64,000 nt of DNA from Planctomycetota bacterium (GCA_029260735.1 JAJDCR010000068.1:1-64000), one strand, 5' to 3'. Positions 1 through 64,000 are shown, counted from the first letter of the stretch. Made by a program: numbers and translations. Notes: generated by a model not told the origin, from the letters alone.

Positions 1-56
1 TGGAATAAGCACGCCGCCACCGTTCATTCTGAGCCAGGATCAAACCCTTCAAGTTT
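1..56 (-). rRNA. rrs: 16S ribosomal RNA, 5' end only
   Basis: The reverse complement of the first ~56 bases contains the universal 5' 16S block: GGTTTGATCCTGGCTCAG followed by AATGAACGGTGGCGGCGTG. The AATGAACG start is the planctomycete form (many other bacteria have ATTGAACG). The gene is read leftwards and continues beyond base 1. The mature 5' end is estimated by comparison with E. coli, so it may be off by a few bases. A strong promoter lies about 250 bases upstream. Confidence 0.95.
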
Positions 57-305
57 GATATTCCTGCTTTTACATCTCGATTTCTTTCTCAAGAAATCTC
101 TGAAACTCGATGGCTCACATTTCGTCTTATTTGTATCTCTATACCCTTGTCAAAGATCATCAATATATTTTTTCAAAGATATTGATATAAACCCTTGAAT
201 AATTTTTTTGTTCAAAAAATTACTCAAAAATTTCTTCACTTCTGAAAACAAGCTTTATTTGAGTTGTACAAGTTTGTTTTTATTAATTCCTTGCTTCAGT
301 CGTGA
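57..305 (-). other. rRNA operon leader
   Basis: A non-coding, very AT-rich stretch between the rRNA promoter and the 16S 5' end, read leftwards. It should be the leader trimmed during 16S maturation. I see no open frame and no tRNA. I did not find a long convincing processing stem; its other half would lie beyond the window. Confidence 0.6.
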
Positions 306-311
306 GGGAGG

Positions 312-339
312 AGTATAGCACAACTTTCTTATTTGTCAA
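312..339 (-). promoter_or_regulatory. rRNA operon promoter (sigma70-type)
   Basis: On the minus strand there is a perfect TTGACA (334-339), a 16-base spacer and TATACT (312-317). An A/T-rich tract just upstream (341-360) could be an UP element. Transcription would start near 305 and run into 16S. This is the best-matching promoter in the window. Confidence 0.85.
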
Positions 340-514
340 CTGCTTTTTTAAATCTTTTCTAAAGCGACCTCTATTCCCTAGTTAACAAGGAGAAAACAGC
401 GTAATAAAACTTTTCTCTTCCTTTTTTTATTCACAACCGTTAGGATATTTTAAGGAAGTGGTAAAAAATTATAGATAGTTTTGGCATATACTAAACATCT
501 TAAGAAGGTCATTT

Positions 515-1891
515 ATGAAGAATCTTTCTTCGCAGAACATCCAAGAAGAAAAATATTTTATTACTTCCCTGAGAAAGAATTTCCAAGACAAAAAGAAAAT
601 CTTCCATCCAGAAGAAAAAGTATTTTATCAACAGTCCTCTATTGTAGAAAGAGATTTTCACTGGAGAATCGAAAGAGAAAAGAAAATCTCTTCTCTAGAT
701 TTCAAATCCCCTTTCAACGTAACTTTGGAAGCAAAATACCAAAAAAAATTTTCTACAAAATCTTTTTTTATTATCGCACACTTTTTGAGCCCTCCTCTTT
801 TTTATCAAAAAAGCAAAAAAATTCAGGCAATTCCTCCTTTAGGAAAAAAAGAAATAGAGCTTTATTGGAAAAATCTTTATTTACCTCAAAAATCTTACTC
901 TATCTTAGGTATTTATTCTCCTAGTGGATGGGAGAATCATCTTTTAGAAAATCCTCCTTCGTTGCCCTTGTGTTCTCTTATTCTGATATATAAAAATCAT
1001 CTAGGATGGCAGTTTCTCTCTCCAGAAACAAAACTTTCTTCTGAGATACTTCTTCTTTATAATCTTGATAGCTACAAAACAAAAAAAGAAAGAGTGCAAA
1101 ATCTAGTAGCAAAAAACCTTTCACAAAAAAGTGACTATATCCCAATAGAAAAAATTGTAAAAGAACTATCTATCCCTGACAGTATTTTTGAAAAACTAAT
1201 AGAAGAAATTTTAGTGGATAATCCAGACTTGGTTAGGGAGTTTTTCCAAGGAACAGAAATTTTAAGATATAGCCAGCTAGGAGGAACGACAATGTTTTTT
1301 CGTAAACGTAAAGCTAACTCAAAAGAAGAAAATTTTAATAATAAAACGATGAGCATGTTACAAAAATTAGACCAATTGTTAGCTCATAACAAAATCCAGC
1401 TACAAAAACTCCAAGAAGAAATTCTTGTACTCGAAAACCAAGAGCAAAGAGAAGTTGAAAAAATAAAAGAAGGTCATCTCTCTACAAGAGAAGAAAGTTT
1501 TTCTCTTCAAGACGTAAAACGACTTCGCAAACAAATTCAAAATTTAGAACAACGGGCTTCTATCCACGATAAAAATATAGATCATAATTTAAACATGATA
1601 TCACGAGTTCAAGATATAGAAGCAATGCAAATGCAAGGAGTAGAAGAAAGTGAGGTAGATGAAGTTGCCTATCTATTTGAAAAAGAGATGGATGATTTTC
1701 AAAAAAAGATCAGTGCCTTCAAATTAGTCGAAGTGAAAGAATCCGTTCTTTCTTTAGAGGATAAGTCAGAGCTAGAAAACCTCAAAGAAGAAATCATCTC
1801 CAACTCAAAAAAACAAACTCTAAAGAAAAAAGAAAGCAAAACAGTTCAAGAGGAAAACTCTTCTTCAAAAACAAGTTTTGAAATCCAGTGA
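515..1891 (+). CDS. Winged-helix-like plus coiled-coil protein, candidate ESCRT-III-like (CHMP7-like layout)
   Basis: A 458-residue, Lys/Glu-rich protein with no signal peptide. Residues 1-190 are not recognised. Residues about 190-260 look like a winged helix (IPIEKIVKELSIP followed by a second helix and a short wing). From residue 260 (MFFRKRK) a basic amphipathic start leads into a long helical hairpin to about 405, then an acidic tail. This hairpin resembles an ESCRT-III/Snf7 or IM30 (PspA/Vipp1) core. A winged helix in front of such a core recalls CHMP7. The start is set by AAGAAGG at 502-508. It is first of three genes with similar hairpins (gaps of 18 and 45 bases), so probably one operon. 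The gene is certain; the fold is inferred from pattern only. Confidence 0.6.
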   Translation: MKNLSSQNIQEEKYFITSLRKNFQDKKKIFHPEEKVFYQQSSIVERDFHWRIEREKKISSLDFKSPFNVTLEAKYQKKFSTKSFFIIAHFLSPPLFYQKSKKIQAIPPLGKKEIELYWKNLYLPQKSYSILGIYSPSGWENHLLENPPSLPLCSLILIYKNHLGWQFLSPETKLSSEILLLYNLDSYKTKKERVQNLVAKNLSQKSDYIPIEKIVKELSIPDSIFEKLIEEILVDNPDLVREFFQGTEILRYSQLGGTTMFFRKRKANSKEENFNNKTMSMLQKLDQLLAHNKIQLQKLQEEILVLENQEQREVEKIKEGHLSTREESFSLQDVKRLRKQIQNLEQRASIHDKNIDHNLNMISRVQDIEAMQMQGVEESEVDEVAYLFEKEMDDFQKKISAFKLVEVKESVLSLEDKSELENLKEEIISNSKKQTLKKKESKTVQEENSSSKTSFEIQ

Positions 1892-1909
1892 GCAGAAAGG
1901 AATAGTAAG

Positions 1910-2530
1910 ATGGGATTTTTTTCAGAACTTTTCCGCTCTAAAAAAATAGATCCTAAAGAGCTGGAAAATACACTCGAAGAATTGGGCAACTCGATAAAGA
2001 AGCAACAAATTCGAGCAAAAAAACTTATTCACCAGCAAGAGTACCTTCTTCAGTTATTAAAAAAAGCTCGTCAAAGCGGAGAAAGTTGGTTATTCGACCA
2101 GAAATGGAAAGAGCTACAAAAAAATAAACTAGAGCTTATGATAAAAACGAGGGAAATACAAATACTCTCTTCTGAGGAAATTGTCATAGAAAAATACAGT
2201 TTAAGCCAAGAGAGGATTTCTAGACAAGAAGGACAAAATAAAGCTCATCAACTCATTCAAAAAATAAAAAAAAGTGGCGTAGATATAAAAGAAGCCAAAG
2301 TTCAAATAGAAGAACAAGAGTATATAGAAGAGCTAGATGCCATTTTAAATATTAAAGAAATCAGCAATGATTATCCATTAGAAATAGAAGACGAAAACAA
2401 AGATCTTTTCATTCAAGAACTTGATGAAATCATCACCATGGAAAAAAGAGGAGACACAAAGGAGGTTGAAAGAAAAACTCAAAACCTTCAAAATAAGTGG
2501 AAAGAGGGAGAAATTAAAAATCTAGAGTAA
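1910..2530 (+). CDS. Coiled-coil protein, candidate ESCRT-III-like, second of trio
   Basis: A 206-residue protein. The start MGFFSELFRSKK is a short hydrophobic/basic helix like the membrane-touching N-terminus of Snf7/Vps2 and PspA proteins. A long hairpin follows (about 15-125) with the pattern LLKKARQSGE, then a Lys/Leu-rich second helix. The C-terminal third is acidic with short helices (EEQEYIEELDAIL, LFIQELDEII). The basic-to-acidic polarity, size and coiled-coil content match ESCRT-III proteins. It lacks PspA-type length. AAAGGAA precedes the ATG. It lies 18 bases after the first gene. Homology is a pattern-based proposal; a generic coiled-coil protein is the alternative. Confidence 0.55.
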   Translation: MGFFSELFRSKKIDPKELENTLEELGNSIKKQQIRAKKLIHQQEYLLQLLKKARQSGESWLFDQKWKELQKNKLELMIKTREIQILSSEEIVIEKYSLSQERISRQEGQNKAHQLIQKIKKSGVDIKEAKVQIEEQEYIEELDAILNIKEISNDYPLEIEDENKDLFIQELDEIITMEKRGDTKEVERKTQNLQNKWKEGEIKNLE

Positions 2531-2575
2531 GGTATTGATCCTCTATTCAGCAGGGTTTATAAGGAGAAAGGCTAA

Positions 2576-3157
2576 ATGAATCTTTTTAGGTCAAAAGAAG
2601 AGCGTAAAATGGAGCGAGAGATTCAAATCCGCAAAGGACTCAACGCCATTCGGCGCAACATCAAGAATTTAGAAAATAATGAAAAAGGTTATATAGAAAA
2701 AGCAAGGAAAGCTCTAGAGGTAGGAGATCAAAAGCAACTTCATTTTCTAAAAGACACTTTACTAAGAGTTCATATCCAAAAAAACTCTCTAGAAAGACAA
2801 CTACTATCGCTTGAAACAGCCATTCAAGTAAAAAATCAGACCGAAGCTCACGCCCAATTCATTCAGTCAATGAATTCTTTATCTAAAGCCGTCCACCTAG
2901 CTTTTGGGAAAGTAGACTTAGGAAAGTGTCAAAAAAACTTTCAACAGGCATTAACTCAAGCCGAGTCTCTCCAGGAAAGAATGGATATTTTTCTTGATGT
3001 CCAAGAAAAAACAAATGAAGAACCCAACTCATCTAGTCTAGATGAAGAAAGAATTATAGAAGAAATTGAAGCAAAAATTAATCAAGGATGGAAAACGTCT
3101 TTAGATAAGGAAATCGAAAAAGAAATGGGAGAAATCGAAAAGGAATTGAATGGGTAG
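2576..3157 (+). CDS. Coiled-coil protein, best ESCRT-III (Vps2/CHMP-like) match of the trio
   Basis: A 193-residue protein that follows the Vps2/CHMP layout closely. It has a short N-terminus with MNLFRSK, then a hairpin with ARKALEVGDQKQ at the turn. Vps2 has a K..(A)..G turn in the same place. Next come LLRVHIQKNSLERQLLSLETAI (helix 2), an AQFIQSMNSLSKAV helix matching the Vps2 'M..SM' region, a short helix, and an acidic end (DEERIIEEIEAKI). N-terminal basic and C-terminal acidic halves are as in autoinhibited ESCRT-III. I see no obvious MIM1 motif, and no Vps4-like ATPase lies in the window. A strong AAGGAG precedes the ATG. PspA/Vipp1-type membership of the same superfamily is the alternative. 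Confidence 0.6.
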   Translation: MNLFRSKEERKMEREIQIRKGLNAIRRNIKNLENNEKGYIEKARKALEVGDQKQLHFLKDTLLRVHIQKNSLERQLLSLETAIQVKNQTEAHAQFIQSMNSLSKAVHLAFGKVDLGKCQKNFQQALTQAESLQERMDIFLDVQEKTNEEPNSSSLDEERIIEEIEAKINQGWKTSLDKEIEKEMGEIEKELNG

Positions 3158-3254
3158 TATATTTTTTATATTTGCTTAACTAGTGTCCTTATGAAGAACA
3201 TGCCTTAATTTTTATAATACATATATTTTAGGCAAATAGACATCCGTGTAGCTT

Positions 3255-4805
3255 CTAACGAGCATATTCGATAATACGTGTTTCTCTTTCCAAAGATACT
3301 TTAATTTCTCCGGGGTAAGAAAGTTCTCTTTCTATTTTTTGAGCAATCTCATGAGCAAGTTTAATCGCTCGAGCATCGTCTATTTCTTCTGATTTCACAA
3401 CACAGCGAATCTCTCGCCCTGATTGAATGGCATAAGCTTGCTCTACTCCTTCAAAGGAAAGAACAATGTCTTCTAGTTGCTCCATACGTTTTAGGTGCCG
3501 GGCTAAGGCTTCTTTACGACTAGCTGGTCTCTTCAAAGCGACAGAGTGAGCAATTTGTAATAAAATAGCATATAAAGATTGAGCAGGAACCTCCTCATGG
3601 TGAGCAGCAATCGCATTGACAACTTCTAACTCTTCATGACAGCGCTTAGCAATGTCAGCCCCAACTTTCGCATGGCTTCCTTCTTGAAAATGATCCGCTG
3701 TTCGGCCAATATCATGAAGAAGAGCGCATCTTTTTGCCAAAGTAATATCTAGCCCCAGCTCTCCGGCTAAAATAGCGGATAAATAAACAACCTCTTCTGT
3801 ATGTTGGAGTAAATTTTGGCCTCCTACTAAATGAAATTTCATCTTTCCAATCAATTCAATTTGTCGTTCCTTCAGGTTGGAAATATTTGCTTCATAAGCA
3901 GCTTGTCGTCCGACTTCCATTACAATACTATGAATTTCTTGACTTGTATTCTCGACAACTTCTTCAATGCGCGCTGGATGAATACGACCATCGTTAACTA
4001 AGCGTTGCATTGACTCTCGAGCAATCTCACGCCGTAGGGGATCAAATCCTGAAACAACAATGACTCCTGGAGTATCATCAACAATAACATTTACCCCCGT
4101 AGCCTTTTCAAAAGCCCGAATATTTCTGCCATCTCGACCAATTACTCGGCCTTTCATTTCATCATTTGGGATATCAACATTAGAAACCACACTATCAGCA
4201 GTATGCTCAACAGCACAACGCTGAATGGCCATCAAAAGTATTTCCATCGACTTACGATTAGACTCTTCTCGGCAATGCCGCAAGTGCTTTTCTATGATAG
4301 CTGCGGCCTCCTGCTCCAATTCTACTTCTAATTTTTGCAGCAAACGCACAACAGCATCTTCTCGTGAAAGTCCAGCCACTTCACGAAGCATCTTAGTTTC
4401 TTCTTCTAAGAGCTTTTCTAAACGTTGCTGTTTTTTTCGAGCTAGGTTTTCTTCTTCGAGGAGCTTTTCTCGAAGCCCACACAGAGTTTCTTCGCGTTTT
4501 TCTAATTCCTCTGAGTGCAGAGTCAAAGTTTGTTCTTTTTCCTCTAACTCAGCTTCCCACTCACTGAGCTCTTCTTTTTTTGCATAGATCTCTTTTTCAC
4601 AGTTTTCTTTTCTCTGTAGAGTTTCATCCCTAGATTTTTGATCCGCTTCTCGAAGAACACGATCTGCTTCTCGATGAGCTTCAAATAAAATAGACCGAGC
4701 ATCATTTTTCGCTTTTTCTTCCGAAAAACGGAAATAGAGCTCTTGCAAAATAAATCCCAAAACTAAACCAGCCATAATCATGGCTATGTTAATCAAAAGT
4801 TCCAC
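3255..4805 (-). CDS. rny: Ribonuclease Y
   Basis: A 516-residue endoribonuclease that starts mRNA decay at the membrane. An N-terminal membrane helix (about 3-20) is followed by a long coiled coil (about 22-190). A KH RNA-binding domain carries GRVIGRDGRNIRAFE. The HD phosphohydrolase domain shows QHTEEV and LLHDIGR.ADH, with the EGSHA motif. Length and domain order match RNase Y. The start is GTG, with GAAAGG 8 bases upstream. It converges on the coiled-coil trio (97-base gap) and is transcribed alone. Confidence 0.96.
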   Translation of the reverse strand: MELLINIAMIMAGLVLGFILQELYFRFSEEKAKNDARSILFEAHREADRVLREADQKSRDETLQRKENCEKEIYAKKEELSEWEAELEEKEQTLTLHSEELEKREETLCGLREKLLEEENLARKKQQRLEKLLEEETKMLREVAGLSREDAVVRLLQKLEVELEQEAAAIIEKHLRHCREESNRKSMEILLMAIQRCAVEHTADSVVSNVDIPNDEMKGRVIGRDGRNIRAFEKATGVNVIVDDTPGVIVVSGFDPLRREIARESMQRLVNDGRIHPARIEEVVENTSQEIHSIVMEVGRQAAYEANISNLKERQIELIGKMKFHLVGGQNLLQHTEEVVYLSAILAGELGLDITLAKRCALLHDIGRTADHFQEGSHAKVGADIAKRCHEELEVVNAIAAHHEEVPAQSLYAILLQIAHSVALKRPASRKEALARHLKRMEQLEDIVLSFEGVEQAYAIQSGREIRCVVKSEEIDDARAIKLAHEIAQKIERELSYPGEIKVSLERETRIIEYAR

Positions 4806-4930
4806 CGGAGATACCTTTCATTCTAAAAGCTCTAAGAGACTTTTACAAACTGTCGCAAAAAAAATATTTAGCACGATTTAGAGATTTGTCTATTGTACAA
4901 AAAAAAACTCTTTCATGCAATTATCTATTC

Positions 4931-4970
4931 GAGAAAGCTCAAGAAAGCCCAAGAAAGCTTAAGAAAGCCT
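4931..4970 (+). repeat. Four 10-bp direct repeats upstream of a kinase gene
   Basis: Four consecutive decamers share the core GAAAGCYY, each starting exactly ten bases after the last (4931, 4941, 4951, 4961). A fifth degenerate copy may follow. One copy per helical turn puts all copies on one face of the DNA. They lie between the rny start and the kinase start. Confidence 0.6.
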
Positions 4971-5009
4971 TAGCAAAGAAAAAAAGAAAGAAATGAATAA
5001 GGTAGAGAC

Positions 5010-5038
5010 TTGATTTTAGAGCTTAAAAAGAGTAATTT
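5010..5038 (+). promoter_or_regulatory. Possible promoter of the kinase/FHA-pseudokinase pair
   Basis: TTGATT at 5010-5015, a 17-base spacer and TAATTT at 5033-5038, in an AT-rich stretch 70 bases before the kinase ATG. The -10 is weak, so this is a tentative call. Confidence 0.3.
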
Positions 5039-5109
5039 ATGTAAAATATAAACATGAATACTCTCCCAACAAACTGATAGTGACGAAGATACTTTTAAAA
5101 GGCAACTAC

Positions 5110-6111
5110 ATGGAAATACCAAGAAAATTCAGCAAATATACCATCCTGTCCATTATCGGCCAGGGTTCTATGGGAACAGTTTTTAAGGCAGAACAAGACG
5201 TTATCCGAAGAATCGTTGCCATCAAAGTTCTACCTATAGAACTAGCCAAAGAAGATCCTCGTAAAGTTTTGCGTTTTGAATATGAAGCCAAATCTGCAGC
5301 TCGTCTTTTTCATCCCAACATTATCACCATTTTTGAAGTAGGTAAGCTCTCCCTCCCTCGTGATGATATAGACTATTTTGCTATGCAATACTTCAAGGGA
5401 GAATCCATGGCCAATTTAATTGAAGGCCGTAAGCTCCCTTTAATGGCGGCTCTCTCTATTTTTGAGCAAATAGCTAGTGCTCTACACCACGCTCACTACA
5501 AAGACGTAATCCATCGTGATATAAAACCTTCCAATGTTTTAGTCAACGGGGAATGGAACGCAAAGTTACTCGATTTTGGTATTGCCAAAATTCGTGAATC
5601 TCCCGACCTCACTAAAGTTGGATATGTTATTGGTAGCGCTCCTTACATGTCACCAGAGCAAGCACGAGGAGAAAAGGTGAGTGGGAGAAGTGATATTTTT
5701 TCTCTAGGAGTAGTTGTTTACGAAGCCTTCACCGGACAAAGAGCCTTTTATGCAGAAAATAAAAGAGATATGATTTTATCTCGCCAGGTTATGCATAAAC
5801 TTCCCAAAAAGGAACTTCCTACGAAGATGCGTCAAATCAACCCTGAAATCCCTCCCTACCTCGAAGAAATTGTTCATAAATGTATGCAAGGAGATCCTCG
5901 ACATCGATACCAAGATGCTGCCGAACTAGTAAAGGATATAACCATATGCAAACATTTATTACTGGCTGAAAGAAAGTTTTATAGTATTGTTCCCAAGCTC
6001 TATTATCAGAAAAAAAATCCAAACACAAAAAGAAACTTTTTGTATTCAGGAATCACCGCTGGTATCGTTTTACTTGTTGGAATCACTTTAGTTCTATTAG
6101 GAATTATTTAA
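5110..6111 (+). CDS. Membrane-anchored Ser/Thr protein kinase
   Basis: A 333-residue Hanks-type (PknB-like) kinase. It has the glycine loop GQGSMG (17-22), ATP-binding Lys39 in VAIK, HRDIKPSN with catalytic Asp137, DFG at 155-157 and SPEQ in the activation segment, so it should be active. A single C-terminal membrane helix (about 312-332) anchors it with the kinase in the cytoplasm. I chose the ATG at 5110 because AAAAGG lies 7 bases upstream; an upstream GTG at 5080 has no such site. The next gene starts 23 bases later and encodes an FHA-pseudokinase with the same C-terminal anchor, so the two are likely co-expressed partners. Confidence 0.93.
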   Translation: MEIPRKFSKYTILSIIGQGSMGTVFKAEQDVIRRIVAIKVLPIELAKEDPRKVLRFEYEAKSAARLFHPNIITIFEVGKLSLPRDDIDYFAMQYFKGESMANLIEGRKLPLMAALSIFEQIASALHHAHYKDVIHRDIKPSNVLVNGEWNAKLLDFGIAKIRESPDLTKVGYVIGSAPYMSPEQARGEKVSGRSDIFSLGVVVYEAFTGQRAFYAENKRDMILSRQVMHKLPKKELPTKMRQINPEIPPYLEEIVHKCMQGDPRHRYQDAAELVKDITICKHLLLAERKFYSIVPKLYYQKKNPNTKRNFLYSGITAGIVLLVGITLVLLGII

Positions 6112-6134
6112 AACCTGGAAAGGTTACTCAAAAC

Positions 6135-7421
6135 ATGGCTATATTAAGAATAGAAAGAGGACCTGGGGCAGGCAACACTTACGTTATTGACTCAGATGTC
6201 TCTCTAGGGAGAGATCCTTCCCAAGCCACCATTCACATCCCTGATACAAAAGTTTCCAGTAAACATGCTCTCATTTTACAAAAAAACAACACTTACTATG
6301 TTGAGGATAATAAAAGTAAAAATCATACCTACCTAAACGGTCGCCCTATTACTGAGCAAACTCAACTAGAGTCTGGTGATTATATTAGCTTAGGCCATAC
6401 TTGGATATATTTTGAAGAAGAACATGAGATTGAGCGTATTGGCCAAGAACTAGCAGGCTATGAAATTATACAAAGAATTGAGCAAGGGGGGGCAGGACAT
6501 CACTTCAAAGTTCGGCAGGTTGGCTTAGATCGAATTGTAAATCTCTACTTACTTCCCCCTAATATTATTCGAGCAAACCCTCATTTAAAAAAGAAATTCC
6601 GTCTTCAAGCAAAAGCTTTAGCAAAGCTAAATCATGAGAATATCGCTATTATGCTTGATTTTGAAGCAAAAGAATCCTGTCTTTTTTTAACTACTGAATA
6701 TGTAGAAGGAGAAACTCTTGCCGATATTTCTCTTTCAAATCCTCCGGCTAGCCGAGGTAAAAAGAAAAATGTCCCTTTAGATAGAGCTTTAGAAATTGGA
6801 AGAGGAATCGCCCAAGGTCTTGCTCATGCTCATAGTCAGGGCACTATCCACCAAGATATTAATCCGGACAATATTATGATTTGTGGGCCTAGGGTTATTT
6901 TGGGAGGATTTGGAGTAGCAGCTGTTTTTCTCGACTCGAAAGATAAGTTTTCTGGTTTGATTGGAAAAACAGAATACATATCTCCCGAACAAATCACTCG
7001 CAAAGAAGTAGATTATCGCAGTGACATTTACTCTTTAGGAGTGATTCTTTATGAGCTTCTTTCTGGGCAAGCCCCTTTTTATGGCGATAACCCAGAAGAA
7101 ATCATGGAAGCCCATCTCAATGATAGTCCTCCTGCTCTAACAAGTTTTAATCCAGACATACCAGCAGAGTTAGAAAAACTGGTTTACCAATGCTTAGAAA
7201 AAGAAAAAGAAAATAGACCCCAAGATATGGAATTATTAGCAAGTACTTTAGATAGCATACTTTTAAAGGAAAAAGCCTTAAATCTAAAGAAAACTCAAGA
7301 TATATATACTTCTCCATTAAAGTATTACATTGTGAAGGTGCTAAATACGTCTTTTTTTAGTTGGCTATTTCTACCTATTTTAAGTGTACTACTAGTTACT
7401 ATCTTCACCTTCTGTCGGTAG
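6135..7421 (+). CDS. FHA-domain membrane pseudokinase
   Basis: A 428-residue protein. The N-terminal FHA domain (about 1-95) shows LGRD, SSKH and NHTYLNG, the phosphothreonine-binding features. A protein-kinase fold follows (about 105-375), ending in a C-terminal membrane helix (about 406-428). The catalytic residues are lost. The VAIK lysine is missing (VNLYLL), HRD-K..N reads HQDINPDN with the catalytic lysine gone, and DFG reads GFG. SPEQ and the D..S.G helix remain, so the fold is probably intact. It directly follows an active kinase with the same topology. It may bind the phosphorylated partner through FHA and regulate it. Its 3' end overlaps the convergent gene by 30 bases. Confidence 0.9.
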   Translation: MAILRIERGPGAGNTYVIDSDVSLGRDPSQATIHIPDTKVSSKHALILQKNNTYYVEDNKSKNHTYLNGRPITEQTQLESGDYISLGHTWIYFEEEHEIERIGQELAGYEIIQRIEQGGAGHHFKVRQVGLDRIVNLYLLPPNIIRANPHLKKKFRLQAKALAKLNHENIAIMLDFEAKESCLFLTTEYVEGETLADISLSNPPASRGKKKNVPLDRALEIGRGIAQGLAHAHSQGTIHQDINPDNIMICGPRVILGGFGVAAVFLDSKDKFSGLIGKTEYISPEQITRKEVDYRSDIYSLGVILYELLSGQAPFYGDNPEEIMEAHLNDSPPALTSFNPDIPAELEKLVYQCLEKEKENRPQDMELLASTLDSILLKEKALNLKKTQDIYTSPLKYYIVKVLNTSFFSWLFLPILSVLLVTIFTFCR

Positions 7422-9278
7422 ACCACCTTCCATCTGAGCGAAAAATTCTTGAGCCTCTTGATTTTCTGAATCAAGTTCTAAAACATACTCATAACAGCTA
7501 GCTGCCCCTTCATAGTCTTCTGTTCCAATAAGAGACTTTGCAAAAACAGTAAGTTGTTTGATTGCAGCAAAAATATTTTGATTAGAAATAGCAACTTCCA
7601 CGTACTTATTCAGAGCATCGTAGTCGCAGGGATTTTTTTGTAACCAAACCGCTAGTTTGTTTAATTTAACTGGCGGAGAATCACCTTCATCGATAATATG
7701 AGAGAGAGCGGTTTCTGCATTATCCATTTCGCTGTGGAAAGCTTCGTTTTTCTCAGGATCAACCTCTTGTGTCATCTCTGGAGATAAGAAATTTTTGTAT
7801 TTTGCATAATCACTAAACCCCTCTGCTTCTTGAGTGACATCAGGAGAAAGAGGCAAAGGAATGTCCATGAAGTTATCAGAAGATGATTCGTCACTTGAGA
7901 GATCCGGAGGAGACATAGTATCTGAGGGAGACATAGTTTCCGAAGGATCGAAAGGATCTGAAGAATCAGAAGGAGACATCGTTTCCGAAGGATCTGAAAT
8001 TTCGTTTTCTTCCATCATCGTTTCCGAAGGATCTGAAGAACCAGAAGGAGACATCGTTTCCGAAGGATCGAAAGGATCTGAAGAATCAGAAGGAGACATC
8101 GTTTCCGAAGGATCTGAAATTTCGCTTTCTTCCATCGTTGCAGAAAGAGTTTCACTTCCTATAAAATTTTCTCCTCCAGAAAAACTTTCGTCGCCAGACA
8201 CGGTTCCATCAGAAAGAGTATCTTTTCCAGCTGAGTTTTTTCGAGGCCTAGCTTCATCAGAAAGAGTATCATCTCCGACTAAACCCGCTCGACTTTGGTC
8301 TGACAAAGTATCTTTCCCTACTAAACTGCTGCTTTTGGACATCTCTCCATCAGAGAGAGTATCCTTTCCGACTAAACCCGCTCGACTTTGGTCTGACAAA
8401 GTTCCTTTACCAACAAGACTACCACTCCGGCTTTTATCAGAGAGAGTGTCTTTTCCTACCAAGCTGTCACCATCAATCGTTTCCTCAGGAAAAAAGCCAT
8501 CGCCAGTAAAAAATTCGTCCGAAAACTCTGCTCCCATTGTTCCCTCTGACCAGCTCTCTTCATGGCGGGCATCTCCAGAGACTGACCCATCGGAGAGAGT
8601 TTTTCTACCTGGGCTTTTACCAGACATACTTTCGTCAGTCAAAACTCCAGTAGTAAGAGTATCATCGGGTCCTGACATGGTGTCCATTTCATCTCCGCTC
8701 AAGCTGTCATCATCTAAATACCCTGCTTTTTTACGGAGTTCATTTTGAATTTCTTCATTGGCATCATCAAAGATAGATTGCCAAACGTCTGTTTGCATAT
8801 CTGTATCTGAAATATATTGAGTATTTGCAACTTCCTCTGAAACAGTATGCTCTCTTAATAAAGCTCGGATTTCAGTTAGCGAACCAACAAAAATAAATAT
8901 TTCGTCTGCAGTGATTTTTTTTAGTTCATCAAACATGTAAATACCGGGTATACTACCCATTAATATGATTAGTACATTACCTACTTTTTCTAAAGGAATA
9001 AAGTTGTATTTATACAGAATACCCGCTGGAATTGTCTTAATCAGCTCTGGTGTTATTTCATAGTTTGCAGCAGAAATAAAAGGCAAGTGTAATTCATTGG
9101 AGATAACTTCTGCTAAAATACTCTCATCAATAATATTTTGCTCTAAAAGATACATTTCAAGAGGAGCATCAGGCCCTAGTTCTGTTATAATATCTTGCAT
9201 TACTTCAGCTTCTAAATGGCCTGTTTCAACAAGGATATCGTCAATTTTTCTTTGGGTTACTTTTTCAATATTTCTCAT
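7392..9278 (-). CDS. MshEN/GspE_N domain protein with Ser/Asp repeat linker and TPR-like C-terminus
   Basis: About 628 residues. The N-terminal ~140 residues resemble the MshEN/GspE-N module of type II secretion ATPases (ILVETGHL, LAEVISNELHLPFI). In other proteins this module can bind cyclic-di-GMP. No ATPase domain follows. The middle (about 200-500) is low-complexity and acidic, with repeated (V)GKDTLSD units, then repeated DPSETMSPSD units. The C-terminus has TPR-like helices. The repeat DNA has a ~120-bp near-duplicate around 7940-8137. I prefer the ATG at 9278; a GTG at 9332 is possible and neither has a strong ribosome site. Its 3' end overlaps the FHA-pseudokinase gene tail to tail. 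Confidence 0.8.
   Translation of the reverse strand: MRNIEKVTQRKIDDILVETGHLEAEVMQDIITELGPDAPLEMYLLEQNIIDESILAEVISNELHLPFISAANYEITPELIKTIPAGILYKYNFIPLEKVGNVLIILMGSIPGIYMFDELKKITADEIFIFVGSLTEIRALLREHTVSEEVANTQYISDTDMQTDVWQSIFDDANEEIQNELRKKAGYLDDDSLSGDEMDTMSGPDDTLTTGVLTDESMSGKSPGRKTLSDGSVSGDARHEESWSEGTMGAEFSDEFFTGDGFFPEETIDGDSLVGKDTLSDKSRSGSLVGKGTLSDQSRAGLVGKDTLSDGEMSKSSSLVGKDTLSDQSRAGLVGDDTLSDEARPRKNSAGKDTLSDGTVSGDESFSGGENFIGSETLSATMEESEISDPSETMSPSDSSDPFDPSETMSPSGSSDPSETMMEENEISDPSETMSPSDSSDPFDPSETMSPSDTMSPPDLSSDESSSDNFMDIPLPLSPDVTQEAEGFSDYAKYKNFLSPEMTQEVDPEKNEAFHSEMDNAETALSHIIDEGDSPPVKLNKLAVWLQKNPCDYDALNKYVEVAISNQNIFAAIKQLTVFAKSLIGTEDYEGAASCYEYVLELDSENQEAQEFFAQMEGGLPTEGEDSN
7930..8140. repeat. 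Tandem coding repeats (DPSETMSPSD units)
   Basis: A near-perfect duplication with a period of about 120 bases inside the MshEN-TPR gene, made of smaller GAAGGATCT/CAGAAGGAGACAT units. A second repeat block encoding GKDTLSD units lies at about 8200-8480. All units stay in frame, so copy number could change without breaking the protein. Confidence 0.75.
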
Positions 9279-9413
9279 AGGGATATCTAATGTAATTCTG
9301 ATGGCTAGTTGTATTTTAATTTTCTGGTACACTTACGATAGTTTTTATTATACCACTTCATGACTAAAAGTCAATGAAGACTGTTTTGAAACAATTTTTT
9401 GATGGAAAATAAC

Positions 9414-9971
9414 ATGAACGATACTCCTCTAAAAACGTACGTAGAAGCTGTTAGAGAAAACACGAGCAGCTTTAACGCTTGGTTTCAACTAGGAGATAAA
9501 GCTGCTGAATTAGAAGAATGGAGGGTTGCAGTTTCCTCATTCATTACCGCTCTTAAAATGGACCCTTCTCGTGACGATATCCACGAGAAAATTTATTCTG
9601 TTCGGCAAAGTTATATTGAGCAACTTAACCTAGGTAGTCAATTCAAATTTGATCTTTTAAAGTTGCCTGGAAAAACAGCCTACTTTCTTCTCTTTGGAGT
9701 TATGAACATGGAGCTGGAACCACTTACTCAAAATGTTTATCAACTTTACGAAAAAGGTTTTAGCAATATTCTTTTGGACTTTACTGGGGTAACATACATT
9801 AGTGGGCTAGGACCTTCCTCTCTGCGTAAATGGAAAAATAAAGCAGAAGAAAATCAGGCTAAACTTCTTTTAATCAATGTATCTGAACAAATAAACAGCA
9901 CACTACAACTAAAAAAGATAGACATTCCTCAAGTATCCGGCATCTTAGAGGCTTTTCAGACGGAAACTTAG
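9414..9971 (+). CDS. TPR plus STAS-domain protein
   Basis: About 186 residues. The N-terminal half is one TPR-like repeat pair (AWFQLGDKAAELEEW, VSSFITALKMDPS). The C-terminal half is a STAS fold like anti-sigma-factor antagonists (FDLLKLPGKTAYF, NILLDFTGVTYISGLG, LLLINVSEQI). The usual phosphorylated DSS/S.G loop reads SGLGPSS, so a serine site could remain. STAS proteins usually act in partner-switching with a kinase. ATG at 9402 is an alternative start; GGAAA favours 9414. An ABC-type permease follows 45 bases later on the same strand. Confidence 0.8.
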   Translation: MNDTPLKTYVEAVRENTSSFNAWFQLGDKAAELEEWRVAVSSFITALKMDPSRDDIHEKIYSVRQSYIEQLNLGSQFKFDLLKLPGKTAYFLLFGVMNMELEPLTQNVYQLYEKGFSNILLDFTGVTYISGLGPSSLRKWKNKAEENQAKLLLINVSEQINSTLQLKKIDIPQVSGILEAFQTET

Positions 9972-10016
9972 AGAACACAACATTTAAAAGGATGCCTCTT
10001 CTAAGGAACTCTCTTT

Positions 10017-11687
10017 ATGAACAATTTATCGATTTTATTTCAACTACTACGCTGCATCATAAGAAATGAAATAAAAACATTTTCCGAGAAATCACGTTTC
10101 AAAATTTTTGTGGTTACCTCTTTTGGCTTATTTTTTTGGGCAGGACTTTTTTTCCTATTCCTCAAAGGTTTTATCTTTTTTGGAAAACATATACCACCCT
10201 CGTTTCATGATCTAGTTATAGATTATCTATTTTCGGTTTTTTATTTTTCTCTTTTTGCTATGCTAATTTTCTCTTCTCTTATTATCGCCTTTTCGGTTTT
10301 TTTTCAAAACAAAGAAACTCATTACTTGATGACCTGTCCTATTGCTCCAGAAAACATCTTTCTCTATAAGTTTTTCGAAACTTTTCTTTTTGCTTCCTGG
10401 GCAGTTCTATTTCTTGGAATCCCAGTAGGTCTAGCCTACGGGATTCAACAGCAAGTTTCTTTAGTTTTTTATCCACTGCTCATTCTCTCATTCCTCCCCT
10501 ATATTATTCTTCCCTGTGTTATAGGGTCTCTCTGTGCTTTTCTTGTCGTTTTATACATCTCTAAATTTCGCAGATTTCTCGGTTTTCTTTTTGTCTGCTT
10601 TTTACTTTTTGCTACCTGCTATCTAGCATACTCTATTATGAACCTTCGAGAAGACACCTCTACTTATACTGCCGGATGGCTTTTTGGTCTTCTAGATTAC
10701 TTGAATTTTACTCGAGGCTCTCTTCTTCCTTCTATTTGGATGTCTCATACAATGCTTGCTGCTGCTCATCGCGACTATGGTGAGTTTATCTTTCAGTTTG
10801 CTCTGCTTACTTCAAGTGCCCTCGCTTTAGTCACAATCAACTATTGGCTTGCTCACTATCGCTATTTCAAAGCATGGTCTATTATGCATAGCACCAAGAG
10901 AAAGAAAAAAATCTGGAAGCTGGAGTTTTTAAGTAAATTTCTAAGAATTTTCTTTTTTCTCAAAGTCAGGGCTCGTCTTTTCTTAGAAAAAGATCTCAAA
11001 ATATTCATCCGTGATCCTATCCAATGGACTCAGTTTGCCATTCTTTTTGGTCTTCTTCTTTTATATATACTAAATTTACGTACCCTACAATATGACCAGA
11101 GAACTGTCTTTTGGAAACAAATGGTTGCGACTCTTAATCTGATGGCAACGGCTCTTACAGCAAGTACTTTTGCCAGCCGTTTTGTTTTTCCGATGCTATC
11201 ATTGGAGGGAAAACGTTTTTGGACTCTAGGGGTTATGCCTATTCAAAGAAAATCGATTCTCTATGCAAAATTTACTTTTGCGGTAACTTGCATGTTTATA
11301 ATGAGTCAATCTCTGGTCTTTCTGTCTTCTTTTATGCTAAGGCTTTCTTGGCAAGTCATGGCTCTTCATAGCGTCACGATGATAGCTGTGGTCATGGGAG
11401 TAGCAGGACTTTCTGTAGGACTCGGGGCAATTTATCCCAATTTCAGAGAAGATAATCCTTCTAAAATCGTTTCAGGTTTCGGAGGAACTCTAAACCTGAT
11501 GTTAAATATTGTTTTTGTTATTACAATAATAGTTCTTCAATTAACACCTCTTTACTTAATACTCAAAAAGCAAGCTTCTCCTTATATTTTCTATACTCTA
11601 GGAGCCGTTGGCCTAATTGTCTCTGCGATAGCTTGTATTTTGCCGATGTACTTAGGAATTCGAAAATTTACTAAAATGGAGATCTAG
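10017..11687 (+). CDS. Multi-spanning ABC-2-like exporter permease
   Basis: A 556-residue, Phe/Leu-rich integral membrane protein with about 12 predicted helices in two halves, separated by a basic loop near residues 295-335. It resembles the 'putative ABC exporter' class of ABC-2 permeases, which need a separate ATPase. No ATPase gene lies next to it, so the substrate and energy partner are unknown. AAGGA precedes the ATG. It follows the TPR-STAS gene and is probably co-transcribed with it. Confidence 0.7.
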   Translation: MNNLSILFQLLRCIIRNEIKTFSEKSRFKIFVVTSFGLFFWAGLFFLFLKGFIFFGKHIPPSFHDLVIDYLFSVFYFSLFAMLIFSSLIIAFSVFFQNKETHYLMTCPIAPENIFLYKFFETFLFASWAVLFLGIPVGLAYGIQQQVSLVFYPLLILSFLPYIILPCVIGSLCAFLVVLYISKFRRFLGFLFVCFLLFATCYLAYSIMNLREDTSTYTAGWLFGLLDYLNFTRGSLLPSIWMSHTMLAAAHRDYGEFIFQFALLTSSALALVTINYWLAHYRYFKAWSIMHSTKRKKKIWKLEFLSKFLRIFFFLKVRARLFLEKDLKIFIRDPIQWTQFAILFGLLLLYILNLRTLQYDQRTVFWKQMVATLNLMATALTASTFASRFVFPMLSLEGKRFWTLGVMPIQRKSILYAKFTFAVTCMFIMSQSLVFLSSFMLRLSWQVMALHSVTMIAVVMGVAGLSVGLGAIYPNFREDNPSKIVSGFGGTLNLMLNIVFVITIIVLQLTPLYLILKKQASPYIFYTLGAVGLIVSAIACILPMYLGIRKFTKMEI

Positions 11688-11798
11688 GTAAAATTTTCTG
11701 GCAGTTTGGCTTATTTTTTTCTTGGGCTACTGTTGAATGCTCTCGCATTTCTTGTGTAGCTCTTGGATTTGTTCTTGGAAACTGCCAGAAAATTTTAC
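11688..11798. terminator. 20-bp perfect inverted repeat between convergent genes
   Basis: Positions 11688-11707 and 11779-11798 are perfect 20-base inverted copies. The 71-base loop can pair further: about 7 bp (GGGCTAC with GTAGCTC, one wobble), then AATGC with GCATT. The left arm begins right after the permease stop and the right arm covers the stop codon of the convergent lipoprotein gene. This suits a bidirectional transcript-end structure, or a small inserted palindromic element. Confidence 0.6.
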
Positions 11799-13243
11799 TC
11801 CCCAACAAAAACAAAATCCTCCGGCTTCAAGAGCAAGACCTCTCGGTCTCCCTTTTCGTTAATCACTAGAAAAGCTAGGTGAGAGTGTTTTCCTCTTTGT
11901 TTGAGGGTGATTGCTTTTTCTATTTTTTTTCCTTTTAGTTGGGGTAGAGGCATCGCTTCTTCTTGGTCTAGGGCTACTTCTCCAGTTAGGTAGATTTGTT
12001 TTTGGATTTGGGAAAAGGCTTCTCTATGTTTTTTGGGATATTTCTGCCAAAGCCTCGAAATGCCATAGGAGAGAAAGACTTCTCCTTGCTCATTTTTCCA
12101 GCACACATCTTTCCAAGTGTCTGTGTCAAGGTCTTCCCATAGTAATATTTTTTGAGTAGATCCTTCTTTTTTCGGAGCAAATAAAAGTTCTTCAGAGAAA
12201 GAACGGCTAGAGAAAGGGGCTAGTGAGTCTTTTGAGGAGAGAAAATCAACTCCTTGGATGAAAAAGGGGATCTTTCCTCTGACAAGGTAGGAATAGAGAA
12301 CCTGCCAAGAAGAAGGAAGGGAAACTCCCAGAACCGATATATCTCCTTGGCCGTCCTGGTTCAGATCAGAGGTAAAAGTGACTAGAGGCAAATCCAAGGG
12401 AAAAGAGGAAAAAGAAAGTAGCTCTTCTCTGAGCAATTTCAGATGAGAGATACCTTTTTCCCAGGATAGAATGAGAAAATTTCTGGCTTTATCTTTCAAA
12501 TAAGAAACAGGAAAGGTGCTACTTTTAAGAGGAATGGAAAAATCTTTGTATAAAGAGTACTCTTTTTCTTTTTTCTCATAAATGTAAATATGTCCTGGCC
12601 CATGCACTAGAAGTTCAGGACTCTTTGTTCCTAATACATCTACAGCAAAAAGGCTGGGGGGAAAAGGAGAAAGAACATTACCCCCGTAAATTTTTCCCAG
12701 ATAAATAAACGAATCGCTTTCTTTTTTCCCTAAGTAAATTGCATAAAACCAAGATGTTTTATCACGAAAAGGAAGAGCTAAATCAGGAAAGGAGTCTTCG
12801 TTCAAGAAACAGAAAGCGGGGTAACGCCCTAAAAAAGAAAAGCTTTCGGCAATTTTTTTTGCTTTGGGAAGAAAAGAAGGGTAGGAGTTTTTAGGTGAAA
12901 ATAAGTAGACTCTTTTTTTTGTCCAAGCAAGCCCTTGGGAATTTCCAGTAACCAAGGAGTAAACAAGGTCAACACCTTCTATTTTTTCAGAAAAATAGAT
13001 ATCTTGCTGGATAGTAAGGGTAGGAAAAATCGAGTAAACATAAAGTCCTCGATCTTCCCAAAAAATCAACTCTTCTACACCATCCTGATTATAGTCAAAA
13101 GCACAAAAATCTTGAACTTTAGAATACGGCAAATAACAAGATGAGAAGTTTGGCTGAAAAAGAGGTTTTTGGTAGTTTTTATCTAAACAACCAGAAAAAA
13201 GAATTAATGTAAAACAAAAAAAAAACTTAAACTTATTCTTCAA
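11795..13243 (-). CDS. FG-GAP/VCBS-like lipoprotein
   Basis: A 482-residue predicted lipoprotein. The N-terminus is a signal peptide ending in the lipobox LFSGC. Several Asp-rich loops of the FG-GAP/VCBS kind follow (DYNQDGVEELIF, DLNQDGQGDISV, DLDTDTWKDVCW), which suggests a calcium-binding beta-propeller outside the inner membrane. The start appears to be TTG, 11 bases inside the end of the PP2C gene, so translation is probably coupled. The function is not known. Pairing with a phosphatase suggests a regulatory or sensing role, but that is inference. Confidence 0.8.
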   Translation of the reverse strand: MKNKFKFFFCFTLILFSGCLDKNYQKPLFQPNFSSCYLPYSKVQDFCAFDYNQDGVEELIFWEDRGLYVYSIFPTLTIQQDIYFSEKIEGVDLVYSLVTGNSQGLAWTKKRVYLFSPKNSYPSFLPKAKKIAESFSFLGRYPAFCFLNEDSFPDLALPFRDKTSWFYAIYLGKKESDSFIYLGKIYGGNVLSPFPPSLFAVDVLGTKSPELLVHGPGHIYIYEKKEKEYSLYKDFSIPLKSSTFPVSYLKDKARNFLILSWEKGISHLKLLREELLSFSSFPLDLPLVTFTSDLNQDGQGDISVLGVSLPSSWQVLYSYLVRGKIPFFIQGVDFLSSKDSLAPFSSRSFSEELLFAPKKEGSTQKILLWEDLDTDTWKDVCWKNEQGEVFLSYGISRLWQKYPKKHREAFSQIQKQIYLTGEVALDQEEAMPLPQLKGKKIEKAITLKQRGKHSHLAFLVINEKGDREVLLLKPEDFVFVGE

Positions 13244-14012
13244 CAGGAAAAGTCTTTACTAAAGCAACTGTTATATTATCAGGACCACCAGCATCATTCG
13301 CTTCGTTAATTAACTCTGTTAAAAGCTGCTCACTATCCTCTAAGTTCTTCAAGACAATTTCTTCGACAACCTCATCAGTCACATGATCACTAAGACCATC
13401 GGTACATAGCAGAAAAACGTCTCCTACTTCTAAGGAATGAAGAGAACTATCCACTTTAACATTTTCTGACATTCCAAGAGCTCGGGTAATAATATTTTTG
13501 TTTTGCCAAAACATCATATCTTTCTTACCAATAATATTGTGCCGAGCCAACTCTCCAACTAAAGAATGGTCTTCACTTATTTGTTTCAACTCACTGTTCC
13601 GTAGACAATAAATTCGGCTATCGCCAACCCAAGCAATAATAACTTTATCTCCGGAAATTTGTAATGACACAACTGTTGTTCCCATTCCTTCTAAAGCAAA
13701 AGAGCCTCGATTCAGCTCCATAATATTTTTATTTGCTTCCTGGATGGAGGTAATTAAAAATTTTTCTTGTTCCTGAATTAGTTTTTCTTTATCCTCTTTT
13801 AGAGAAGAGACAATAGAGGAGTATTGCTCCGAGTACATGCCTTCCATGGTGTCTACTGCTGTTTTACTAGCAACATCCCCATCAACATGTCCTCCCATCC
13901 CATCAGCAACAGAAACAAAAGCAAACTCATCTAGAATCAGAAAATTATCTTCATTTCGTGAACGCTGTCTTCCAATATCGGTTTTAGCTACAATTTCACA
14001 ACGAATTTCCAT
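13233..14012 (-). CDS. PP2C-family Ser/Thr protein phosphatase
   Basis: A 259-residue PP2C/PPM phosphatase (Stp1/PrpC type) that removes phosphate from Ser/Thr using two or three metal ions. Visible motifs are RNEDN (Asp22), ADGMGGH (Asp37), GMGTTVV, WVGDSR, CTDGLSD and GGPDN. All metal-binding aspartates are present and the length is normal for a single-domain enzyme. It is the only phosphatase seen among many kinases here and is the likely counterpart. It overlaps the downstream lipoprotein gene by 11 bases. Confidence 0.95.
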   Translation of the reverse strand: MEIRCEIVAKTDIGRQRSRNEDNFLILDEFAFVSVADGMGGHVDGDVASKTAVDTMEGMYSEQYSSIVSSLKEDKEKLIQEQEKFLITSIQEANKNIMELNRGSFALEGMGTTVVSLQISGDKVIIAWVGDSRIYCLRNSELKQISEDHSLVGELARHNIIGKKDMMFWQNKNIITRALGMSENVKVDSSLHSLEVGDVFLLCTDGLSDHVTDEVVEEIVLKNLEDSEQLLTELINEANDAGGPDNITVALVKTFPVEE

Positions 14013-14133
14013 GGCATATCTTTACTCTATTAAATCCACACAATAAGGATTATTAACAATCTCTAAAAAAACACGTTCACTCTTCTGGATACTTATTTGG
14101 TATCGGTAATATTAAGATTTCCTAACTAAAAAG

Positions 14134-14168
14134 AATTATGGGGCTATAATTTTTATAGCCCCATAATT
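14134..14168 (-). terminator. Rho-independent terminator of the Ser-rich lipoprotein gene
   Basis: A perfect 16-bp stem (14134-14149 with 14153-14168), a 3-base loop and a GC-rich centre (GGGGC). On the minus strand it is followed by CTTTTTTAG. It sits 43 bases after the lipoprotein stop. Confidence 0.85.
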
Positions 14169-14210
14169 TCTCTAACAGAAAATCTAGCAATCAAAAAGAA
14201 CTAAAAATTT

Positions 14211-14957
14211 TTAGTCTTCAAAACTGAAATCATCAAACTCTCCAAAATCATCAGATTCCTCTTCAACAGGTTCTTCTGCTGTAGGTTCTTCTGTTTCTTC
14301 GAAGCTGAAGTCATCTTCAAAAGGATCTTCTTCAGTAGTAGGTTCTTCTGCTGTAAGTTCTTCGGTTGATTCACTAGAAGAATCATCTTCTACACCAAAA
14401 TCATCAAATTCCCCAAAAGCATCCTCAGTAGTTTCAGTTTCAGTTACAGTTTCTTCTACTGCGGCAGTAACTTCCTCAACAGTTTCCTCTACTGTGGCAG
14501 TTACTTCTTCAACAACAGTAGAAGCTTCACTGGTAGAGTTATCTGCAAATTCTGAATCAAAAGTCCCGAAGTCAGAATCTTCTGAAGAGCTAGAACTGTT
14601 CTCTATTACGGGTTCCATATCACTAGAAACCGAAGAAGAGCTTTCTGAACTAGAGTTTTCTGAACTAAAGCTTTCATCTATACTCGAGTCGAAGGTCCCA
14701 AAATCACTGGAACTATTGGAGCTAGAGCTAGTTGAGCTATCACTAGTTGAACTGGAGCTAGTTGAGCTGTCACTTGAGCTATCACTAATCGAGCTGTCAC
14801 TAGTTGAACTGGAGCTAGTTGAACTGTCACTTGAGCTATCACTTGCCACTGTTTTAGTGTTATTATTTTCAACAACATCGTTGTTTTCTTTTTTATCTGA
14901 ACCGGAGCAAGCAACCAACATAACAGAAACTGCGAGGCACAAAAGTAGTCTTAACAT
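14211..14957 (-). CDS. Ser-rich acidic lipoprotein with FGTFD/FGEFD repeats
   Basis: A 248-residue predicted lipoprotein. The signal peptide ends in the lipobox MLVAC. The mature part is low-complexity: a Ser/Asp/Thr stretch (about 40-130), then Thr/Glu/Val-rich spacers. A short motif recurs four times: DFGTFDS, DFGTFDSEF, FGEFDDFG and DFGEFDDFSF (the last at the C-terminus). Such regular aromatic/acidic motifs could be docking sites. AGGAAGGGA lies just before the ATG; an adjacent GTG at 14960 is an alternative start. Function unknown. Confidence 0.8.
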   Translation of the reverse strand: MLRLLLCLAVSVMLVACSGSDKKENNDVVENNNTKTVASDSSSDSSTSSSSTSDSSISDSSSDSSTSSSSTSDSSTSSSSNSSSDFGTFDSSIDESFSSENSSSESSSSVSSDMEPVIENSSSSSEDSDFGTFDSEFADNSTSEASTVVEEVTATVEETVEEVTAAVEETVTETETTEDAFGEFDDFGVEDDSSSESTEELTAEEPTTEEDPFEDDFSFEETEEPTAEEPVEEESDDFGEFDDFSFED

Positions 14958-15055
14958 CACAGAGTCCCTTCCTTATCTTTATCTTTGAAATACAAAAAGC
15001 TAACTGTATTAGAAAAACACGACAAAGAAATTTTCCTTTGTCTATTGAAAGATTG

Positions 15056-15092
15056 TCGAAAAGAGTGTTTTTCATCCAAACACTCTTTTCGA
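15056..15092. terminator. 15-bp perfect hairpin
   Basis: Inverted copies at 15056-15070 and 15078-15092 (TCGAAAAGAGTGTTT with its complement) and a 7-base loop. It lies between the DUF11 gene end and the lipoprotein start, so it could back up termination or sit in the lipoprotein promoter region. Confidence 0.45.
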
Positions 15093-15125
15093 TTTCTTAT
15101 TGCTACTCGAAGAGAGATGTATTAA

Positions 15126-15157
15126 GAAGATGAGGTTTAAAGTTAAACCTCATCTTC
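15126..15157 (-). terminator. Hairpin after the DUF11 gene
   Basis: A perfect 14-bp stem (15126-15139 with 15144-15157) and a 4-base loop, 10 bases after the DUF11 stop codon. The T-run after it is weak. Confidence 0.6.
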
Positions 15158-15166
15158 CGTCAATCC

Positions 15167-17374
15167 CTACTTGTAGACACTAGTACCTTCTTCGTCTATA
15201 ATAGGTTTTTCAAACTGATCATAAGTTAAGGTTGCTCGGTTCTTAGCAGAACCTTTTGCAGTTCCTTCAGAAACCACTTCGCAAACTATCTTGTAGACGA
15301 GTTTTTCACCAGGCTGTAAAATAGCAACCGGTTTAAAAGTAATGATTCCAGTTTCCTTGTCCGCTTTATATTCACTCGGACCAGTAGCAGAAATGAATTT
15401 CATTTCTTCAGGAATCTCGTTAACCATTTTTACATTTGTACAAGCACTAGTACCTTCATTACGAGCTTCGATAAAGTAAATAGTTCTCTTGCCAACCTCG
15501 ACAGGATCGTCGGTGTCATAAGATTGCAAGTGCATCGCAGAGACCCCTTTAATTCGGACTTCTGCAGCAGCATCATAAACTTTACCTTCGCTGGTCACCT
15601 TGACTGTGTTGGTACATGTTCCGATAAGTTTTCCTCTTAGAGACAACTTGAGGGTCACTTTCTTATCGGGAGCCAAGTCACCTAACTTCCAGCGAATGCT
15701 TGCTAGTTGATCACCGGCACTCGGTTGGTAAATACCTTGAGGACTAGAAGAGATATAATCTAGCTCCTTAGGGATTGTATCCAGAACATTAACATCAAAA
15801 GCTGTTCCTGTACCTTTATTTGTTACGGTGATTTCAAACTCAGCGTTTTTGTGTAAGAAAATGAGACGTTGGTTCACTTCTTTCGTTACCTCTATTCCAG
15901 GAGCAACGACTTTAGTGACAAACGTATCTTTATGAACTGTTTTATCTCCCACAATCACTAAGGCTTCATTTTCAAATGATCCAGTACGGACAGTTTGAAG
16001 ACGATAAGCGATTTTGCGTTCTTCGCCAGGTGCTAACTCAGGGATAGCAGGCCACTTTAGAGAAAATCCAGTTTCTTTGCCTTTGTAGGACATCCCTTGA
16101 GGAATGTTGTCTTGGATAACAACGTTTCTAGCTCGACGATTACCTTTGTTTTTAATCGTCAAAGTGTATGTCGCAATGTTACCTAGACGTATTTCAGGAG
16201 GACCTTCCTTAATAATGTAAATATCAGGAGATCCTATTCTGACAATTGCTTCACTAGTAGGTCCATCTCCTCGATCACTAAAAACTTGTACTTTGTTTGT
16301 CCAAGTTCCGACCTTCATAGCTTTTAAGGTCATAGTTAGATTGCGAGTGTCCCCACTTTTCATTGTGCCTAGGTTCCAAGAAACATTTTTTCCTTGCACC
16401 TTAGCAGGCTTCTCAGAAGCACTAACATAGCTCATACCATCAGGTAAAACGTCTTTTAAGACAACGTCTCGAGCTTCCGCTTGTCCGCCATTGGAAACAA
16501 CGATATTATAAAGAACATTTTCGCCCAAAATTCCTTCTTCAGGGCAAGTTTTTTGAACTTGAATAGAAGGGGAAATCCAGGTTTTAGTAACAGTTCTTGT
16601 CGCCAGCAGTTTACCTTTTGGACTAATCAACTTAATTTCAACGGTGTTAACACCAGGAGTCTCATCTACTTGAGACAGAGTAACAGAAGCATCACCAGAC
16701 TCATTTGTCGTGGTTTCAACTTCTTTTTCACCTTCTCCCAAAGCTCCTTCAGGACCACCATCCATCAATTTCCAACGTACTCGGTAATCGGTTAGAGGTG
16801 TGTTGCTGGAAGCTTTTGTTAGGTTAAAGTTGAAAAGATGAGGTTCACCAATACGGTTAACTGCATCTTCCGGCCAAGAAATTTTAGCATCAATCCAATA
16901 CTTAACAGCAAAAACTTTGTGTTTGCTAGCATTTTGAATAGCAGGACAAAAAGCAATTACATGAGTTTCTCCTTCTAGAGGAGATGTAATTGTACACCAA
17001 GTTTGACCTACACCTACAGGGAGCCCATGAAGGGGTGTACTGGGGCCTTCGTTAGTGTAGCTAACAGAGTATTGGTTGGATATTTTAACAACTTCTCGGC
17101 TACCCGCAATACCATCTTTATCGTCGTGCTCGACGATATCACCAACAGCACCAGGGCCTCGTGCCAAAATCCATTCAACTCTTTGATTAGGTAAAGGATT
17201 CCCTTCACCATCATAGACTGTAACAATAAAAGTGTGCTGAGTTTTTACAGGATTAACATCAGCAATAGGGGTAATGTCGATACTGGTAGGCTCACCACCT
17301 TGAGCAGCAATCGGCGTAGACAAAATCGATATCAATAAAAGCGAAAGAAGCGCATTCACAAGTGCTCGCTTCAT
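15167..17374 (-). CDS. Secreted DUF11-repeat surface protein
   Basis: A 735-residue exported protein. The signal peptide MKRALVNALLSLLLISIL ends near TPIAAQ. Two Ig-like regions (about 25-165 and 165-270; NPLPNQRVEW, TDYRVRWKLMDGG) precede four DUF11-type repeats of about 115 residues. Each repeat has the 'V..N.G...A..V...D.(L/I)P.(G/E)..Y' signature (VSNGGQAEARDVVLKDVLP, IKNKGNRRARNVVIQDNIP, and so on). These occur in large cell-envelope proteins. A strong GGGAGGA site 5 bases before the ATG at 17374 decides the start. It is transcribed alone from a good promoter with a leader of about 265 bases. Confidence 0.9.
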   Translation of the reverse strand: MKRALVNALLSLLLISILSTPIAAQGGEPTSIDITPIADVNPVKTQHTFIVTVYDGEGNPLPNQRVEWILARGPGAVGDIVEHDDKDGIAGSREVVKISNQYSVSYTNEGPSTPLHGLPVGVGQTWCTITSPLEGETHVIAFCPAIQNASKHKVFAVKYWIDAKISWPEDAVNRIGEPHLFNFNLTKASSNTPLTDYRVRWKLMDGGPEGALGEGEKEVETTTNESGDASVTLSQVDETPGVNTVEIKLISPKGKLLATRTVTKTWISPSIQVQKTCPEEGILGENVLYNIVVSNGGQAEARDVVLKDVLPDGMSYVSASEKPAKVQGKNVSWNLGTMKSGDTRNLTMTLKAMKVGTWTNKVQVFSDRGDGPTSEAIVRIGSPDIYIIKEGPPEIRLGNIATYTLTIKNKGNRRARNVVIQDNIPQGMSYKGKETGFSLKWPAIPELAPGEERKIAYRLQTVRTGSFENEALVIVGDKTVHKDTFVTKVVAPGIEVTKEVNQRLIFLHKNAEFEITVTNKGTGTAFDVNVLDTIPKELDYISSSPQGIYQPSAGDQLASIRWKLGDLAPDKKVTLKLSLRGKLIGTCTNTVKVTSEGKVYDAAAEVRIKGVSAMHLQSYDTDDPVEVGKRTIYFIEARNEGTSACTNVKMVNEIPEEMKFISATGPSEYKADKETGIITFKPVAILQPGEKLVYKIVCEVVSEGTAKGSAKNRATLTYDQFEKPIIDEEGTSVYK

Positions 17375-17432
17375 ACAAATCCTCCCGAAGCATGAAGACC
17401 TCCATCTCACAACCTGAAAAAATAGGCATCTT

Positions 17433-17467
17433 ACTCAATAAATTTTTAAATGAAAAATTTGCTGAGT
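17433..17467 (-). repeat. Inverted repeat in the DUF11 gene leader
   Basis: Imperfect inverted copies at 17433-17447 and 17453-17467 (ACTCA/TGAGT outer, AAATTTTT/AAAAATTT inner) can form a hairpin in the 5' leader of the DUF11 mRNA. The rest of the 423-base gap 17375-17797 shows no gene. Confidence 0.4.
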
Positions 17468-17646
17468 GAAAGGCTTTTTTGGAATGGACATCCATTTTTT
17501 TTGAGTTTGTGGTTATGGGGGCCAGAAGAGATTTCTCTCCACAACAATCAATAATCATCAACAACAATTAATAAACATTTTTTATGCCTGTAGCCAAGAC
17601 CCTACTTTCCTTGGGATTTAGCCACAGATCCATATAAATCTTGGGG

Positions 17647-17675
17647 AGTATAACAGAAAGATTTTTGATTTTCAA
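17647..17675 (-). promoter_or_regulatory. Promoter of the DUF11 gene
   Basis: On the minus strand there is TTGAAA (17670-17675), a 17-base spacer and TATACT (17647-17652). The predicted start near 17640 gives an unusually long leader of about 265 bases before the ATG at 17374. Confidence 0.65.
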
Positions 17676-17701
17676 GTTTTTTATTATTGTAAAAAAATAT
17701 C

Positions 17702-17731
17702 TTGAGACAAAAGCGGTTGAGAGTGTATCAT
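17702..17731 (+). promoter_or_regulatory. Possible promoter of the P-loop kinase gene
   Basis: TTGAGA at 17702-17707, an 18-base spacer and TATCAT at 17726-17731. It is divergent from the DUF11 promoter and about 65 bases before the kinase ATG. Moderate match only. Confidence 0.35.
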
Positions 17732-17797
17732 AGTTAGTTCCAAAATAAAAATAACTAACCAAAGTACTTTAGCCATACAACTTTTCTGGAAATCTAT

Positions 17798-18391
17798 ATG
17801 TCCAACGCAAACCAAGGAATTAGCTCAGAAAAAAAGATTATCGCTCTCGTCGGAATGGCCGGAGCAGGAAAATCTTCTGTCGTCGATGTTTTAACAGAAC
17901 AATATAAACTTCCCCGAATTTATTTTGGGGGAATTACCATGGAAGAAGTTCGTCAAAGAGGGCTTCCTGAGAACCAAGAAAATGAAAAGAAAGTACGTTT
18001 AGAGCTACGAGCCAAGTACGGTATGTCGGCCTATGCTCAATTATCCATTCCTAAGATAGAAAAGCATCTGGAAAATTCGCCTGTTGTTATTTTAGATGGC
18101 CTCTATAGTTGGAGCGAGTATACTCTTTTGAAGAAACATTTTTCTTGTCCTTTACTTCTCGTTAGTGTTATTGCTCGTAGGGAAACTCGTTACCAAAGAT
18201 TATCTACGAGAAAAGAGCGCTCTCTAAGCCCTAAGGAAGCAGAGAAAAGAGATTTTTCCGAAATTGAAGATCTTGAGAAAGGAGGTCCTATCGCTCTTTG
18301 TGATTACTATATTGGAAACGATGGCTCTCCTCAAGACTTAGAAAAACAGATTCACCAATTAACATCGGAGTGGAGAGTCAAAAAACCTTAA
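17798..18391 (+). CDS. P-loop nucleotide kinase-like protein (dephospho-CoA kinase/UPF0200-like)
   Basis: A 197-residue P-loop NTPase. The Walker A motif GMAGAGKSS sits near residues 19-27. A second conserved stretch is VVILDGLYSWSEY (Walker-B-like) and a lid region is ARRETRYQRL. It resembles the dephospho-CoA-kinase-like/UPF0200 family of small kinases; the true substrate cannot be told from sequence. The next gene (outer-membrane porin) starts 50 bases after its stop, so they may share a transcript. Confidence 0.75.
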   Translation: MSNANQGISSEKKIIALVGMAGAGKSSVVDVLTEQYKLPRIYFGGITMEEVRQRGLPENQENEKKVRLELRAKYGMSAYAQLSIPKIEKHLENSPVVILDGLYSWSEYTLLKKHFSCPLLLVSVIARRETRYQRLSTRKERSLSPKEAEKRDFSEIEDLEKGGPIALCDYYIGNDGSPQDLEKQIHQLTSEWRVKKP

Positions 18392-18441
18392 ATTTTACAG
18401 GGTCAAAAACCATTTATCCTTTTTACACAAAGATCAAAACT

Positions 18442-20673
18442 ATGCAATGGACAAAAATCTTTCTCACTGGAATTTTATTGGGAGTCTTCCCTGTTTCCTT
18501 ACTTGCTCTAAACGGTATTTTCCCGATTTCTCTAAATCCTTCCGCTCACGGTAGAGGGGGAGTCGATTTTGCAATTGCCTCAGACCCTGGAGCAATTAGC
18601 ACAAACCCCGCGGGTTTAGGGTTTCAATCAGGTAAGAACATGATTTTTTCCCTCCAAGGTTTTGTTCCTCAAATTAAGCTAACAAACGCTCGAAACAACA
18701 GCGCCGAGTCTGATTTTACCATTGTTCCTTCTGCTTCTTTTTTCATGTCCTGGGATAACTCAACGCAAGGGAAAGAGATTTTCTCTGATCCTTTCACCTA
18801 TATGCAAGGAGATGCTCCAAATCCCTCTCAGCCCATTGCAGAGCAAGGACAAGGACAGTTTTCTTTTGATGCGTCTCAGTTACCTCAAGAAATTACTCTG
18901 CTCACTCGCGGAACAGAAGCTAAAATTTTTCATACGCGAATTTTTGGTTATGTTGAGCAAAAAAGCAAACAGTATACAGTTTGGAGAAGTTCACAGCAAT
19001 TCCCTCCTCTTGTCCGTGAAGCCCGACTCTCCGCATTTACAGTAACATTCGAATGGCAAGCAAGCTCAAATCCAGAAGAACCTGCCGCCCAAGCTGTGCT
19101 AGAAACCGAAGGAAAAAAGAAAAAAATTCTTCTCCAAACTTCTCCTCAAAAAAAATGGAATAAAGCATACATTCCTTTAGCTTGGGAAAAATCAGATGTC
19201 CCCGCTTATGTTAAGTTCTCCATTAACCAACCAAAAGGTCACATCAAAATACGTCATTTTGAAATGACAGTAGGCTACCGAAGAGAAAAAAAATATAGCT
19301 GGCATATTTTGCATAAAGAAAGAAAGCTAACCTCTTTAGGAAGTGGAAAAGAATATCGTCTTCTAGCTCAAAGTACAGAAAGCTCTCCTCGTATATCCAT
19401 TAAAGACTTTAATTCTTTACCAAAAGAAGAAAGTCTCAGAAAAATCAAGATTTTCTATCAATATAAGCTTTCTTCTCCTACTTCCTTAGGAGATCTAAAA
19501 ACAGAACTTTTAGTGGATAAAAAAACCATCGCAACAAATCAGCACCCCACTTTTTCTCATGTTTCTCACGCCGATAAAATTATCACTTATCCTCGCCGAG
19601 AAAGCGACTGGAGATTTGGACTAGGAGTTTATCCCCAGTCAGGGGCCAACTACACAATCGACATAAAAACCGATTTGTTTCCAGAAGGGCTAGAGAATAG
19701 TGTCACCTATGGCTTTATTACAGTGGCCCCCACCCTCGCTTATCGAGTCGATGATCGATTTAGTATAGGATTAGCTCTCAACTTAAATGCTCAAGTTTTA
19801 GAGCTTGATGGGTTAGTGTCTCAGAGTTCACAAATCCTTCAGGGAGATATTGGAGGGGTAACTTTTGGAGATGCTCTCACTGCACTGGAAGGTGTTGACC
19901 AAGTGCGCGGAGAGGTAGACACAGAACTCCTTTACTCCTTGGGACTAGGAGCGAGAGTTGGTTTTCTCTGGAGAATAACTGATCGCTTTAGTTTAGGAGC
20001 AGCCTATTCTCCTCAAACTTGGATGCAAAACCTAAAAGGCAAAGCAACAGTTGACTTTACCAGACAATTTGATGCCTCTGTTTTAAGTGACTTTGCTAAT
20101 CTTATCTTGGGCTTAGGAGATAATTTTTCGGGAGATTATGACATTGAAATAAAGTATAATCTCCCTCAACGAGCAGGAATAGGGATTAGTTATCTATTAG
20201 CAGACAATATTCTAATGGGCTTAGATTTTCAGTGGATCGACTATTCAGCCACTTTCCGAGAGTTGAACCAAGAACTCACCGGAGGAGATAATGCCGATTT
20301 AAACACCTTGGCTGGCTCCGAAGATGTTCAAACTGTCCTCCCTATTAACTGGAAGGACCAATTTGTCTTATCTTTTGGATTGGTTTGGCAACCCAGATAT
20401 GATCTTATTCTTCGTTTTGGATACAATTATGGCAATAACATTGTAGAAGAAGAGTTTCTCAATCCGCTTTTTCCCGCAACTCTAGAACATCATTTCACGG
20501 TGGGGTGTAGCTATCAAATTAATAGTAATCTTACTTTTCACGCTGCTTTTGAGGTAGACTTTGCCGATACTCTCAAGTCTGGAGATGTCAACAGAGTCAG
20601 CCCCGATTTTGCCAACAGTGAACTCGACACTTTTCTGATGGTTTTTGATTTTGGCCTAGACTTACGTTTTTAA
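18442..20673 (+). CDS. FadL/OmpP1-like outer-membrane porin with large insertion
   Basis: A 743-residue exported protein. A signal peptide (MQWTKIFLTGILLGVFPVS) is followed by the FadL/TodX hallmark of an NPAG loop (ISTNPAGLGF). The C-terminal ~350 residues have alternating beta strands (FSIGLALNLNAQV, FSLGAAYSPQTW, LILRFGYNYG) and end in a phenylalanine (LDLRF), as outer-membrane barrels do. FadL proteins are usually about 420-470 residues. Here about 250 extra residues (roughly 95-350), themselves beta-rich, sit between the NPAG region and the barrel. FadL proteins take up hydrophobic compounds. The ATG at 18442 is preferred because it begins the signal peptide. Confidence 0.8.
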   Translation: MQWTKIFLTGILLGVFPVSLLALNGIFPISLNPSAHGRGGVDFAIASDPGAISTNPAGLGFQSGKNMIFSLQGFVPQIKLTNARNNSAESDFTIVPSASFFMSWDNSTQGKEIFSDPFTYMQGDAPNPSQPIAEQGQGQFSFDASQLPQEITLLTRGTEAKIFHTRIFGYVEQKSKQYTVWRSSQQFPPLVREARLSAFTVTFEWQASSNPEEPAAQAVLETEGKKKKILLQTSPQKKWNKAYIPLAWEKSDVPAYVKFSINQPKGHIKIRHFEMTVGYRREKKYSWHILHKERKLTSLGSGKEYRLLAQSTESSPRISIKDFNSLPKEESLRKIKIFYQYKLSSPTSLGDLKTELLVDKKTIATNQHPTFSHVSHADKIITYPRRESDWRFGLGVYPQSGANYTIDIKTDLFPEGLENSVTYGFITVAPTLAYRVDDRFSIGLALNLNAQVLELDGLVSQSSQILQGDIGGVTFGDALTALEGVDQVRGEVDTELLYSLGLGARVGFLWRITDRFSLGAAYSPQTWMQNLKGKATVDFTRQFDASVLSDFANLILGLGDNFSGDYDIEIKYNLPQRAGIGISYLLADNILMGLDFQWIDYSATFRELNQELTGGDNADLNTLAGSEDVQTVLPINWKDQFVLSFGLVWQPRYDLILRFGYNYGNNIVEEEFLNPLFPATLEHHFTVGCSYQINSNLTFHAAFEVDFADTLKSGDVNRVSPDFANSELDTFLMVFDFGLDLRF

Positions 20674-20813
20674 TAGGGAGGGCAAATGAAACCTGAAAAA
20701 CATGGATTTAATCTAGGCCCATATTTTATAAGGTTTAGTTGCGCCAGGCACCAATAGCATTAAGTTAAGCTGTAGCCTTTGTATTTTTTTCCCCTCCGCG
20801 GTGGATTTTGAGT

Positions 20814-20964
20814 AGAAAAGAATTTCACGCAAAGGCGCAAAGAAAAGCAAAGGAAGATGTAAAAAATCTTTCTCTTGATCTTGATGAAATTCTCCGAATT
20901 TATCTCTTGCCTGGATTCTTTTTCTCCTTTGCGTCTTTGCGATCTTTGCGTGAAATTCTTTTCT
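20814..20964. repeat. Palindromic 'CGCAAAG' element, about 150 bp
   Basis: Near-perfect ~29-base inverted ends: AGAAAAGAATTTCACGCAAAG at 20814 and its complement ending at 20964, differing by one short indel. TTTCACGCAAAGRCGCAAAG-type elements are widespread dispersed repeats in several bacterial phyla. It fills most of the 341-base gap between the porin and dksA-like genes. Confidence 0.75.
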
Positions 20965-21014
20965 TTCTTCAACTTTAAGGCGCACTCTTTCCCTGTGTGA
21001 GAAGCCTGTAAAAA

Positions 21015-21386
21015 TCAATAAAACCCCATAAAATTATTACTTTCTGCTCTTCTCTGGCAGTTTACACATAAACGAGCATAGGGAACATGCTCCAGTCTTC
21101 TCAGGCCAATCTCCCTTTGGCAGCTTTCGCAAACCCCAAAATTAGGATCGTCAATACGCTCTATCGCTTCATTAATTTGACGGAAAATGCGAAAATCTTT
21201 TTCTAAAAGACCAATATTCATATCTTGATCAAAATTATCGCCACTAATATCTGCCATGTGAGTAGGTGAACTTCCCGATTGGGCTCCCCCAAGAACAGAC
21301 TCTTCCATACTCATCAACTGATGAGCAAGATGGTTTCGCCTCTCAATAAGACTTTGCCGAAACTTCGCTTTATTGGTAGGATTCAT
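21015..21386 (-). CDS. DksA/TraR-type C4 zinc-finger protein
   Basis: A 123-residue protein. The N-terminus is a coiled-coil hairpin and the C-terminus is a C4 zinc finger (CESCQREIG then LCVNCQ). The family binds RNA polymerase through the secondary channel and alters initiation, as DksA does with ppGpp. The DxxDxA tip motif is not clearly kept (SGDNFDQDMN), so its activity may differ. AGGGGGA before the ATG at 21386 decides the start; upstream in-frame codons would add an unlikely extension. Confidence 0.88.
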   Translation of the reverse strand: MNPTNKAKFRQSLIERRNHLAHQLMSMEESVLGGAQSGSSPTHMADISGDNFDQDMNIGLLEKDFRIFRQINEAIERIDDPNFGVCESCQREIGLRRLEHVPYARLCVNCQRRAESNNFMGFY

Positions 21387-21688
21387 AACTTTTCCCCCTA
21401 AAAGACATATCTGTGTATCTGGCCCAACTTGTTGACTTTCTAAGAATAAACAATATAGTGTAGTCACTAGTCGGCGACTTAATCGCCTAATTATAACTTC
21501 TCTTTCCTTGAAATTTCCACTTTTTTGTACTCATTTTCTATCTCTATCTTTCCAAGCATTGAGAAGCTTGCTATAATTATTACATAGTATTGTGAAAAAT
21601 TCATTTTTTCACTCACCTAAGTGGGTTATCAAAAGTCTCAAAAGCCTTTGGCACTCAAAAAAGAGTTTTTTCACGGAATAAATAGATT

Positions 21689-23125
21689 ATGAACGAAAAA
21701 AAAACCGATAAATCCGTAGAGTTTTTTGAAAGGTACACCAACTGGATTGAGTCTCAAGATTCTCTCCAGATAATTTTAAAGTTTTTTCGAAAGTATTTTC
21801 TGGCTGCAACTTTCGTATCTTTAGTTTTAATTGGGAGCATTCATTTTGCATCTACCTTACTTAATGAAACCAAAAAATCATCCCCTGCAATAGAGGAGCA
21901 AAGACAAACCATAGCAAAAATGTTCCAACAAATCCTCCACCTCGAAAAAAACGTTAATAGCCTCCAAAAAGAAATTCTATTTCTAAAGAAATATATATCT
22001 TTACATGACCTCAAGTTACATCAAGTAAATATACAAGGAAAATCTTTTAAGCCTTCTGGCAAAACAATTTGGATTTCTCAACCACAAATAACCTTAAGTA
22101 ACTTCGTTTTCCAAAATACTATCCGAAAAAACTTTATCTACGTCCAAGAGATCATTTCGGGAGAAATTAAGTTAAACGACCAGGCTATTTCTTTAAAAAA
22201 CTCCCTTCAAAAAATATCTTTAGAGCTCACTGCTGGTTTAGATTCCTACGATTTGCAAATTTTAAAGCTTCGCTTCAAAGATATCAGTGGCACCATTTTT
22301 AGTGGAGCCGGTAGTTTAACCATAAAAAAAGATAATCAAGCTCCCATTCTGAAAAAAAACTTGACTCTAGATCATTTACGAATACATATTCAAGATCAAG
22401 AGAGTGGATGGAAAAACCTTCGTCTCACCACTCTACCTCATCAGCAAATTTTTGAAGCTAGCCAGGACAATAAAGGAATCTTTTCTCTGGAAGAGAAAGA
22501 AGAAGGAGTTTTTCTTTCTCTTCCCTGGAAGGATTTAGGTTCATGGGAAAGCATTCAGGTTTTAGCTTTTGATATGACAGGAAACACAAGCCAAACAGAA
22601 ATTAAGCAGTTGCCCAGACCAAAAATAGATATGATTTCGGGGAAAAGCGTATCTTTACCTGTAGTTTTACCTGTTTCTTCTTCTCAAGCACCAGAACCAC
22701 TTGTCCAAAGTCGTATTTTTCTAGAAAAATATCAAAATGGTAGCTTTGAGTTTTTCAAAGATGTTACTGCTGGCCCGATTAACTTGGGAGAAGGTCTTTA
22801 CCGAGCAAAAGCTTTTTTCCAAGAAGATAGTTTTCGTGGTCCCTTTAGCGATAGTATTCTTTTTACCGTAGACAATACTGCTCCCACTGGAAAAATTATT
22901 CTGGAGAAAAAGGATACCTTTCTACATTGGGAAATAGAAACTTATGAAGAAAATATTGAGATACAGACCACCGTCCGAGCAAATCAAAAGATTTTAGCAC
23001 TTAACATTGAAGGAAAACAAAGTAAGTGCGAAATTTCCAATGATTTTCCCCAAGTTGAAGTTCAAGTCACTTTAAAAGACGCTGCCGGAAATGAAACCAA
23101 AATTACCAAAACTTGGACTCCTTAA
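21689..23125 (+). CDS. Single-pass membrane protein with coiled coil and beta-rich periplasmic part
   Basis: A 478-residue protein of unknown function. It has a cytoplasmic N-terminus, one membrane helix (about 36-58) and a short coiled coil (about 68-105). Beta-rich Ig-like domains follow, including DNTAPTG and DAAGNET, which are common in bacterial Ig-like repeats. It would be anchored in the inner membrane with most of its mass outside. It is the first of four closely spaced genes (gaps 53, 2 and 54 bases) that go on to TPR, HEAT-like and kinase-LRV proteins, so I infer an operon. Confidence 0.75.
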   Translation: MNEKKTDKSVEFFERYTNWIESQDSLQIILKFFRKYFLAATFVSLVLIGSIHFASTLLNETKKSSPAIEEQRQTIAKMFQQILHLEKNVNSLQKEILFLKKYISLHDLKLHQVNIQGKSFKPSGKTIWISQPQITLSNFVFQNTIRKNFIYVQEIISGEIKLNDQAISLKNSLQKISLELTAGLDSYDLQILKLRFKDISGTIFSGAGSLTIKKDNQAPILKKNLTLDHLRIHIQDQESGWKNLRLTTLPHQQIFEASQDNKGIFSLEEKEEGVFLSLPWKDLGSWESIQVLAFDMTGNTSQTEIKQLPRPKIDMISGKSVSLPVVLPVSSSQAPEPLVQSRIFLEKYQNGSFEFFKDVTAGPINLGEGLYRAKAFFQEDSFRGPFSDSILFTVDNTAPTGKIILEKKDTFLHWEIETYEENIEIQTTVRANQKILALNIEGKQSKCEISNDFPQVEVQVTLKDAAGNETKITKTWTP

Positions 23126-23178
23126 GATCAACTGCAAAATTAATCTTAAAGAGCTCACTATTCTAGGAAAGAAAAACT

Positions 23179-25371
23179 ATGAATAAAGTAGCCAGTTTAG
23201 TTGTACTGTTATCTTTATCTTTTATTTTGGTCTCTGCCCAAAATACTCCTTTTGTAAACAAACTTGCTGTATTTCCTTTTCGAGTACAAACAGAGGTACC
23301 AAAAGGGCAAGAGAGAATTTCTTATAACCTAGCTCACAAAATTATCCAACGACTTGCTGCAAAAAACATCTACTCTCTATATTCATTAGAAGATCTAGCT
23401 AAGAGTATGAAGAGAGACAAGATGTCTTTGAATCAATGGTATAATCTAGAGAATCGCTTGGATAATATGGAGTGGGCCCAGTCTTACTTCCGCTTTCTAG
23501 TGGAAGGAGAGATTCTTTTTCGCCCAGACTCAAGTATAGTAATTGTAAATGCTCGGCTTGTTCAAAGTGAAAACGGACAAGTTTTCCAATCTGCAGCGAT
23601 TTCAGGGCCTAGTAGTGACCTTTCTAATTTAGCCCAACTCATTTCTCAGAAGATTGTCCCCTCTTCGGAAACTCTTCTCCTACAAATTTCTCAAGACTAT
23701 CAGAAAAGCTACGCAGAAAAACAATTTCAAATGACTATTGATCTATGTAATTGGGCCTTAGAGATTAATCCTAAAAATTGGCAACACCACTACCAAAGGG
23801 GAAAAGCTCTAGAAGCTTTAGGAGCTTCGATTAAAGCCTTTGATGACTACCAAAAAGCGATGGCCTTCAAAGGGTCTGGAAGTGAAGAAATTGAATTGTC
23901 TCTCAAAAATGTTAGCCGCGGAGCCGAGCAAACACGAGCCACTCATAGCCAACTTTTGCATGATCTTGCTATCGAAAACCAAAAACTCCAAAGTAGCGAG
24001 GGGTCTTTTCTTAAAGCTCAGCTTATCACTGAGATCATTCAAGAAATGAAAGATTCTCCGGAAATTTCTCTAGATTCACTGAAAGCTAGTTTGCAAGATC
24101 TCCAAAAACGAATATCTCAATGGAATCAACATTTCAATTCAGCCCAAAGATCTACTCCCAACCAAGAAAATAATCAAAATTTATCTCAACTTATGTCTTT
24201 ATCTAAAGAAATAAGTACTCAAACAAAAGAACTCGTGACTTCCTTACAAAAAAATCACTCGCAACTAGCTTCTCTTCATCTAAAAAAAGCTATCTCTTAC
24301 AATAAAAATAAACAAGAAGAAAAAGTTTTTCGAGAAGTAAGCAAAGCACTTTTACTGAACGAGAATCTTTCGCAAAGCCACTACTTCAAAGGCATTCTTT
24401 TAGGAAAAAGTGAAAACTATCCAGGAGCTGATCAAAGTTTTACTAAAGCAATTGAAAATAAACCAGATTATTGGGAAGCATACTATAATCGTGGTCTTAC
24501 CCAAATTAAGTTAAAAGATTGGACAAAAGCTCTTTCTGATTTTCAAAAAACCTCTCAAATCAATCCGGAGTACCCTCTAGCCTATTTTTACAGTGGCGAA
24601 GTATACTTGACACTTGCACAAACTCAAAAAGCAATCGAAAACTACAATAAAGCTTTACAATACCAACCAGATCTTGCCGAGGCATATCAACAAAGAGGAA
24701 AAATTTACGATAACCAACAAAATTATCAAAAAGCCTATGACGATTATCAACAAGCTTACAAATGGGGCAGGGATCTGCGTATTAGCTTATCTCCTCTTAT
24801 AGAAAAAACAGCCTCTCTCATAAAAAAAGATGGGCTCATATATTTAGAAAGAGGCTTGAGCTTTCAAAGCTATGGAGAAAACGAAGAAGCCCTTTCTTGC
24901 TATAATCAAGTGCTTACATTAATACCAAACTCCGCCCAAGCCCATTATTATCGAGGTCTTCTCTATTCTTCACAAGGAGAGACTTCTTCTGCTCTCATCG
25001 ACTTAAACCGAGCGATTGAACTAGATAATCAGAAAGCGGAATACTTCCTCCAAAGAGCCATTATTTTTGGAAAAGAAGGTAATCACCAAGAAGCATTAGA
25101 AAATATTTCCTCTGGTCTTCAGAAACAGTCTGGTTTTCACCAAGCTTATTTTTACCGAGGGTACCTCTACGAAAAAATGGCCCTCCAAACAAAAACAGAG
25201 GAAGAGAAAAACTCATTTCTCAAAACAGCCCTAAACGAGTACAGTAGTGCTATTCAACTTCTCCCAAGTAAAGCTCATTACTACTTTGCTCGGGCCCATG
25301 TTTACAACCTTTTGGGTAAAGAAAAAGAAGCCAAACTAGACCGCGTCCAAGCTCGGGAGATTAAACAATAG
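23179..25371 (+). CDS. Exported TPR protein with CsgG/LpoB-like N-terminal domain
   Basis: A 730-residue protein with a signal peptide (MNKVASLVVLLSLSFILVSA). Residues about 25-160 (KLAVFPFRVQ, FLVEGEILF, VNARLVQSENG) resemble the CsgG/LpoB/FlgO-type fold, found in periplasmic secretion and cell-wall factors. The rest has about a dozen TPR motifs (YYNRGLTQIKLKDWTKALSD, AYQQRGKIYDNQQNYQKAY), in two blocks with a coiled-coil insert near 250-370. It is probably a periplasmic scaffold. AGGAAAG precedes the ATG. Its stop is 2 bases before the next start. Confidence 0.85.
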   Translation: MNKVASLVVLLSLSFILVSAQNTPFVNKLAVFPFRVQTEVPKGQERISYNLAHKIIQRLAAKNIYSLYSLEDLAKSMKRDKMSLNQWYNLENRLDNMEWAQSYFRFLVEGEILFRPDSSIVIVNARLVQSENGQVFQSAAISGPSSDLSNLAQLISQKIVPSSETLLLQISQDYQKSYAEKQFQMTIDLCNWALEINPKNWQHHYQRGKALEALGASIKAFDDYQKAMAFKGSGSEEIELSLKNVSRGAEQTRATHSQLLHDLAIENQKLQSSEGSFLKAQLITEIIQEMKDSPEISLDSLKASLQDLQKRISQWNQHFNSAQRSTPNQENNQNLSQLMSLSKEISTQTKELVTSLQKNHSQLASLHLKKAISYNKNKQEEKVFREVSKALLLNENLSQSHYFKGILLGKSENYPGADQSFTKAIENKPDYWEAYYNRGLTQIKLKDWTKALSDFQKTSQINPEYPLAYFYSGEVYLTLAQTQKAIENYNKALQYQPDLAEAYQQRGKIYDNQQNYQKAYDDYQQAYKWGRDLRISLSPLIEKTASLIKKDGLIYLERGLSFQSYGENEEALSCYNQVLTLIPNSAQAHYYRGLLYSSQGETSSALIDLNRAIELDNQKAEYFLQRAIIFGKEGNHQEALENISSGLQKQSGFHQAYFYRGYLYEKMALQTKTEEEKNSFLKTALNEYSSAIQLLPSKAHYYFARAHVYNLLGKEKEAKLDRVQAREIKQ

Positions 25372-25373
25372 AT

Positions 25374-26474
25374 ATGGAAAGCCATCAAGATATTATTCAC
25401 TATGCTCAAAACTTACTAGAGGCCGGAAGCGAGCATCCTCAGTGGCTTATAAAATTTAGTGCCTGTGAAGCTCTTGCTCATTTACAGCAAGAAAGCGGCG
25501 AAAGTGTTATACTAGAAGGACTAGCAAATGAAAACGCCGCCACCCGAGACCGAGCAGTTATTGCCTTAAATAAGCTTCAACAAAATAAATACGCTTCCCT
25601 TTTCCAAGAAAGGTTAGAAGACTCTGATATTTTTGTACGATCACATGCTTTAGAAGCCCTCGCCCAAATTGCGAACAAAAAAGCGAACAAGGTCAAAAAA
25701 ACTCTTACTGCAATTGAAAAAGCGCTAGAAGACAAAAACGACTTAGTTAAAGAAAGTGCCATTATTGCTCTGAGCTTCCTAAAGGCCCAACATAGTCATC
25801 CCATTTTAGAAAGTATTGCCCAAGGACAAAATTCTCACGTGCTTTTATATCCCCTACGTCTAAGAGCATCTTACTATCTGGCCAAACAAGGTAACACTGT
25901 CGGTTTTCAGGTTCTCGAAGAAGCTCTCTCTTGTGAAGATGCTTGGATTGCTTTTCTGGCAGCTCGTAATCTGGGAGAACTAGGCTCATCCAAAGGAGTT
26001 CCCCTGCTTAAAGAAATGGCTATCTTAGGAGAATGGAAAGATAAACTAATGGCTCTAGAGAGTTTGATTCAACTGGGAGAGGACATCACTATCGACCAGT
26101 TCTATCGTCCCGAAAAAGCTCCCGACTTAAGCACTCGAATTGATGCTGCTTTAGTTTTAAGGAAAAAAGCTCCTCGGGCTATTCGTGATTTATTAAAAGA
26201 AGCCCTTGATTTAGAAAACGAAGGAGTTCAAACTCACGCCATAGAAGCAATCACAAAATTAGGAAACCCAGAAGAGCTAGAGCTTCTCGAAAAGATATTC
26301 TATTCTGCTCCTGAGCATATTCGGGCTAGTGCAGTCAAAGTGGCCGAGCAAATTGGAACCCCTTCTTGTTTTCCTTATTTACAACCTGTTTTAGAAGCCT
26401 CTCATTGGCTATTACGTTTACAGACCGCCAAAGTGATTCTACTTATAGCCAAAAAACATAAGATGCTAGAGTAA
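25374..26474 (+). CDS. HEAT-like (PBS-lyase type) repeat protein
   Basis: A 366-residue all-helical repeat protein with no signal peptide. About nine to ten HEAT/PBS-lyase-like units run through it (ATRDRAVIALNKLQ, VRSHALEALAQIA, VKESAIIALSFL, IRASAVKVAEQIG). Such proteins are protein-protein scaffolds. There is no catalytic motif. It follows the TPR gene at a 2-base gap and precedes a kinase that itself ends in HEAT-related LRV repeats, which suggests a shared complex. Confidence 0.85.
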   Translation: MESHQDIIHYAQNLLEAGSEHPQWLIKFSACEALAHLQQESGESVILEGLANENAATRDRAVIALNKLQQNKYASLFQERLEDSDIFVRSHALEALAQIANKKANKVKKTLTAIEKALEDKNDLVKESAIIALSFLKAQHSHPILESIAQGQNSHVLLYPLRLRASYYLAKQGNTVGFQVLEEALSCEDAWIAFLAARNLGELGSSKGVPLLKEMAILGEWKDKLMALESLIQLGEDITIDQFYRPEKAPDLSTRIDAALVLRKKAPRAIRDLLKEALDLENEGVQTHAIEAITKLGNPEELELLEKIFYSAPEHIRASAVKVAEQIGTPSCFPYLQPVLEASHWLLRLQTAKVILLIAKKHKMLE

Positions 26475-26528
26475 GGGAAATCTGTGAAATTTTTTCTTGG
26501 ATTTTACTTATCTTCAGAGGAGTCCTAA

Positions 26529-28955
26529 ATGTTAAGCAAAAAAGAAATGCTTTTCTTGGTTATTGCCGTTCAAGAAGAGTACTTAGATCAAGATGAGGTT
26601 CTCTCCTATCTTCAAAAAAAAGAGCAAAAAGAAGAACCAAAAGAACATCTTCTGCGTTATCTCAAACAAGAAGGGCTCCTCTCTTCCGAAAAAATCAAAG
26701 AGATCAAAGAGAAATGTCAAAATGTCGGACGAAATAAGCAAAAACAAGCCATCCGTAGTTTTCGAAACTTTCTTCGCCATGGCCAAACCAATCAAACAAA
26801 CGATCTGACAACCAATTTAACAAACGATCTGACAAGCAATCTCAAAACCAATCTCAAAACGGAACTAATAACCAAAGATGGAGCAGAAACTTCTGCTGAT
26901 ACTTCTGCTGATACTTCTGCTAACAAGGCAACAAAAGTTAGCTCCCCTACCGTTCTTCGGCCAGGAGAAAATTTTAGACACTACCGAGTGCAAAAAAAAC
27001 TAGGCCAAGGCGGAATGGGAGCTGTGTACAAAGTATACGATCCTAAACTTGAGCGAAAAGTAGCTCTAAAAGTTATCCTTCCAGGGCAAGAGGTAAATGA
27101 AAATTTTCGCAAGCGTTTTTTACAAGAGGCTAAAGCCACCGCTCAACTCAAACATCCCCATATAATTAGTGTTCTTGAAGTCGGAGAAGAGCCTCAAAAC
27201 TATTTCACCATGGAATACATTAAAGGTTTTACCTTAAAAGAGCTCATTGATAAAAATAAACTGACCCCTTTGCAAGTTGCCTCTTTGCTCCTAAAAGTGA
27301 CAAAAGGAGTTTCTCAAGCTCACCACCAAGGAATTATCCACCGAGACATTAAACCTGCCAATATTATGGTGACAAAAAATCGGCAGCCCAAATTAATGGA
27401 CTTTGGCCTTGCTAAAATTATTGACACAAAGCTTTCCAAAACAGGAGAAACTCTCGGCACTCCTGCTTATATGCCTCCTGAGCAAGCTGAAGGCACTACT
27501 GTTGATGCAAGAAGCGATGTATACTCCATTGGAGCGACTCTCTACGAAGCTCTTACTGGGCGAGCACCTTTTCAAGGGGAAAGCTACTTTAACATTCTCC
27601 ATCAAATTTTAAACGCCGAACCTGTTCGGCCAAAAATTCTCAACCCAGATATTCCTGTCGAGCTAGAAGCCATCTGCCTAAAGTGTTTAGAAAAAGATCC
27701 CGCTAAGCGCTACTCTTCCGCCCAATCTCTAGCTCAAGACTTTGACAATTTTTTACAACAAAAGCCCATCCAAGCATGCATCCCCAATCGCTGGATTCTC
27801 TTTAAGAAGTTTATTCTTCGACATAAACTCCCCTGCACAACTTCTTTTGTTGGATTTATTTTTCTAATAGCTCTCATGGGTTGGATTATGGAGAAGAGAC
27901 ATTCTCGTATTGCCCTAGAGCTAGAAAAACAGCAGGTAAAAAGAGCTCTCCAAGAACTTTCCCAAAACCAAAATTGGCAAGTTCGAGTTGCCTTAGCTAG
28001 CCTTCCCATTATTTCGGACGAAATTCTAAACAAACTGGCAAGTGATCAAAACTGGCAAGTTCGTAAAGCGGTAGCTATTTCTCCCATCATCTCTCCAGAG
28101 ATACTCCAAAAGTTGGCCCAAGATTCTGACCAGGATGTTCGCCTCGCAGTCTTCCAAAACTCCCAAATAGGAAAAGATTTGCTTTCCCACTTAGCAGAAG
28201 ACAGCAGTTATTTAATCAGGGCTTCCGTTGCAAGGCACCCTCAAACCACTCCCGATATTTTGGAAAAACTCTCTCAAGACTCCCACTGGCAAGTCCGAGC
28301 GGCCACGGCTCAGCACAAAAATGCCTCAGAATCCATCCTCCACAGTTTGTCGCAAGACCACGATAATGATGTCCGTGTTGCTGTGGCCAAAAATCTAAGC
28401 TGCTCTCCCGATTTATTAGCAAGCTTGATCCAGCCGGCCGAAACAATGATGTTTGCCATGAGCTCTTCGGAGAAAAGTGCTCCAGAGTCTGAAGATGTCT
28501 ATGAAGAGAAAATTGCTCGCGTTGTCGCTTGTGCCAGTAACAGCAATGCCTCTGATAACATTTTAAGTAAGCTCTCTCAACACGAAAGCAATGAAGTTCG
28601 ATTAGCCGTAGCAGCTAACCCTAATACTCCAGAAAAGATTCGAAAAGCTCTTCAAAAAGACAGCAATAGCAAAGTCCGAGTTCTGTCTCAAGCTTACGAC
28701 ATCAAATCCACCCCAGAAGAGCTGACTGAGATATACCAAAAGTACTCTAAAACACTGGCTATTCGTCAAGGTATTGCTTCTAACCCCAATACTCCTCAGA
28801 AAATTTTAGAAGAACTCTTTTTAAGTCCAGAGGAAGATATCCGTTTTGCCCTAGCCAAAAATCCTAGTACTCCTCAAAAAATTTTAGAAAAACTCGTTTT
28901 TGATAAGAACTCACGAATCGCTCAAAAAGCAAACGCAAGGGTGAAGACCTCTTAA
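26529..28955 (+). CDS. Transmembrane Ser/Thr kinase with C-terminal LRV/HEAT repeats
   Basis: An 808-residue protein. Residues 1-65 are a helical N-terminal domain. A linker holds repeats (TNDLT/TNLK units and three SADT-like units). The kinase domain (about 152-410) has GQGGMG, Lys181, HRDIKPAN with Asp273 and DFG at 291, so it should be active. A membrane helix follows (about 437-454). Beyond it lie about ten leucine-rich-variant-like repeats (QVRVALASLP.ISDEIL, DVRVAVAKN, VRLAVAANPNTPEKI), which would be periplasmic by topology and could sense a ligand. The linker DNA has three copies of a 12-base unit that stays in frame. GAGGAG precedes the ATG. Confidence 0.92.
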   Translation: MLSKKEMLFLVIAVQEEYLDQDEVLSYLQKKEQKEEPKEHLLRYLKQEGLLSSEKIKEIKEKCQNVGRNKQKQAIRSFRNFLRHGQTNQTNDLTTNLTNDLTSNLKTNLKTELITKDGAETSADTSADTSANKATKVSSPTVLRPGENFRHYRVQKKLGQGGMGAVYKVYDPKLERKVALKVILPGQEVNENFRKRFLQEAKATAQLKHPHIISVLEVGEEPQNYFTMEYIKGFTLKELIDKNKLTPLQVASLLLKVTKGVSQAHHQGIIHRDIKPANIMVTKNRQPKLMDFGLAKIIDTKLSKTGETLGTPAYMPPEQAEGTTVDARSDVYSIGATLYEALTGRAPFQGESYFNILHQILNAEPVRPKILNPDIPVELEAICLKCLEKDPAKRYSSAQSLAQDFDNFLQQKPIQACIPNRWILFKKFILRHKLPCTTSFVGFIFLIALMGWIMEKRHSRIALELEKQQVKRALQELSQNQNWQVRVALASLPIISDEILNKLASDQNWQVRKAVAISPIISPEILQKLAQDSDQDVRLAVFQNSQIGKDLLSHLAEDSSYLIRASVARHPQTTPDILEKLSQDSHWQVRAATAQHKNASESILHSLSQDHDNDVRVAVAKNLSCSPDLLASLIQPAETMMFAMSSSEKSAPESEDVYEEKIARVVACASNSNASDNILSKLSQHESNEVRLAVAANPNTPEKIRKALQKDSNSKVRVLSQAYDIKSTPEELTEIYQKYSKTLAIRQGIASNPNTPQKILEELFLSPEEDIRFALAKNPSTPQKILEKLVFDKNSRIAQKANARVKTS

Positions 28956-29070
28956 AGCGCTTAACAAAATTAGCTCGGAAAATCTTTTTTGCTAGCAGAG
29001 AACGTCAGAATTTGTACAATAGCGAATTAATTAGAACTATCAACCAAATATTGTGTTTAATCTAGAATCT

Positions 29071-29149
29071 AGCGTAACCTTTTCAGATAGCAACAGCCAC
29101 AAAAACAGTTCCTGTTACGCTTTCAGATAATGACTGTCACAAAAGCAGT
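29071..29149 (+). repeat. Direct and inverted repeats in the proS leader
   Basis: AGCGTAAC (29071-29078) and GTTACGCT (29114-29121) are a perfect 8-base inverted pair. TTTCAGATA...ACAAAA.CAGT occurs twice, 40 bases apart (29081-29109 and 29121-29149). They lie within the 234-base gap before proS. The stems are short and I do not see a T-box specifier structure. Confidence 0.45.
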
Positions 29150-29189
29150 CACAGCCACACTTAAGAAACACACTAGAAAGGAACCCGTA

Positions 29190-30713
29190 ATGGGTAAAAA
29201 AATAAAACGAGCTATTTCACCGACTCGGGAAGAAAATTACGCAGAATGGTATCAGCAAGTGATTAAAGCTGCCGATATGGCAGAAACTTCCGCTGTCCGA
29301 GGATGTATGGTCATTAAGCCTTGGGGCTACAGCCTATGGGAAAACATTCAAAGAGGTTTAGATAAAATGTTCAAGGATACAGGCCACAAAAATGCCTATT
29401 TCCCTCTATTTATTCCCCTAAGCTACATGGAAAAAGAAGCTGAGCACGTAGAAGGTTTTGCTAAAGAATGTGCTGTTGTCACTCACCATCGTCTCGAATC
29501 AGATGGCGAAGGAGGACTCAAACCAGCAGGTCCTCTCCAGGAACCTTTAGTCATTCGCCCCACTTCAGAAACGATTATAGGGGCAACTTTTTCCAAATGG
29601 GTTAGCTCGTACCGAGATCTTCCTCTTTTGATCAACCAGTGGGCCAATGTAGTTCGCTGGGAAATGAGGACACGACTTTTTCTCCGGACAACCGAATTTT
29701 TATGGCAAGAAGGACACACTGTTCACGCCACCAGCGAAGAAGCGGTAGAAGAAACCTTACAAATGCTCGAGGTTTACCGAGAATTTGTCGAAGAGCATAT
29801 GGCCATTCCTGTTGTGACAGGCAAGAAAACCGACAGCGAACGTTTTCCTGGAGCCGTTGATACCTATTGTATCGAAGCGATGATGCAAGACAAAAAAGCT
29901 CTCCAGGGAGGAACCTCGCACTTTCTGGGACAAAACTTTGCCAAAGCCTCTGAGATCAAATTCCAAAGCGAAAAAGGACAAGAGGAGTATGGCTGGACAA
30001 CTTCTTGGGGAGTTTCCACTCGGCTCATAGGAGCTTTAATTATGACTCATGCTGACGATGATGGTCTGATTGCTCCTCCCAGGATCGCTCCTCTTCAAAT
30101 AGTGATTGTCCCTGTCACTCCCAAGGAAGAAACAAAAGAAGATATTCTTCAGTTCTGCCGAGATATTGAAGCGAGCCTAAAGGCCACTTTTTATCATGGA
30201 CAAGCTCTCCGCGTGGAAGTCGACCAAAGAGACATCCGAGGAGGACCAAAAACCTGGGAGTGGGTCAAAAAAGGAGTTCCCCTTCGTATTGAAGTTGGAC
30301 CTCGCGAGTTTGAAGAAGGCAAAGTTTTTATCGGAAGAAGAGATCGTGAGTCTAAAGATCGTTATGGAGAAAGCAAAGAAGACTTCCTCAACAACGTTAC
30401 CTCCACTTTAGACGATATCCAAAAAAACCTTTTTGAAAGAGCCTGCCAATTTCAAAAAGAAAACACCAAGAAAATTGACAGCAAAGAAGAGTTTTACGAG
30501 TTCTTCACCCCGAAAAACCAGAAAAAACCTGAAGTTCATGGCGGTTTTGCCCTCTGTCACTGGTCTGGTGAATCCGAGGTCGAAGAGCAGGTAAAAAAAG
30601 ACCTCAATGTTACCATTCGCTGTATACCTTTGGACAAAACTGAAGAAGAAGGCAAATGTGTCATTAGCGGAAAACCCAGTCGCCAAAGAGTTGTCTTTGC
30701 TAAATCTTATTGA
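29190..30713 (+). CDS. proS: Prolyl-tRNA synthetase, archaeal/eukaryotic type
   Basis: A 507-residue class II aminoacyl-tRNA synthetase that charges tRNA-Pro. It has the short eukaryote/archaea-like form (no editing insertion) with a C-terminal extension. Motif 2 is seen near NQWANVVRWEMRTRLFLRTTEF, with EGHT after it; the family features VIRPTSET and GTSHFLGQNF are present. The C-terminal region has CHWSGESEVE, but the zinc-binding cysteines look incomplete. The ATG at 29190 has AAAGGAA about 8 bases upstream and gives the usual start (KKIKRAISPTREENYAEWY). An upstream ATG at 29130 would add 20 unlikely residues. Many planctomycetes have this type of enzyme. Confidence 0.95.
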   Translation: MGKKIKRAISPTREENYAEWYQQVIKAADMAETSAVRGCMVIKPWGYSLWENIQRGLDKMFKDTGHKNAYFPLFIPLSYMEKEAEHVEGFAKECAVVTHHRLESDGEGGLKPAGPLQEPLVIRPTSETIIGATFSKWVSSYRDLPLLINQWANVVRWEMRTRLFLRTTEFLWQEGHTVHATSEEAVEETLQMLEVYREFVEEHMAIPVVTGKKTDSERFPGAVDTYCIEAMMQDKKALQGGTSHFLGQNFAKASEIKFQSEKGQEEYGWTTSWGVSTRLIGALIMTHADDDGLIAPPRIAPLQIVIVPVTPKEETKEDILQFCRDIEASLKATFYHGQALRVEVDQRDIRGGPKTWEWVKKGVPLRIEVGPREFEEGKVFIGRRDRESKDRYGESKEDFLNNVTSTLDDIQKNLFERACQFQKENTKKIDSKEEFYEFFTPKNQKKPEVHGGFALCHWSGESEVEEQVKKDLNVTIRCIPLDKTEEEGKCVISGKPSRQRVVFAKSY

Positions 30714-30789
30714 TTTGGTGAGGGTTTTGGCTCGACGACTATTGAGATAAGAAATTTCTTTTGTTTTATGGTCGCGTAGCGACTAAGGC

Positions 30790-30954
30790 ACGTAGCCAGG
30801 GCATTTATGCCCTGGAACAAGAGAAATAAATAATAGCGTGCCGTAGGTACAAGGGCAAGTAATCCTCTTGGTACCTACGGCACCAAAATTTCCTGTATAT
30901 TTTTATTTCCAGGGGTTAAAACCCCTGGCTACGTTCTCCCACTGCTCCGCAGTG
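30790..30954. repeat. Cluster of small palindromic repeats between proS and the DUF350 gene
   Basis: Three elements lie in the 313-base gap. There is GTAGCCAGGGC with a matching GCCCTGG near 30792-30815. A 13-bp perfect inverted pair with a 20-base loop sits at 30838-30850 and 30871-30883. The third is CCAGGGGTT/AACCCCTGG (30909-30928) followed by CACTGC/GCAGTG (30940-30954). The last composite recurs in inverted orientation at about 35217-35253. Confidence 0.7.
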
Positions 30955-31026
30955 AATACCTTCTATAAACACAGATTTACAAAAAATATTCTTTCCCAAA
31001 ACACAAAGCAAAATAGGAAAAATAGT

Positions 31027-32202
31027 ATGGCTAAAAAGAAGAAGAAAAAGAAGAAAAAATCAGCTCCCACCTCCCCTACTTCCATTCAAAAAAAAGCAGT
31101 AAGCCCAGCTCCTCCAAAAGAAGAAGCTCCTGCCAAAACAAAGCCTAATCCTCTCAAGGCCGCGAAGAAACCTAAAAACCCGGCCAAATTAATTTCTGGT
31201 CTTCTCATTACCGCTCTTCTTTTATCGACTCTAGTTTTTATTTTTGCTTTTGGAGCCGACAACGTCCAAGAACAAATTAATCAGGTTCCCCAGAACTATT
31301 TAGTCATCTTTGCCATTTTGCCTCTCGTTGCTTTTGTCTCTCTCGCTTTAGTTATTGCTAAACTAGTCTACCAGTTGATCCTTCCCTTTTCTTTACCCCA
31401 TGAGCTTACCGAAGCGGATAACCCTGCGGTTGGAGTTTGCCTGGGCGGTCTTCTTCTTGGCCTAGGACTCGCTTTAGTGGGCTCACTTTCTGGTATAGTC
31501 GGGAGTAGCAGCGACATCTTTCTTGACCTAAAAGCAGCTCTCTACAGCGGTTCTTTTGGTTTTGTAATATCTCTACCCTTGCTTATCCTATCCGCTTTTA
31601 TCAATGATAAGCTAATTCTCCACCGATTCTCTATTATTAAAGAGGTCAAAGAAGATCGGAATTTAGGCACTGCTGCGGTATGCGCCGGTAGTTTTATTGC
31701 GACAGGGTTAATTTTGATGAGCAGTTTTATAGGAGACGGGGAAGGACAGAGCCTCTCTGATTTGACTCTTTCTATCATCAGTTCTTTTTTTCTAGGGCAG
31801 CTTATTTTTATCGTAGGAGGTGCTCTTTTCCAAGCCGCTACAAGCTATGATTTTCATCATGAAATCGAGAAAAAAGACAATGCATCTGCTGGATTAGTCT
31901 TTGGTAGTTTTCTTGTTGCCTCAGGATCAGTTGTTTCTGCTTCTATTGCAGGAGTAAGCCTAGTAGGAAATTCCGATGTCTACACCCTCATGAGTAAACT
32001 CAGTGTTTCTGCCACTGCGGGGCTAGTAGGAATGCTCACTCTCTTGGGAATGGGAATCCTCACTTCTAAACTCATCTTTTCAAAAGCATCTTTCGACGAC
32101 GAAGTTTGCCAAGAAAACACAGCTGTGGCTTTTGTCATATCCTCCGTTTATCTATCAATCGGATTTCTTACTCAAGCTCTCTTACATGTAAAATGGGCCT
32201 AA
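31027..32202 (+). CDS. DUF350-family membrane protein
   Basis: A 391-residue protein. The N-terminus is a Lys-rich cytoplasmic tail (11 lysines early on). Then come about eight to nine membrane helices in repeated units: TEADNPAVGVCLGGLLLG, EKKDNASAGLVFGSFLVASG and CQENTAVAFVISSVYLS. The 'D/E-N-x-A-x-(G/A)' start of each unit is the DUF350 hallmark (YjfL family). DUF350 proteins often sit in operons with PspA-family membrane-stress genes; the function is unknown. AGGAA lies before the ATG at 31027. The partner gene starts 22 bases after the stop. Confidence 0.8.
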   Translation: MAKKKKKKKKKSAPTSPTSIQKKAVSPAPPKEEAPAKTKPNPLKAAKKPKNPAKLISGLLITALLLSTLVFIFAFGADNVQEQINQVPQNYLVIFAILPLVAFVSLALVIAKLVYQLILPFSLPHELTEADNPAVGVCLGGLLLGLGLALVGSLSGIVGSSSDIFLDLKAALYSGSFGFVISLPLLILSAFINDKLILHRFSIIKEVKEDRNLGTAAVCAGSFIATGLILMSSFIGDGEGQSLSDLTLSIISSFFLGQLIFIVGGALFQAATSYDFHHEIEKKDNASAGLVFGSFLVASGSVVSASIAGVSLVGNSDVYTLMSKLSVSATAGLVGMLTLLGMGILTSKLIFSKASFDDEVCQENTAVAFVISSVYLSIGFLTQALLHVKWA

Positions 32203-32224
32203 GTACCTCACGGAGAAAATGATT

Positions 32225-33505
32225 ATGAAGAAAATTCCCTATAACTTACTCATTGCTATCATTTGCTTATTCGCTATTTTAAGCACAGACCTGGAAGCGA
32301 AAGGAAAGTTTCGCACTTCTCGAGGAGGAGGTTTTTTCGGCAAGAGTAAAAGTTCATCTAATATTTTTCGTACCAGTAAACCAAAAAGTTCTCGTGTTTC
32401 CAGTTTTTTTAAAAAAAGTAGCTCTTCTTCTCTTCGAACAGGAAGCAAGTCTTCCTCGGGAAATGTCCACAATAAATTGTCCCGAAAAGTGGGAGAGCAA
32501 GGAAAAACCTATAAAAATCGAAACGAAGCTTTGTCTGCTTTCAAAAAAAGCCAGGCCTACGAAAAGTTTAAAAAGCAACCGGCAACTTTTTCTAAAAAAC
32601 CCAGTAGGCGACCAGAATATATACCCGAGAGAATCACTCACAATAACACGGTCGTGCCCATTGTTTTCTACAACAACTCTTATGGCTATCACTACGGAAG
32701 CCGTTTTGTCCCCCTAGGTCACAACCACTATGTTGTCCGAGATCGCTATCTTTATAACCGAAGAACCTCTTCCAGCGGATTTTTTGGTCTCTTCTTATTC
32801 ATCATATTCCTTCTCTTTGTTATCTTTATCATAATGGTCATAATGCAAGCCTCGCGCGTACGCAAAAAAAGACTAGACAAGTACAAAGAATACCCCAAAG
32901 AAAACATTCCGATCAAAAAATCTCATCACTTTGAATCCAGTGATCCTTTTCTTCAAAAATTGTACAAAGTTACAAAAAACAAGGTCATTCGAATTTCTGA
33001 TCCTATTGTTTTGACTTACTTTGATCAGGCTCTGGACTTCACTGTAATCGGAACCAAGGGATACGAAAATGAACAATTCCGGCTCTTTGAAATAGCTTTG
33101 CAAAGCGTTGTCGATGGTGATTTTGTTGAAATGTACTTATTTGCGAAGGAAGTCGAGGGAGATTTTGCTCTCTTCTTAGGAATAGTCGATCATGAAGGAG
33201 CTTCTCGTGACCTGGCGGCTCAAGACTGGCATCATCTCAATGAAGAAGGTAGTGAGTTGAGCGCGGAGTTTGTCAGCATCTTTGAAGGGGATAACGGAGA
33301 AGAGCAAAGCATCTCTTTTCACCAATTTCCTTTTGGAGCCTTCTATGACATGAAGACCCCAGAAAAAACAGGGTATACCTCTGTCTGTGAATACCAACCG
33401 GGTAGTGATGGAGAATGGCAACACGCTATTGTCACCTGGAAGGGGGACTGGATTCGCTGCTACTACTGCAACGAAAGTCACAAAGGGGCTGTCGATATTT
33501 ATTAG
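32225..33505 (+). CDS. Exported, single-pass membrane protein paired with DUF350
   Basis: A 426-residue protein. A signal peptide (KKIPYNLLIAIICLFAILS) is followed by a basic Ser-rich segment (KSSSSSLRTG, RTSK), an aromatic loop (YNNSYGYHYGSRFVPLGHNHY), one membrane helix (about 183-205) and a cytoplasmic C-terminal domain of about 210 residues. I do not recognise that domain. It has a mixed alpha/beta look (ALDFTVIGTKGYENEQFRLFEI, VEMYLFAKEVEGDFALFLGIV). GGAGA before the ATG at 32225 suggests this start over the ATG at 32219. It is 22 bases after the DUF350 gene and very likely co-expressed. Confidence 0.75.
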   Translation: MKKIPYNLLIAIICLFAILSTDLEAKGKFRTSRGGGFFGKSKSSSNIFRTSKPKSSRVSSFFKKSSSSSLRTGSKSSSGNVHNKLSRKVGEQGKTYKNRNEALSAFKKSQAYEKFKKQPATFSKKPSRRPEYIPERITHNNTVVPIVFYNNSYGYHYGSRFVPLGHNHYVVRDRYLYNRRTSSSGFFGLFLFIIFLLFVIFIIMVIMQASRVRKKRLDKYKEYPKENIPIKKSHHFESSDPFLQKLYKVTKNKVIRISDPIVLTYFDQALDFTVIGTKGYENEQFRLFEIALQSVVDGDFVEMYLFAKEVEGDFALFLGIVDHEGASRDLAAQDWHHLNEEGSELSAEFVSIFEGDNGEEQSISFHQFPFGAFYDMKTPEKTGYTSVCEYQPGSDGEWQHAIVTWKGDWIRCYYCNESHKGAVDIY

Positions 33506-33529
33506 GAATATTCTTTATCGTAGTCCTGT

Positions 33530-33577
33530 AGGGACAACTACGAGGGCCGCCTGCAAAGGCCCTTGTGGTTGTCCGTT
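33530..33577. terminator. Palindrome between convergent genes
   Basis: GGACAACTACGAGGGCC pairs with GGCCCTTGTGGTTGTCC (15 of 17 positions). It lies between the ends of the DUF350-partner gene and a convergent PEP-CTERM gene, so it may stop both transcripts. It looks like a dispersed repeat type of planctomycetes (TAGGGACAAC...). Confidence 0.6.
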
Positions 33578-33620
33578 ACGCCTGCTCAAATACGAGAGAT
33601 TTCAAAAACTTGCCTAGTCT

Positions 33621-34394
33621 CTATTTCTTTCGAGGCAAGGAAAAGAAAAATCCCAGAAGAAGTAAACACCAAGTACTCGGCTCGGGAACAGGAATCACTC
33701 CATTATTGACAATAGCCACTATCTGGCTTCCATCTAGGCGTTCATCAAAAATAGCAACCTCATCAATAATTCCATTAAAAGTCTCATTGCCAATGGCACC
33801 TGAGCCAATTTGCCAAGTTCCCACATTATTGGTCGGGTCACCAGCAGCATGAACACTATCCAAAACGCCATTGATATAAAACTCGGCTTGGCTGAAACCA
33901 TTATAAGCTATCGCAATATGGGTAAACTGACCCAGCTGAATTTGGCTATTGGAAAAAACAGCACAGGAAGAATCCCCAATGTGACATAAACCAAGGGAGC
34001 GAGGAATGCCTGTTTGACTAGAAAGAAACATCCCCATATCAACACTGTTTCCTCCGCTAGAACGATTATCTTTATTTAAAATAGCCACATTGACATTCGT
34101 CGGACTATTATCCATAAAGATCCAGGCCGTTAAAGTATAAGCTTGGCGCACGTCAATAATCGCATGAGGAATTGTAATAGCATCAGCACTGCCATCAAAA
34201 ATAAAACCGTTCCCTTCTTTTCCTCCACTGACAACAGCGGCATTCCCAACAAAAGAGCCATGGTGATTGTTACCTGAGGAATCCGTCACCACACTTCCAT
34301 CGACATCTCCTGCCCAGTATCCTAGTAAACTAGCATTTAAAGAAGACAAACCAAATATTATAAGTGCTAAACAAAGGAAAATCTGATTTTTCAT
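33621..34394 (-). CDS. LamG-domain PEP-CTERM exported protein
   Basis: A 257-residue exported protein. After the signal peptide (MKNQIFLCLALIIFGLSSL), residues about 25-225 form a LamG/concanavalin-A-like fold (LGYWAGDVDGSV, FTHIAIAYNGFSQAEFYING, GIIDEVAIFDERL). The C-terminus is the PEP-CTERM sorting signal (VPEPSTWCLLLLGFFF then RKK), which in families with exosortase is cleaved for envelope attachment. No exosortase is in the window. The start lies 4 bases after the stop of the upstream PEP-CTERM gene, so the two are an operon. Confidence 0.92.
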   Translation of the reverse strand: MKNQIFLCLALIIFGLSSLNASLLGYWAGDVDGSVVTDSSGNNHHGSFVGNAAVVSGGKEGNGFIFDGSADAITIPHAIIDVRQAYTLTAWIFMDNSPTNVNVAILNKDNRSSGGNSVDMGMFLSSQTGIPRSLGLCHIGDSSCAVFSNSQIQLGQFTHIAIAYNGFSQAEFYINGVLDSVHAAGDPTNNVGTWQIGSGAIGNETFNGIIDEVAIFDERLDGSQIVAIVNNGVIPVPEPSTWCLLLLGFFFSLPRKK

Positions 34395-34398
34395 AGCT

Positions 34399-35103
34399 TT
34401 ATTTTACTCCACTATACTTTTTTCCAAATCTCATCGAAAAACCCATTAATGCCAAAGCGAACAAAAAACAAGTGGAGGGTTCAGGTATCGTCTGCTGCAA
34501 AGTATCATCGAGGGAAAACTGAATAAAATACCCGTCACTCGCATTCAAAACTTCTCGCAGATGTATTGTATAAGTTGAAAACGTTCCATTAACTTGAACA
34601 CTGCCTTGTACATCTGAGTCTGTCGTTGGAACAATATCAAACAAACGTCCGTTGCTCACTCCAAAATCAGAAGAACCACTCAAACGAGTTACATCCGTTG
34701 TCGTCGGAGAAAAATCAATATCTGTTCGATCCATGTTTTTGATATGAAAACCTAAGCCCGTCACAGCGTTAGCAAAAGTAATCGTCAAAGTAGCTGGCAC
34801 TCCTGTTTGGGTTGTACCGCTGAACATAACCATTCCTAATTGATCCGTATTATTTGCCGGAGGAGTAAAAAAAGAATTGTTGAAAGTCGAGCTACTATTA
34901 TCAAAAATACTGCTGCTGTTTCGAATTTTGAAATCGGTTTGCCCGGGCTGATTAGCAATAGAATAAGTAAAACCATTCCCATTCAAATTCCCAGTAACAC
35001 TCGTAACATCACCAGAAAAAGAATCAAACTCTGCAAAAAAAACCGTTGCATTAGTTTGGCCAAGAAACAAAAGGAGAATAGATATTAAACAAAAATATTT
35101 CAT
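34399..35103 (-). CDS. PEP-CTERM exported protein
   Basis: A 234-residue exported protein. It has a signal peptide (MKYFCLISILLLFLGQTNA) and a beta-rich Ser/Thr/Asn-rich body (TQTGVPATLTITFANAVTGLGFHI). It ends with the PEP-CTERM signal (IPEPSTCFLFALALMGFSM, then FGKKYSGVK). It is the first gene of a pair with the LamG PEP-CTERM protein. GGAGA lies 6 bases before the ATG. Confidence 0.9.
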   Translation of the reverse strand: MKYFCLISILLLFLGQTNATVFFAEFDSFSGDVTSVTGNLNGNGFTYSIANQPGQTDFKIRNSSSIFDNSSSTFNNSFFTPPANNTDQLGMVMFSGTTQTGVPATLTITFANAVTGLGFHIKNMDRTDIDFSPTTTDVTRLSGSSDFGVSNGRLFDIVPTTDSDVQGSVQVNGTFSTYTIHLREVLNASDGYFIQFSLDDTLQQTIPEPSTCFLFALALMGFSMRFGKKYSGVK

Positions 35104-35256
35104 AGTGTCTCCATTTTGAAAAAGATTTTTTTGTTTTCTAATCTAAGAATATCACATATATCTTTGAAAAAAAAGAAATATTGAAAAATGACTCAAAACT
35201 AATCCTATAATGCCTTCACTGCGGTGGGGGAACGTAGCCTGGGGTTAAAACCCTTA

Positions 35257-35436
35257 CTTTTATACACAAGATTTTGAAATGGAAAATTTGGTATTTTAAA
35301 ATTTAAGGGTTTGTTTGATCGTTATAGATCATTACGTTAGGTTATAGAATGCGTCGAAAACCCCGATGTTATCGGGGCCTAACATATTCGATCACCTAAC
35401 GTAATCAGATCAAGAAGTTAAACTTGTGTATAAAAG
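35257..35436. mobile_element. MITE-like palindromic element, 180 bp
   Basis: Perfect 14-base inverted ends CTTTTATACACAAG (35257-35270) and its complement (35423-35436). Inside, ATTACGTTAGGT (35331-35342) pairs with 35394-35405, and CCCCGAT/ATCGGGG (35361-35377) makes a central hairpin. There is no coding capacity. The end sequence with its CCCTTA flank recurs at the right edge of the window (63976-64000). It occupies much of the 387-base gap 35104-35490. Confidence 0.7.
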
Positions 35437-35490
35437 ATTGGTATGTTCAATGAGGGAATACTCTAGGCTGAGAAAGGCAAAAAAAATAAG

Positions 35491-37161
35491 TTACTTCTGA
35501 TCTTGCGGAATCATTTTCTGAATCATGATATCTTTGTTTTTCAAGCGAACAACCAGTCCACCCTCTAAGGGCTTGCAGTAGCCCACAGGAATACTTCCCC
35601 CTGCAATCCATAAGTCCCCCCCAGCAAAAAAGATAGATAGCTCTCCGGTAAGAGAGAAATGAATTCTATCTTTTTTGATGGTGAACTTCATTTCTCCAGC
35701 AATAAGAGCATAGCTGTGCTCTTCTCCATTTTGTGGCCTTTCGATAAAGAATCCCGGTGATTTAGAAGTTTTTGAGCTTCCTCTCACCTCTACAGAATCG
35801 CCATCTACCGTTGTCACCACTAAAACGAGAACTTGAGCCACGACAAGACAATGAGTGCCTTCCAGAGAGAAGGGGGTTAAAGGAGGCATCGACTGAGAGT
35901 CCAAAGTTGTTCCATATCGACTTTCTAAATCGACCACCGTAATAAGTTTTTCTTGGATCTCAAAGTTTAAATGCTTCCCTGAAATTTGTTGAATCGCTTT
36001 TTCATTGCCCGTTTTAGGTCGCAAACGCAAACAAATGTCTTGTTTATCATGATCCATGGCATTGCGTCCTAGCTGTAGTTTATTACCGCCATAAACAAAC
36101 AACTCTTGGGGAGAACCAGAAATTGTTAACTTAGCTCGGGGCAATCTTTCATTAGAGTTAGAATAAATAGGATGAAGTTCTTTTTTATCCTTTGCCAGAA
36201 AATCACGAGAAGGTTCTTGCCTTTTGCTGGAAACAATAGTTTTAGCTATACTAAAACTGTCTAAATTCTGTTCCAAAGCTCTTAACATCTTTAATGCTGT
36301 AGCGGCATCTTTCGGTCGATCTTCGCGCCTTTTACTTAGCATTTGCTGAATAAAGTTTTCTATAGGAGGGGAAGTATTTTCCATTGGAGGGACAGGGCTT
36401 GCTGTATGTTGATTCAGGGTCTGCCAAACGGTTCTACCTGAAAAAGGGGGAGATCCCATTAAACACTCGTAAAAGACAATTCCTAGTGCATAAAGATCGC
36501 AACGAATATCCAAGCAATGTCCTAGTTCCACTTGAATTTGTTCGGGAGAAATGTAATGGGGAGTTCCTCTAATATCGTCTGTTTCGGTTAAAAAAGTTCG
36601 ATCTTCGGCAATGGAGCGCAATAAACCAAAGTCCGCTAACTTGAAATTTCTTTGATCATCAAAAAGTATATTCGCCGGCTTAATATCTCGGTGGATAAGT
36701 CCTTTTTTCTCAATTTCGACTAATCCTTCTAGCAACTGGCCGACAATTCTGACAGAATCTTCTTCAGGTAAAGAAGCTATGTCTAAAAGATCAACCAAAG
36801 AGCCCGACATCAACTCTGTCACAAGGTATAAGCGACCGTCTATGGCTCCCCCATCGTATGTTCTAATAATGTGAGGATGATCCAGCTCCAAAGCCAAGCG
36901 AATTTCACGGCAAAATCGACTTTGAGCTTGAGAATCTTTACTATAGCCAAAAAAATTTTCTCGAACCAGCTTTAATGCAACTTCTTTTTTTTCAGCATCT
37001 TCTGCCAAGTAAACGGTTCCTATGCCTCCCTCTCCCAGTAGAGATATAACTTTATACTTACCAAAATATCGGCCAATCATAACACTTTTCTTTCTAGCTT
37101 CTCCATTTTTCATTACAAGTTTAGTCTTAGGTGAGAAACTAAAAGTTTTTAGACATTTCAT
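35491..37161 (-). CDS. Ser/Thr kinase with C-terminal FHA domain
   Basis: A 556-residue soluble kinase. It has GEGGIG, Lys64 in VALK, HRDIKPAN with Asp159 and DFG at 177, so it should be active. Residues about 370-450 form an FHA-like domain (QLGRNAMD, ISGKHLNFEI, DLESRYGTTLD). Residues about 470-556 are a beta-rich tail. FHA may bind phosphothreonine on the kinase itself or on a partner. There is no membrane helix. The start is uncertain: ATG at 37161 is open, but ATG at 37080 (MIGRYFGKY) is also plausible; neither has a good ribosome site. Confidence 0.9.
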   Translation of the reverse strand: MKCLKTFSFSPKTKLVMKNGEARKKSVMIGRYFGKYKVISLLGEGGIGTVYLAEDAEKKEVALKLVRENFFGYSKDSQAQSRFCREIRLALELDHPHIIRTYDGGAIDGRLYLVTELMSGSLVDLLDIASLPEEDSVRIVGQLLEGLVEIEKKGLIHRDIKPANILFDDQRNFKLADFGLLRSIAEDRTFLTETDDIRGTPHYISPEQIQVELGHCLDIRCDLYALGIVFYECLMGSPPFSGRTVWQTLNQHTASPVPPMENTSPPIENFIQQMLSKRREDRPKDAATALKMLRALEQNLDSFSIAKTIVSSKRQEPSRDFLAKDKKELHPIYSNSNERLPRAKLTISGSPQELFVYGGNKLQLGRNAMDHDKQDICLRLRPKTGNEKAIQQISGKHLNFEIQEKLITVVDLESRYGTTLDSQSMPPLTPFSLEGTHCLVVAQVLVLVVTTVDGDSVEVRGSSKTSKSPGFFIERPQNGEEHSYALIAGEMKFTIKKDRIHFSLTGELSIFFAGGDLWIAGGSIPVGYCKPLEGGLVVRLKNKDIMIQKMIPQDQK

Positions 37162-37217
37162 TCCCCACTTACAAATTTTCTAACGAACTTTATTACGCCG
37201 CCAAAGAGCAAAGATAG

Positions 37218-37340
37218 CTATTTACTTCGCATCTTTATAGAAAAGATTAGCGCACCCAAAAGTAAGATTATCGAATTTGGTTCAGGAACAGAAGCATCAA
37301 AGTCTACCGACAGCAAAGGTCGTCTAGCAAACCCCTATCT
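37218..37340 (-). pseudogene. Remnant of a PEP-CTERM gene
   Basis: On the minus strand an open frame of about 40 codons ends at 37218. It reads ...LLSVDFDASVPEPNSIILLLGAL then IFSIKMRSK: a complete PEP-CTERM sorting tail (VPEP, hydrophobic stretch, basic end). A stop codon lies just upstream near 37341, no start or signal peptide fits, and the body of the protein is missing. I infer a degraded gene. It sits in a gap of about 300 bases between the FHA kinase and the ACP-like gene, near three intact PEP-CTERM genes. Confidence 0.7.
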
Positions 37341-37465
37341 TTTTTATCTCAAAAAAACAAAGACTAAGAATATTTCAATACTTTGCATTTATTCTACACG
37401 AGAATAGTCTTTTCAGCAAAAGTTTTATGGACTTACTACTAAAAAACCTAGATTTTTCTCTGCTT

Positions 37466-38182
37466 TCAGCAAAACCCCAAATCTTCCACTAAGCAAGAGT
37501 TTTCTGTGATAGTTCCCACTTCTTCCAATTCTAGATACTCCCCTTGTCTAAGGGTCATAATAATTCCCTCCCAAATTTTTTCTTTACTCCAAGCTCGATA
37601 TTTAGGAGTTTTTTGGTGCATATAAACCGACTTGAGATTTTCTACTGCGGAACAATCGGGAGGAATCTTATCGATGTAAAAAAAGCGGAAAGAAAAGCAG
37701 ACAACAAAGCAGAAACAAAGCAATCCTCCAACATGAGGGAGTAAAATTAATAGAAAAACAAAAGCAAGAGGAAAAAACAAAAGAAAAAGGATACAGTCGC
37801 CAAAAAAAGGAAACCGTGGTACAAAAGCTAAAGAAGGGAGAGATATGGAAAGTTGTTTCTCTAGGCTTTTCCATATTTTCTTGGCTTTTCTCTGAGGAAA
37901 AAGAGTCGTGATATGAGTTTTGTCCGTAAAGGAATTGGTATTAGGAGGAAGGATTTTTTTGAGCGAGGAATAGAAATCTTTTTCTATTTTTACAGTAGCG
38001 AGAATGAAATTTTCTGAGTTTCTTTCATCGGAGAAGTATCTCTTTTCCCTCTGAAGACTTAAAATAATGATACCTTGGACATCTCCCACTGTCTTCATGG
38101 GAGAATTAAAGCTTTCCAATGGAATCGACACATCAAAGTAGTCTTCCAAATCTAAGAGAAATTCTGTATGATCTAAGCCCAT
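37466..38182 (-). CDS. Acyl-carrier-protein-like domain membrane protein
   Basis: A 238-residue protein. The N-terminus has an ACP-like helix pattern (MGLDHTEFLLDLEDYFDVSIP then MKTVGDVQGIII). The DSL motif whose serine carries phosphopantetheine reads DHT, so it cannot be a working carrier at that site. A second region (SEKQLSISLPSLAFVP) leads to two membrane helices (about 127-165). A second, partial ACP-like motif lies near the C-terminus. Comparable ACP-like proteins with a lost serine and membrane helices exist in planctomycetes; their role is unknown. No operon partner is evident. Confidence 0.65.
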   Translation of the reverse strand: MGLDHTEFLLDLEDYFDVSIPLESFNSPMKTVGDVQGIIILSLQREKRYFSDERNSENFILATVKIEKDFYSSLKKILPPNTNSFTDKTHITTLFPQRKAKKIWKSLEKQLSISLPSLAFVPRFPFFGDCILFLLFFPLAFVFLLILLPHVGGLLCFCFVVCFSFRFFYIDKIPPDCSAVENLKSVYMHQKTPKYRAWSKEKIWEGIIMTLRQGEYLELEEVGTITENSCLVEDLGFC

Positions 38183-38229
38183 TTTTATTCACTCAGTTGT
38201 TTCTGCCCCGAAGACCAGAAACAACTAAC

Positions 38230-39033
38230 TTACGACACAAATTGTCTTTTGTTCCGATACCCAATGACTAATGAGGCCAAAATCAATAAAACATAGGTTG
38301 ATGGTTCAGGCACTGGAAGAGCGGAATCACCATTAAAGTGGGCAAGAATACGCTCATCAGATAAAACGGTGCTGTAGAGAGCAACTTCATCAAGCAACCC
38401 CGTATATCTTTGACCTGCATCAAAACCGCCCCCTAAAGCGTCTTGCTCTTGTCCAAGAACGATCGTTCCTCCAGAGGTAAGAGGGCTACCCGCCGATAAT
38501 ATCTGAGTAGAGGAGTGAACTCCATTTTTGTAAATTTTGACTTGTCCATCTGCACTGTTCCAAGTGACAACTATATGGTTGAGGTTACCATCGCTTCCTA
38601 GAACTCCAGAGGCTCCTGCCGCTCCTTCATTTATATGAATGTTGAAGTTAGGAGCATCAAAAATAAGGAACTCATTGAAGAAGCCCGCAACACCGTAAGA
38701 AAATATGGTGCTGTCTAAGGTTGTCTCGCTAGATTGCATCCAAAACTCAACACTAAGAGCTGTGCTAGGAAAGTCTGCTACATTCGTGATAATAACTTGT
38801 CCGTTGTTAAAATTCACTCCCGTATCTGAACCACCTAAAGCCCCAGGTACTCCTAGATTCAAAGAACCAGAGTACGTTCCATTTTTCCCTGATATTTCAT
38901 CCACAGCAACACTACCCGAAGTCTCACCTAAACGCCAGAAGTGTAGGGGATTATCTGCGAGAACTTCACTAATATAACTAGCGCTAACCGTTGGCAGTAA
39001 AAAAAAGATTAATATTCCACATACTTTGTACAT
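38230..39033 (-). CDS. LamG-domain PEP-CTERM exported protein
   Basis: A 267-residue exported protein. It has a signal peptide (MYKVCGILIFFLLPTVSA) and a LamG-type fold (LHFWRLGETSG, ALSVEFWMQS, LNHIVVTWNSADGQVKIYKNG, GLLDEVALYSTVL). It ends with VPEPSTYVLLILASLV and YRNKR, the PEP-CTERM signal. It is related in layout to the gene at 33621. GAAAGGG lies upstream of the ATG. The gene is transcribed towards the ACP-like gene. Confidence 0.92.
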   Translation of the reverse strand: MYKVCGILIFFLLPTVSASYISEVLADNPLHFWRLGETSGSVAVDEISGKNGTYSGSLNLGVPGALGGSDTGVNFNNGQVIITNVADFPSTALSVEFWMQSSETTLDSTIFSYGVAGFFNEFLIFDAPNFNIHINEGAAGASGVLGSDGNLNHIVVTWNSADGQVKIYKNGVHSSTQILSAGSPLTSGGTIVLGQEQDALGGGFDAGQRYTGLLDEVALYSTVLSDERILAHFNGDSALPVPEPSTYVLLILASLVIGYRNKRQFVS

Positions 39034-39157
39034 ATCTTAGACCCTTTCTCTTTAAAATATAAAAATATACATATATATTAAAAAGGAAATAGTTTTTTCG
39101 CAAGGAAATTTTTATTTTGAAATTTAAAATGTCTATTGATTTTCTAATACTAGCTGG

Positions 39158-39191
39158 TTTGGTGTCTGGCACCGTTTGGTGTCTGGCACCG
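39158..39191. repeat. Two tandem 17-bp repeats with palindromic core
   Basis: TTTGGTGTCTGGCACCG occurs twice back to back (39158-39174 and 39175-39191). The core GGTGTCTGGCACC is a near-palindrome. Similar GGTGCCTGGCACC units are common dispersed repeats in planctomycetes. The rest of the gap 39034-39157 has no gene. Confidence 0.75.
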
Positions 39192-39192
39192 A

Positions 39193-39798
39193 CTACTTAA
39201 GCCACCCTTTCATCACATCAAAAACTCCTAACTTTTTTTCTTCTGGTTGATAGGTGCCTTTATTCTTATGAGGAAATGGTGCATCTGGAATCTCTTTTCC
39301 GAGAAACTGACAAAGTGTTTCCCATCCATCACCTTTCTCCCAATCAACAACCAAAAGATCATCAGGGCGATCTTGGAAATAGAGCATAATCTCTTCGTTA
39401 TGCTGATTATATCGCTCAACTAAATCTCGCTCAGAAACATCAGGAAAAGGTAAACTGTAAAGAATGCGACGTATAGCATTGAGTTTCTCAGATACTTGTC
39501 TTTTTTTTTGGATCATATTCTGATAGCTCAGAAGCCAGTTTTTTGAATCTCTTTGCGTTAAAATGAAACGACTGCCAGGAAAAGCTTCATCCAGCTCTTG
39601 GTAAAGGATAATCCAAGGCCAATCTTCAAAGCTATCTTTTTCTTTTGCCAACTCCAAAATGCGAGAGAGATCATTTTTAGCTAAATCCAAGACTAAATCT
39701 AAACGTTGGCTTTGATGATTCAAGCCTAGGGTTTTAAAACACTCACCTAAAGTCGTAGTCCCTGTTTTCGCCCATCCAATTCCAAAAACCTTACTCAT
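39193..39798 (-). CDS. Sulfotransferase family protein
   Basis: A 201-residue PAPS-dependent sulfotransferase. The 5'-phosphosulfate-binding loop GWAKTGTTTL lies at the N-terminus (residues about 8-17) and the 3'-phosphate-binding stretch FILTQRDSKNW near residue 78. The short size and C-terminal LGKE..D.PFPHKN fit the Sulfotransfer_4-like families. The acceptor is unknown. It follows the pyruvyltransferase gene by 30 bases, so both probably act on one surface polymer. Confidence 0.85.
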   Translation of the reverse strand: MSKVFGIGWAKTGTTTLGECFKTLGLNHQSQRLDLVLDLAKNDLSRILELAKEKDSFEDWPWIILYQELDEAFPGSRFILTQRDSKNWLLSYQNMIQKKRQVSEKLNAIRRILYSLPFPDVSERDLVERYNQHNEEIMLYFQDRPDDLLVVDWEKGDGWETLCQFLGKEIPDAPFPHKNKGTYQPEEKKLGVFDVMKGWLK

Positions 39799-39828
39799 TT
39801 TCGATTTCTCTTTCTAAGAAAAGATTTC

Positions 39829-40701
39829 TTAATTTTTTCTCCACTTCACATGAGGAAATTTTTCTTGTAAAGAATATCGATAAATGCTCTCATTTTTATG
39901 GTAGCTGTTAGGGTAAAAATAAACTTTTTTTCCCAGTAAAGCTGCTCCAATCGCCGCGTGCAGACGATTTGTTCTTATTTCTGAGAATGCTTGGATAAAA
40001 TGCAAAAAGTGATAACTGACTTCATCGACTTCTAGACGTTTTCCCATATTTATATAATGCCCATAAAGAGCAGATAGATCAATATTATCTATGGGGAGAA
40101 GAAGGGACGTTTTCTCATCATCTACACGAAAGCAAGCTAATCTTTTCTTTATTTGAGCCCAAGCTCTTTTCCAATAAATACGGGTAGGGTAAATAAAGTC
40201 ATTGCAATAAACTCGCCCAAACAGTTCCTCTATATCCAGATGAATTGCCAAGTCCTCTGCCAAAAAGACATTGGCATCAGTAGCAACACTTTGAACATAT
40301 TGAAAAGATACCTCCTCTCGGCAAATAAGGTCCACATGGCTTCCGAACCCTTTGAGCAAAACTTCATGACCACTAATGGTATGAGGTAAAATAATAAGTT
40401 TTTTTGCAACAGAATGTAATCTTTCTAAAGCAATAGCTGCATGCTTATAGTACTTCACGAAGTTTCCCCCCCCTCCGTACATCACTATTTTATCTTTAAG
40501 AAAGTCTAAATTATCTATAGCTCTAATATTTTCTGATATAGTATCATAGATAACACCACAGCGATCAAACAACTGGTAAGTGGCAGAGGCAATCAGAGCA
40601 TCTCCAGCGTTTCCTGGATTAGGGCAGTAATAAACAGTCTCCTTTGGAAAAGACTCCAGGTAAGAAATAATATCTAATGGCACTACATTTTCCTTAAACA
40701 T
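39829..40701 (-). CDS. Polysaccharide pyruvyl transferase family protein
   Basis: A 290-residue CsaB-like ketal pyruvyltransferase. Family features are PNPGNAGDALIASATYQL at the N-terminus, YGGGGNFV, IILPHTISG, ICREEVSFQYV and TNRLHAAIGAALLGKKVYF at the C-terminus. These enzymes add pyruvate groups to cell-surface polysaccharides using PEP. The operon partner is a sulfotransferase, so an anionic surface glycan is likely. The gene is shorter than many family members but motif-complete. Confidence 0.9.
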   Translation of the reverse strand: MFKENVVPLDIISYLESFPKETVYYCPNPGNAGDALIASATYQLFDRCGVIYDTISENIRAIDNLDFLKDKIVMYGGGGNFVKYYKHAAIALERLHSVAKKLIILPHTISGHEVLLKGFGSHVDLICREEVSFQYVQSVATDANVFLAEDLAIHLDIEELFGRVYCNDFIYPTRIYWKRAWAQIKKRLACFRVDDEKTSLLLPIDNIDLSALYGHYINMGKRLEVDEVSYHFLHFIQAFSEIRTNRLHAAIGAALLGKKVYFYPNSYHKNESIYRYSLQEKFPHVKWRKN

Positions 40702-40816
40702 AAATAGTAAATAATTACAAACTCCCCATCAACTCACAAAACACTCTAAATGCCAATCCACTTATTAAATCTATAAAACTAAGATTTGCAGTTCGATTTT
40801 TGATTTAAAGGAAACT

Positions 40817-43800
40817 CTATTTTCCAGCGACCTCCTGCCATCTCAAGAAGTAAAGACGACTTTTTTCCTGCTCCCCTCGCCCCACCAAATAATTGCCCGG
40901 CAAGACCCGAGCAGGGTGGATACTTTCGGAAAAGAATGCAACTTCTTGAAAGTCTTTCTTCCTTATTAATACGGTTTCCCAGTCACGAACCATGGGAAAA
41001 AAGGGACTCTCTAAAGAGGAAAAGCTTTCCAAACAAGCCTGTCCTTTTATTTGGGTAAGCTCTTTTCCTGTTGTTATGTCCCAGAGACGAGTACTTTGGT
41101 CTTCTGAGGTTGAGAGAAGGCGATTATCTTCTTCCAAAAAGAGAAGCTCGGTAATTTTTTGGCTGTGCCCACTCAAAATCATCCGACAAGCTCCGGTTTG
41201 GGTATCCCAAATGCTAATTTGTCCATAGTACTCTCCCGAAGCTAGTAGTCGATCATCTTTGCTAAAGGCTAAGCTGTTGATGCTACGGCGACTACCGCGA
41301 AAAATTCGCTGAATAGTTCCGTCTTCCAGACTCCAAAGACGAATCGTTTTATCGCGAGCCCCTGTCGCAAGCACTTCATTGTTCCCGCTCAAAGCAATGC
41401 TCTCGATCCATTTTTCATGCCCACAAAGAGTATGTAAGCAAGTCCCTTGGGACACATCCCACAAGCGAATAGTATTATCAAAATAGCCTATCGAAATGAT
41501 TTTTTTATCTTTGCGATCAAAAGAAACAAAGGAAACCATTCCTTGATGGCCTTTTAGTGTATGAATGGGTTCATCTAGCTGGGTGTGATAGAGATAAATT
41601 GAACTACTTTCCCCTCCACAAACAACTTTTTTCCCATCGCGACTAAACGCAACCGAAGTAATGGGAAACTTTTGAGAAATTTCCTTTTGAACTAAACCCA
41701 CCTGAATGTCCCACAAAATTAAACGACCATCAAGTCCTCCTGAGATCATCCATTTTTCGTTAGGGTGAAAGCTGTTACCACTTACTTGGGACTTATGACT
41801 CTGAGTTCGAGGCACTCGGTGCGAATTTTCAAAAAACTCTTCGTTTGTATTCCACAGTAAAATACTTCCGTCATGAGCTCCACAGGCCAAAGTACTTCCT
41901 CTAGGGTGTAAGTCGATACTCTTGACTTGCCAGTCGTTGCGTTGCAAACGAAAAACATCAAAGTCTGTCTCTTCTCCTGAGAAATAAACACAAACACTGT
42001 TATCTTCTGAAGCAGAGAATAAAAAATTAAGAGAAGGATGTACTGCTAAACTAGTTATATTTTTTTGGTGTGCTGAGAAATGGTTCAAAGGCTCACCAGA
42101 GGAGACTTTCCAAAACCGCATCGTTTTATCTTTCGAAACAGAAATAAGCTCTTCCCCATCTTGAGAAAAAATGATTTCGTTGATCAAACGCTCATGAGCT
42201 TTCCATCTCATTCTCTCTTTAAGAGATTCTAATTCCCATAAAACGATTTCTCCATCTTTACTCGCCGAAGCCAAAAGCCCTTGTTTTTCCGCCAAGGCCA
42301 GATCAAGAATGGTTTCTTCCGAACTATTTTCTTGCAGTTTATCTCCTTTCTCTACATCCCAAAAAATAATCTGTCCATCCTCGGAAGCGGAAATTAATTT
42401 TTCTTCTTGGGTAAAAACTAAAGAACTCACTGTTCCTTGGTGTCCATCTAAAATTTGCAAACACTCACCACTCGCCGATTCCCAAACAAAAATGCTCCAA
42501 TCTTCTCCCCCCGAAGCTAACTTTTTCCCGTCGAGACTAAAAGCTATTGTATGCAAAACAGTGCTATGGTCTCGAATGACAACTAAAGGTTCTGAGTTTT
42601 CCCAATCCCAAATTCGAATCTCTCCTCCTTTGCAGCAAGAGGCGAGATAGTTTTCTTGGCGACTAAAAACAACCTGGCTAATGGGGTAGCGATGCCCTCG
42701 TAAAATTCTCTGCAAGGAAGAATCTAGATGAGGTTCCAAGGGACAAAGGGTTTTAATATGATGAGATAGAGAGCTTTTTCGAATCCACTTGTCTGCTAAC
42801 TTACTAAGAATAGAAGGAGTTTTCTTCCAAGGAGCTTCTATATTTTCCTCGCGCCGGTAGTAGCTATCCGCTTCAGGACTATCATACCAATGGCAACGAT
42901 TCCATAAACTTTGCCCGACTAAATCAGGATGAGATCGAATAAAGCGCAGCTCTAAACGTAAAGCTTTCCCTAAAAGCTGAATCACTCGGCGGTCAATTTT
43001 ATCTGGCTCTAAACAAATATTTCGAGGCAAGGCTGCGACAGGATGAGTTAAAACTTGTTCAAAATCTTCGAGAAGACTGTCCGTTAGCCCTGCTAAACAT
43101 TTTGCCTGAATAAAATCAATGTCACAAAGAGTGCGTAAGAGAGGCTCAAACTCTTCTCCCCATTGTCTCTGATAGCATAGTTCCCATAGAGACCGAGTGT
43201 AAAGATAACCTTGCTCTTCAAAATAATGAGCTAAACCCTGATGAAAATTGCGCATCTCTCCTCGCCCCAAACGCTGCTTTAAATTGCGCTCAAACTCAGG
43301 ATGAAAAAATTGCAGCAAGTGCCCTCGCTTACTAATAAAGTGGTCGAGTTGTCGGGTCACTTCCAAGAGAAAATCATCGGTAGAAGAGGCTAAAAGCTCT
43401 TTGAGCTCATTTTCTGCGAGTCCTGCCCGACTAGCGGCAATAAAGCCTAAGTAGTCAAAAATAATTTTTTCTCCATACTTAGCTGATAAACGCGATAAAA
43501 TTTGTTCAAAAAGGCTATCAATTGATGTTGCTAGTTCCCCCACCGCAATCCCACTAGAGAGAATTTCCTCTAAAGCCACTTTCAAGTAGAGAGGGTTCCC
43601 CGCAGCACGCGTTTGTAAAAGCTTTTGTTCCGCTTCGTTTAAAGGAAGTTCAAAGGACTGTACATAGTTTTTGATAATTTCTTGGATCTCTCTGTCATCC
43701 AAGGGAGGAAGCTCTAGAAAATCTGCTTGAGGAAAAGTCTTCAAAGTCTTTAAAATAGAAACCGGGCGAGAAGAGAGCAACAAACGAACGTTTTTTGGCA

Positions 43801-44809
43801 AATTACGAGATAGCCAGCGTAAATTTTGTCCTCCTTCTTCTATTTCATCGACTCCATCTATGACCAAAATCAAAGGAAGAGAAATTCCTTCTAGAGTACT
43901 TCGTATGAAACTTCTTAGCTCAAAAGGGTCTTCGGGAAGATCTTCTGAAACAACGCCTCGCCTTTGCAATTGCTCTCCTAAATTCTGCATTAAACCATGA
44001 ACACTGCGGCTTGCTCCCCCCATACTCATAAAGTGAGATATTATAATTACCTCAGAGTGATTTTTGCGCCAATGGTCGATAAAACTTGCCAGCAAAGAAG
44101 ATTTTCCGACGCCAGCAGGAGCGCAGAGCACGAGATAATTAGGCAGCTTCTCTTTCTTGGTAAACTCGCTCATGAGAAAAAGGTATTTTTGCCTTCCGAC
44201 AAACCCCTTTTTCTTCTGCTCGATAATCTCCTCAAGTTGTTTTTCGTAGCCGTACTCTAAAGGCTTTACTTTTTCTTCGAGAGGGTAAAACTGGTTAAAG
44301 ATTTTATTGATTTTTTCTTCAATGTAACTTAGCATTTCAGAAGTTTGGGTAAAATCTCTGACCTCCTCTCCTTCACTTCGCAAACGATTTTTTAGAGCTT
44401 CCATAGAAGAACTGTCTTCTTCCGACGAAGAGGAGGCTCCTTTTAAAAAACAAAAAAATCGTTTCTCTCGAGAAATCGAAGAGAGTGCCTGGTTAATTTC
44501 CATTTCCGTAATCGAAATTCTATTTTTGTTGGGGCTTCCGTCAGGAGTAAGAGGAGGACGCCAACCATAGCGCGAGCCCAAAATTCCAATAAAGAATTCA
44601 CATTGGCAAACCATTTCAACACACCACTGGGCGAGAGGAGCATCGCTATCTCGCGCTCGCCATCTTAGATCGTAAGGAATTAAAGAGAGTTGTCTCTGAA
44701 TCAAGCTTCCTTTACAACGCTGAAATATTTGCGAAAGAGTATCTCGCTCTAACTCTAGATCTAAAAAAGTAGAACTCACAAATAGCTTTAGCGTTTTCCA
44801 AACTTGCAT
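40817..44809 (-). CDS. DUF4062-STAND NTPase with about 14 WD40 repeats
   Basis: A 1330-residue protein. An N-terminal DUF4062 domain (about 1-100; KLFVSSTFLDLELERD) precedes a STAND/NACHT-like ATPase. Walker A is CAPAGVGKSSLL (about 230-240) and Walker B is LILVIDGVDE (about 313-322). A helical region (about 400-690) is followed by some 13-14 WD40 repeats, each ending in a W-D-like pair (IRLWDVSQG, LILWDIQVG, TRLWDITTG), enough for two seven-bladed propellers. The DUF4062-NACHT-WD40 order resembles TEP1/NWD1 and bacterial defence-type sensors. The WD40 part would recognise a partner and trigger ATP-dependent assembly. AAGGAAA before the ATG at 44809 decides the start. Confidence 0.92.
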   Translation of the reverse strand: MQVWKTLKLFVSSTFLDLELERDTLSQIFQRCKGSLIQRQLSLIPYDLRWRARDSDAPLAQWCVEMVCQCEFFIGILGSRYGWRPPLTPDGSPNKNRISITEMEINQALSSISREKRFFCFLKGASSSSEEDSSSMEALKNRLRSEGEEVRDFTQTSEMLSYIEEKINKIFNQFYPLEEKVKPLEYGYEKQLEEIIEQKKKGFVGRQKYLFLMSEFTKKEKLPNYLVLCAPAGVGKSSLLASFIDHWRKNHSEVIIISHFMSMGGASRSVHGLMQNLGEQLQRRGVVSEDLPEDPFELRSFIRSTLEGISLPLILVIDGVDEIEEGGQNLRWLSRNLPKNVRLLLSSRPVSILKTLKTFPQADFLELPPLDDREIQEIIKNYVQSFELPLNEAEQKLLQTRAAGNPLYLKVALEEILSSGIAVGELATSIDSLFEQILSRLSAKYGEKIIFDYLGFIAASRAGLAENELKELLASSTDDFLLEVTRQLDHFISKRGHLLQFFHPEFERNLKQRLGRGEMRNFHQGLAHYFEEQGYLYTRSLWELCYQRQWGEEFEPLLRTLCDIDFIQAKCLAGLTDSLLEDFEQVLTHPVAALPRNICLEPDKIDRRVIQLLGKALRLELRFIRSHPDLVGQSLWNRCHWYDSPEADSYYRREENIEAPWKKTPSILSKLADKWIRKSSLSHHIKTLCPLEPHLDSSLQRILRGHRYPISQVVFSRQENYLASCCKGGEIRIWDWENSEPLVVIRDHSTVLHTIAFSLDGKKLASGGEDWSIFVWESASGECLQILDGHQGTVSSLVFTQEEKLISASEDGQIIFWDVEKGDKLQENSSEETILDLALAEKQGLLASASKDGEIVLWELESLKERMRWKAHERLINEIIFSQDGEELISVSKDKTMRFWKVSSGEPLNHFSAHQKNITSLAVHPSLNFLFSASEDNSVCVYFSGEETDFDVFRLQRNDWQVKSIDLHPRGSTLACGAHDGSILLWNTNEEFFENSHRVPRTQSHKSQVSGNSFHPNEKWMISGGLDGRLILWDIQVGLVQKEISQKFPITSVAFSRDGKKVVCGGESSSIYLYHTQLDEPIHTLKGHQGMVSFVSFDRKDKKIISIGYFDNTIRLWDVSQGTCLHTLCGHEKWIESIALSGNNEVLATGARDKTIRLWSLEDGTIQRIFRGSRRSINSLAFSKDDRLLASGEYYGQISIWDTQTGACRMILSGHSQKITELLFLEEDNRLLSTSEDQSTRLWDITTGKELTQIKGQACLESFSSLESPFFPMVRDWETVLIRKKDFQEVAFFSESIHPARVLPGNYLVGRGEQEKSRLYFLRWQEVAGK

Positions 44810-44882
44810 ATTATTTCCTTTTATGAGAGTGTATAGGAGCATTCAAAGAAATATTTTATCTTACCCTGACCAGATCTGTTTC

Positions 44883-47800
44883 CTAGTTTCCCTGAGACCC
44901 TAAGTCTCTCCTCTCCTCTTCTTCTATAGAACTCTGATAAGCTTGGATGATCTGTTTTGCTTGTCTCTTGTATCCCTTAGTAAAAGCTATATCAGATCTT
45001 TTTTTTATTTCCCGAAAAGAATAGTCGAGTAAATTACGGGAAGAGCTTTTCTTCCACAAGCGAAAAGAATTTTGGGATAAGAAAGGTTTCCAATATGGAT
45101 CTTTTGTCAAAAATTCCTTATGCGACCACCCCAGCTCAAAAGCCAAGCGAACATGAAAGAAAGCAAGATAAGAGTAAGCTCTTTCCTTTTGAGAAAGGGC
45201 CGCAAAAACTAAAGCACTCGCGTAGTGGTAGTTAGCATTAGCAGGGTCTTTTTCCAAGGCGGAAAGAAGATCTTTTTTTGCATTTTCCAAAAAAGGTAGA
45301 CTATCCTTAGAATATAAGCTCTGCCGGAAATAACCAACGGCTCTCTGAAAAAGAACTTTGGAACTACTCAAATCTTTAATTCGAACCAAGCGTTTTTCTC
45401 GGAAATCTGTCTCTATCTTAATCGCAGCATAGAAAATAAAATGAAACAAATCGCCACTACCAACAACATTTTTAGAAATTCTCTTAATTTCTTTTTCAAA
45501 AATGGGGTCTTTTTCTAAAAAATCGACCATCAGCTTAACAAGGGGTCCTTGGTCAACTAAACGATAAGATAAACTATGGCTATGTTTTTTCTTTATATCC
45601 TCAAGTCCATTGACAAAAAGCTGGGGAAGTTTTCTATACTCGGCCTCACTAGTCAAGATTTTATCATAGTTCCGTAGAAAAGGAATTTGAATGGCCAAAA
45701 GTGAGCTCATGCTTTTAACTTGGTTAGCAAATTTATTGTGTTCTTTCAGCATTTCTTCCCAGAGAAACTGTAAAGCTTGGACTCCTTTTTCTCTTTCATT
45801 GATTTTCAAAGCACAAACAAAATAGATCCAATACTGAATCATCAATTCACTCTTTTTGATATTCGGTCTTTCTTCATGACATTTCCAATGAGAAAAAATC
45901 TGGCGAATTTTTTCCGTTTCATTTTGCGAAAAATAAATAAAGGCCAACCAAAAAACATCTGGCTCCTGATAAACCTCTTCTAGTGGATGCTCGGCAAGCC
46001 TTTCAGGATCTTTCAAAGCCAACTCTTGAAAATATGTCAAATAAGTTTCAAGTATAGCTTGGGCTTTCTTAATCTCTCCTTGGCGGAAAAGAGCAAAATA
46101 ATAGCTTTTATTTAACTCCCAAACATAAGAAAAATCATCAGGGCTCAGATCTGGATGAATAGGAGGTATAATTTTATGATAAACTTGCGCCACTTCGTCG
46201 AAATCCCCAACAATCGAATATATCTTAGCCAGTTGCTTTTGAAAGCGAGAGTTAGCAGGTTCTTTTTCGACAGCTTCTTTTCCAGAAACTAAAGCCCGTT
46301 CCAAATAACTAGCTCCGTTATCAGGAACTTCTCCTAGTAAATCTAAATCGAGATAAATAACACTTTTCCAATAAGATATCCATTGCGGAAGATAGCTTCC
46401 CGAGATCTGCTCTAAGATAGTCAGTAGATTATGATAACTATCAATCCCCTGCAAATAATCTTTCCACATTTTAGGAGTTAGTTTTATTTTTTCAGAAACC
46501 ATTCGATTTGTTCCCCGAGGAACCAAGTAAAGTTCTAAATAACTTCTTCCGCTGCTTCTTCGATAGGTTTCTGAAATGTGTTTTTCGGCTTGGGTAAGCG
46601 CTCTATAAAAACCTTGCATTTTTTCAAAGAACTCTCTTTTCTCGAGAGAACGAGTTTCTTTCAGGATATCGTCAAAACTCTGGAGGTTTCTCTCCATTAG
46701 AGTATTCAAAGCTCCTCGCTCACGAAGAATCTCCTCTGCTGACTTGCTCCGATGGATTTTAACAATGATAAAACGCGACAGAGAAAAATAAACATCCATA
46801 AGATAGTAAAAAGAGAGGGCTTGCTTCTCTCTTTGATTACATTTCCGGTAGCCTATCCGAGCATTTTCATAATTACTTAGTTGATGCTTAGTCTGGGCCA
46901 ATTGGAAATAAGCTTTGCTCTGGGTAATATCCACTTGACAAAGTTCTTGTAGTTTATCTACCTTCTTAAAAATAGAAAGAGTCTGCTCTGAGTTTTCGTT
47001 AGAGACAAACTTTTTCCAGGCTTGCTCAACAAAATGTTCTCGATTGGCTTTGATTTGGGCAAAATTTTCTTTCTCTACAGAGAAAAATAGATCATTTTGT
47101 CCCAGAGACGAACCCAATCCTTTTAGAAGTTGTTCTCCATAAGCCAAGTACCAACGGATCATCTCCAGTTGAGAAGGGATAGATTTTTTTCTATGCTTAT
47201 CTAAAAGACTCTCACCTTTTTGCCTCAGAGAAATAATCTTATCGAAAACTTCTTTTATCATTATGCGAGCAGGGTTTTGTATTTCTTTTTCGGGAAAAGA
47301 TAGCGCGTTTTCAGAGAGAAACTGGCTCAAACGAATTTTTCCTTTGGCCGAAAGTCCAAGCTCTTCCCATTGTTTTTTTTCTTTTAGTTTTTCATATGTT
47401 TTCACCAAAGAGGTATATTTAGACAAAAAATTAGGAAAAGAAACTAAGCTCTTTTTGTACTTTAGCCATTTCGAGAAAATTTTTTCATCGTAAGAAGCCC
47501 AAATATCAAAACGTTTTTCGGGAGTTTTTTCCCACCCTTCCATTAACTTTTCCGTATCGAGTAAGAGTTGATCAACCGACTCTAAAAGCTGATAGTCTTT
47601 CTTAAAACTCTCTTCCCAATCTTGCCACCACACATTCCATGCCGCTACGATTTCCTCTACTACCATCCGCTCATTCAGAACTCTTTCGTTCCAGACAAAA
47701 GTCCCTGCCCCCCCAACAAATAGAAGAAGCAAACTTATAAAAAGGACTCGGTGTTTATAGATTTTCTTCCGTGTTTTCTGCCAAAAACTATGAGGACGGG

Positions 47801-49115
47801 CCAAGACCATTTCTCCGTTTAGAAACCGAGTCATATCATCGGCCATCTCTTGGGCGGAGGGGTAACGTTTACTAGGCTCCTTTTCTAAGGACTTTAGGCA
47901 AATAGTCTCTAAGTCCAAAGCAATGCTCGGCATCACTTGACGAGGAGGAGTAATCTCACTGTGAACTATTTGGTAAATAATATTAAAAGAATTTTCTCCT
48001 TCAATCGCCTTACGTTCCGTAATCACTTCATAAAGAATCGCTCCCAGAGCATAGACATCTGTCTGGGTGGATATTTGTGATGTTTGGCCTAAGGCTTGTT
48101 CAGGAGCCATATAGCGAGGAGTTCCTAAAATTTCTCCCGTTTTGGTGATGTCTTTTGCCCCTTGGGCGTTTTTAGCCAAACCAAAATCCATAATCAGCGG
48201 CTTTCCTTCTTTATTGATCATCAAGTTACCCGGCTTGAGATCGCGGTGAATAACTCCTTCTTGGTGAGCATAAGCCATAGCTAAAGCTACATCACAAATG
48301 ATTTTAACTCCCTCGCGCAAAGAAAAAGTTTTTCCTTCACTCAAAAGCTCTCCCAAAGATTGCCCTTCGATAAAATCCATGACAATGTAGTCTCTCCCCC
48401 CAATACTACCAAAATCTTGGGCCTTAACAATATTAGGGTGATTTAACTTGGCAATTAGCTGAGCTTCTGCCAAAAAACGATCGCGCTCAACTTCTCCAAT
48501 ATCATATTCTTGCAAGAGCACTTTAATCGCGACGGTTTTATCTAATTGTTCGTGGTAAGCTTTGTAAACCTTACCCATCCCTCCCGACCCAATTTCTTCT
48601 AAAATAAGGTAAGGCCCCAAACGAGCCTCTAAGTGAGAGCTGGAACCAGAAGAGTAAGTTGACTGAGAAAGAACCTGAAGAAAAGAATCGTCGGTAAGGT
48701 CCTTAAGAGAGGACTCTTCTGCTTTATATGTTTTTCCTGCTCGAAGAAGTATCTTTTCTTCCCACGGAAGAAGTGCTCCTTTTTCAACTAGTTGCCGAGC
48801 AATTTTTTCCACTTGAGAAAAAGATAGAAGGCCTTCTTTTAAAGAACGTAGATAAAGATTTCCTTGGTTCAAAGAAGATTGCAGAGATCGTTGAAGTAAT
48901 CTTTTCCCATCTTCCTCGCTCAAAATCTTTTCATTGCAAGCTTTCCGCAAAAACAGTTGCTTCGCCCAAAGAAAATGCACGCGGGCTTTTTGCTCTGCCG
49001 AAAGAGATTCCATTAACTCTTTTTTATTTTCATCCTTGGCATCCGAAGAAATCTTTTCTTTTAAATAGCCTAACTTCTGGGTGTAGTAGAACAACCCCTG
49101 AATCCGATCTTTCAT
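44883..49115 (-). CDS. Transmembrane Ser/Thr kinase, 1410 aa, tandem copy 2
   Basis: A kinase with a helical N-terminal domain (about 1-150; YYTQKLGYL, SLQSSLNQG), kinase domain (about 160-440) with GSGGMG, VAIK, HRDLKPGN and MDFGLAK, and one membrane helix near 455-475. A ~930-residue C-terminal part of helical, TPR-like repeats (NYHYASALVFAALSQKE) would face the periplasm. It is 1410 residues, exactly as long as the upstream paralogue at 49132 and clearly similar along its length. ATG at 49115 has GAGAGAG upstream; the extended frame to 49172 is unlikely. The gap to the paralogue's stop is 16 bases. Confidence 0.93.
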   Translation of the reverse strand: MKDRIQGLFYYTQKLGYLKEKISSDAKDENKKELMESLSAEQKARVHFLWAKQLFLRKACNEKILSEEDGKRLLQRSLQSSLNQGNLYLRSLKEGLLSFSQVEKIARQLVEKGALLPWEEKILLRAGKTYKAEESSLKDLTDDSFLQVLSQSTYSSGSSSHLEARLGPYLILEEIGSGGMGKVYKAYHEQLDKTVAIKVLLQEYDIGEVERDRFLAEAQLIAKLNHPNIVKAQDFGSIGGRDYIVMDFIEGQSLGELLSEGKTFSLREGVKIICDVALAMAYAHQEGVIHRDLKPGNLMINKEGKPLIMDFGLAKNAQGAKDITKTGEILGTPRYMAPEQALGQTSQISTQTDVYALGAILYEVITERKAIEGENSFNIIYQIVHSEITPPRQVMPSIALDLETICLKSLEKEPSKRYPSAQEMADDMTRFLNGEMVLARPHSFWQKTRKKIYKHRVLFISLLLLFVGGAGTFVWNERVLNERMVVEEIVAAWNVWWQDWEESFKKDYQLLESVDQLLLDTEKLMEGWEKTPEKRFDIWASYDEKIFSKWLKYKKSLVSFPNFLSKYTSLVKTYEKLKEKKQWEELGLSAKGKIRLSQFLSENALSFPEKEIQNPARIMIKEVFDKIISLRQKGESLLDKHRKKSIPSQLEMIRWYLAYGEQLLKGLGSSLGQNDLFFSVEKENFAQIKANREHFVEQAWKKFVSNENSEQTLSIFKKVDKLQELCQVDITQSKAYFQLAQTKHQLSNYENARIGYRKCNQREKQALSFYYLMDVYFSLSRFIIVKIHRSKSAEEILRERGALNTLMERNLQSFDDILKETRSLEKREFFEKMQGFYRALTQAEKHISETYRRSSGRSYLELYLVPRGTNRMVSEKIKLTPKMWKDYLQGIDSYHNLLTILEQISGSYLPQWISYWKSVIYLDLDLLGEVPDNGASYLERALVSGKEAVEKEPANSRFQKQLAKIYSIVGDFDEVAQVYHKIIPPIHPDLSPDDFSYVWELNKSYYFALFRQGEIKKAQAILETYLTYFQELALKDPERLAEHPLEEVYQEPDVFWLAFIYFSQNETEKIRQIFSHWKCHEERPNIKKSELMIQYWIYFVCALKINEREKGVQALQFLWEEMLKEHNKFANQVKSMSSLLAIQIPFLRNYDKILTSEAEYRKLPQLFVNGLEDIKKKHSHSLSYRLVDQGPLVKLMVDFLEKDPIFEKEIKRISKNVVGSGDLFHFIFYAAIKIETDFREKRLVRIKDLSSSKVLFQRAVGYFRQSLYSKDSLPFLENAKKDLLSALEKDPANANYHYASALVFAALSQKERAYSYLAFFHVRLAFELGWSHKEFLTKDPYWKPFLSQNSFRLWKKSSSRNLLDYSFREIKKRSDIAFTKGYKRQAKQIIQAYQSSIEEEERRDLGSQGN

Positions 49116-49131
49116 GCGATCTCTCTCAATC

Positions 49132-52100
49132 CTATTTTTCTTGCGACAAATCGGAAAATTTAATAATATCAAAAAACGGTTCTATCTCTTGCTTTTGGAG
49201 CAATTTTTGGTAAGCATGAGTAATTTGTTTAGCTTGCTCCTTATAGCCTTTAGCAAGGGCATCCTGAGCTCTCTTTTTAACATTTCCAAAGGGATAATCG
49301 AGTAAGTTTCGCTGGGGTCTTTTCATCCATAAACGAGATTGAGGCTGAGATAAAAAAGATTTCCAAAGCGAATCTTGTGGGGTCAAAAAATCAAAATGAG
49401 ACCAGCCCAATTCCGAAGCTAAACGTAAATGAAATAAGGTGAGATAAGAGTAGTCTTTTTCTTTTTTTGATAGGGAAACATAAAGAAGGGCGCAGGCATA
49501 GTGGTAATCAGAATTAGTCGGTTTCTTTTCTAAAGCTAATAAAATATCTCTCAAAGCTTTTTTCAAATAGATTAAATTATCTTTGGTATAAAGGCTCTGT
49601 CGATAGAACCCTGTTGCTCTTTGTACAAGAACTTTAGAGCTAGTGATTTTCTCCATCCGACGAAGACGCTGCTCTCGAAAATCAATCTCTAACTTCATTA
49701 TCAATTGAAAAGTAAATTGAAATATACCTCCACTACCCGTTATTTTTTTTACAACCTGGTAAACTTTCTTCGCAAAAACGGGATCTTTTTCCACTGATTG
49801 AGCCATCATCTTTATAAGGGGGCTGCGGTCCAATAAACGAGAAGATAGCTCGTAGTATTGTTTTTTCTGCATCTTGTCTAGTATTTTAATAAAAGCAAGA
49901 GATAATTTCCTGTACCTAGCAGGACTATTCAATATTTTTTCGTAGTAATGGAGAAAAGGACTTTGACTTTCTAAAAGTAAGCTCATTCCCTGAAGCTTAG
50001 AGGCTAAAGTCCCATACTCTTCTAAGATTCCTTCCCACAAGAATTCTAAAGCCTGAATACCTTTCTCTTCTTCTCCTACCTTTAAAGCACAAATAAAATA
50101 AATCCAATATTTGACAAAGGTTTCTCCTTTACGAACATTGGGTCTTTCTAAATGACATCTCCAATGAGAAAAAATCTCTCGAATCTTTTCATTTTTATTT
50201 TGCTGAAAATACACAAGGGCCAACCAATAAATACTGGATCGTTCATACACCTTTTCTAAGGGGTACTTTACTAACCTTACGGGATATTTATGGGCCGACT
50301 CATGAAAGTAGTTAAGATAAGACTCTAGTATTTTTTGAGCTTTTTTGATTTCCCCTTGGCGAAAAAGGGCTAAGTAATAGTGCTGGTTCAAATCCCAAGC
50401 ATACGAGAAATCATTCAGATCCATATCGATATTTATGGGAGGAGAAATTCTCTGATAAATTTTTGCGACCTGAGCATAGTCTCCTATGGTCGAATAGACT
50501 TTAGCGAGTTGTTGTTGAAAACGAGAGTTTATAGGTTCTTTTTTGACAGCCTCTTGTGCGACAACCAAAGCTCTTTCCAAGTAGCTATTTCCCTCAGCAG
50601 GATATTCACCCAAAAGGTCTAAATCAAGGTAAATAACACTTTTCCAGTGAGATATCCACTGAGGAAGATAACTTCCCGAAACTTTGTTCAAAATAAAGAG
50701 TAAGTTATGATATTTCTGAACACCTTGCTCGTAATCAGTTTGCACTCTTGATTCTAATTTATCAAAAGACTTCCTGTTCGTTCCCCAAGGAACCAAAAAT
50801 AGCTCTAGAGAGCTTCCCCCAAGTTCTTTAGAGTAAGACTCTGAAATATATTTTTCTGCCTGAGTCAATTCATAGTAAAAGTTTTGCATCTGTCCAAAAA
50901 ACTGTCTTTTTTCCAAAGAACGAGTCTGCAAAAGAATTTCTTCAAAACTCTGAAGATTTTGCTCCATTAGCTCCTCTAAACCAAGCTGATAAGAACGGGT
51001 GAACTCTTTTGATTCATCATTACGCTGGATGATCGCCAGCATCGAGCGAGAAAGGGAAAAGTAAATATCCATTAGGTAGAAAAAAGAAAGGGCTTGTTTT
51101 TCTCTTTGGTTACATTTTTCGTAAGCAATGCGAGCTTCTTTGTGAGAGCCTAATTGATGTTTTGTTCGTGCAAGCTGGTAGTACGCTTTTGCATCAGTAA
51201 CGTTACTTAGGCAAATTTCTTCCAAATAATCTAGTTTTCGAAAAAGGAAAAAGACTTTTCCTGAGTATTCGTCAGAAGATACCCTCTCCCAAGCTTGTTC
51301 CAGAAAATTCTCCCGATCCGCTCTTATTTGCTCTAAACTTTTTTCTACTTTGGCTAGATAGGTTAATTCGCTCTGCTGCAAGACCAAGTGAACATCTTCT
51401 AAAAGCTTTTCACCATAGGACAAATACCACCGAGTCTTCTCTAACAAAGAGGGAGTTCGTTTCTTTTTATATTCTTCTAAAACACTCTGGCTTCTTTGCT
51501 CTAGAAAAACTATTTTTTCAGAAACATTCTCCAACATACGATAAGCAGGGTTGCCCATTTCTTCAGAAAAAGAAAATGTCGTTTTAGAAAGAAAACGACT
51601 CCAACGTTCTTTTCCCTTTTCAGAAAGCTGAAGCTCTTTCCACTGTTTTTTCTCTTTCAATCTGTCATAAGTTTTTCCTAAAGAGGTATACTTAGAGAAA
51701 AAACTAGGGAAAGAAGCCAACTCTTTTTCATATTTTTGCCAAATCAAAAAAAGACGTTCATCATAGGATGCCCATTTTTGATAGGTTTTCTCTGGATTTG
51801 TCTGCCACTGAGAAATTAATTCTTCTGATTCTTCTAGAACGTAGTCTAGCGATTGCAAAAGAGAGTAATCTTGCTGAAAATTCTCTTCCCAATCATTCCA
51901 CCACACATTCCAGTTTGCAATCACTTCCTCGACACTTGCTCGTTGCCTTAACACTCTTTGGTTCCAAGCAAAGGTTATCATAATACCGCAAAATAAAAGG
52001 GCTGCACTCGCAACAAAAACACGATTCTTGTAAATTTTTTTACGCGCCTTTTGCCAAAAGTTATGAGGACGAGCTAAAACCATTTCTCCTTCCAGAAAAC

Positions 52101-53364
52101 GAGTCATATCATCAGCCATCGCTTGAGCAGAAGAATAACGTTTAGCAGGATCTTTTTCTAGTGCCTTCATACAAATTGTTTCTAAGTCCAAAGCAATACT
52201 AGAAACAAGCTGGCGAGGAGGAATAATTTCTCCATGAACAATTCGGTAAACAATATTAAAAAAGCTCTCTCCATTAATAGCCTTATGTCCAGTGATTACT
52301 TCATAGAGAATCGCTCCTAGTGCATAGACATCTGTCAGAGCAGATACTTGTGAGCCTTGTCCACCTGTCTGTTCTGGAGCCATGTATCGAGGTGTCCCTA
52401 AAATTTCGCCCGTTTTTGTAATATCTTTGGCTCCTCGAAGATTTTTTGCCAAGCCAAAATCCATCACTAGCGGCTTTCCTTCTCGCTTATCAATCATTAA
52501 GTTAGCCGGTTTGAGGTCACGATGAATGAACCCTTCCTCGTGAGCATAGGATATAGCTAAAGCGACATCACGAAGAATTTTGACACCCTCTCGAAAAGAA
52601 TATTTCTTCCCTGAACCAAGTATTTGCCCCAAAGATTGTCCCTCAATTAAATCCATGACAATGTAGTCTTGCCCTCCCATATTCCCAAAATCTTGGGCTC
52701 TAACAATGTTAGGATGGTTCAACTTAGCAATTAACTTAGCTTCTGCTAAAAAGCGACCACGCTCAATTTCTCCAATTTCGCTGTCTTGCAAAAGAACCTT
52801 TATAGCAACTGTTTTATCGAGCTGTTGGTGGCGTGCTTTATAAACTTTGCCCACTCCTCCCGAGCCAATTTCCTCTAGAATTTTATATGGCCCCAACTGA
52901 GCATTTAGAATTTGATCGGGCTGAGAAAGGTGGCTAGACAGAGTGGGAAGAGGCACTTTCTCTGGATTATCTTCTTCGTGAATAAGAGCTGCCTTTACAA
53001 GGATTTCCTGCTCCCACGAAAGAAGAATTCCTTTTGTCTCTAATCGCTCTATAATGTCTTTTACCTGAGACAATGATAAAAGCCCCTCTTTTAAAGAACG
53101 TAGATGCAGTTCCCCTTGCTTCAAAGAAGATTGCAAAGATCGTTGTAAAAGTCTTTTTCTATTTTCTTCACTTAGAATTCCCTGTCGACAAGCCTCTTCT
53201 AACAACTGTTGTTTAGCCCAAAGAAAATAAACCCGTACTTTTTCCTCAGAGGAAAGGTTTTTTGTAAACTCCTCTTCTCTTACCCAGTTAGTATTAGAAG
53301 AGTTATTCTCTTTTAGGTAACCTAACTTTTGAGTATAATAAAGCAATGAATCAATGCGTTTCAT
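49132..53364 (-). CDS. Transmembrane Ser/Thr kinase, 1410 aa, tandem copy 1
   Basis: A paralogue of the downstream kinase with the same order: helical N-terminal domain, active kinase domain (GSGGVG, VAIK, HRDLKPAN, MDFGLAK, APEQ), a membrane helix near 455-475, then ~930 residues of helical repeats. Its 1410 residues match the neighbour exactly, a sign of tandem duplication with balanced small indels. The C-terminal parts share blocks such as YLPQWIS.WKSVIYLDLDLLGE, YENARIGYRKCNQREKQ and WSHFDFLT. AGAGG lies just upstream of the ATG. It is first in a two-gene operon. Confidence 0.93.
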   Translation of the reverse strand: MKRIDSLLYYTQKLGYLKENNSSNTNWVREEEFTKNLSSEEKVRVYFLWAKQQLLEEACRQGILSEENRKRLLQRSLQSSLKQGELHLRSLKEGLLSLSQVKDIIERLETKGILLSWEQEILVKAALIHEEDNPEKVPLPTLSSHLSQPDQILNAQLGPYKILEEIGSGGVGKVYKARHQQLDKTVAIKVLLQDSEIGEIERGRFLAEAKLIAKLNHPNIVRAQDFGNMGGQDYIVMDLIEGQSLGQILGSGKKYSFREGVKILRDVALAISYAHEEGFIHRDLKPANLMIDKREGKPLVMDFGLAKNLRGAKDITKTGEILGTPRYMAPEQTGGQGSQVSALTDVYALGAILYEVITGHKAINGESFFNIVYRIVHGEIIPPRQLVSSIALDLETICMKALEKDPAKRYSSAQAMADDMTRFLEGEMVLARPHNFWQKARKKIYKNRVFVASAALLFCGIMITFAWNQRVLRQRASVEEVIANWNVWWNDWEENFQQDYSLLQSLDYVLEESEELISQWQTNPEKTYQKWASYDERLFLIWQKYEKELASFPSFFSKYTSLGKTYDRLKEKKQWKELQLSEKGKERWSRFLSKTTFSFSEEMGNPAYRMLENVSEKIVFLEQRSQSVLEEYKKKRTPSLLEKTRWYLSYGEKLLEDVHLVLQQSELTYLAKVEKSLEQIRADRENFLEQAWERVSSDEYSGKVFFLFRKLDYLEEICLSNVTDAKAYYQLARTKHQLGSHKEARIAYEKCNQREKQALSFFYLMDIYFSLSRSMLAIIQRNDESKEFTRSYQLGLEELMEQNLQSFEEILLQTRSLEKRQFFGQMQNFYYELTQAEKYISESYSKELGGSSLELFLVPWGTNRKSFDKLESRVQTDYEQGVQKYHNLLFILNKVSGSYLPQWISHWKSVIYLDLDLLGEYPAEGNSYLERALVVAQEAVKKEPINSRFQQQLAKVYSTIGDYAQVAKIYQRISPPINIDMDLNDFSYAWDLNQHYYLALFRQGEIKKAQKILESYLNYFHESAHKYPVRLVKYPLEKVYERSSIYWLALVYFQQNKNEKIREIFSHWRCHLERPNVRKGETFVKYWIYFICALKVGEEEKGIQALEFLWEGILEEYGTLASKLQGMSLLLESQSPFLHYYEKILNSPARYRKLSLAFIKILDKMQKKQYYELSSRLLDRSPLIKMMAQSVEKDPVFAKKVYQVVKKITGSGGIFQFTFQLIMKLEIDFREQRLRRMEKITSSKVLVQRATGFYRQSLYTKDNLIYLKKALRDILLALEKKPTNSDYHYACALLYVSLSKKEKDYSYLTLFHLRLASELGWSHFDFLTPQDSLWKSFLSQPQSRLWMKRPQRNLLDYPFGNVKKRAQDALAKGYKEQAKQITHAYQKLLQKQEIEPFFDIIKFSDLSQEK

Positions 53365-53443
53365 TTACCTCTTCTTTTCTCATATAAACAACTCGTTAAT
53401 TCCTAACATCATTCCCCTCTAAAAAACTTAGAGAAAGGAGCAA

Positions 53444-54523
53444 GTGTTGAGAGCAAGAATACTTCTCTTTGTCACAGCATTAAATTTGTTTTTACTTTTA
53501 GGCCATTTTGCTTTTTGGCATTGGCAGAATCACCAAAAAACATGGATACCTATACATAGAAATGATTTACAAAAAAAATCTTTAACACAACTATCTCAGC
53601 AACACCGAGAAAAAATAAAAGCACTACTCCATACCCCCAAAGGTTATGATTCAGAGCTAGGCTGGTGTAAAAAAGTTCGTTCTCGCCGTAAATACTCGCC
53701 AACAAAATCAAGCAATACTTTCCGAGTGGCTTGCTTCGGAGACTCTTTTGTTTATGGAGACGAAGTCGAGCTAGAAGAAGTTTGGACATCCTTAGTGGAA
53801 GCCAAAACAAATATAGAGTGCATAAACTTGGGTGTATCGGGGTATGGTTTAGACCAAGCTTATTTACGTTACAAGAGAGATGGTATAAAGTATAACGCTG
53901 ATGTTGTTATCATAGGTTATATGCTCGCAAACATTAATCGACACGTCAGTATGTTTCGCCCTTTTCTTAAATCAGATACAGGAATACCTTTGACCAAACC
54001 TCGCTTCGTCTTAAAAAATGACAATCTATCTCTTGTCCCCAACCCTTACAACACTTTGGAACATTATAAAAATCTTCTTCGTAATACTAGAGAAAATCTC
54101 CTGAGATTAGGGGCACTAGACTATCATTATAAAAAAAGCTACACCATTCAAGAACCCATTTTTATAAAAAAAGCCTATAATCCCAAATCCAAAGCTATTA
54201 CAATCACTTATCATCTCTTCGATCTATTTTATAAAGAAGTTCAAAAAAATAACTCTTATCCTCTCATTGTTATTTTTCCTGACCACCACTCCATTAATAA
54301 AATAGGACAAAAACGTTACAAACATCTTACAGATTACATAGAGAAAAAAAATTACACCTATATAGATCTATTCTCTGCTATTAGCCAAGTACATAGTGAA
54401 GACTTATGGATGCCAGGACAACACTATAGTCCAAAAGGCAACAAGGTAGTTGCTCAAGAAATTATTTCCTGGATAAAGCAAAACCGTTCCCAATTTGAAA
54501 GAGGAAGCTTGGTCGAAAAATAG
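53444..54523 (+). CDS. SGNH/GDSL hydrolase-like membrane protein
   Basis: A 359-residue protein with an N-terminal membrane anchor (RILLFVTALNLFLLLGHFAFW). The SGNH motifs are present: block I CFGDSFVYG (Ser nucleophile), block II GVSGYG (Gly), and block V HYSPKGNKVVA with the catalytic His. A lipase/esterase or an acetyl-transferase-like role on a surface polymer fits; the substrate is unknown. The start is GTG 53444 or TTG 53447, both after AAAGGAG; TTG has the better spacing. It is divergent from the kinase pair. Confidence 0.8.
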   Translation: MLRARILLFVTALNLFLLLGHFAFWHWQNHQKTWIPIHRNDLQKKSLTQLSQQHREKIKALLHTPKGYDSELGWCKKVRSRRKYSPTKSSNTFRVACFGDSFVYGDEVELEEVWTSLVEAKTNIECINLGVSGYGLDQAYLRYKRDGIKYNADVVIIGYMLANINRHVSMFRPFLKSDTGIPLTKPRFVLKNDNLSLVPNPYNTLEHYKNLLRNTRENLLRLGALDYHYKKSYTIQEPIFIKKAYNPKSKAITITYHLFDLFYKEVQKNNSYPLIVIFPDHHSINKIGQKRYKHLTDYIEKKNYTYIDLFSAISQVHSEDLWMPGQHYSPKGNKVVAQEIISWIKQNRSQFERGSLVEK

Positions 54524-54562
54524 TACTTTCTTCCTCCCCCCCTCTCTACTCCATACTATCAG

Positions 54563-57500
54563 CTACTCTTTTGGCAAAGTCACTCGAAGAAGAAAGCTTT
54601 CAGGCATTCCCAGTAACTCTGCTTGAAAAATATCACAATCCATCTTTTGTGGATCTAAGGTTCCTGACAGATGAGGGTCCCCCGCAACATTGTGACTCAA
54701 TACAAGGCTCTGCCCAGGACAAATTTGGAGCATCTGTTCGAGTACTTTCAAAGTGGTTCCAAAGTAATCCAAACGCTCATTGACGGTAGCAATGATACTC
54801 GGGCCATGGTGAACAGCGACACAAACATCTAGATTCTTTGTTTCCCCTTTATCATTCAACATAGACTGAAGTTGCAAAGCAGTTTTGACAGCAAGCGCTG
54901 TATCACTAAAAGTGGCTAGCACTCCTTCACTTACTGTCTTAACAATGACTCCCCCCTCACTTTGAATTTTATCTTCCAGAGCTTGAAAATACTCATAGAT
55001 CAAACGAAAAGCATTGTCATCATTTTTTTGTAAATAAAGCTCTTCTACCTTATCTAGGCGAGTCGCTAAAAAGGTCACAGTGGAGATACTAACCAGTTTG
55101 CCTGGGGAAAGAATTTCGTGGGGAAATAGTTGCCGAAAAATGGGCATAGCAATAGCTCGTTTTGCGGTCAATGCTTCTTCTCTTATAGTCGTTTTTTCGA
55201 TCCGAACAACAATCTCTTGTTCGAGATCATTAAAAACAGAAAAAGTTTGCTTTTGGATATCTAAAAATCGAGGAATTTCTTCTGGTAGGCCATTTTTTAA
55301 AGAGAGATCCCAACGCTGGGTAGGGGCATCGCCCTCCACTTGAAAAAAAACTTCAAAATCATTCTGCGGAGACCATATTTTATAATCTCCTGCTTCTAAC
55401 TTAAGATCAAACTCAACTCGGTCGCCTTTTAAAATGCGAAGTTGAGCGACAACATGAGGCAAGTGAGCGGGGCTACCGATGCAGTATACCCGAAGTTCAC
55501 TCTCTCGAACAGAAGAGTGAACCTGGAAAATCATTTCAATAGATTCATGGAAGTCTAAATCAAACTCTAAGCTACAAGCCTGACAGTGCCCATGAGAATT
55601 TATGGCTTGCAAAGTATCACGCAACTCAGAGGGAACTCGGCAGATAGGACATAGAATATCCCAAAGTAAGTTAAACAAACCAATTCTGGCCCCCTTCATG
55701 CAAGCCGTAACGATTTCTTCGGGATTCAGTTTTAAGCGCCGAGCCAAAAGAAGGGGACGTATCCGAGCAACTTCCTGATCCGAGGCTTTGCTAAGATAAT
55801 TTCCTAATCTCTCCGTCACTTCAGAAGAGACTCCTTCTTTGCCTAACTGACTTAAAAACATTTCCAGTTTCTTTTGACTAGCCGTCTTTAATTTTTTATT
55901 ATCTTCAAAAGGATCTTCCCAAGTCAGATTATTTTCTTTTTTTCCAATGACCTGGTCAATGCGCTGGTAAACTTGCTCTAAAGATCTCCTCGTTTGTGTT
56001 TTGACTTTAAGAACCGCTCCCATTTGAGCAAAAACTCCCCGAGGCTCCATGACGAGATTGTGGGTCAAAAGAGTTCCCCCTTCTGGACGAGGCTCCAACT
56101 GAACAACACTCGTGAACCACTTGAGAAAGCCTTTTTTGTATTCCCTCAGTACTCCAAACCTCTGCTCCTCAATCCACTCAAAGGCATGCTCTTGCCATTC
56201 GTGAACCACTCCATCAATGCGAGCTTTTCCGAAGCGGAGTAATCCTTTTTCAGGGTCCATCTCTGTAGAGTACTCGACCGGAGGAAGTCCAATCGCATGG
56301 TTTAACCTTTCTGTATTAGAAACATGAGGCCAAAGTTCTTTCGAAGAACTCTTTAATTCCCACTTTAAGTTAAATTCTAAACGTTTTTTCGGATCGCTTG
56401 CCAAATAGCGCTCTGTTAGAAGCTCAGAAGAGGCTTTACCGTGCAAAAGATTTTCCATCTCTCGGAGTATTTCCTGGGCATCTTCATAGCGCTCGTCTGG
56501 ATCTTTTGCCATGCATTTTTCCACTATTCGGACAACCGCTTCGCTCACTTCGGGATTTATCTCTTGGATAGAAGGAACAGCTTTGTTGTGGTGCATCGAA
56601 ATAAGAGCAAAAATACTCTCTCCTTGGAAAGGAGTCTCCCCTGTCAGAAGAGTAAACAAAGTTACTCCCATAGAATATATATCAGAGCGAGCATCGGCTT
56701 GTTTATTTCCAGAGCACTGTTCAGGAGACATGTAAAGAGGTGTCCCAATGATAGATCCCGGTTGAGTCAAATTGAGAGACTCTGTTTCCATAACGTGTCT
56801 GGCTAATCCAAAGTCAGATAGCTTAACCAAAGGAATTTGAGCCCCTTCGTTCATCATCTGTTCTAAATTCTCTTCTGGCCCCGTCAGAAGTATATTATCA
56901 GGCTTAATGTCTCGGTGGACAATTCCTCGGACATGAGCAGGCAGCAAAGCACGAGCAACATCGGCGAGAATGGTTAAAGCAAGACGCTCAGGAAGTTGCT
57001 TTCGCTGGCTCAAAAGCTGCCCCACTGTAACTCCTCTAACAAACTCCAAAACCAAATAGTGAAGACCTTTTTCTTCATTAATTTCCAACAAATTTACGAT
57101 ATAAGGGTTATTGACCTTAGCCATCAAACGAGCTTCTTTGTAAAATCGCTGAAGAGCACTTTTTTCTTTGACAAGATGAGGAGAAAGTATCTTTATGGCA
57201 ACAATAATGCTACCACAGTTGTCTTTGCCTTGGTAAACCGTTCCCATTCCTCCCTCGCCCAGTTTTTTCAGAATCTGAAAGCGGCCTATTTGCTTAGGCA
57301 TAGCAGTCTCTTCTTGGGTCGACAAGAACTTATTCTCTTCTTCTAAAACAGTTGTCGCAATAGAAGCTTCGGGAGATTTTTCCCCTTCAATTTGGAAAAT
57401 TATTTTTTGAATTTTTTTGTTTAAACCAGAAGCTAAAGGACGCTCACTAAAGTCTGGGTCTAACATTTGAGAAACGATTTTTTCTAAACTTGTTTTTACT

Positions 57501-58162
57501 TCTTGAGAAAGAGGAAAGTCAACAATGTATTCACTCAAAGGGCGGGTTTTCTTTTCTATAAGACAAGTTTCTTTTCCTGTAACCAACCAAAAAAAGATAG
57601 CCCCCAAACTATAGATATCTGCCGCTCTATTAGGTAGACCGTACGGCTCCCATTCAGGGGATTGGCAAAAACTTTTTCCCCTTTCCATTACCGTTTGGTC
57701 TAGATAAGCACTGACCCGGGTAGTTGAAAAATCTACTTTTATTGCCCCTGTTTTTGTCACATAGATCTCTTGGGGAGACAAACGACCATGGACAAGTCCT
57801 AGGTGATGAGCTTCTCTTAAGGCATCCAAAAGATGGCAAAAAACTTGGAGTTTTTCCAAAAAAGACCAAGTATTTCCTTCGACAAACTCCTCCAAGGTTT
57901 GCGCTTGTAACCACTCAAGAGCTAAACAAGGCCGAGGAGACTTAAAGGTATACTCTTCTATTTTCAGCACACAAAAGTGGGTTAATTGAGAAGCCAAGGA
58001 AATGTTTTTCTCTAGGATTCCCCAGTCTCGTTTGTCTAGACGAGAAGGTTGAAGCAAGCGTAGCTCTACTAAATGTCCTTTTTTAGGATGACGTGCTTGG
58101 TAAGAAACCCCATCTCGCCCTACACCTTGCTGAGACAGGAGTTCATAATCACTGATATCCAT
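54563..58162 (-). CDS. Pseudokinase-kinase-SRPBCC-cyclase-like fusion protein
   Basis: A 1199-residue soluble protein. A dead kinase domain (about 1-250) has VELR for VAIK, HGR for HRD and DFS for DFG. An active kinase follows (about 296-570) with GEGGMG, Lys324, HRDIKPDN (Asp418) and DFG at 450. Then come an SRPBCC-like domain (about 585-740), a C-x2-C pair of zinc-finger type (CPIC near 838, CQAC near 860), a DUF5939-like region, and a class III cyclase-like domain (about 1020-1190). The cyclase domain has lost its metal Asp residues (TVTFLATRLD; KTVSEGVLATF), so it is probably a regulatory pseudocyclase. GAAGAGGGA before the ATG at 58162 decides the start. Confidence 0.9.
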   Translation of the reverse strand: MDISDYELLSQQGVGRDGVSYQARHPKKGHLVELRLLQPSRLDKRDWGILEKNISLASQLTHFCVLKIEEYTFKSPRPCLALEWLQAQTLEEFVEGNTWSFLEKLQVFCHLLDALREAHHLGLVHGRLSPQEIYVTKTGAIKVDFSTTRVSAYLDQTVMERGKSFCQSPEWEPYGLPNRAADIYSLGAIFFWLVTGKETCLIEKKTRPLSEYIVDFPLSQEVKTSLEKIVSQMLDPDFSERPLASGLNKKIQKIIFQIEGEKSPEASIATTVLEEENKFLSTQEETAMPKQIGRFQILKKLGEGGMGTVYQGKDNCGSIIVAIKILSPHLVKEKSALQRFYKEARLMAKVNNPYIVNLLEINEEKGLHYLVLEFVRGVTVGQLLSQRKQLPERLALTILADVARALLPAHVRGIVHRDIKPDNILLTGPEENLEQMMNEGAQIPLVKLSDFGLARHVMETESLNLTQPGSIIGTPLYMSPEQCSGNKQADARSDIYSMGVTLFTLLTGETPFQGESIFALISMHHNKAVPSIQEINPEVSEAVVRIVEKCMAKDPDERYEDAQEILREMENLLHGKASSELLTERYLASDPKKRLEFNLKWELKSSSKELWPHVSNTERLNHAIGLPPVEYSTEMDPEKGLLRFGKARIDGVVHEWQEHAFEWIEEQRFGVLREYKKGFLKWFTSVVQLEPRPEGGTLLTHNLVMEPRGVFAQMGAVLKVKTQTRRSLEQVYQRIDQVIGKKENNLTWEDPFEDNKKLKTASQKKLEMFLSQLGKEGVSSEVTERLGNYLSKASDQEVARIRPLLLARRLKLNPEEIVTACMKGARIGLFNLLWDILCPICRVPSELRDTLQAINSHGHCQACSLEFDLDFHESIEMIFQVHSSVRESELRVYCIGSPAHLPHVVAQLRILKGDRVEFDLKLEAGDYKIWSPQNDFEVFFQVEGDAPTQRWDLSLKNGLPEEIPRFLDIQKQTFSVFNDLEQEIVVRIEKTTIREEALTAKRAIAMPIFRQLFPHEILSPGKLVSISTVTFLATRLDKVEELYLQKNDDNAFRLIYEYFQALEDKIQSEGGVIVKTVSEGVLATFSDTALAVKTALQLQSMLNDKGETKNLDVCVAVHHGPSIIATVNERLDYFGTTLKVLEQMLQICPGQSLVLSHNVAGDPHLSGTLDPQKMDCDIFQAELLGMPESFLLRVTLPKE

Positions 58163-58184
58163 AGAATCCCTCTTCAAAAACGAT

Positions 58185-59606
58185 TTAAAATGTCTTCTCT
58201 CTCCCTTTTAGGAAATTCTTCCCAAAAAGGTGCTCCAAAATTTGCCCTTTAACCTCCGTCGCTTTGATATATTCACAGTCTCCCAAGTCTTTTTCACTGC
58301 TAATAAAAACAGGGCTCTCATCTGCTTTTTCGGAAACTCGTCCGTGTGATCCCTGAACCAAATCAGGGTTTAAAGGAATAAGATCTAACAGAGTCCGAAA
58401 ACCAAGTTTTTTTCTGACCAATTTCCCTAAAACCCTCAATGCCATCCAGTTTTTTTCAGGATCTAAAAATAGTTCCACCGGATCATAACCCGGTTTTCGG
58501 TGAATATCTACAGTCCGAGCATAGTCGGGCGCCAAGTTATCATCCATCCAAAAGTAATAGTTAAACCAAGCGTCTTTTTGTGCTAAAGCAATTAACTCTC
58601 CACTACGAGAGTGATTAAGTCCCCAAGCTTTTTGCTCTTCTCTATCCAGTACATATTCAATCCCAGGAATCTGAGAAAGAACCTCTTTCACTTTTCCAAT
58701 CGACTCCGCTCGGCGAATGTAAACATGAGCAATCTGATGATCGGCAACAGCAAAAGCTTCACTGGCTCCCGCATCTAGTAGCTCTCGCCCCATCTCTGTG
58801 CGCACCTGAATCCAATTATTTTCACGTAAAACCCGATTAATCGAAATCGATCGATTTACCTGGTGAATAGCATACTCGGACAAAACAATAACACGACAAC
58901 CTTGTCCCTGAAAATAATCCAGTAAAGATCCAACAACCCCATCAATAGCTTCTACATCCTCTGAGATTTTGGGATGATGGGGGCCTAAGCGTTGCAAATT
59001 GTAATCTAAGTGCGGCAAATAAACCAAGCTTAGATGAGGACGTTTTTTTTGAAAAACAGCTTGGGCTGACTGAGCAATCCACTCGCTAGACCGTAGGCTC
59101 GTTTTAGGGCCCCAAAAATGAAACAGAGGAAATATTCCCAGTGTACTATTCAATTCATCTCGAAGACTTGCCGGCTGAGTATAGATATCGGGGATTTTCC
59201 GCCCGTCTGCTGGATACATAGGCCGAGGTGTTACCGAGAAATCGGCACTGCTGTGCATATTGTACCACCAAAACAAATTGGCACAAGTAAACTCAGGCTC
59301 ATATTTGCGTGCCGTTTCCCAAACTTTCTCTGCCTGAACAAGTTTGTTTGATTGTCGCCAGAACCACACTTCCGAAAGATCTCGAAAGTACCAACCATTG
59401 GCGACCACTCCGTGTTCTTGTGGTAAAACCCCTGTTAAAAAAGTACTTTGGGCAGAGCAGGTAAGGGCGGGAGTAATCGTTCGGAGAGAACGATACTCAC
59501 CGGCTTGAATCAACTGATTTAAATGAGGGGTATTTTCCCCGAGCAAGTTTCCTGATAGACCAACGACATTAATCACTACTGTAGGATGAATTTTTGGAGA
59601 AACCAT
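58185..59606 (-). CDS. eboF: EboF-like phosphodiesterase/alkaline-phosphatase-family protein
   Basis: A 473-residue protein of the alkaline-phosphatase/nucleotide-pyrophosphatase superfamily. Visible are a VVGLSGNLLGENTPHLN start, PALTCSAQSTFLTG (nucleophile region), HGVVANGW, HLDYNLQRLGPHHP, ADHQIAHVY and GSHGR, the usual metal-binding His/Asp positions. In the ebo cluster the gene of this family is called eboF. It is divergent from the other ebo genes here, 123 bases away. An upstream in-frame extension to 59690 is less likely, since the family starts close to MVSPKIHPTVVIN. Confidence 0.8.
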   Translation of the reverse strand: MVSPKIHPTVVINVVGLSGNLLGENTPHLNQLIQAGEYRSLRTITPALTCSAQSTFLTGVLPQEHGVVANGWYFRDLSEVWFWRQSNKLVQAEKVWETARKYEPEFTCANLFWWYNMHSSADFSVTPRPMYPADGRKIPDIYTQPASLRDELNSTLGIFPLFHFWGPKTSLRSSEWIAQSAQAVFQKKRPHLSLVYLPHLDYNLQRLGPHHPKISEDVEAIDGVVGSLLDYFQGQGCRVIVLSEYAIHQVNRSISINRVLRENNWIQVRTEMGRELLDAGASEAFAVADHQIAHVYIRRAESIGKVKEVLSQIPGIEYVLDREEQKAWGLNHSRSGELIALAQKDAWFNYYFWMDDNLAPDYARTVDIHRKPGYDPVELFLDPEKNWMALRVLGKLVRKKLGFRTLLDLIPLNPDLVQGSHGRVSEKADESPVFISSEKDLGDCEYIKATEVKGQILEHLFGKNFLKGREKTF

Positions 59607-59729
59607 TTTTTTGTTTCTATTTCTGGAAAAGAATTTACTAGACTTTTCTGGTTTTTTTTTGCTACCATTCCCGTATATATACACATACATAGTAACAAAT
59701 TTTTCCTCAAAGAGTAGTAAAAACTAACC

Positions 59730-60605
59730 ATGAAAACACTGAGTTTCACTTCCCCTTTAGAAATGGCTGCCTCTGAAAAATCTTGGGCTTGGTGGCAAGA
59801 AAGAAAACTTCAACACCAAGGCAATTTTTCAGTAAACCCCTTTCTCAAAGATTTTTCCCTAGTTCGACGTTACTTTGGCAAGAAAAGCATTGGTTTTTCT
59901 TCCTCCCAGGAAAAAGAATACCAGGAGATGGCTGGCTGGAAAGTCCCCTTTGCCCTTTGGAGCGAACAAAAAATAGCCCGAACTCAACTGCTTTTAGAAC
60001 TATCTAATTTATCTAATTTATCCCATTTATCAGAAACACTATATCAAGAAACCGTGGAAAAATGCTACTACTATGGGGATAATAACGAGCAGATTGCCGT
60101 TCTCCAATCACTCTTTTTGCTTCCCAACTGCTCGCGCTTTGTTTCTCTTGCTTTAGATACTATTCGAACAAATGTCATGACTGTTTTTACTGGCCTTGCT
60201 TGCGAAAACCCTTTTCCAGCGATCTGTTTAGATGAACACTCTTTTAACAACGTCGTTTTAAAAGCTCTCTTTTCAGAAGTCCCTCTGGGAGCCATTTTAG
60301 GTCTAAAGCAAAGACATAACGGCAGTTTAGCTGATATGATCCATGACTGGATGGATGAGCGCGAAGCCGCTAGGCGTCCTATTCCTACTGATATTTGGCG
60401 CATTTTATGCAACGATAAATCTCCTCGCACCCAAGAGCGAATCCGTCGTTATTTAAAAGGAGAGGACTCGGAACATCGCTATGGTGTGGCCTACTTTTTA
60501 AACGAAACTTCAAGCTTACTCTACCAGACAGAAATTATCCAGCAACTAGAACAAGAAAAAGACAACAAAATACACGCTTTACTAGAGCGTATCGTAGAGC
60601 CTTAG
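59730..60605 (+). CDS. eboA: EboA-domain protein
   Basis: A 291-residue helical protein resembling EboA, the first protein of the ebo cluster. Typical stretches are LQSLFLLPN, ACENPFPA and LDEHSFNNVVLKALFSEVPL. EboA has no known catalytic motif. The next gene follows 34 bases later. Divergent eboF lies across a 123-base shared promoter region. Assignment rests on family pattern plus the surrounding eboB/D/E/F genes. Confidence 0.85.
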   Translation: MKTLSFTSPLEMAASEKSWAWWQERKLQHQGNFSVNPFLKDFSLVRRYFGKKSIGFSSSQEKEYQEMAGWKVPFALWSEQKIARTQLLLELSNLSNLSHLSETLYQETVEKCYYYGDNNEQIAVLQSLFLLPNCSRFVSLALDTIRTNVMTVFTGLACENPFPAICLDEHSFNNVVLKALFSEVPLGAILGLKQRHNGSLADMIHDWMDEREAARRPIPTDIWRILCNDKSPRTQERIRRYLKGEDSEHRYGVAYFLNETSSLLYQTEIIQQLEQEKDNKIHALLERIVEP

Positions 60606-60639
60606 GTGCTTGGAAAGAAAACTAAGAAAGAAAAAGAAC

Positions 60640-61545
60640 ATGAAGATTTTTGATCCCCATATACACATGACTGCTAGAACCACAGATGACTATGTCGCTA
60701 TGGCCCAAGCAGGTATTGTCGCAGTTTGTGAGCCGGCCTTTTGGTTGGGGCAACCCCGAACTCATGTCGGAACCTACGAGGACTACCTTAAAACTATCAT
60801 AGGATGGGAGCGTTTCCGAGCTTCTCAGTTTGGAGTTCACCATTTTTGCACGATTGCCTTAAACCCTAGAGAGGCGAATAACTCCAAAATTGCTCAGGGA
60901 GTCATGGAGCTTTTGCCTTTATATTTACATAAAGAAAGCGTTCTGGGAATCGGCGAAATTGGCTTTGACGACATGACTGCTGACGAAGAAAAATATTTAC
61001 GTTTGCAACTGGAGCTAGCGAAAGAACACTCCTTACCTGTCATTGTCCATACCCCTCATCGCAATAAGAAAAAAGGGACAGAGAGATCCATTGCTATCAT
61101 GAAAGAAGTGGGAAATCAAGAAGAGCTAGTGGTAATTGACCATAACACCGAAGAGACTCTTCCCATTGTTTTAGAGCAAACAAATTGCTGGGCAGGCCAC
61201 ACGATATACCCACAAACAAAAATGAGTCGAAATAGAATGGTTGGTTTAGTTCAAAAGTATGGTGTAGAGCGTATTTTAATTAACAGCTCAGCCGACTGGG
61301 GAGTGAGTGATCCTTTAAATAGTATCAAAACGATTCAGCTCATGCGCGAAGCATCGATCAGTGAAAAACAAATCGAGACTCTTTTCTGGGATAATCCCGT
61401 TCAATTTTATCTCCCCAGTGGGAATCTTGATCTAAAAGAAATTCAAACTCCGCCTCAAATTGACCAAAGAAAATTTTGGGAAGGCAACAGCGTTCTGAGA
61501 GGACAAACTCCTCTGGTCGAAACAAACCAAGAGGAGAGCGAGTAA
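60640..61545 (+). CDS. eboB: EboB-like TatD-family metal-dependent hydrolase
   Basis: A 301-residue TIM-barrel amidohydrolase. The metal site is seen as DPHIHM (HxH), GEIGFDDM (Glu), VIVHTPH, VIDHN and SSADWGVSD (Asp). Ebo-cluster EboB belongs to this family. The substrate is not known. I chose the ATG at 60640 so that the conserved beta strand KIFDPHIH follows directly; an upstream in-frame codon at 60610 is less likely. eboD follows after 5 bases. Confidence 0.85.
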   Translation: MKIFDPHIHMTARTTDDYVAMAQAGIVAVCEPAFWLGQPRTHVGTYEDYLKTIIGWERFRASQFGVHHFCTIALNPREANNSKIAQGVMELLPLYLHKESVLGIGEIGFDDMTADEEKYLRLQLELAKEHSLPVIVHTPHRNKKKGTERSIAIMKEVGNQEELVVIDHNTEETLPIVLEQTNCWAGHTIYPQTKMSRNRMVGLVQKYGVERILINSSADWGVSDPLNSIKTIQLMREASISEKQIETLFWDNPVQFYLPSGNLDLKEIQTPPQIDQRKFWEGNSVLRGQTPLVETNQEESE

Positions 61546-61550
61546 TCATC

Positions 61551-62741
61551 ATGAAAACTAGGTCAATTGAGCAAAAAGTCGAAGTGAGCTTTGAGTACCC
61601 TGTCTGCTTTACAGAAAAACTCTTTGCTTTAGAGAACCCTCTTTTCCATAAAACCATAATGCGAGCGGGGAAAACTCGCCGTCACAAGCTTCTCTTTGTA
61701 ATAGATGAGGGCTTTGCTCAGTTTCACCCTTGTTTAGAGCAACAAATTTTGGATTATACAAAGCACTATTCCTCTGAGCTGGAATTAGTATCTCCTCCTA
61801 TATTCGTTTTGGGGGGAGAAGAGACTAAAAATCGCCCCGAGAATTGGGAAAAAATCTACCAAGCGATTGATCAGTACAAGATTTGCCGCCATTCTTTTAT
61901 TGTCGCTATCGGCGGAGGAGCTGTTTTAGACATGGTCGGCTTTGCCTGTGCTATTCCTCACCGAGGGATTCGTTTAATTCGCGTCCCAACCACTGTTCTC
62001 TCTCAAAACGATTCAGGAGTAGGGGTAAAAAATGCAGTCAATGGTTTTGCCAAAAAAAACTTCTTCGGAACTTTTGCTCCCCCCTTTGCCGTTTTAAATG
62101 ACAGTGAGTTTCTGACCACTCTTTCTGCCAGAGATTGGCTCTCGGGCGTTTCCGAAGCGGTTAAAGTAGCTCTCCTCAAAGACAAAGACTTCTTCCGCTA
62201 CCTTCAAAGAGAGGTCGATGCTGTCACTCACAGAGATCTTGACGTAATGGAAGAGATTGTTTTTCGCTGCGCGGCCTTGCATCTGGATCATATTCGAAAT
62301 GGAGGAGATCCTTTTGAGACAAACCATGCTCGTCCTCTTGATTTTGGACATTGGTCTGCCCACAAACTCGAAACCTTAAGCCAATACAAGATTCGCCACG
62401 GAGAAGCGGTTGCTTGTGGAATTGCTCTCGACACTTATTACTCCTATCTCAAAGGAATTTTATCTGAGGAAGATTGCTTAGAAGTTCTCCATTTACTCCA
62501 TAACCTGGGCTTCCCTCTTTATTACTCTCAGTTGGAAAGTCCGGAAATTTTCCTAGGCCTAAGGGAGTTCCAAGAACACCTAGGAGGTATTCTCAGTATA
62601 ACTCTACTACGCGGTATAGGAGAAGCTCTCCAAGTACACGAAATGGATGAAGAGAAAATCAAAGAAAGCATTCTCTTCTTGCGCAGCTGGGAGCAATCTC
62701 TCCCCAAAGAGGTTGCCCAAAAGGACGAAGTATGCAATTAA
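61551..62741 (+). CDS. eboD: EboD-like sugar-phosphate cyclase (3-dehydroquinate synthase family)
   Basis: A 396-residue NAD-dependent cyclase of the dehydroquinate-synthase superfamily. Visible are GGGAVLDMVGFACA (NAD binding), PTTVLSQNDSGVGVKN, and the zinc-binding pair FGHWSAHKLE and RHGEAVACG. The FGHWSAHKLE form is that of EEVS/DOIS-like secondary-metabolism cyclases rather than of aroB. It sits between eboB and eboE, overlapping eboE by 10 bases. This fits EboD. The product is unknown. Confidence 0.9.
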   Translation: MKTRSIEQKVEVSFEYPVCFTEKLFALENPLFHKTIMRAGKTRRHKLLFVIDEGFAQFHPCLEQQILDYTKHYSSELELVSPPIFVLGGEETKNRPENWEKIYQAIDQYKICRHSFIVAIGGGAVLDMVGFACAIPHRGIRLIRVPTTVLSQNDSGVGVKNAVNGFAKKNFFGTFAPPFAVLNDSEFLTTLSARDWLSGVSEAVKVALLKDKDFFRYLQREVDAVTHRDLDVMEEIVFRCAALHLDHIRNGGDPFETNHARPLDFGHWSAHKLETLSQYKIRHGEAVACGIALDTYYSYLKGILSEEDCLEVLHLLHNLGFPLYYSQLESPEIFLGLREFQEHLGGILSITLLRGIGEALQVHEMDEEKIKESILFLRSWEQSLPKEVAQKDEVCN

Positions 62742-63946
62742 ATTGTATTCCTCAAGCCCACTTGGGTTACTGCACCAACGTCCATCCAGGAGAAACCCTA
62801 GCAGAGGTTCAAGAAAACCTAACTCGTTATGTTGTTCCCCTGCGCCACAAAATCTGTCCTAACCAAAAATTAGGTGTCGGTTTACGACTCTCTTACCAAG
62901 CAGCAAAGGAGCTACAAGACCCCAAGCAAAGAGAACTTTTCCGTTCGTTTTGTCAAAACAACAATCTCTACATTTTCACAATCAACGGCTTCATCTACGG
63001 TCACTTTCACGGCAAAAGAGTAAAAGAAGAGGTCTATCTTCCCGATTGGTCCAACTCAAGGCGACTAGAGTACACCAATATGATGGCCCATATCCTAGTA
63101 GATCTTCTCCCCGAAAACATCTCTCAAGGAACGATCAGTACTTGCCCAGGAGGTTTCAAAAATGAAGTGGATAATCCTACGAGCAAAAAGCAAATTGCCC
63201 AAAATTTACTTCTCCATGCCTGTGAACTCTACAGGCTCGAAAAACAAACCGGAAAAAGAATTGTCTTGGCCTTAGAGCCCGAACCAAGTTGTCTTCTGGA
63301 AACAACTGACGAAACCATTGCCTTCTTCCAAGACTACCTCTACTCTGCCTCAGCAGTAGCCTTTCTCGCTCAGAAAATAGGAAGAGAAGAGTCTTTCTGC
63401 AAAACCTTTCTCCACTCCGTCCTAGGAGTTTGCTATGACACCTGTCACCTAGCTCTCGCCTACGAAAATGCTTCCGAATCTCTCCAGAAATTATCCCAAG
63501 CGCAAATTCCTATCGCCAAAGTTCATATTAGCTCCGCTCTCAAAGCAAGGTTCAATAACTCAGAAGATAAAGCTCCCCAATTCATCGAACAATTTCAAGA
63601 ACCCATTTATCTCCACCAAGTGATCGAAAAAAGGGGCTCTCAACTCAATCGTTTCACCGACTTACCTCTTGCCTTTGAGCACCTCAAGAAACAATCCTCT
63701 GAACCCATCGAATGGCGCGTTCATTTCCACGTACCTGTTTTTCTAAGAAAAATGGATAATGTCGAAACAACCCAGGACTACATCATTGACACCCTACGCG
63801 AAGTCAAAAAACATCAGCTATGCCAACACTTTGAGGTTGAAACCTATACCTGGCAAGTTTTACCCCCGCAGTACCAGAGTAGCGACCTAGTCTATTCCTT
63901 ACAAAGGGAAATGAAGTGGGCTTACCAGCAGTTGGAGAATTTGTAG
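62732..63946 (+). CDS. eboE: EboE metabolite-traffic protein (xylose-isomerase-like)
   Basis: A 404-residue TIM-barrel protein of the sugar-phosphate isomerase/epimerase fold, as in EboE. The start MQLNCIPQAHLGYCTNVHPG and later LALEPEPSC and GVCYDTCHLAL are family features. AAGGA lies 6 bases before the ATG, and the gene overlaps eboD by 10 bases, so translation is likely coupled. It is the last complete gene; no eboC (UbiA-type prenyltransferase) is seen before the window ends. Confidence 0.9.
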   Translation: MQLNCIPQAHLGYCTNVHPGETLAEVQENLTRYVVPLRHKICPNQKLGVGLRLSYQAAKELQDPKQRELFRSFCQNNNLYIFTINGFIYGHFHGKRVKEEVYLPDWSNSRRLEYTNMMAHILVDLLPENISQGTISTCPGGFKNEVDNPTSKKQIAQNLLLHACELYRLEKQTGKRIVLALEPEPSCLLETTDETIAFFQDYLYSASAVAFLAQKIGREESFCKTFLHSVLGVCYDTCHLALAYENASESLQKLSQAQIPIAKVHISSALKARFNNSEDKAPQFIEQFQEPIYLHQVIEKRGSQLNRFTDLPLAFEHLKKQSSEPIEWRVHFHVPVFLRKMDNVETTQDYIIDTLREVKKHQLCQHFEVETYTWQVLPPQYQSSDLVYSLQREMKWAYQQLENL

Positions 63947-63951
63947 GGACG

Positions 63952-64000
63952 TATGGTGAGCCTCTTGTGGCTGGGGCTGAAGCCCTTACTTTTATACACA
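63952..64000. repeat. Right-edge copy of the dispersed palindrome/MITE end
   Basis: GTGGCTGGGGCTGAAGCCC followed by TTACTTTTATACACA. This repeats the junction at 35241-35268, including the first bases of the 180-bp element. The element would continue beyond the window. Confidence 0.65.

Follow-up and report, generated by a model that had tools for sequence, protein, structure and literature searches.

The combination of ESCRT-III and Vps4 has been placed only in archaea and eukaryotes (PMC10936438), and bacteria have been stated to be without a clear Vps4 (PMC7615534). For some of the archaeal ESCRT systems, SPFH and winged-helix partners have been reported in addition (PMC10936438). On the bacterial side, PspA and Vipp1 (IM30) belong to the same structural superfamily, of which the helical hairpin is the hallmark (PMC8281802), and AAA ATPases of a Vps4-like kind have been mentioned (ACB74714.1; OGG56892.1; PMC11237479). 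The same 2024 survey describes that Vps4-like ATPases were transferred to some bacteria with snf7 being displaced by an unrelated TPR/6TM gene, and it notes bacterial PspA/Snf7-AAA neighbourhoods in which TM-containing PspA/Snf7 proteins occur with transporters; neither Planctomycetes nor the operon described here is mentioned there (PMC11237479). Our literature search on Vps4, ESCRT-III and Planctomycetota found no paper, which does not exclude an unseen preprint.

The window analysed here, a stretch of 64,000 nucleotides from a Planctomycetota bacterium (GCA_029260735.1 JAJDCR010000068.1:1-64000), corresponds to contig C139 in a genome of 8.7 Mb. A run of plus-strand genes sits between the contig end and a convergent RNase Y gene (3255-4805):

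515-1291, plus strand: A_N, a conserved accessory protein of 259 aa, here in frame with gene A
1292-1891, plus strand: gene A, a putative ESCRT-III-like helical-hairpin protein of 199 aa, assigned by fold and operon only
1910-2530, plus strand: gene B, a putative ESCRT-III-like helical-hairpin protein of 206 aa, whose short amphipathic start MGFFSELF is a possible alpha0
2576-3157, plus strand: gene C, an ESCRT-III (Snf7/CHMP superfamily) homologue of 193 aa, as judged by profile and predicted fold

A sequence-only reading had proposed three adjacent long-helix genes on the same strand across 515-3157. Such a trio is indeed present, namely as genes A, B and C at 1292-3157, but the segment 515-1291 encodes the separate protein A_N and is not a coiled-coil gene. 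The short F/L-rich starts that had been pointed out can be read in the proteins (MFFRK in A, MGFFSELF in B, MNLFRS in C). The open reading frame 515-1891 holds two modules, A_N (residues 1-259) and then gene A, the latter with a start of its own at ATG 1292 that is immediately preceded by an AGGAGG ribosome-binding site. With no stop between the two modules, a fusion product of A_N and A is possible in this genome. The coding starts at 515, 1292, 1910 and 2576 all lie in the same reading frame, and A and B are parted by a stop alone.

In relatives, A_N is a gene of its own upstream of A (about 40 loci), with P32 invariant and G138, W165 and R193 near-invariant. By eye, the ~75 residues at its C-terminus resemble a winged helix, an identity that could not be demonstrated since searches of Pfam and of PDB families gave no match for A_N. 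Elsewhere in the window, an adjacent pair of Ser/Thr kinase genes is found at 5080-7421, one of them with an FHA domain (Pfam). By eye, further kinase-like open reading frames lie at 35491-37161 and 54563-58177, the genes at 59730-63946 resemble an ebo metabolite-transport cluster, and the contig end reads as antisense bacterial 16S.

NCBIfam returned nothing useful for the trio, and the Snf7 model (PF03357) had 0 matches in the whole window genome at E<=1e-3. Since such single-sequence searches were too weak, family profiles were built; for gene C, the homologues were supplied by 14 of 59 related genomes and by 39 named contigs. Snf7 is matched by 15 of the 21 gene C family members (best E 9.4e-6), and every other family by at most two of them. 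The window's own C protein reaches 13.0 bits against Snf7 (gathering cut-off 27.3; E 0.08) and, when searched alone against the PDB, gave four weak matches, yeast Snf7 and CHMP2A among them. The C family profile, compared with 177,635 PDB sequences, yielded four matches at E<=10, all of which are ESCRT-III proteins (Snf7 three times, CHMP2A once). As only ESCRT-III proteins were matched and the CHMP2A alignment spans nearly the whole core of C (profile positions 18-147), the likeness to CHMP proteins that had been suspected from the sequence goes beyond chance.

The AlphaFold2 model of C (pLDDT 77.5) points in the same direction, with predicted helices at 7-49, 52-110, 115-148 and 154-192 that provide an alpha1-alpha2/3 hairpin, an alpha4 and a C-terminal helix. 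A Foldseek search with this model ranked CHMP2A first (probability 1.00, E 0.11), and further matches include CdvB2, CHMP3, CdvB, Asgard ESCRT-IIIB and CHMP1B. All E-values lay above 0.1, as often happens with extended helices, and the matches to C and to the combined A and B model described below also included other coiled coils and designed bundles. The acidic end that had been noted for C is kept across the family, as is a C-terminal amphipathic helix (LDxEIxxGLxEIExEL). This helix could represent an MIT-binding tail, although its resemblance to MIM motifs is an inference.

Genes A and B had to be approached differently. Among the fetched loci, 42 open reading frames homologous to gene A adjoin B, C or the ATPases described below. 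None of 22 A and 19 B members matched Snf7, the family profiles of A and B found no ESCRT-III protein in the PDB, and the B family had no Pfam match. In direct profile comparisons the hairpin of B was aligned with that of C, albeit weakly (P 0.002), and the comparison of A with C remained at background level. For structure prediction, A and B were folded as a single in-frame read-through chain in which the stop is read as W/Q, so that the junction is artificial (pLDDT 80.8). AlphaFold2 placed helices at 2-60, 65-114, 119-150 and 157-187 in A and, in the numbering of B itself, at 3-9, 15-56, 59-105, 109-122, 124-151, 162-179 and 183-198, the short first helix of B falling on MGFFSELF. Both proteins are thereby predicted to consist of two long helices with a short turn between them, a shorter helix and then C-terminal helices, an order of helices that is common to A, B and C. 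In a Foldseek search with this model, 19 of the top 50 matches were ESCRT-III, PspA or Vipp1 chains, none of them significant, and it is unresolved which half of the chain was matched. The earlier proposal that the trio is of Snf7/Vps2 type rather than PspA therefore stands for C, by profile and by a model that best matches CHMP2A, but not to the same extent for A and B, which have a fitting helix layout only. Their membership in ESCRT-III is inferred from predicted fold and operon, without a sequence match.

Since Snf7 has the same fold as PspA, and since PspA and Vipp1 are among the structural matches to the A and B model, one could also imagine that the trio represents diverged PspA/Vipp1 paralogues that act in envelope-stress protection, and that an AAA protein was recruited separately; PspA genes can form dyads or triads or adjoin AAA proteins (PMC11237479). 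However, the PspA_IM30 model (PF04012) was matched by no member of the A, B or C families, the PspA profile compared with those of A, B and C gave background level only, and a separate, genuine PspA is encoded in the very genome of the window (G000:C97). In addition, the conserved partner ATPases of the trio have MIT domains, which to our knowledge do not occur in PspA systems. This explanation is hence already disfavoured and appears unlikely to us. By sequence profile and predicted fold, gene C is a clear homologue of the Snf7/CHMP family (ESCRT-III) and not of PspA.

The partner ATPases become apparent in the relatives, where the gene order A_N-A-B-ATPase2-C-ATPase1-(SPFH protein) is found in about 40 Planctomycetota loci. 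Both ATPases carry an AAA module (E 1e-32 to 1e-42), and the Walker A/B and arginine-finger motifs are intact in 17 of 18 proteins. Along its entire length, the N-terminal profile of ATPase2 matched MIT domains of Vps4 from human and mouse (VPS4B, E 0.003); the only natural full-length PDB matches were these and ribosomal protein S20, the remaining matches comprising designed helical proteins and TPR proteins. For the N-terminus of ATPase1, the sole natural PDB match was an archaeal 'hypothetical p60 katanin' (2w2u, E 0.11), which we take to be the MIT domain of Vps4 from Sulfolobus. Between ATPase1 and ATPase2 the N-termini are homologous (hhalign E 1e-5), and some of those of ATPase1 weakly match TPR models too. 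Judged from these comparisons, both ATPases are MIT-AAA proteins with Vps4/CdvC architecture, the similarity to TPR being weak.

How these proteins should be named is less obvious. Residues 35-387 of ATPase1 from the window's genome align to positions 14-365 of the 370 in the NCBIfam CdvC model (E 4e-60), but the ATPases score about 135-218 bits and do not meet the equivalog cut-off of 650 bits. For most of them CDC48 scores are similar or higher, and the core is as close to CDC48/PAN. Vps4_C (PF09336) was found at E<=0.01 in six of nine ATPases scanned and above its cut-off in one (28.0 versus 21.3 bits). ATPase2 contains the motif NRPWD(L/I)DxAVLSRFEKK, which presumably resembles Vps4/katanin rather than Cdc48. 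As the core is equally close to CDC48/PAN and the CdvC cut-off is not reached, 'Vps4-like', and not CdvC, seems a fair name, given in the absence of a phylogeny that includes archaeal and eukaryotic Vps4.

This ambiguity leaves room for the idea of a convergent assembly, in which generic coiled-coil proteins and a Cdc48-like bacterial AAA protein with a TPR-like N-domain would act on a target other than a membrane. It would account for an ATPase core that is closest to CDC48 in most cases, for the weak TPR matches of ATPase1 N-termini and for the lack of family matches of A and B. It is difficult to reconcile, however, with the fact that most C family members match Snf7 independently, that ESCRT-III and MIT are two independent signals meeting in one operon, and that the genes are linked to a membrane-associated SPFH partner, a situation also known from some ESCRT loci of archaea (PMC10936438). 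We therefore regard convergence as improbable, though slightly less so than an origin from PspA.

The SPFH protein often follows ATPase1 or precedes A_N in the operons of relatives. A representative (L059:6412-7902, minus strand) combines a Band_7 domain with a beta-propeller-like C-terminus; its gene neighbours ATPase1 also in L016, L017, L026-L028, L065, L068, L076, L100 and L101, and lies upstream of A_N in L070, L073, L075, L077 and L078. Several loci deviate from the common layout. In L070, L071, L073 and L077, one or two diverged B-like genes replace B between A and ATPase2, which suggests up to four hairpin subunits in this sub-group, and L071 and L077 additionally encode a small membrane protein between A and ATPase2. 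By eye, an ATPase1 homologue in L036 (from genome G011) has an apparent tandem pair of MIT-like repeats, a protein of 383 aa whose N-terminus is MIT-like and stands alone is encoded between B and ATPase2 (L082:4332-5483), and in one clade a sugar/lipopolysaccharide-kinase-like gene separates ATPase2 from C (L095:7067-7876, L087:7121-7939). In genomes that belong to different families, homologous small lipoprotein-like genes occur near C, either between B and C or between ATPase2 and C (L019:3764-4348, L020:1742-2344, L026:10041-10637).

That a Vps4-like ATPase with an MIT domain might be encoded elsewhere in the genome had been anticipated, and an intact ATPase1 of 392 aa was found on a separate contig (G000:C86); in most relatives the ATPases are located inside the operon. 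On this contig, ATPase1 is directly followed by a gene of the SPFH/beta-propeller-like kind, whose Band_7 match (E 2.5e-5) is above cut-off. Since the same pair follows C in other genomes, the system is split rather than missing in the window's genome. ATPase2 was not found in this assembly, which is, however, only 83% complete. ATPase1 and C are on different contigs in two further carriers as well (G013 and G043).

Across the phylum, 54 of 392 genomes, spread over 37 of 265 genera, carry gene C, in a single copy each and without intermediate scores. The operon recurs in about one in seven of the planctomycete genomes sampled; 86% of them lack the system, which is therefore not essential phylum-wide. 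Within the set of 59 genomes, ATPase1 or ATPase2 occurs in all 14 that bear C and in one of the 45 that do not, the lone exception being G011 with a completeness of 66%; this co-occurrence largely reflects linkage, with three cases unlinked. None of the carriers has FtsZ, but almost the entire phylum lacks it as well (two weak matches in 59 genomes, none over the cut-off), so that its co-occurrence with C is uninformative. Planctomycetota-type labels are attached to 34 of the 39 named contigs. The others are labelled 'bacterium', Proteobacteria, Hydrogenedentes or Sumerlaeota; the genomes that correspond to two of the contigs at least, L065 and L076, are placed in the same phylum.

As every named carrier is a metagenome-assembled genome, it has to be considered that archaeal or eukaryotic contigs were binned into planctomycete assemblies. 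Contamination of this kind would, however, have to explain diverged sequences in 54 genomes from 37 genera, always in a single copy, and loci that in part reside within very long contigs (2.45 Mb for L091, 0.88 Mb for L093). The window itself contains RNase Y, Ser/Thr kinases of bacterial type and the 16S-like end already mentioned. We thus consider contamination very improbable, and by far the least plausible of the explanations discussed.

We regard the locus as a strong candidate for an ESCRT-III/Vps4 system in bacteria. We assign a probability of roughly 0.78 to the reading that A, B and C represent the polymer-forming half of a membrane-remodelling machine of the ESCRT-III/Vps4 type, for which neither polymerisation and scission nor a cellular role has been tested. 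Our observations comprise the conserved and linked gene set, the Snf7 homology of C, the MIT-AAA architecture with intact motifs and the helix layout that A, B and C have in common; polymerisation, membrane binding, binding of tails by MIT domains, ATP-driven disassembly and the cellular process, be it division, vesicle formation, repair or engulfment of prey, are inferred. In such a machine, C and probably A and B would co-polymerise via their hairpins on the cytoplasmic face of the membrane, with the amphipathic start of the subunits providing the membrane contact. One or two AAA ATPases may then hold the acidic, amphipathic C-terminal tails with their N-terminal MIT domains, and their ATP hydrolysis would extract subunits and thereby lead to constriction or scission, and the SPFH/beta-propeller protein and A_N might serve as recruiting or anchoring factors.

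Planctomycetota have complex membranes and divide without FtsZ, and some lineages engulf prey. One could speculate further that this bacterial phylum possesses an ESCRT-III/Vps4 machine that is complete, is driven by ATP, consists of several subunits, has two MIT-AAA ATPases dedicated to it and functions in FtsZ-less division or in vesicle or endocytosis-like scission, and that derives from an ancient bacterial lineage or an early archaeal transfer. This extension is tentative, and we hold it to be somewhat less probable than its opposite. The presence in Planctomycetota of a conserved operon for a Snf7-type protein, two further hairpin proteins and MIT-AAA ATPases would in itself break the boundary by which the combination of ESCRT-III and Vps4 is restricted to archaea and eukaryotes. 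Two questions become open to testing through the operon, namely if remodelling by ESCRT-III under ATP consumption takes place in bacteria, and if the pairing of Vps4 and ESCRT-III predates or crossed the archaeal-bacterial divide. What is new here, as a candidate, is that a system of the ESCRT-III/Vps4 type, with two ATPases and with subunits not recognised so far, occurs in a further domain of life; prior art for it is partial (PMC11237479).

Compared to bacterial PspA/Vipp1, with which it shares the superfamily, the operon lacks a PspA_IM30 match, encodes several different subunits together with dedicated MIT-AAA ATPases and coexists with a PspA in the same genome. With the eukaryotic ESCRT-III proteins (Snf7/CHMP4, Vps2/CHMP2 and Vps24/CHMP3), gene C shares its match to Snf7/CHMP2A along the core as well as the hairpin, alpha4 and acidic C-terminal helix, and the ATPases have the MIT domain and AAA module of Vps4 and, less certainly, a Vps4_C-like end. 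In contrast to the eukaryotic system, ESCRT-0/I/II are not recognised, sequence identity is very low and MIM motifs are only suggested. The archaeal Cdv system (CdvA/CdvB/CdvC) and other archaeal ESCRT-III/Vps4 loci likewise combine several ESCRT-III-type subunits with an MIT-AAA ATPase in one locus. Unlike these, the present operon has subunits A and B that are unrecognisable by sequence, no CdvA-like gene was found, and its SPFH protein is fused to a beta-propeller-like C-terminus; it is, moreover, bacterial, and in many genomes it carries two different MIT-AAA ATPases per operon.
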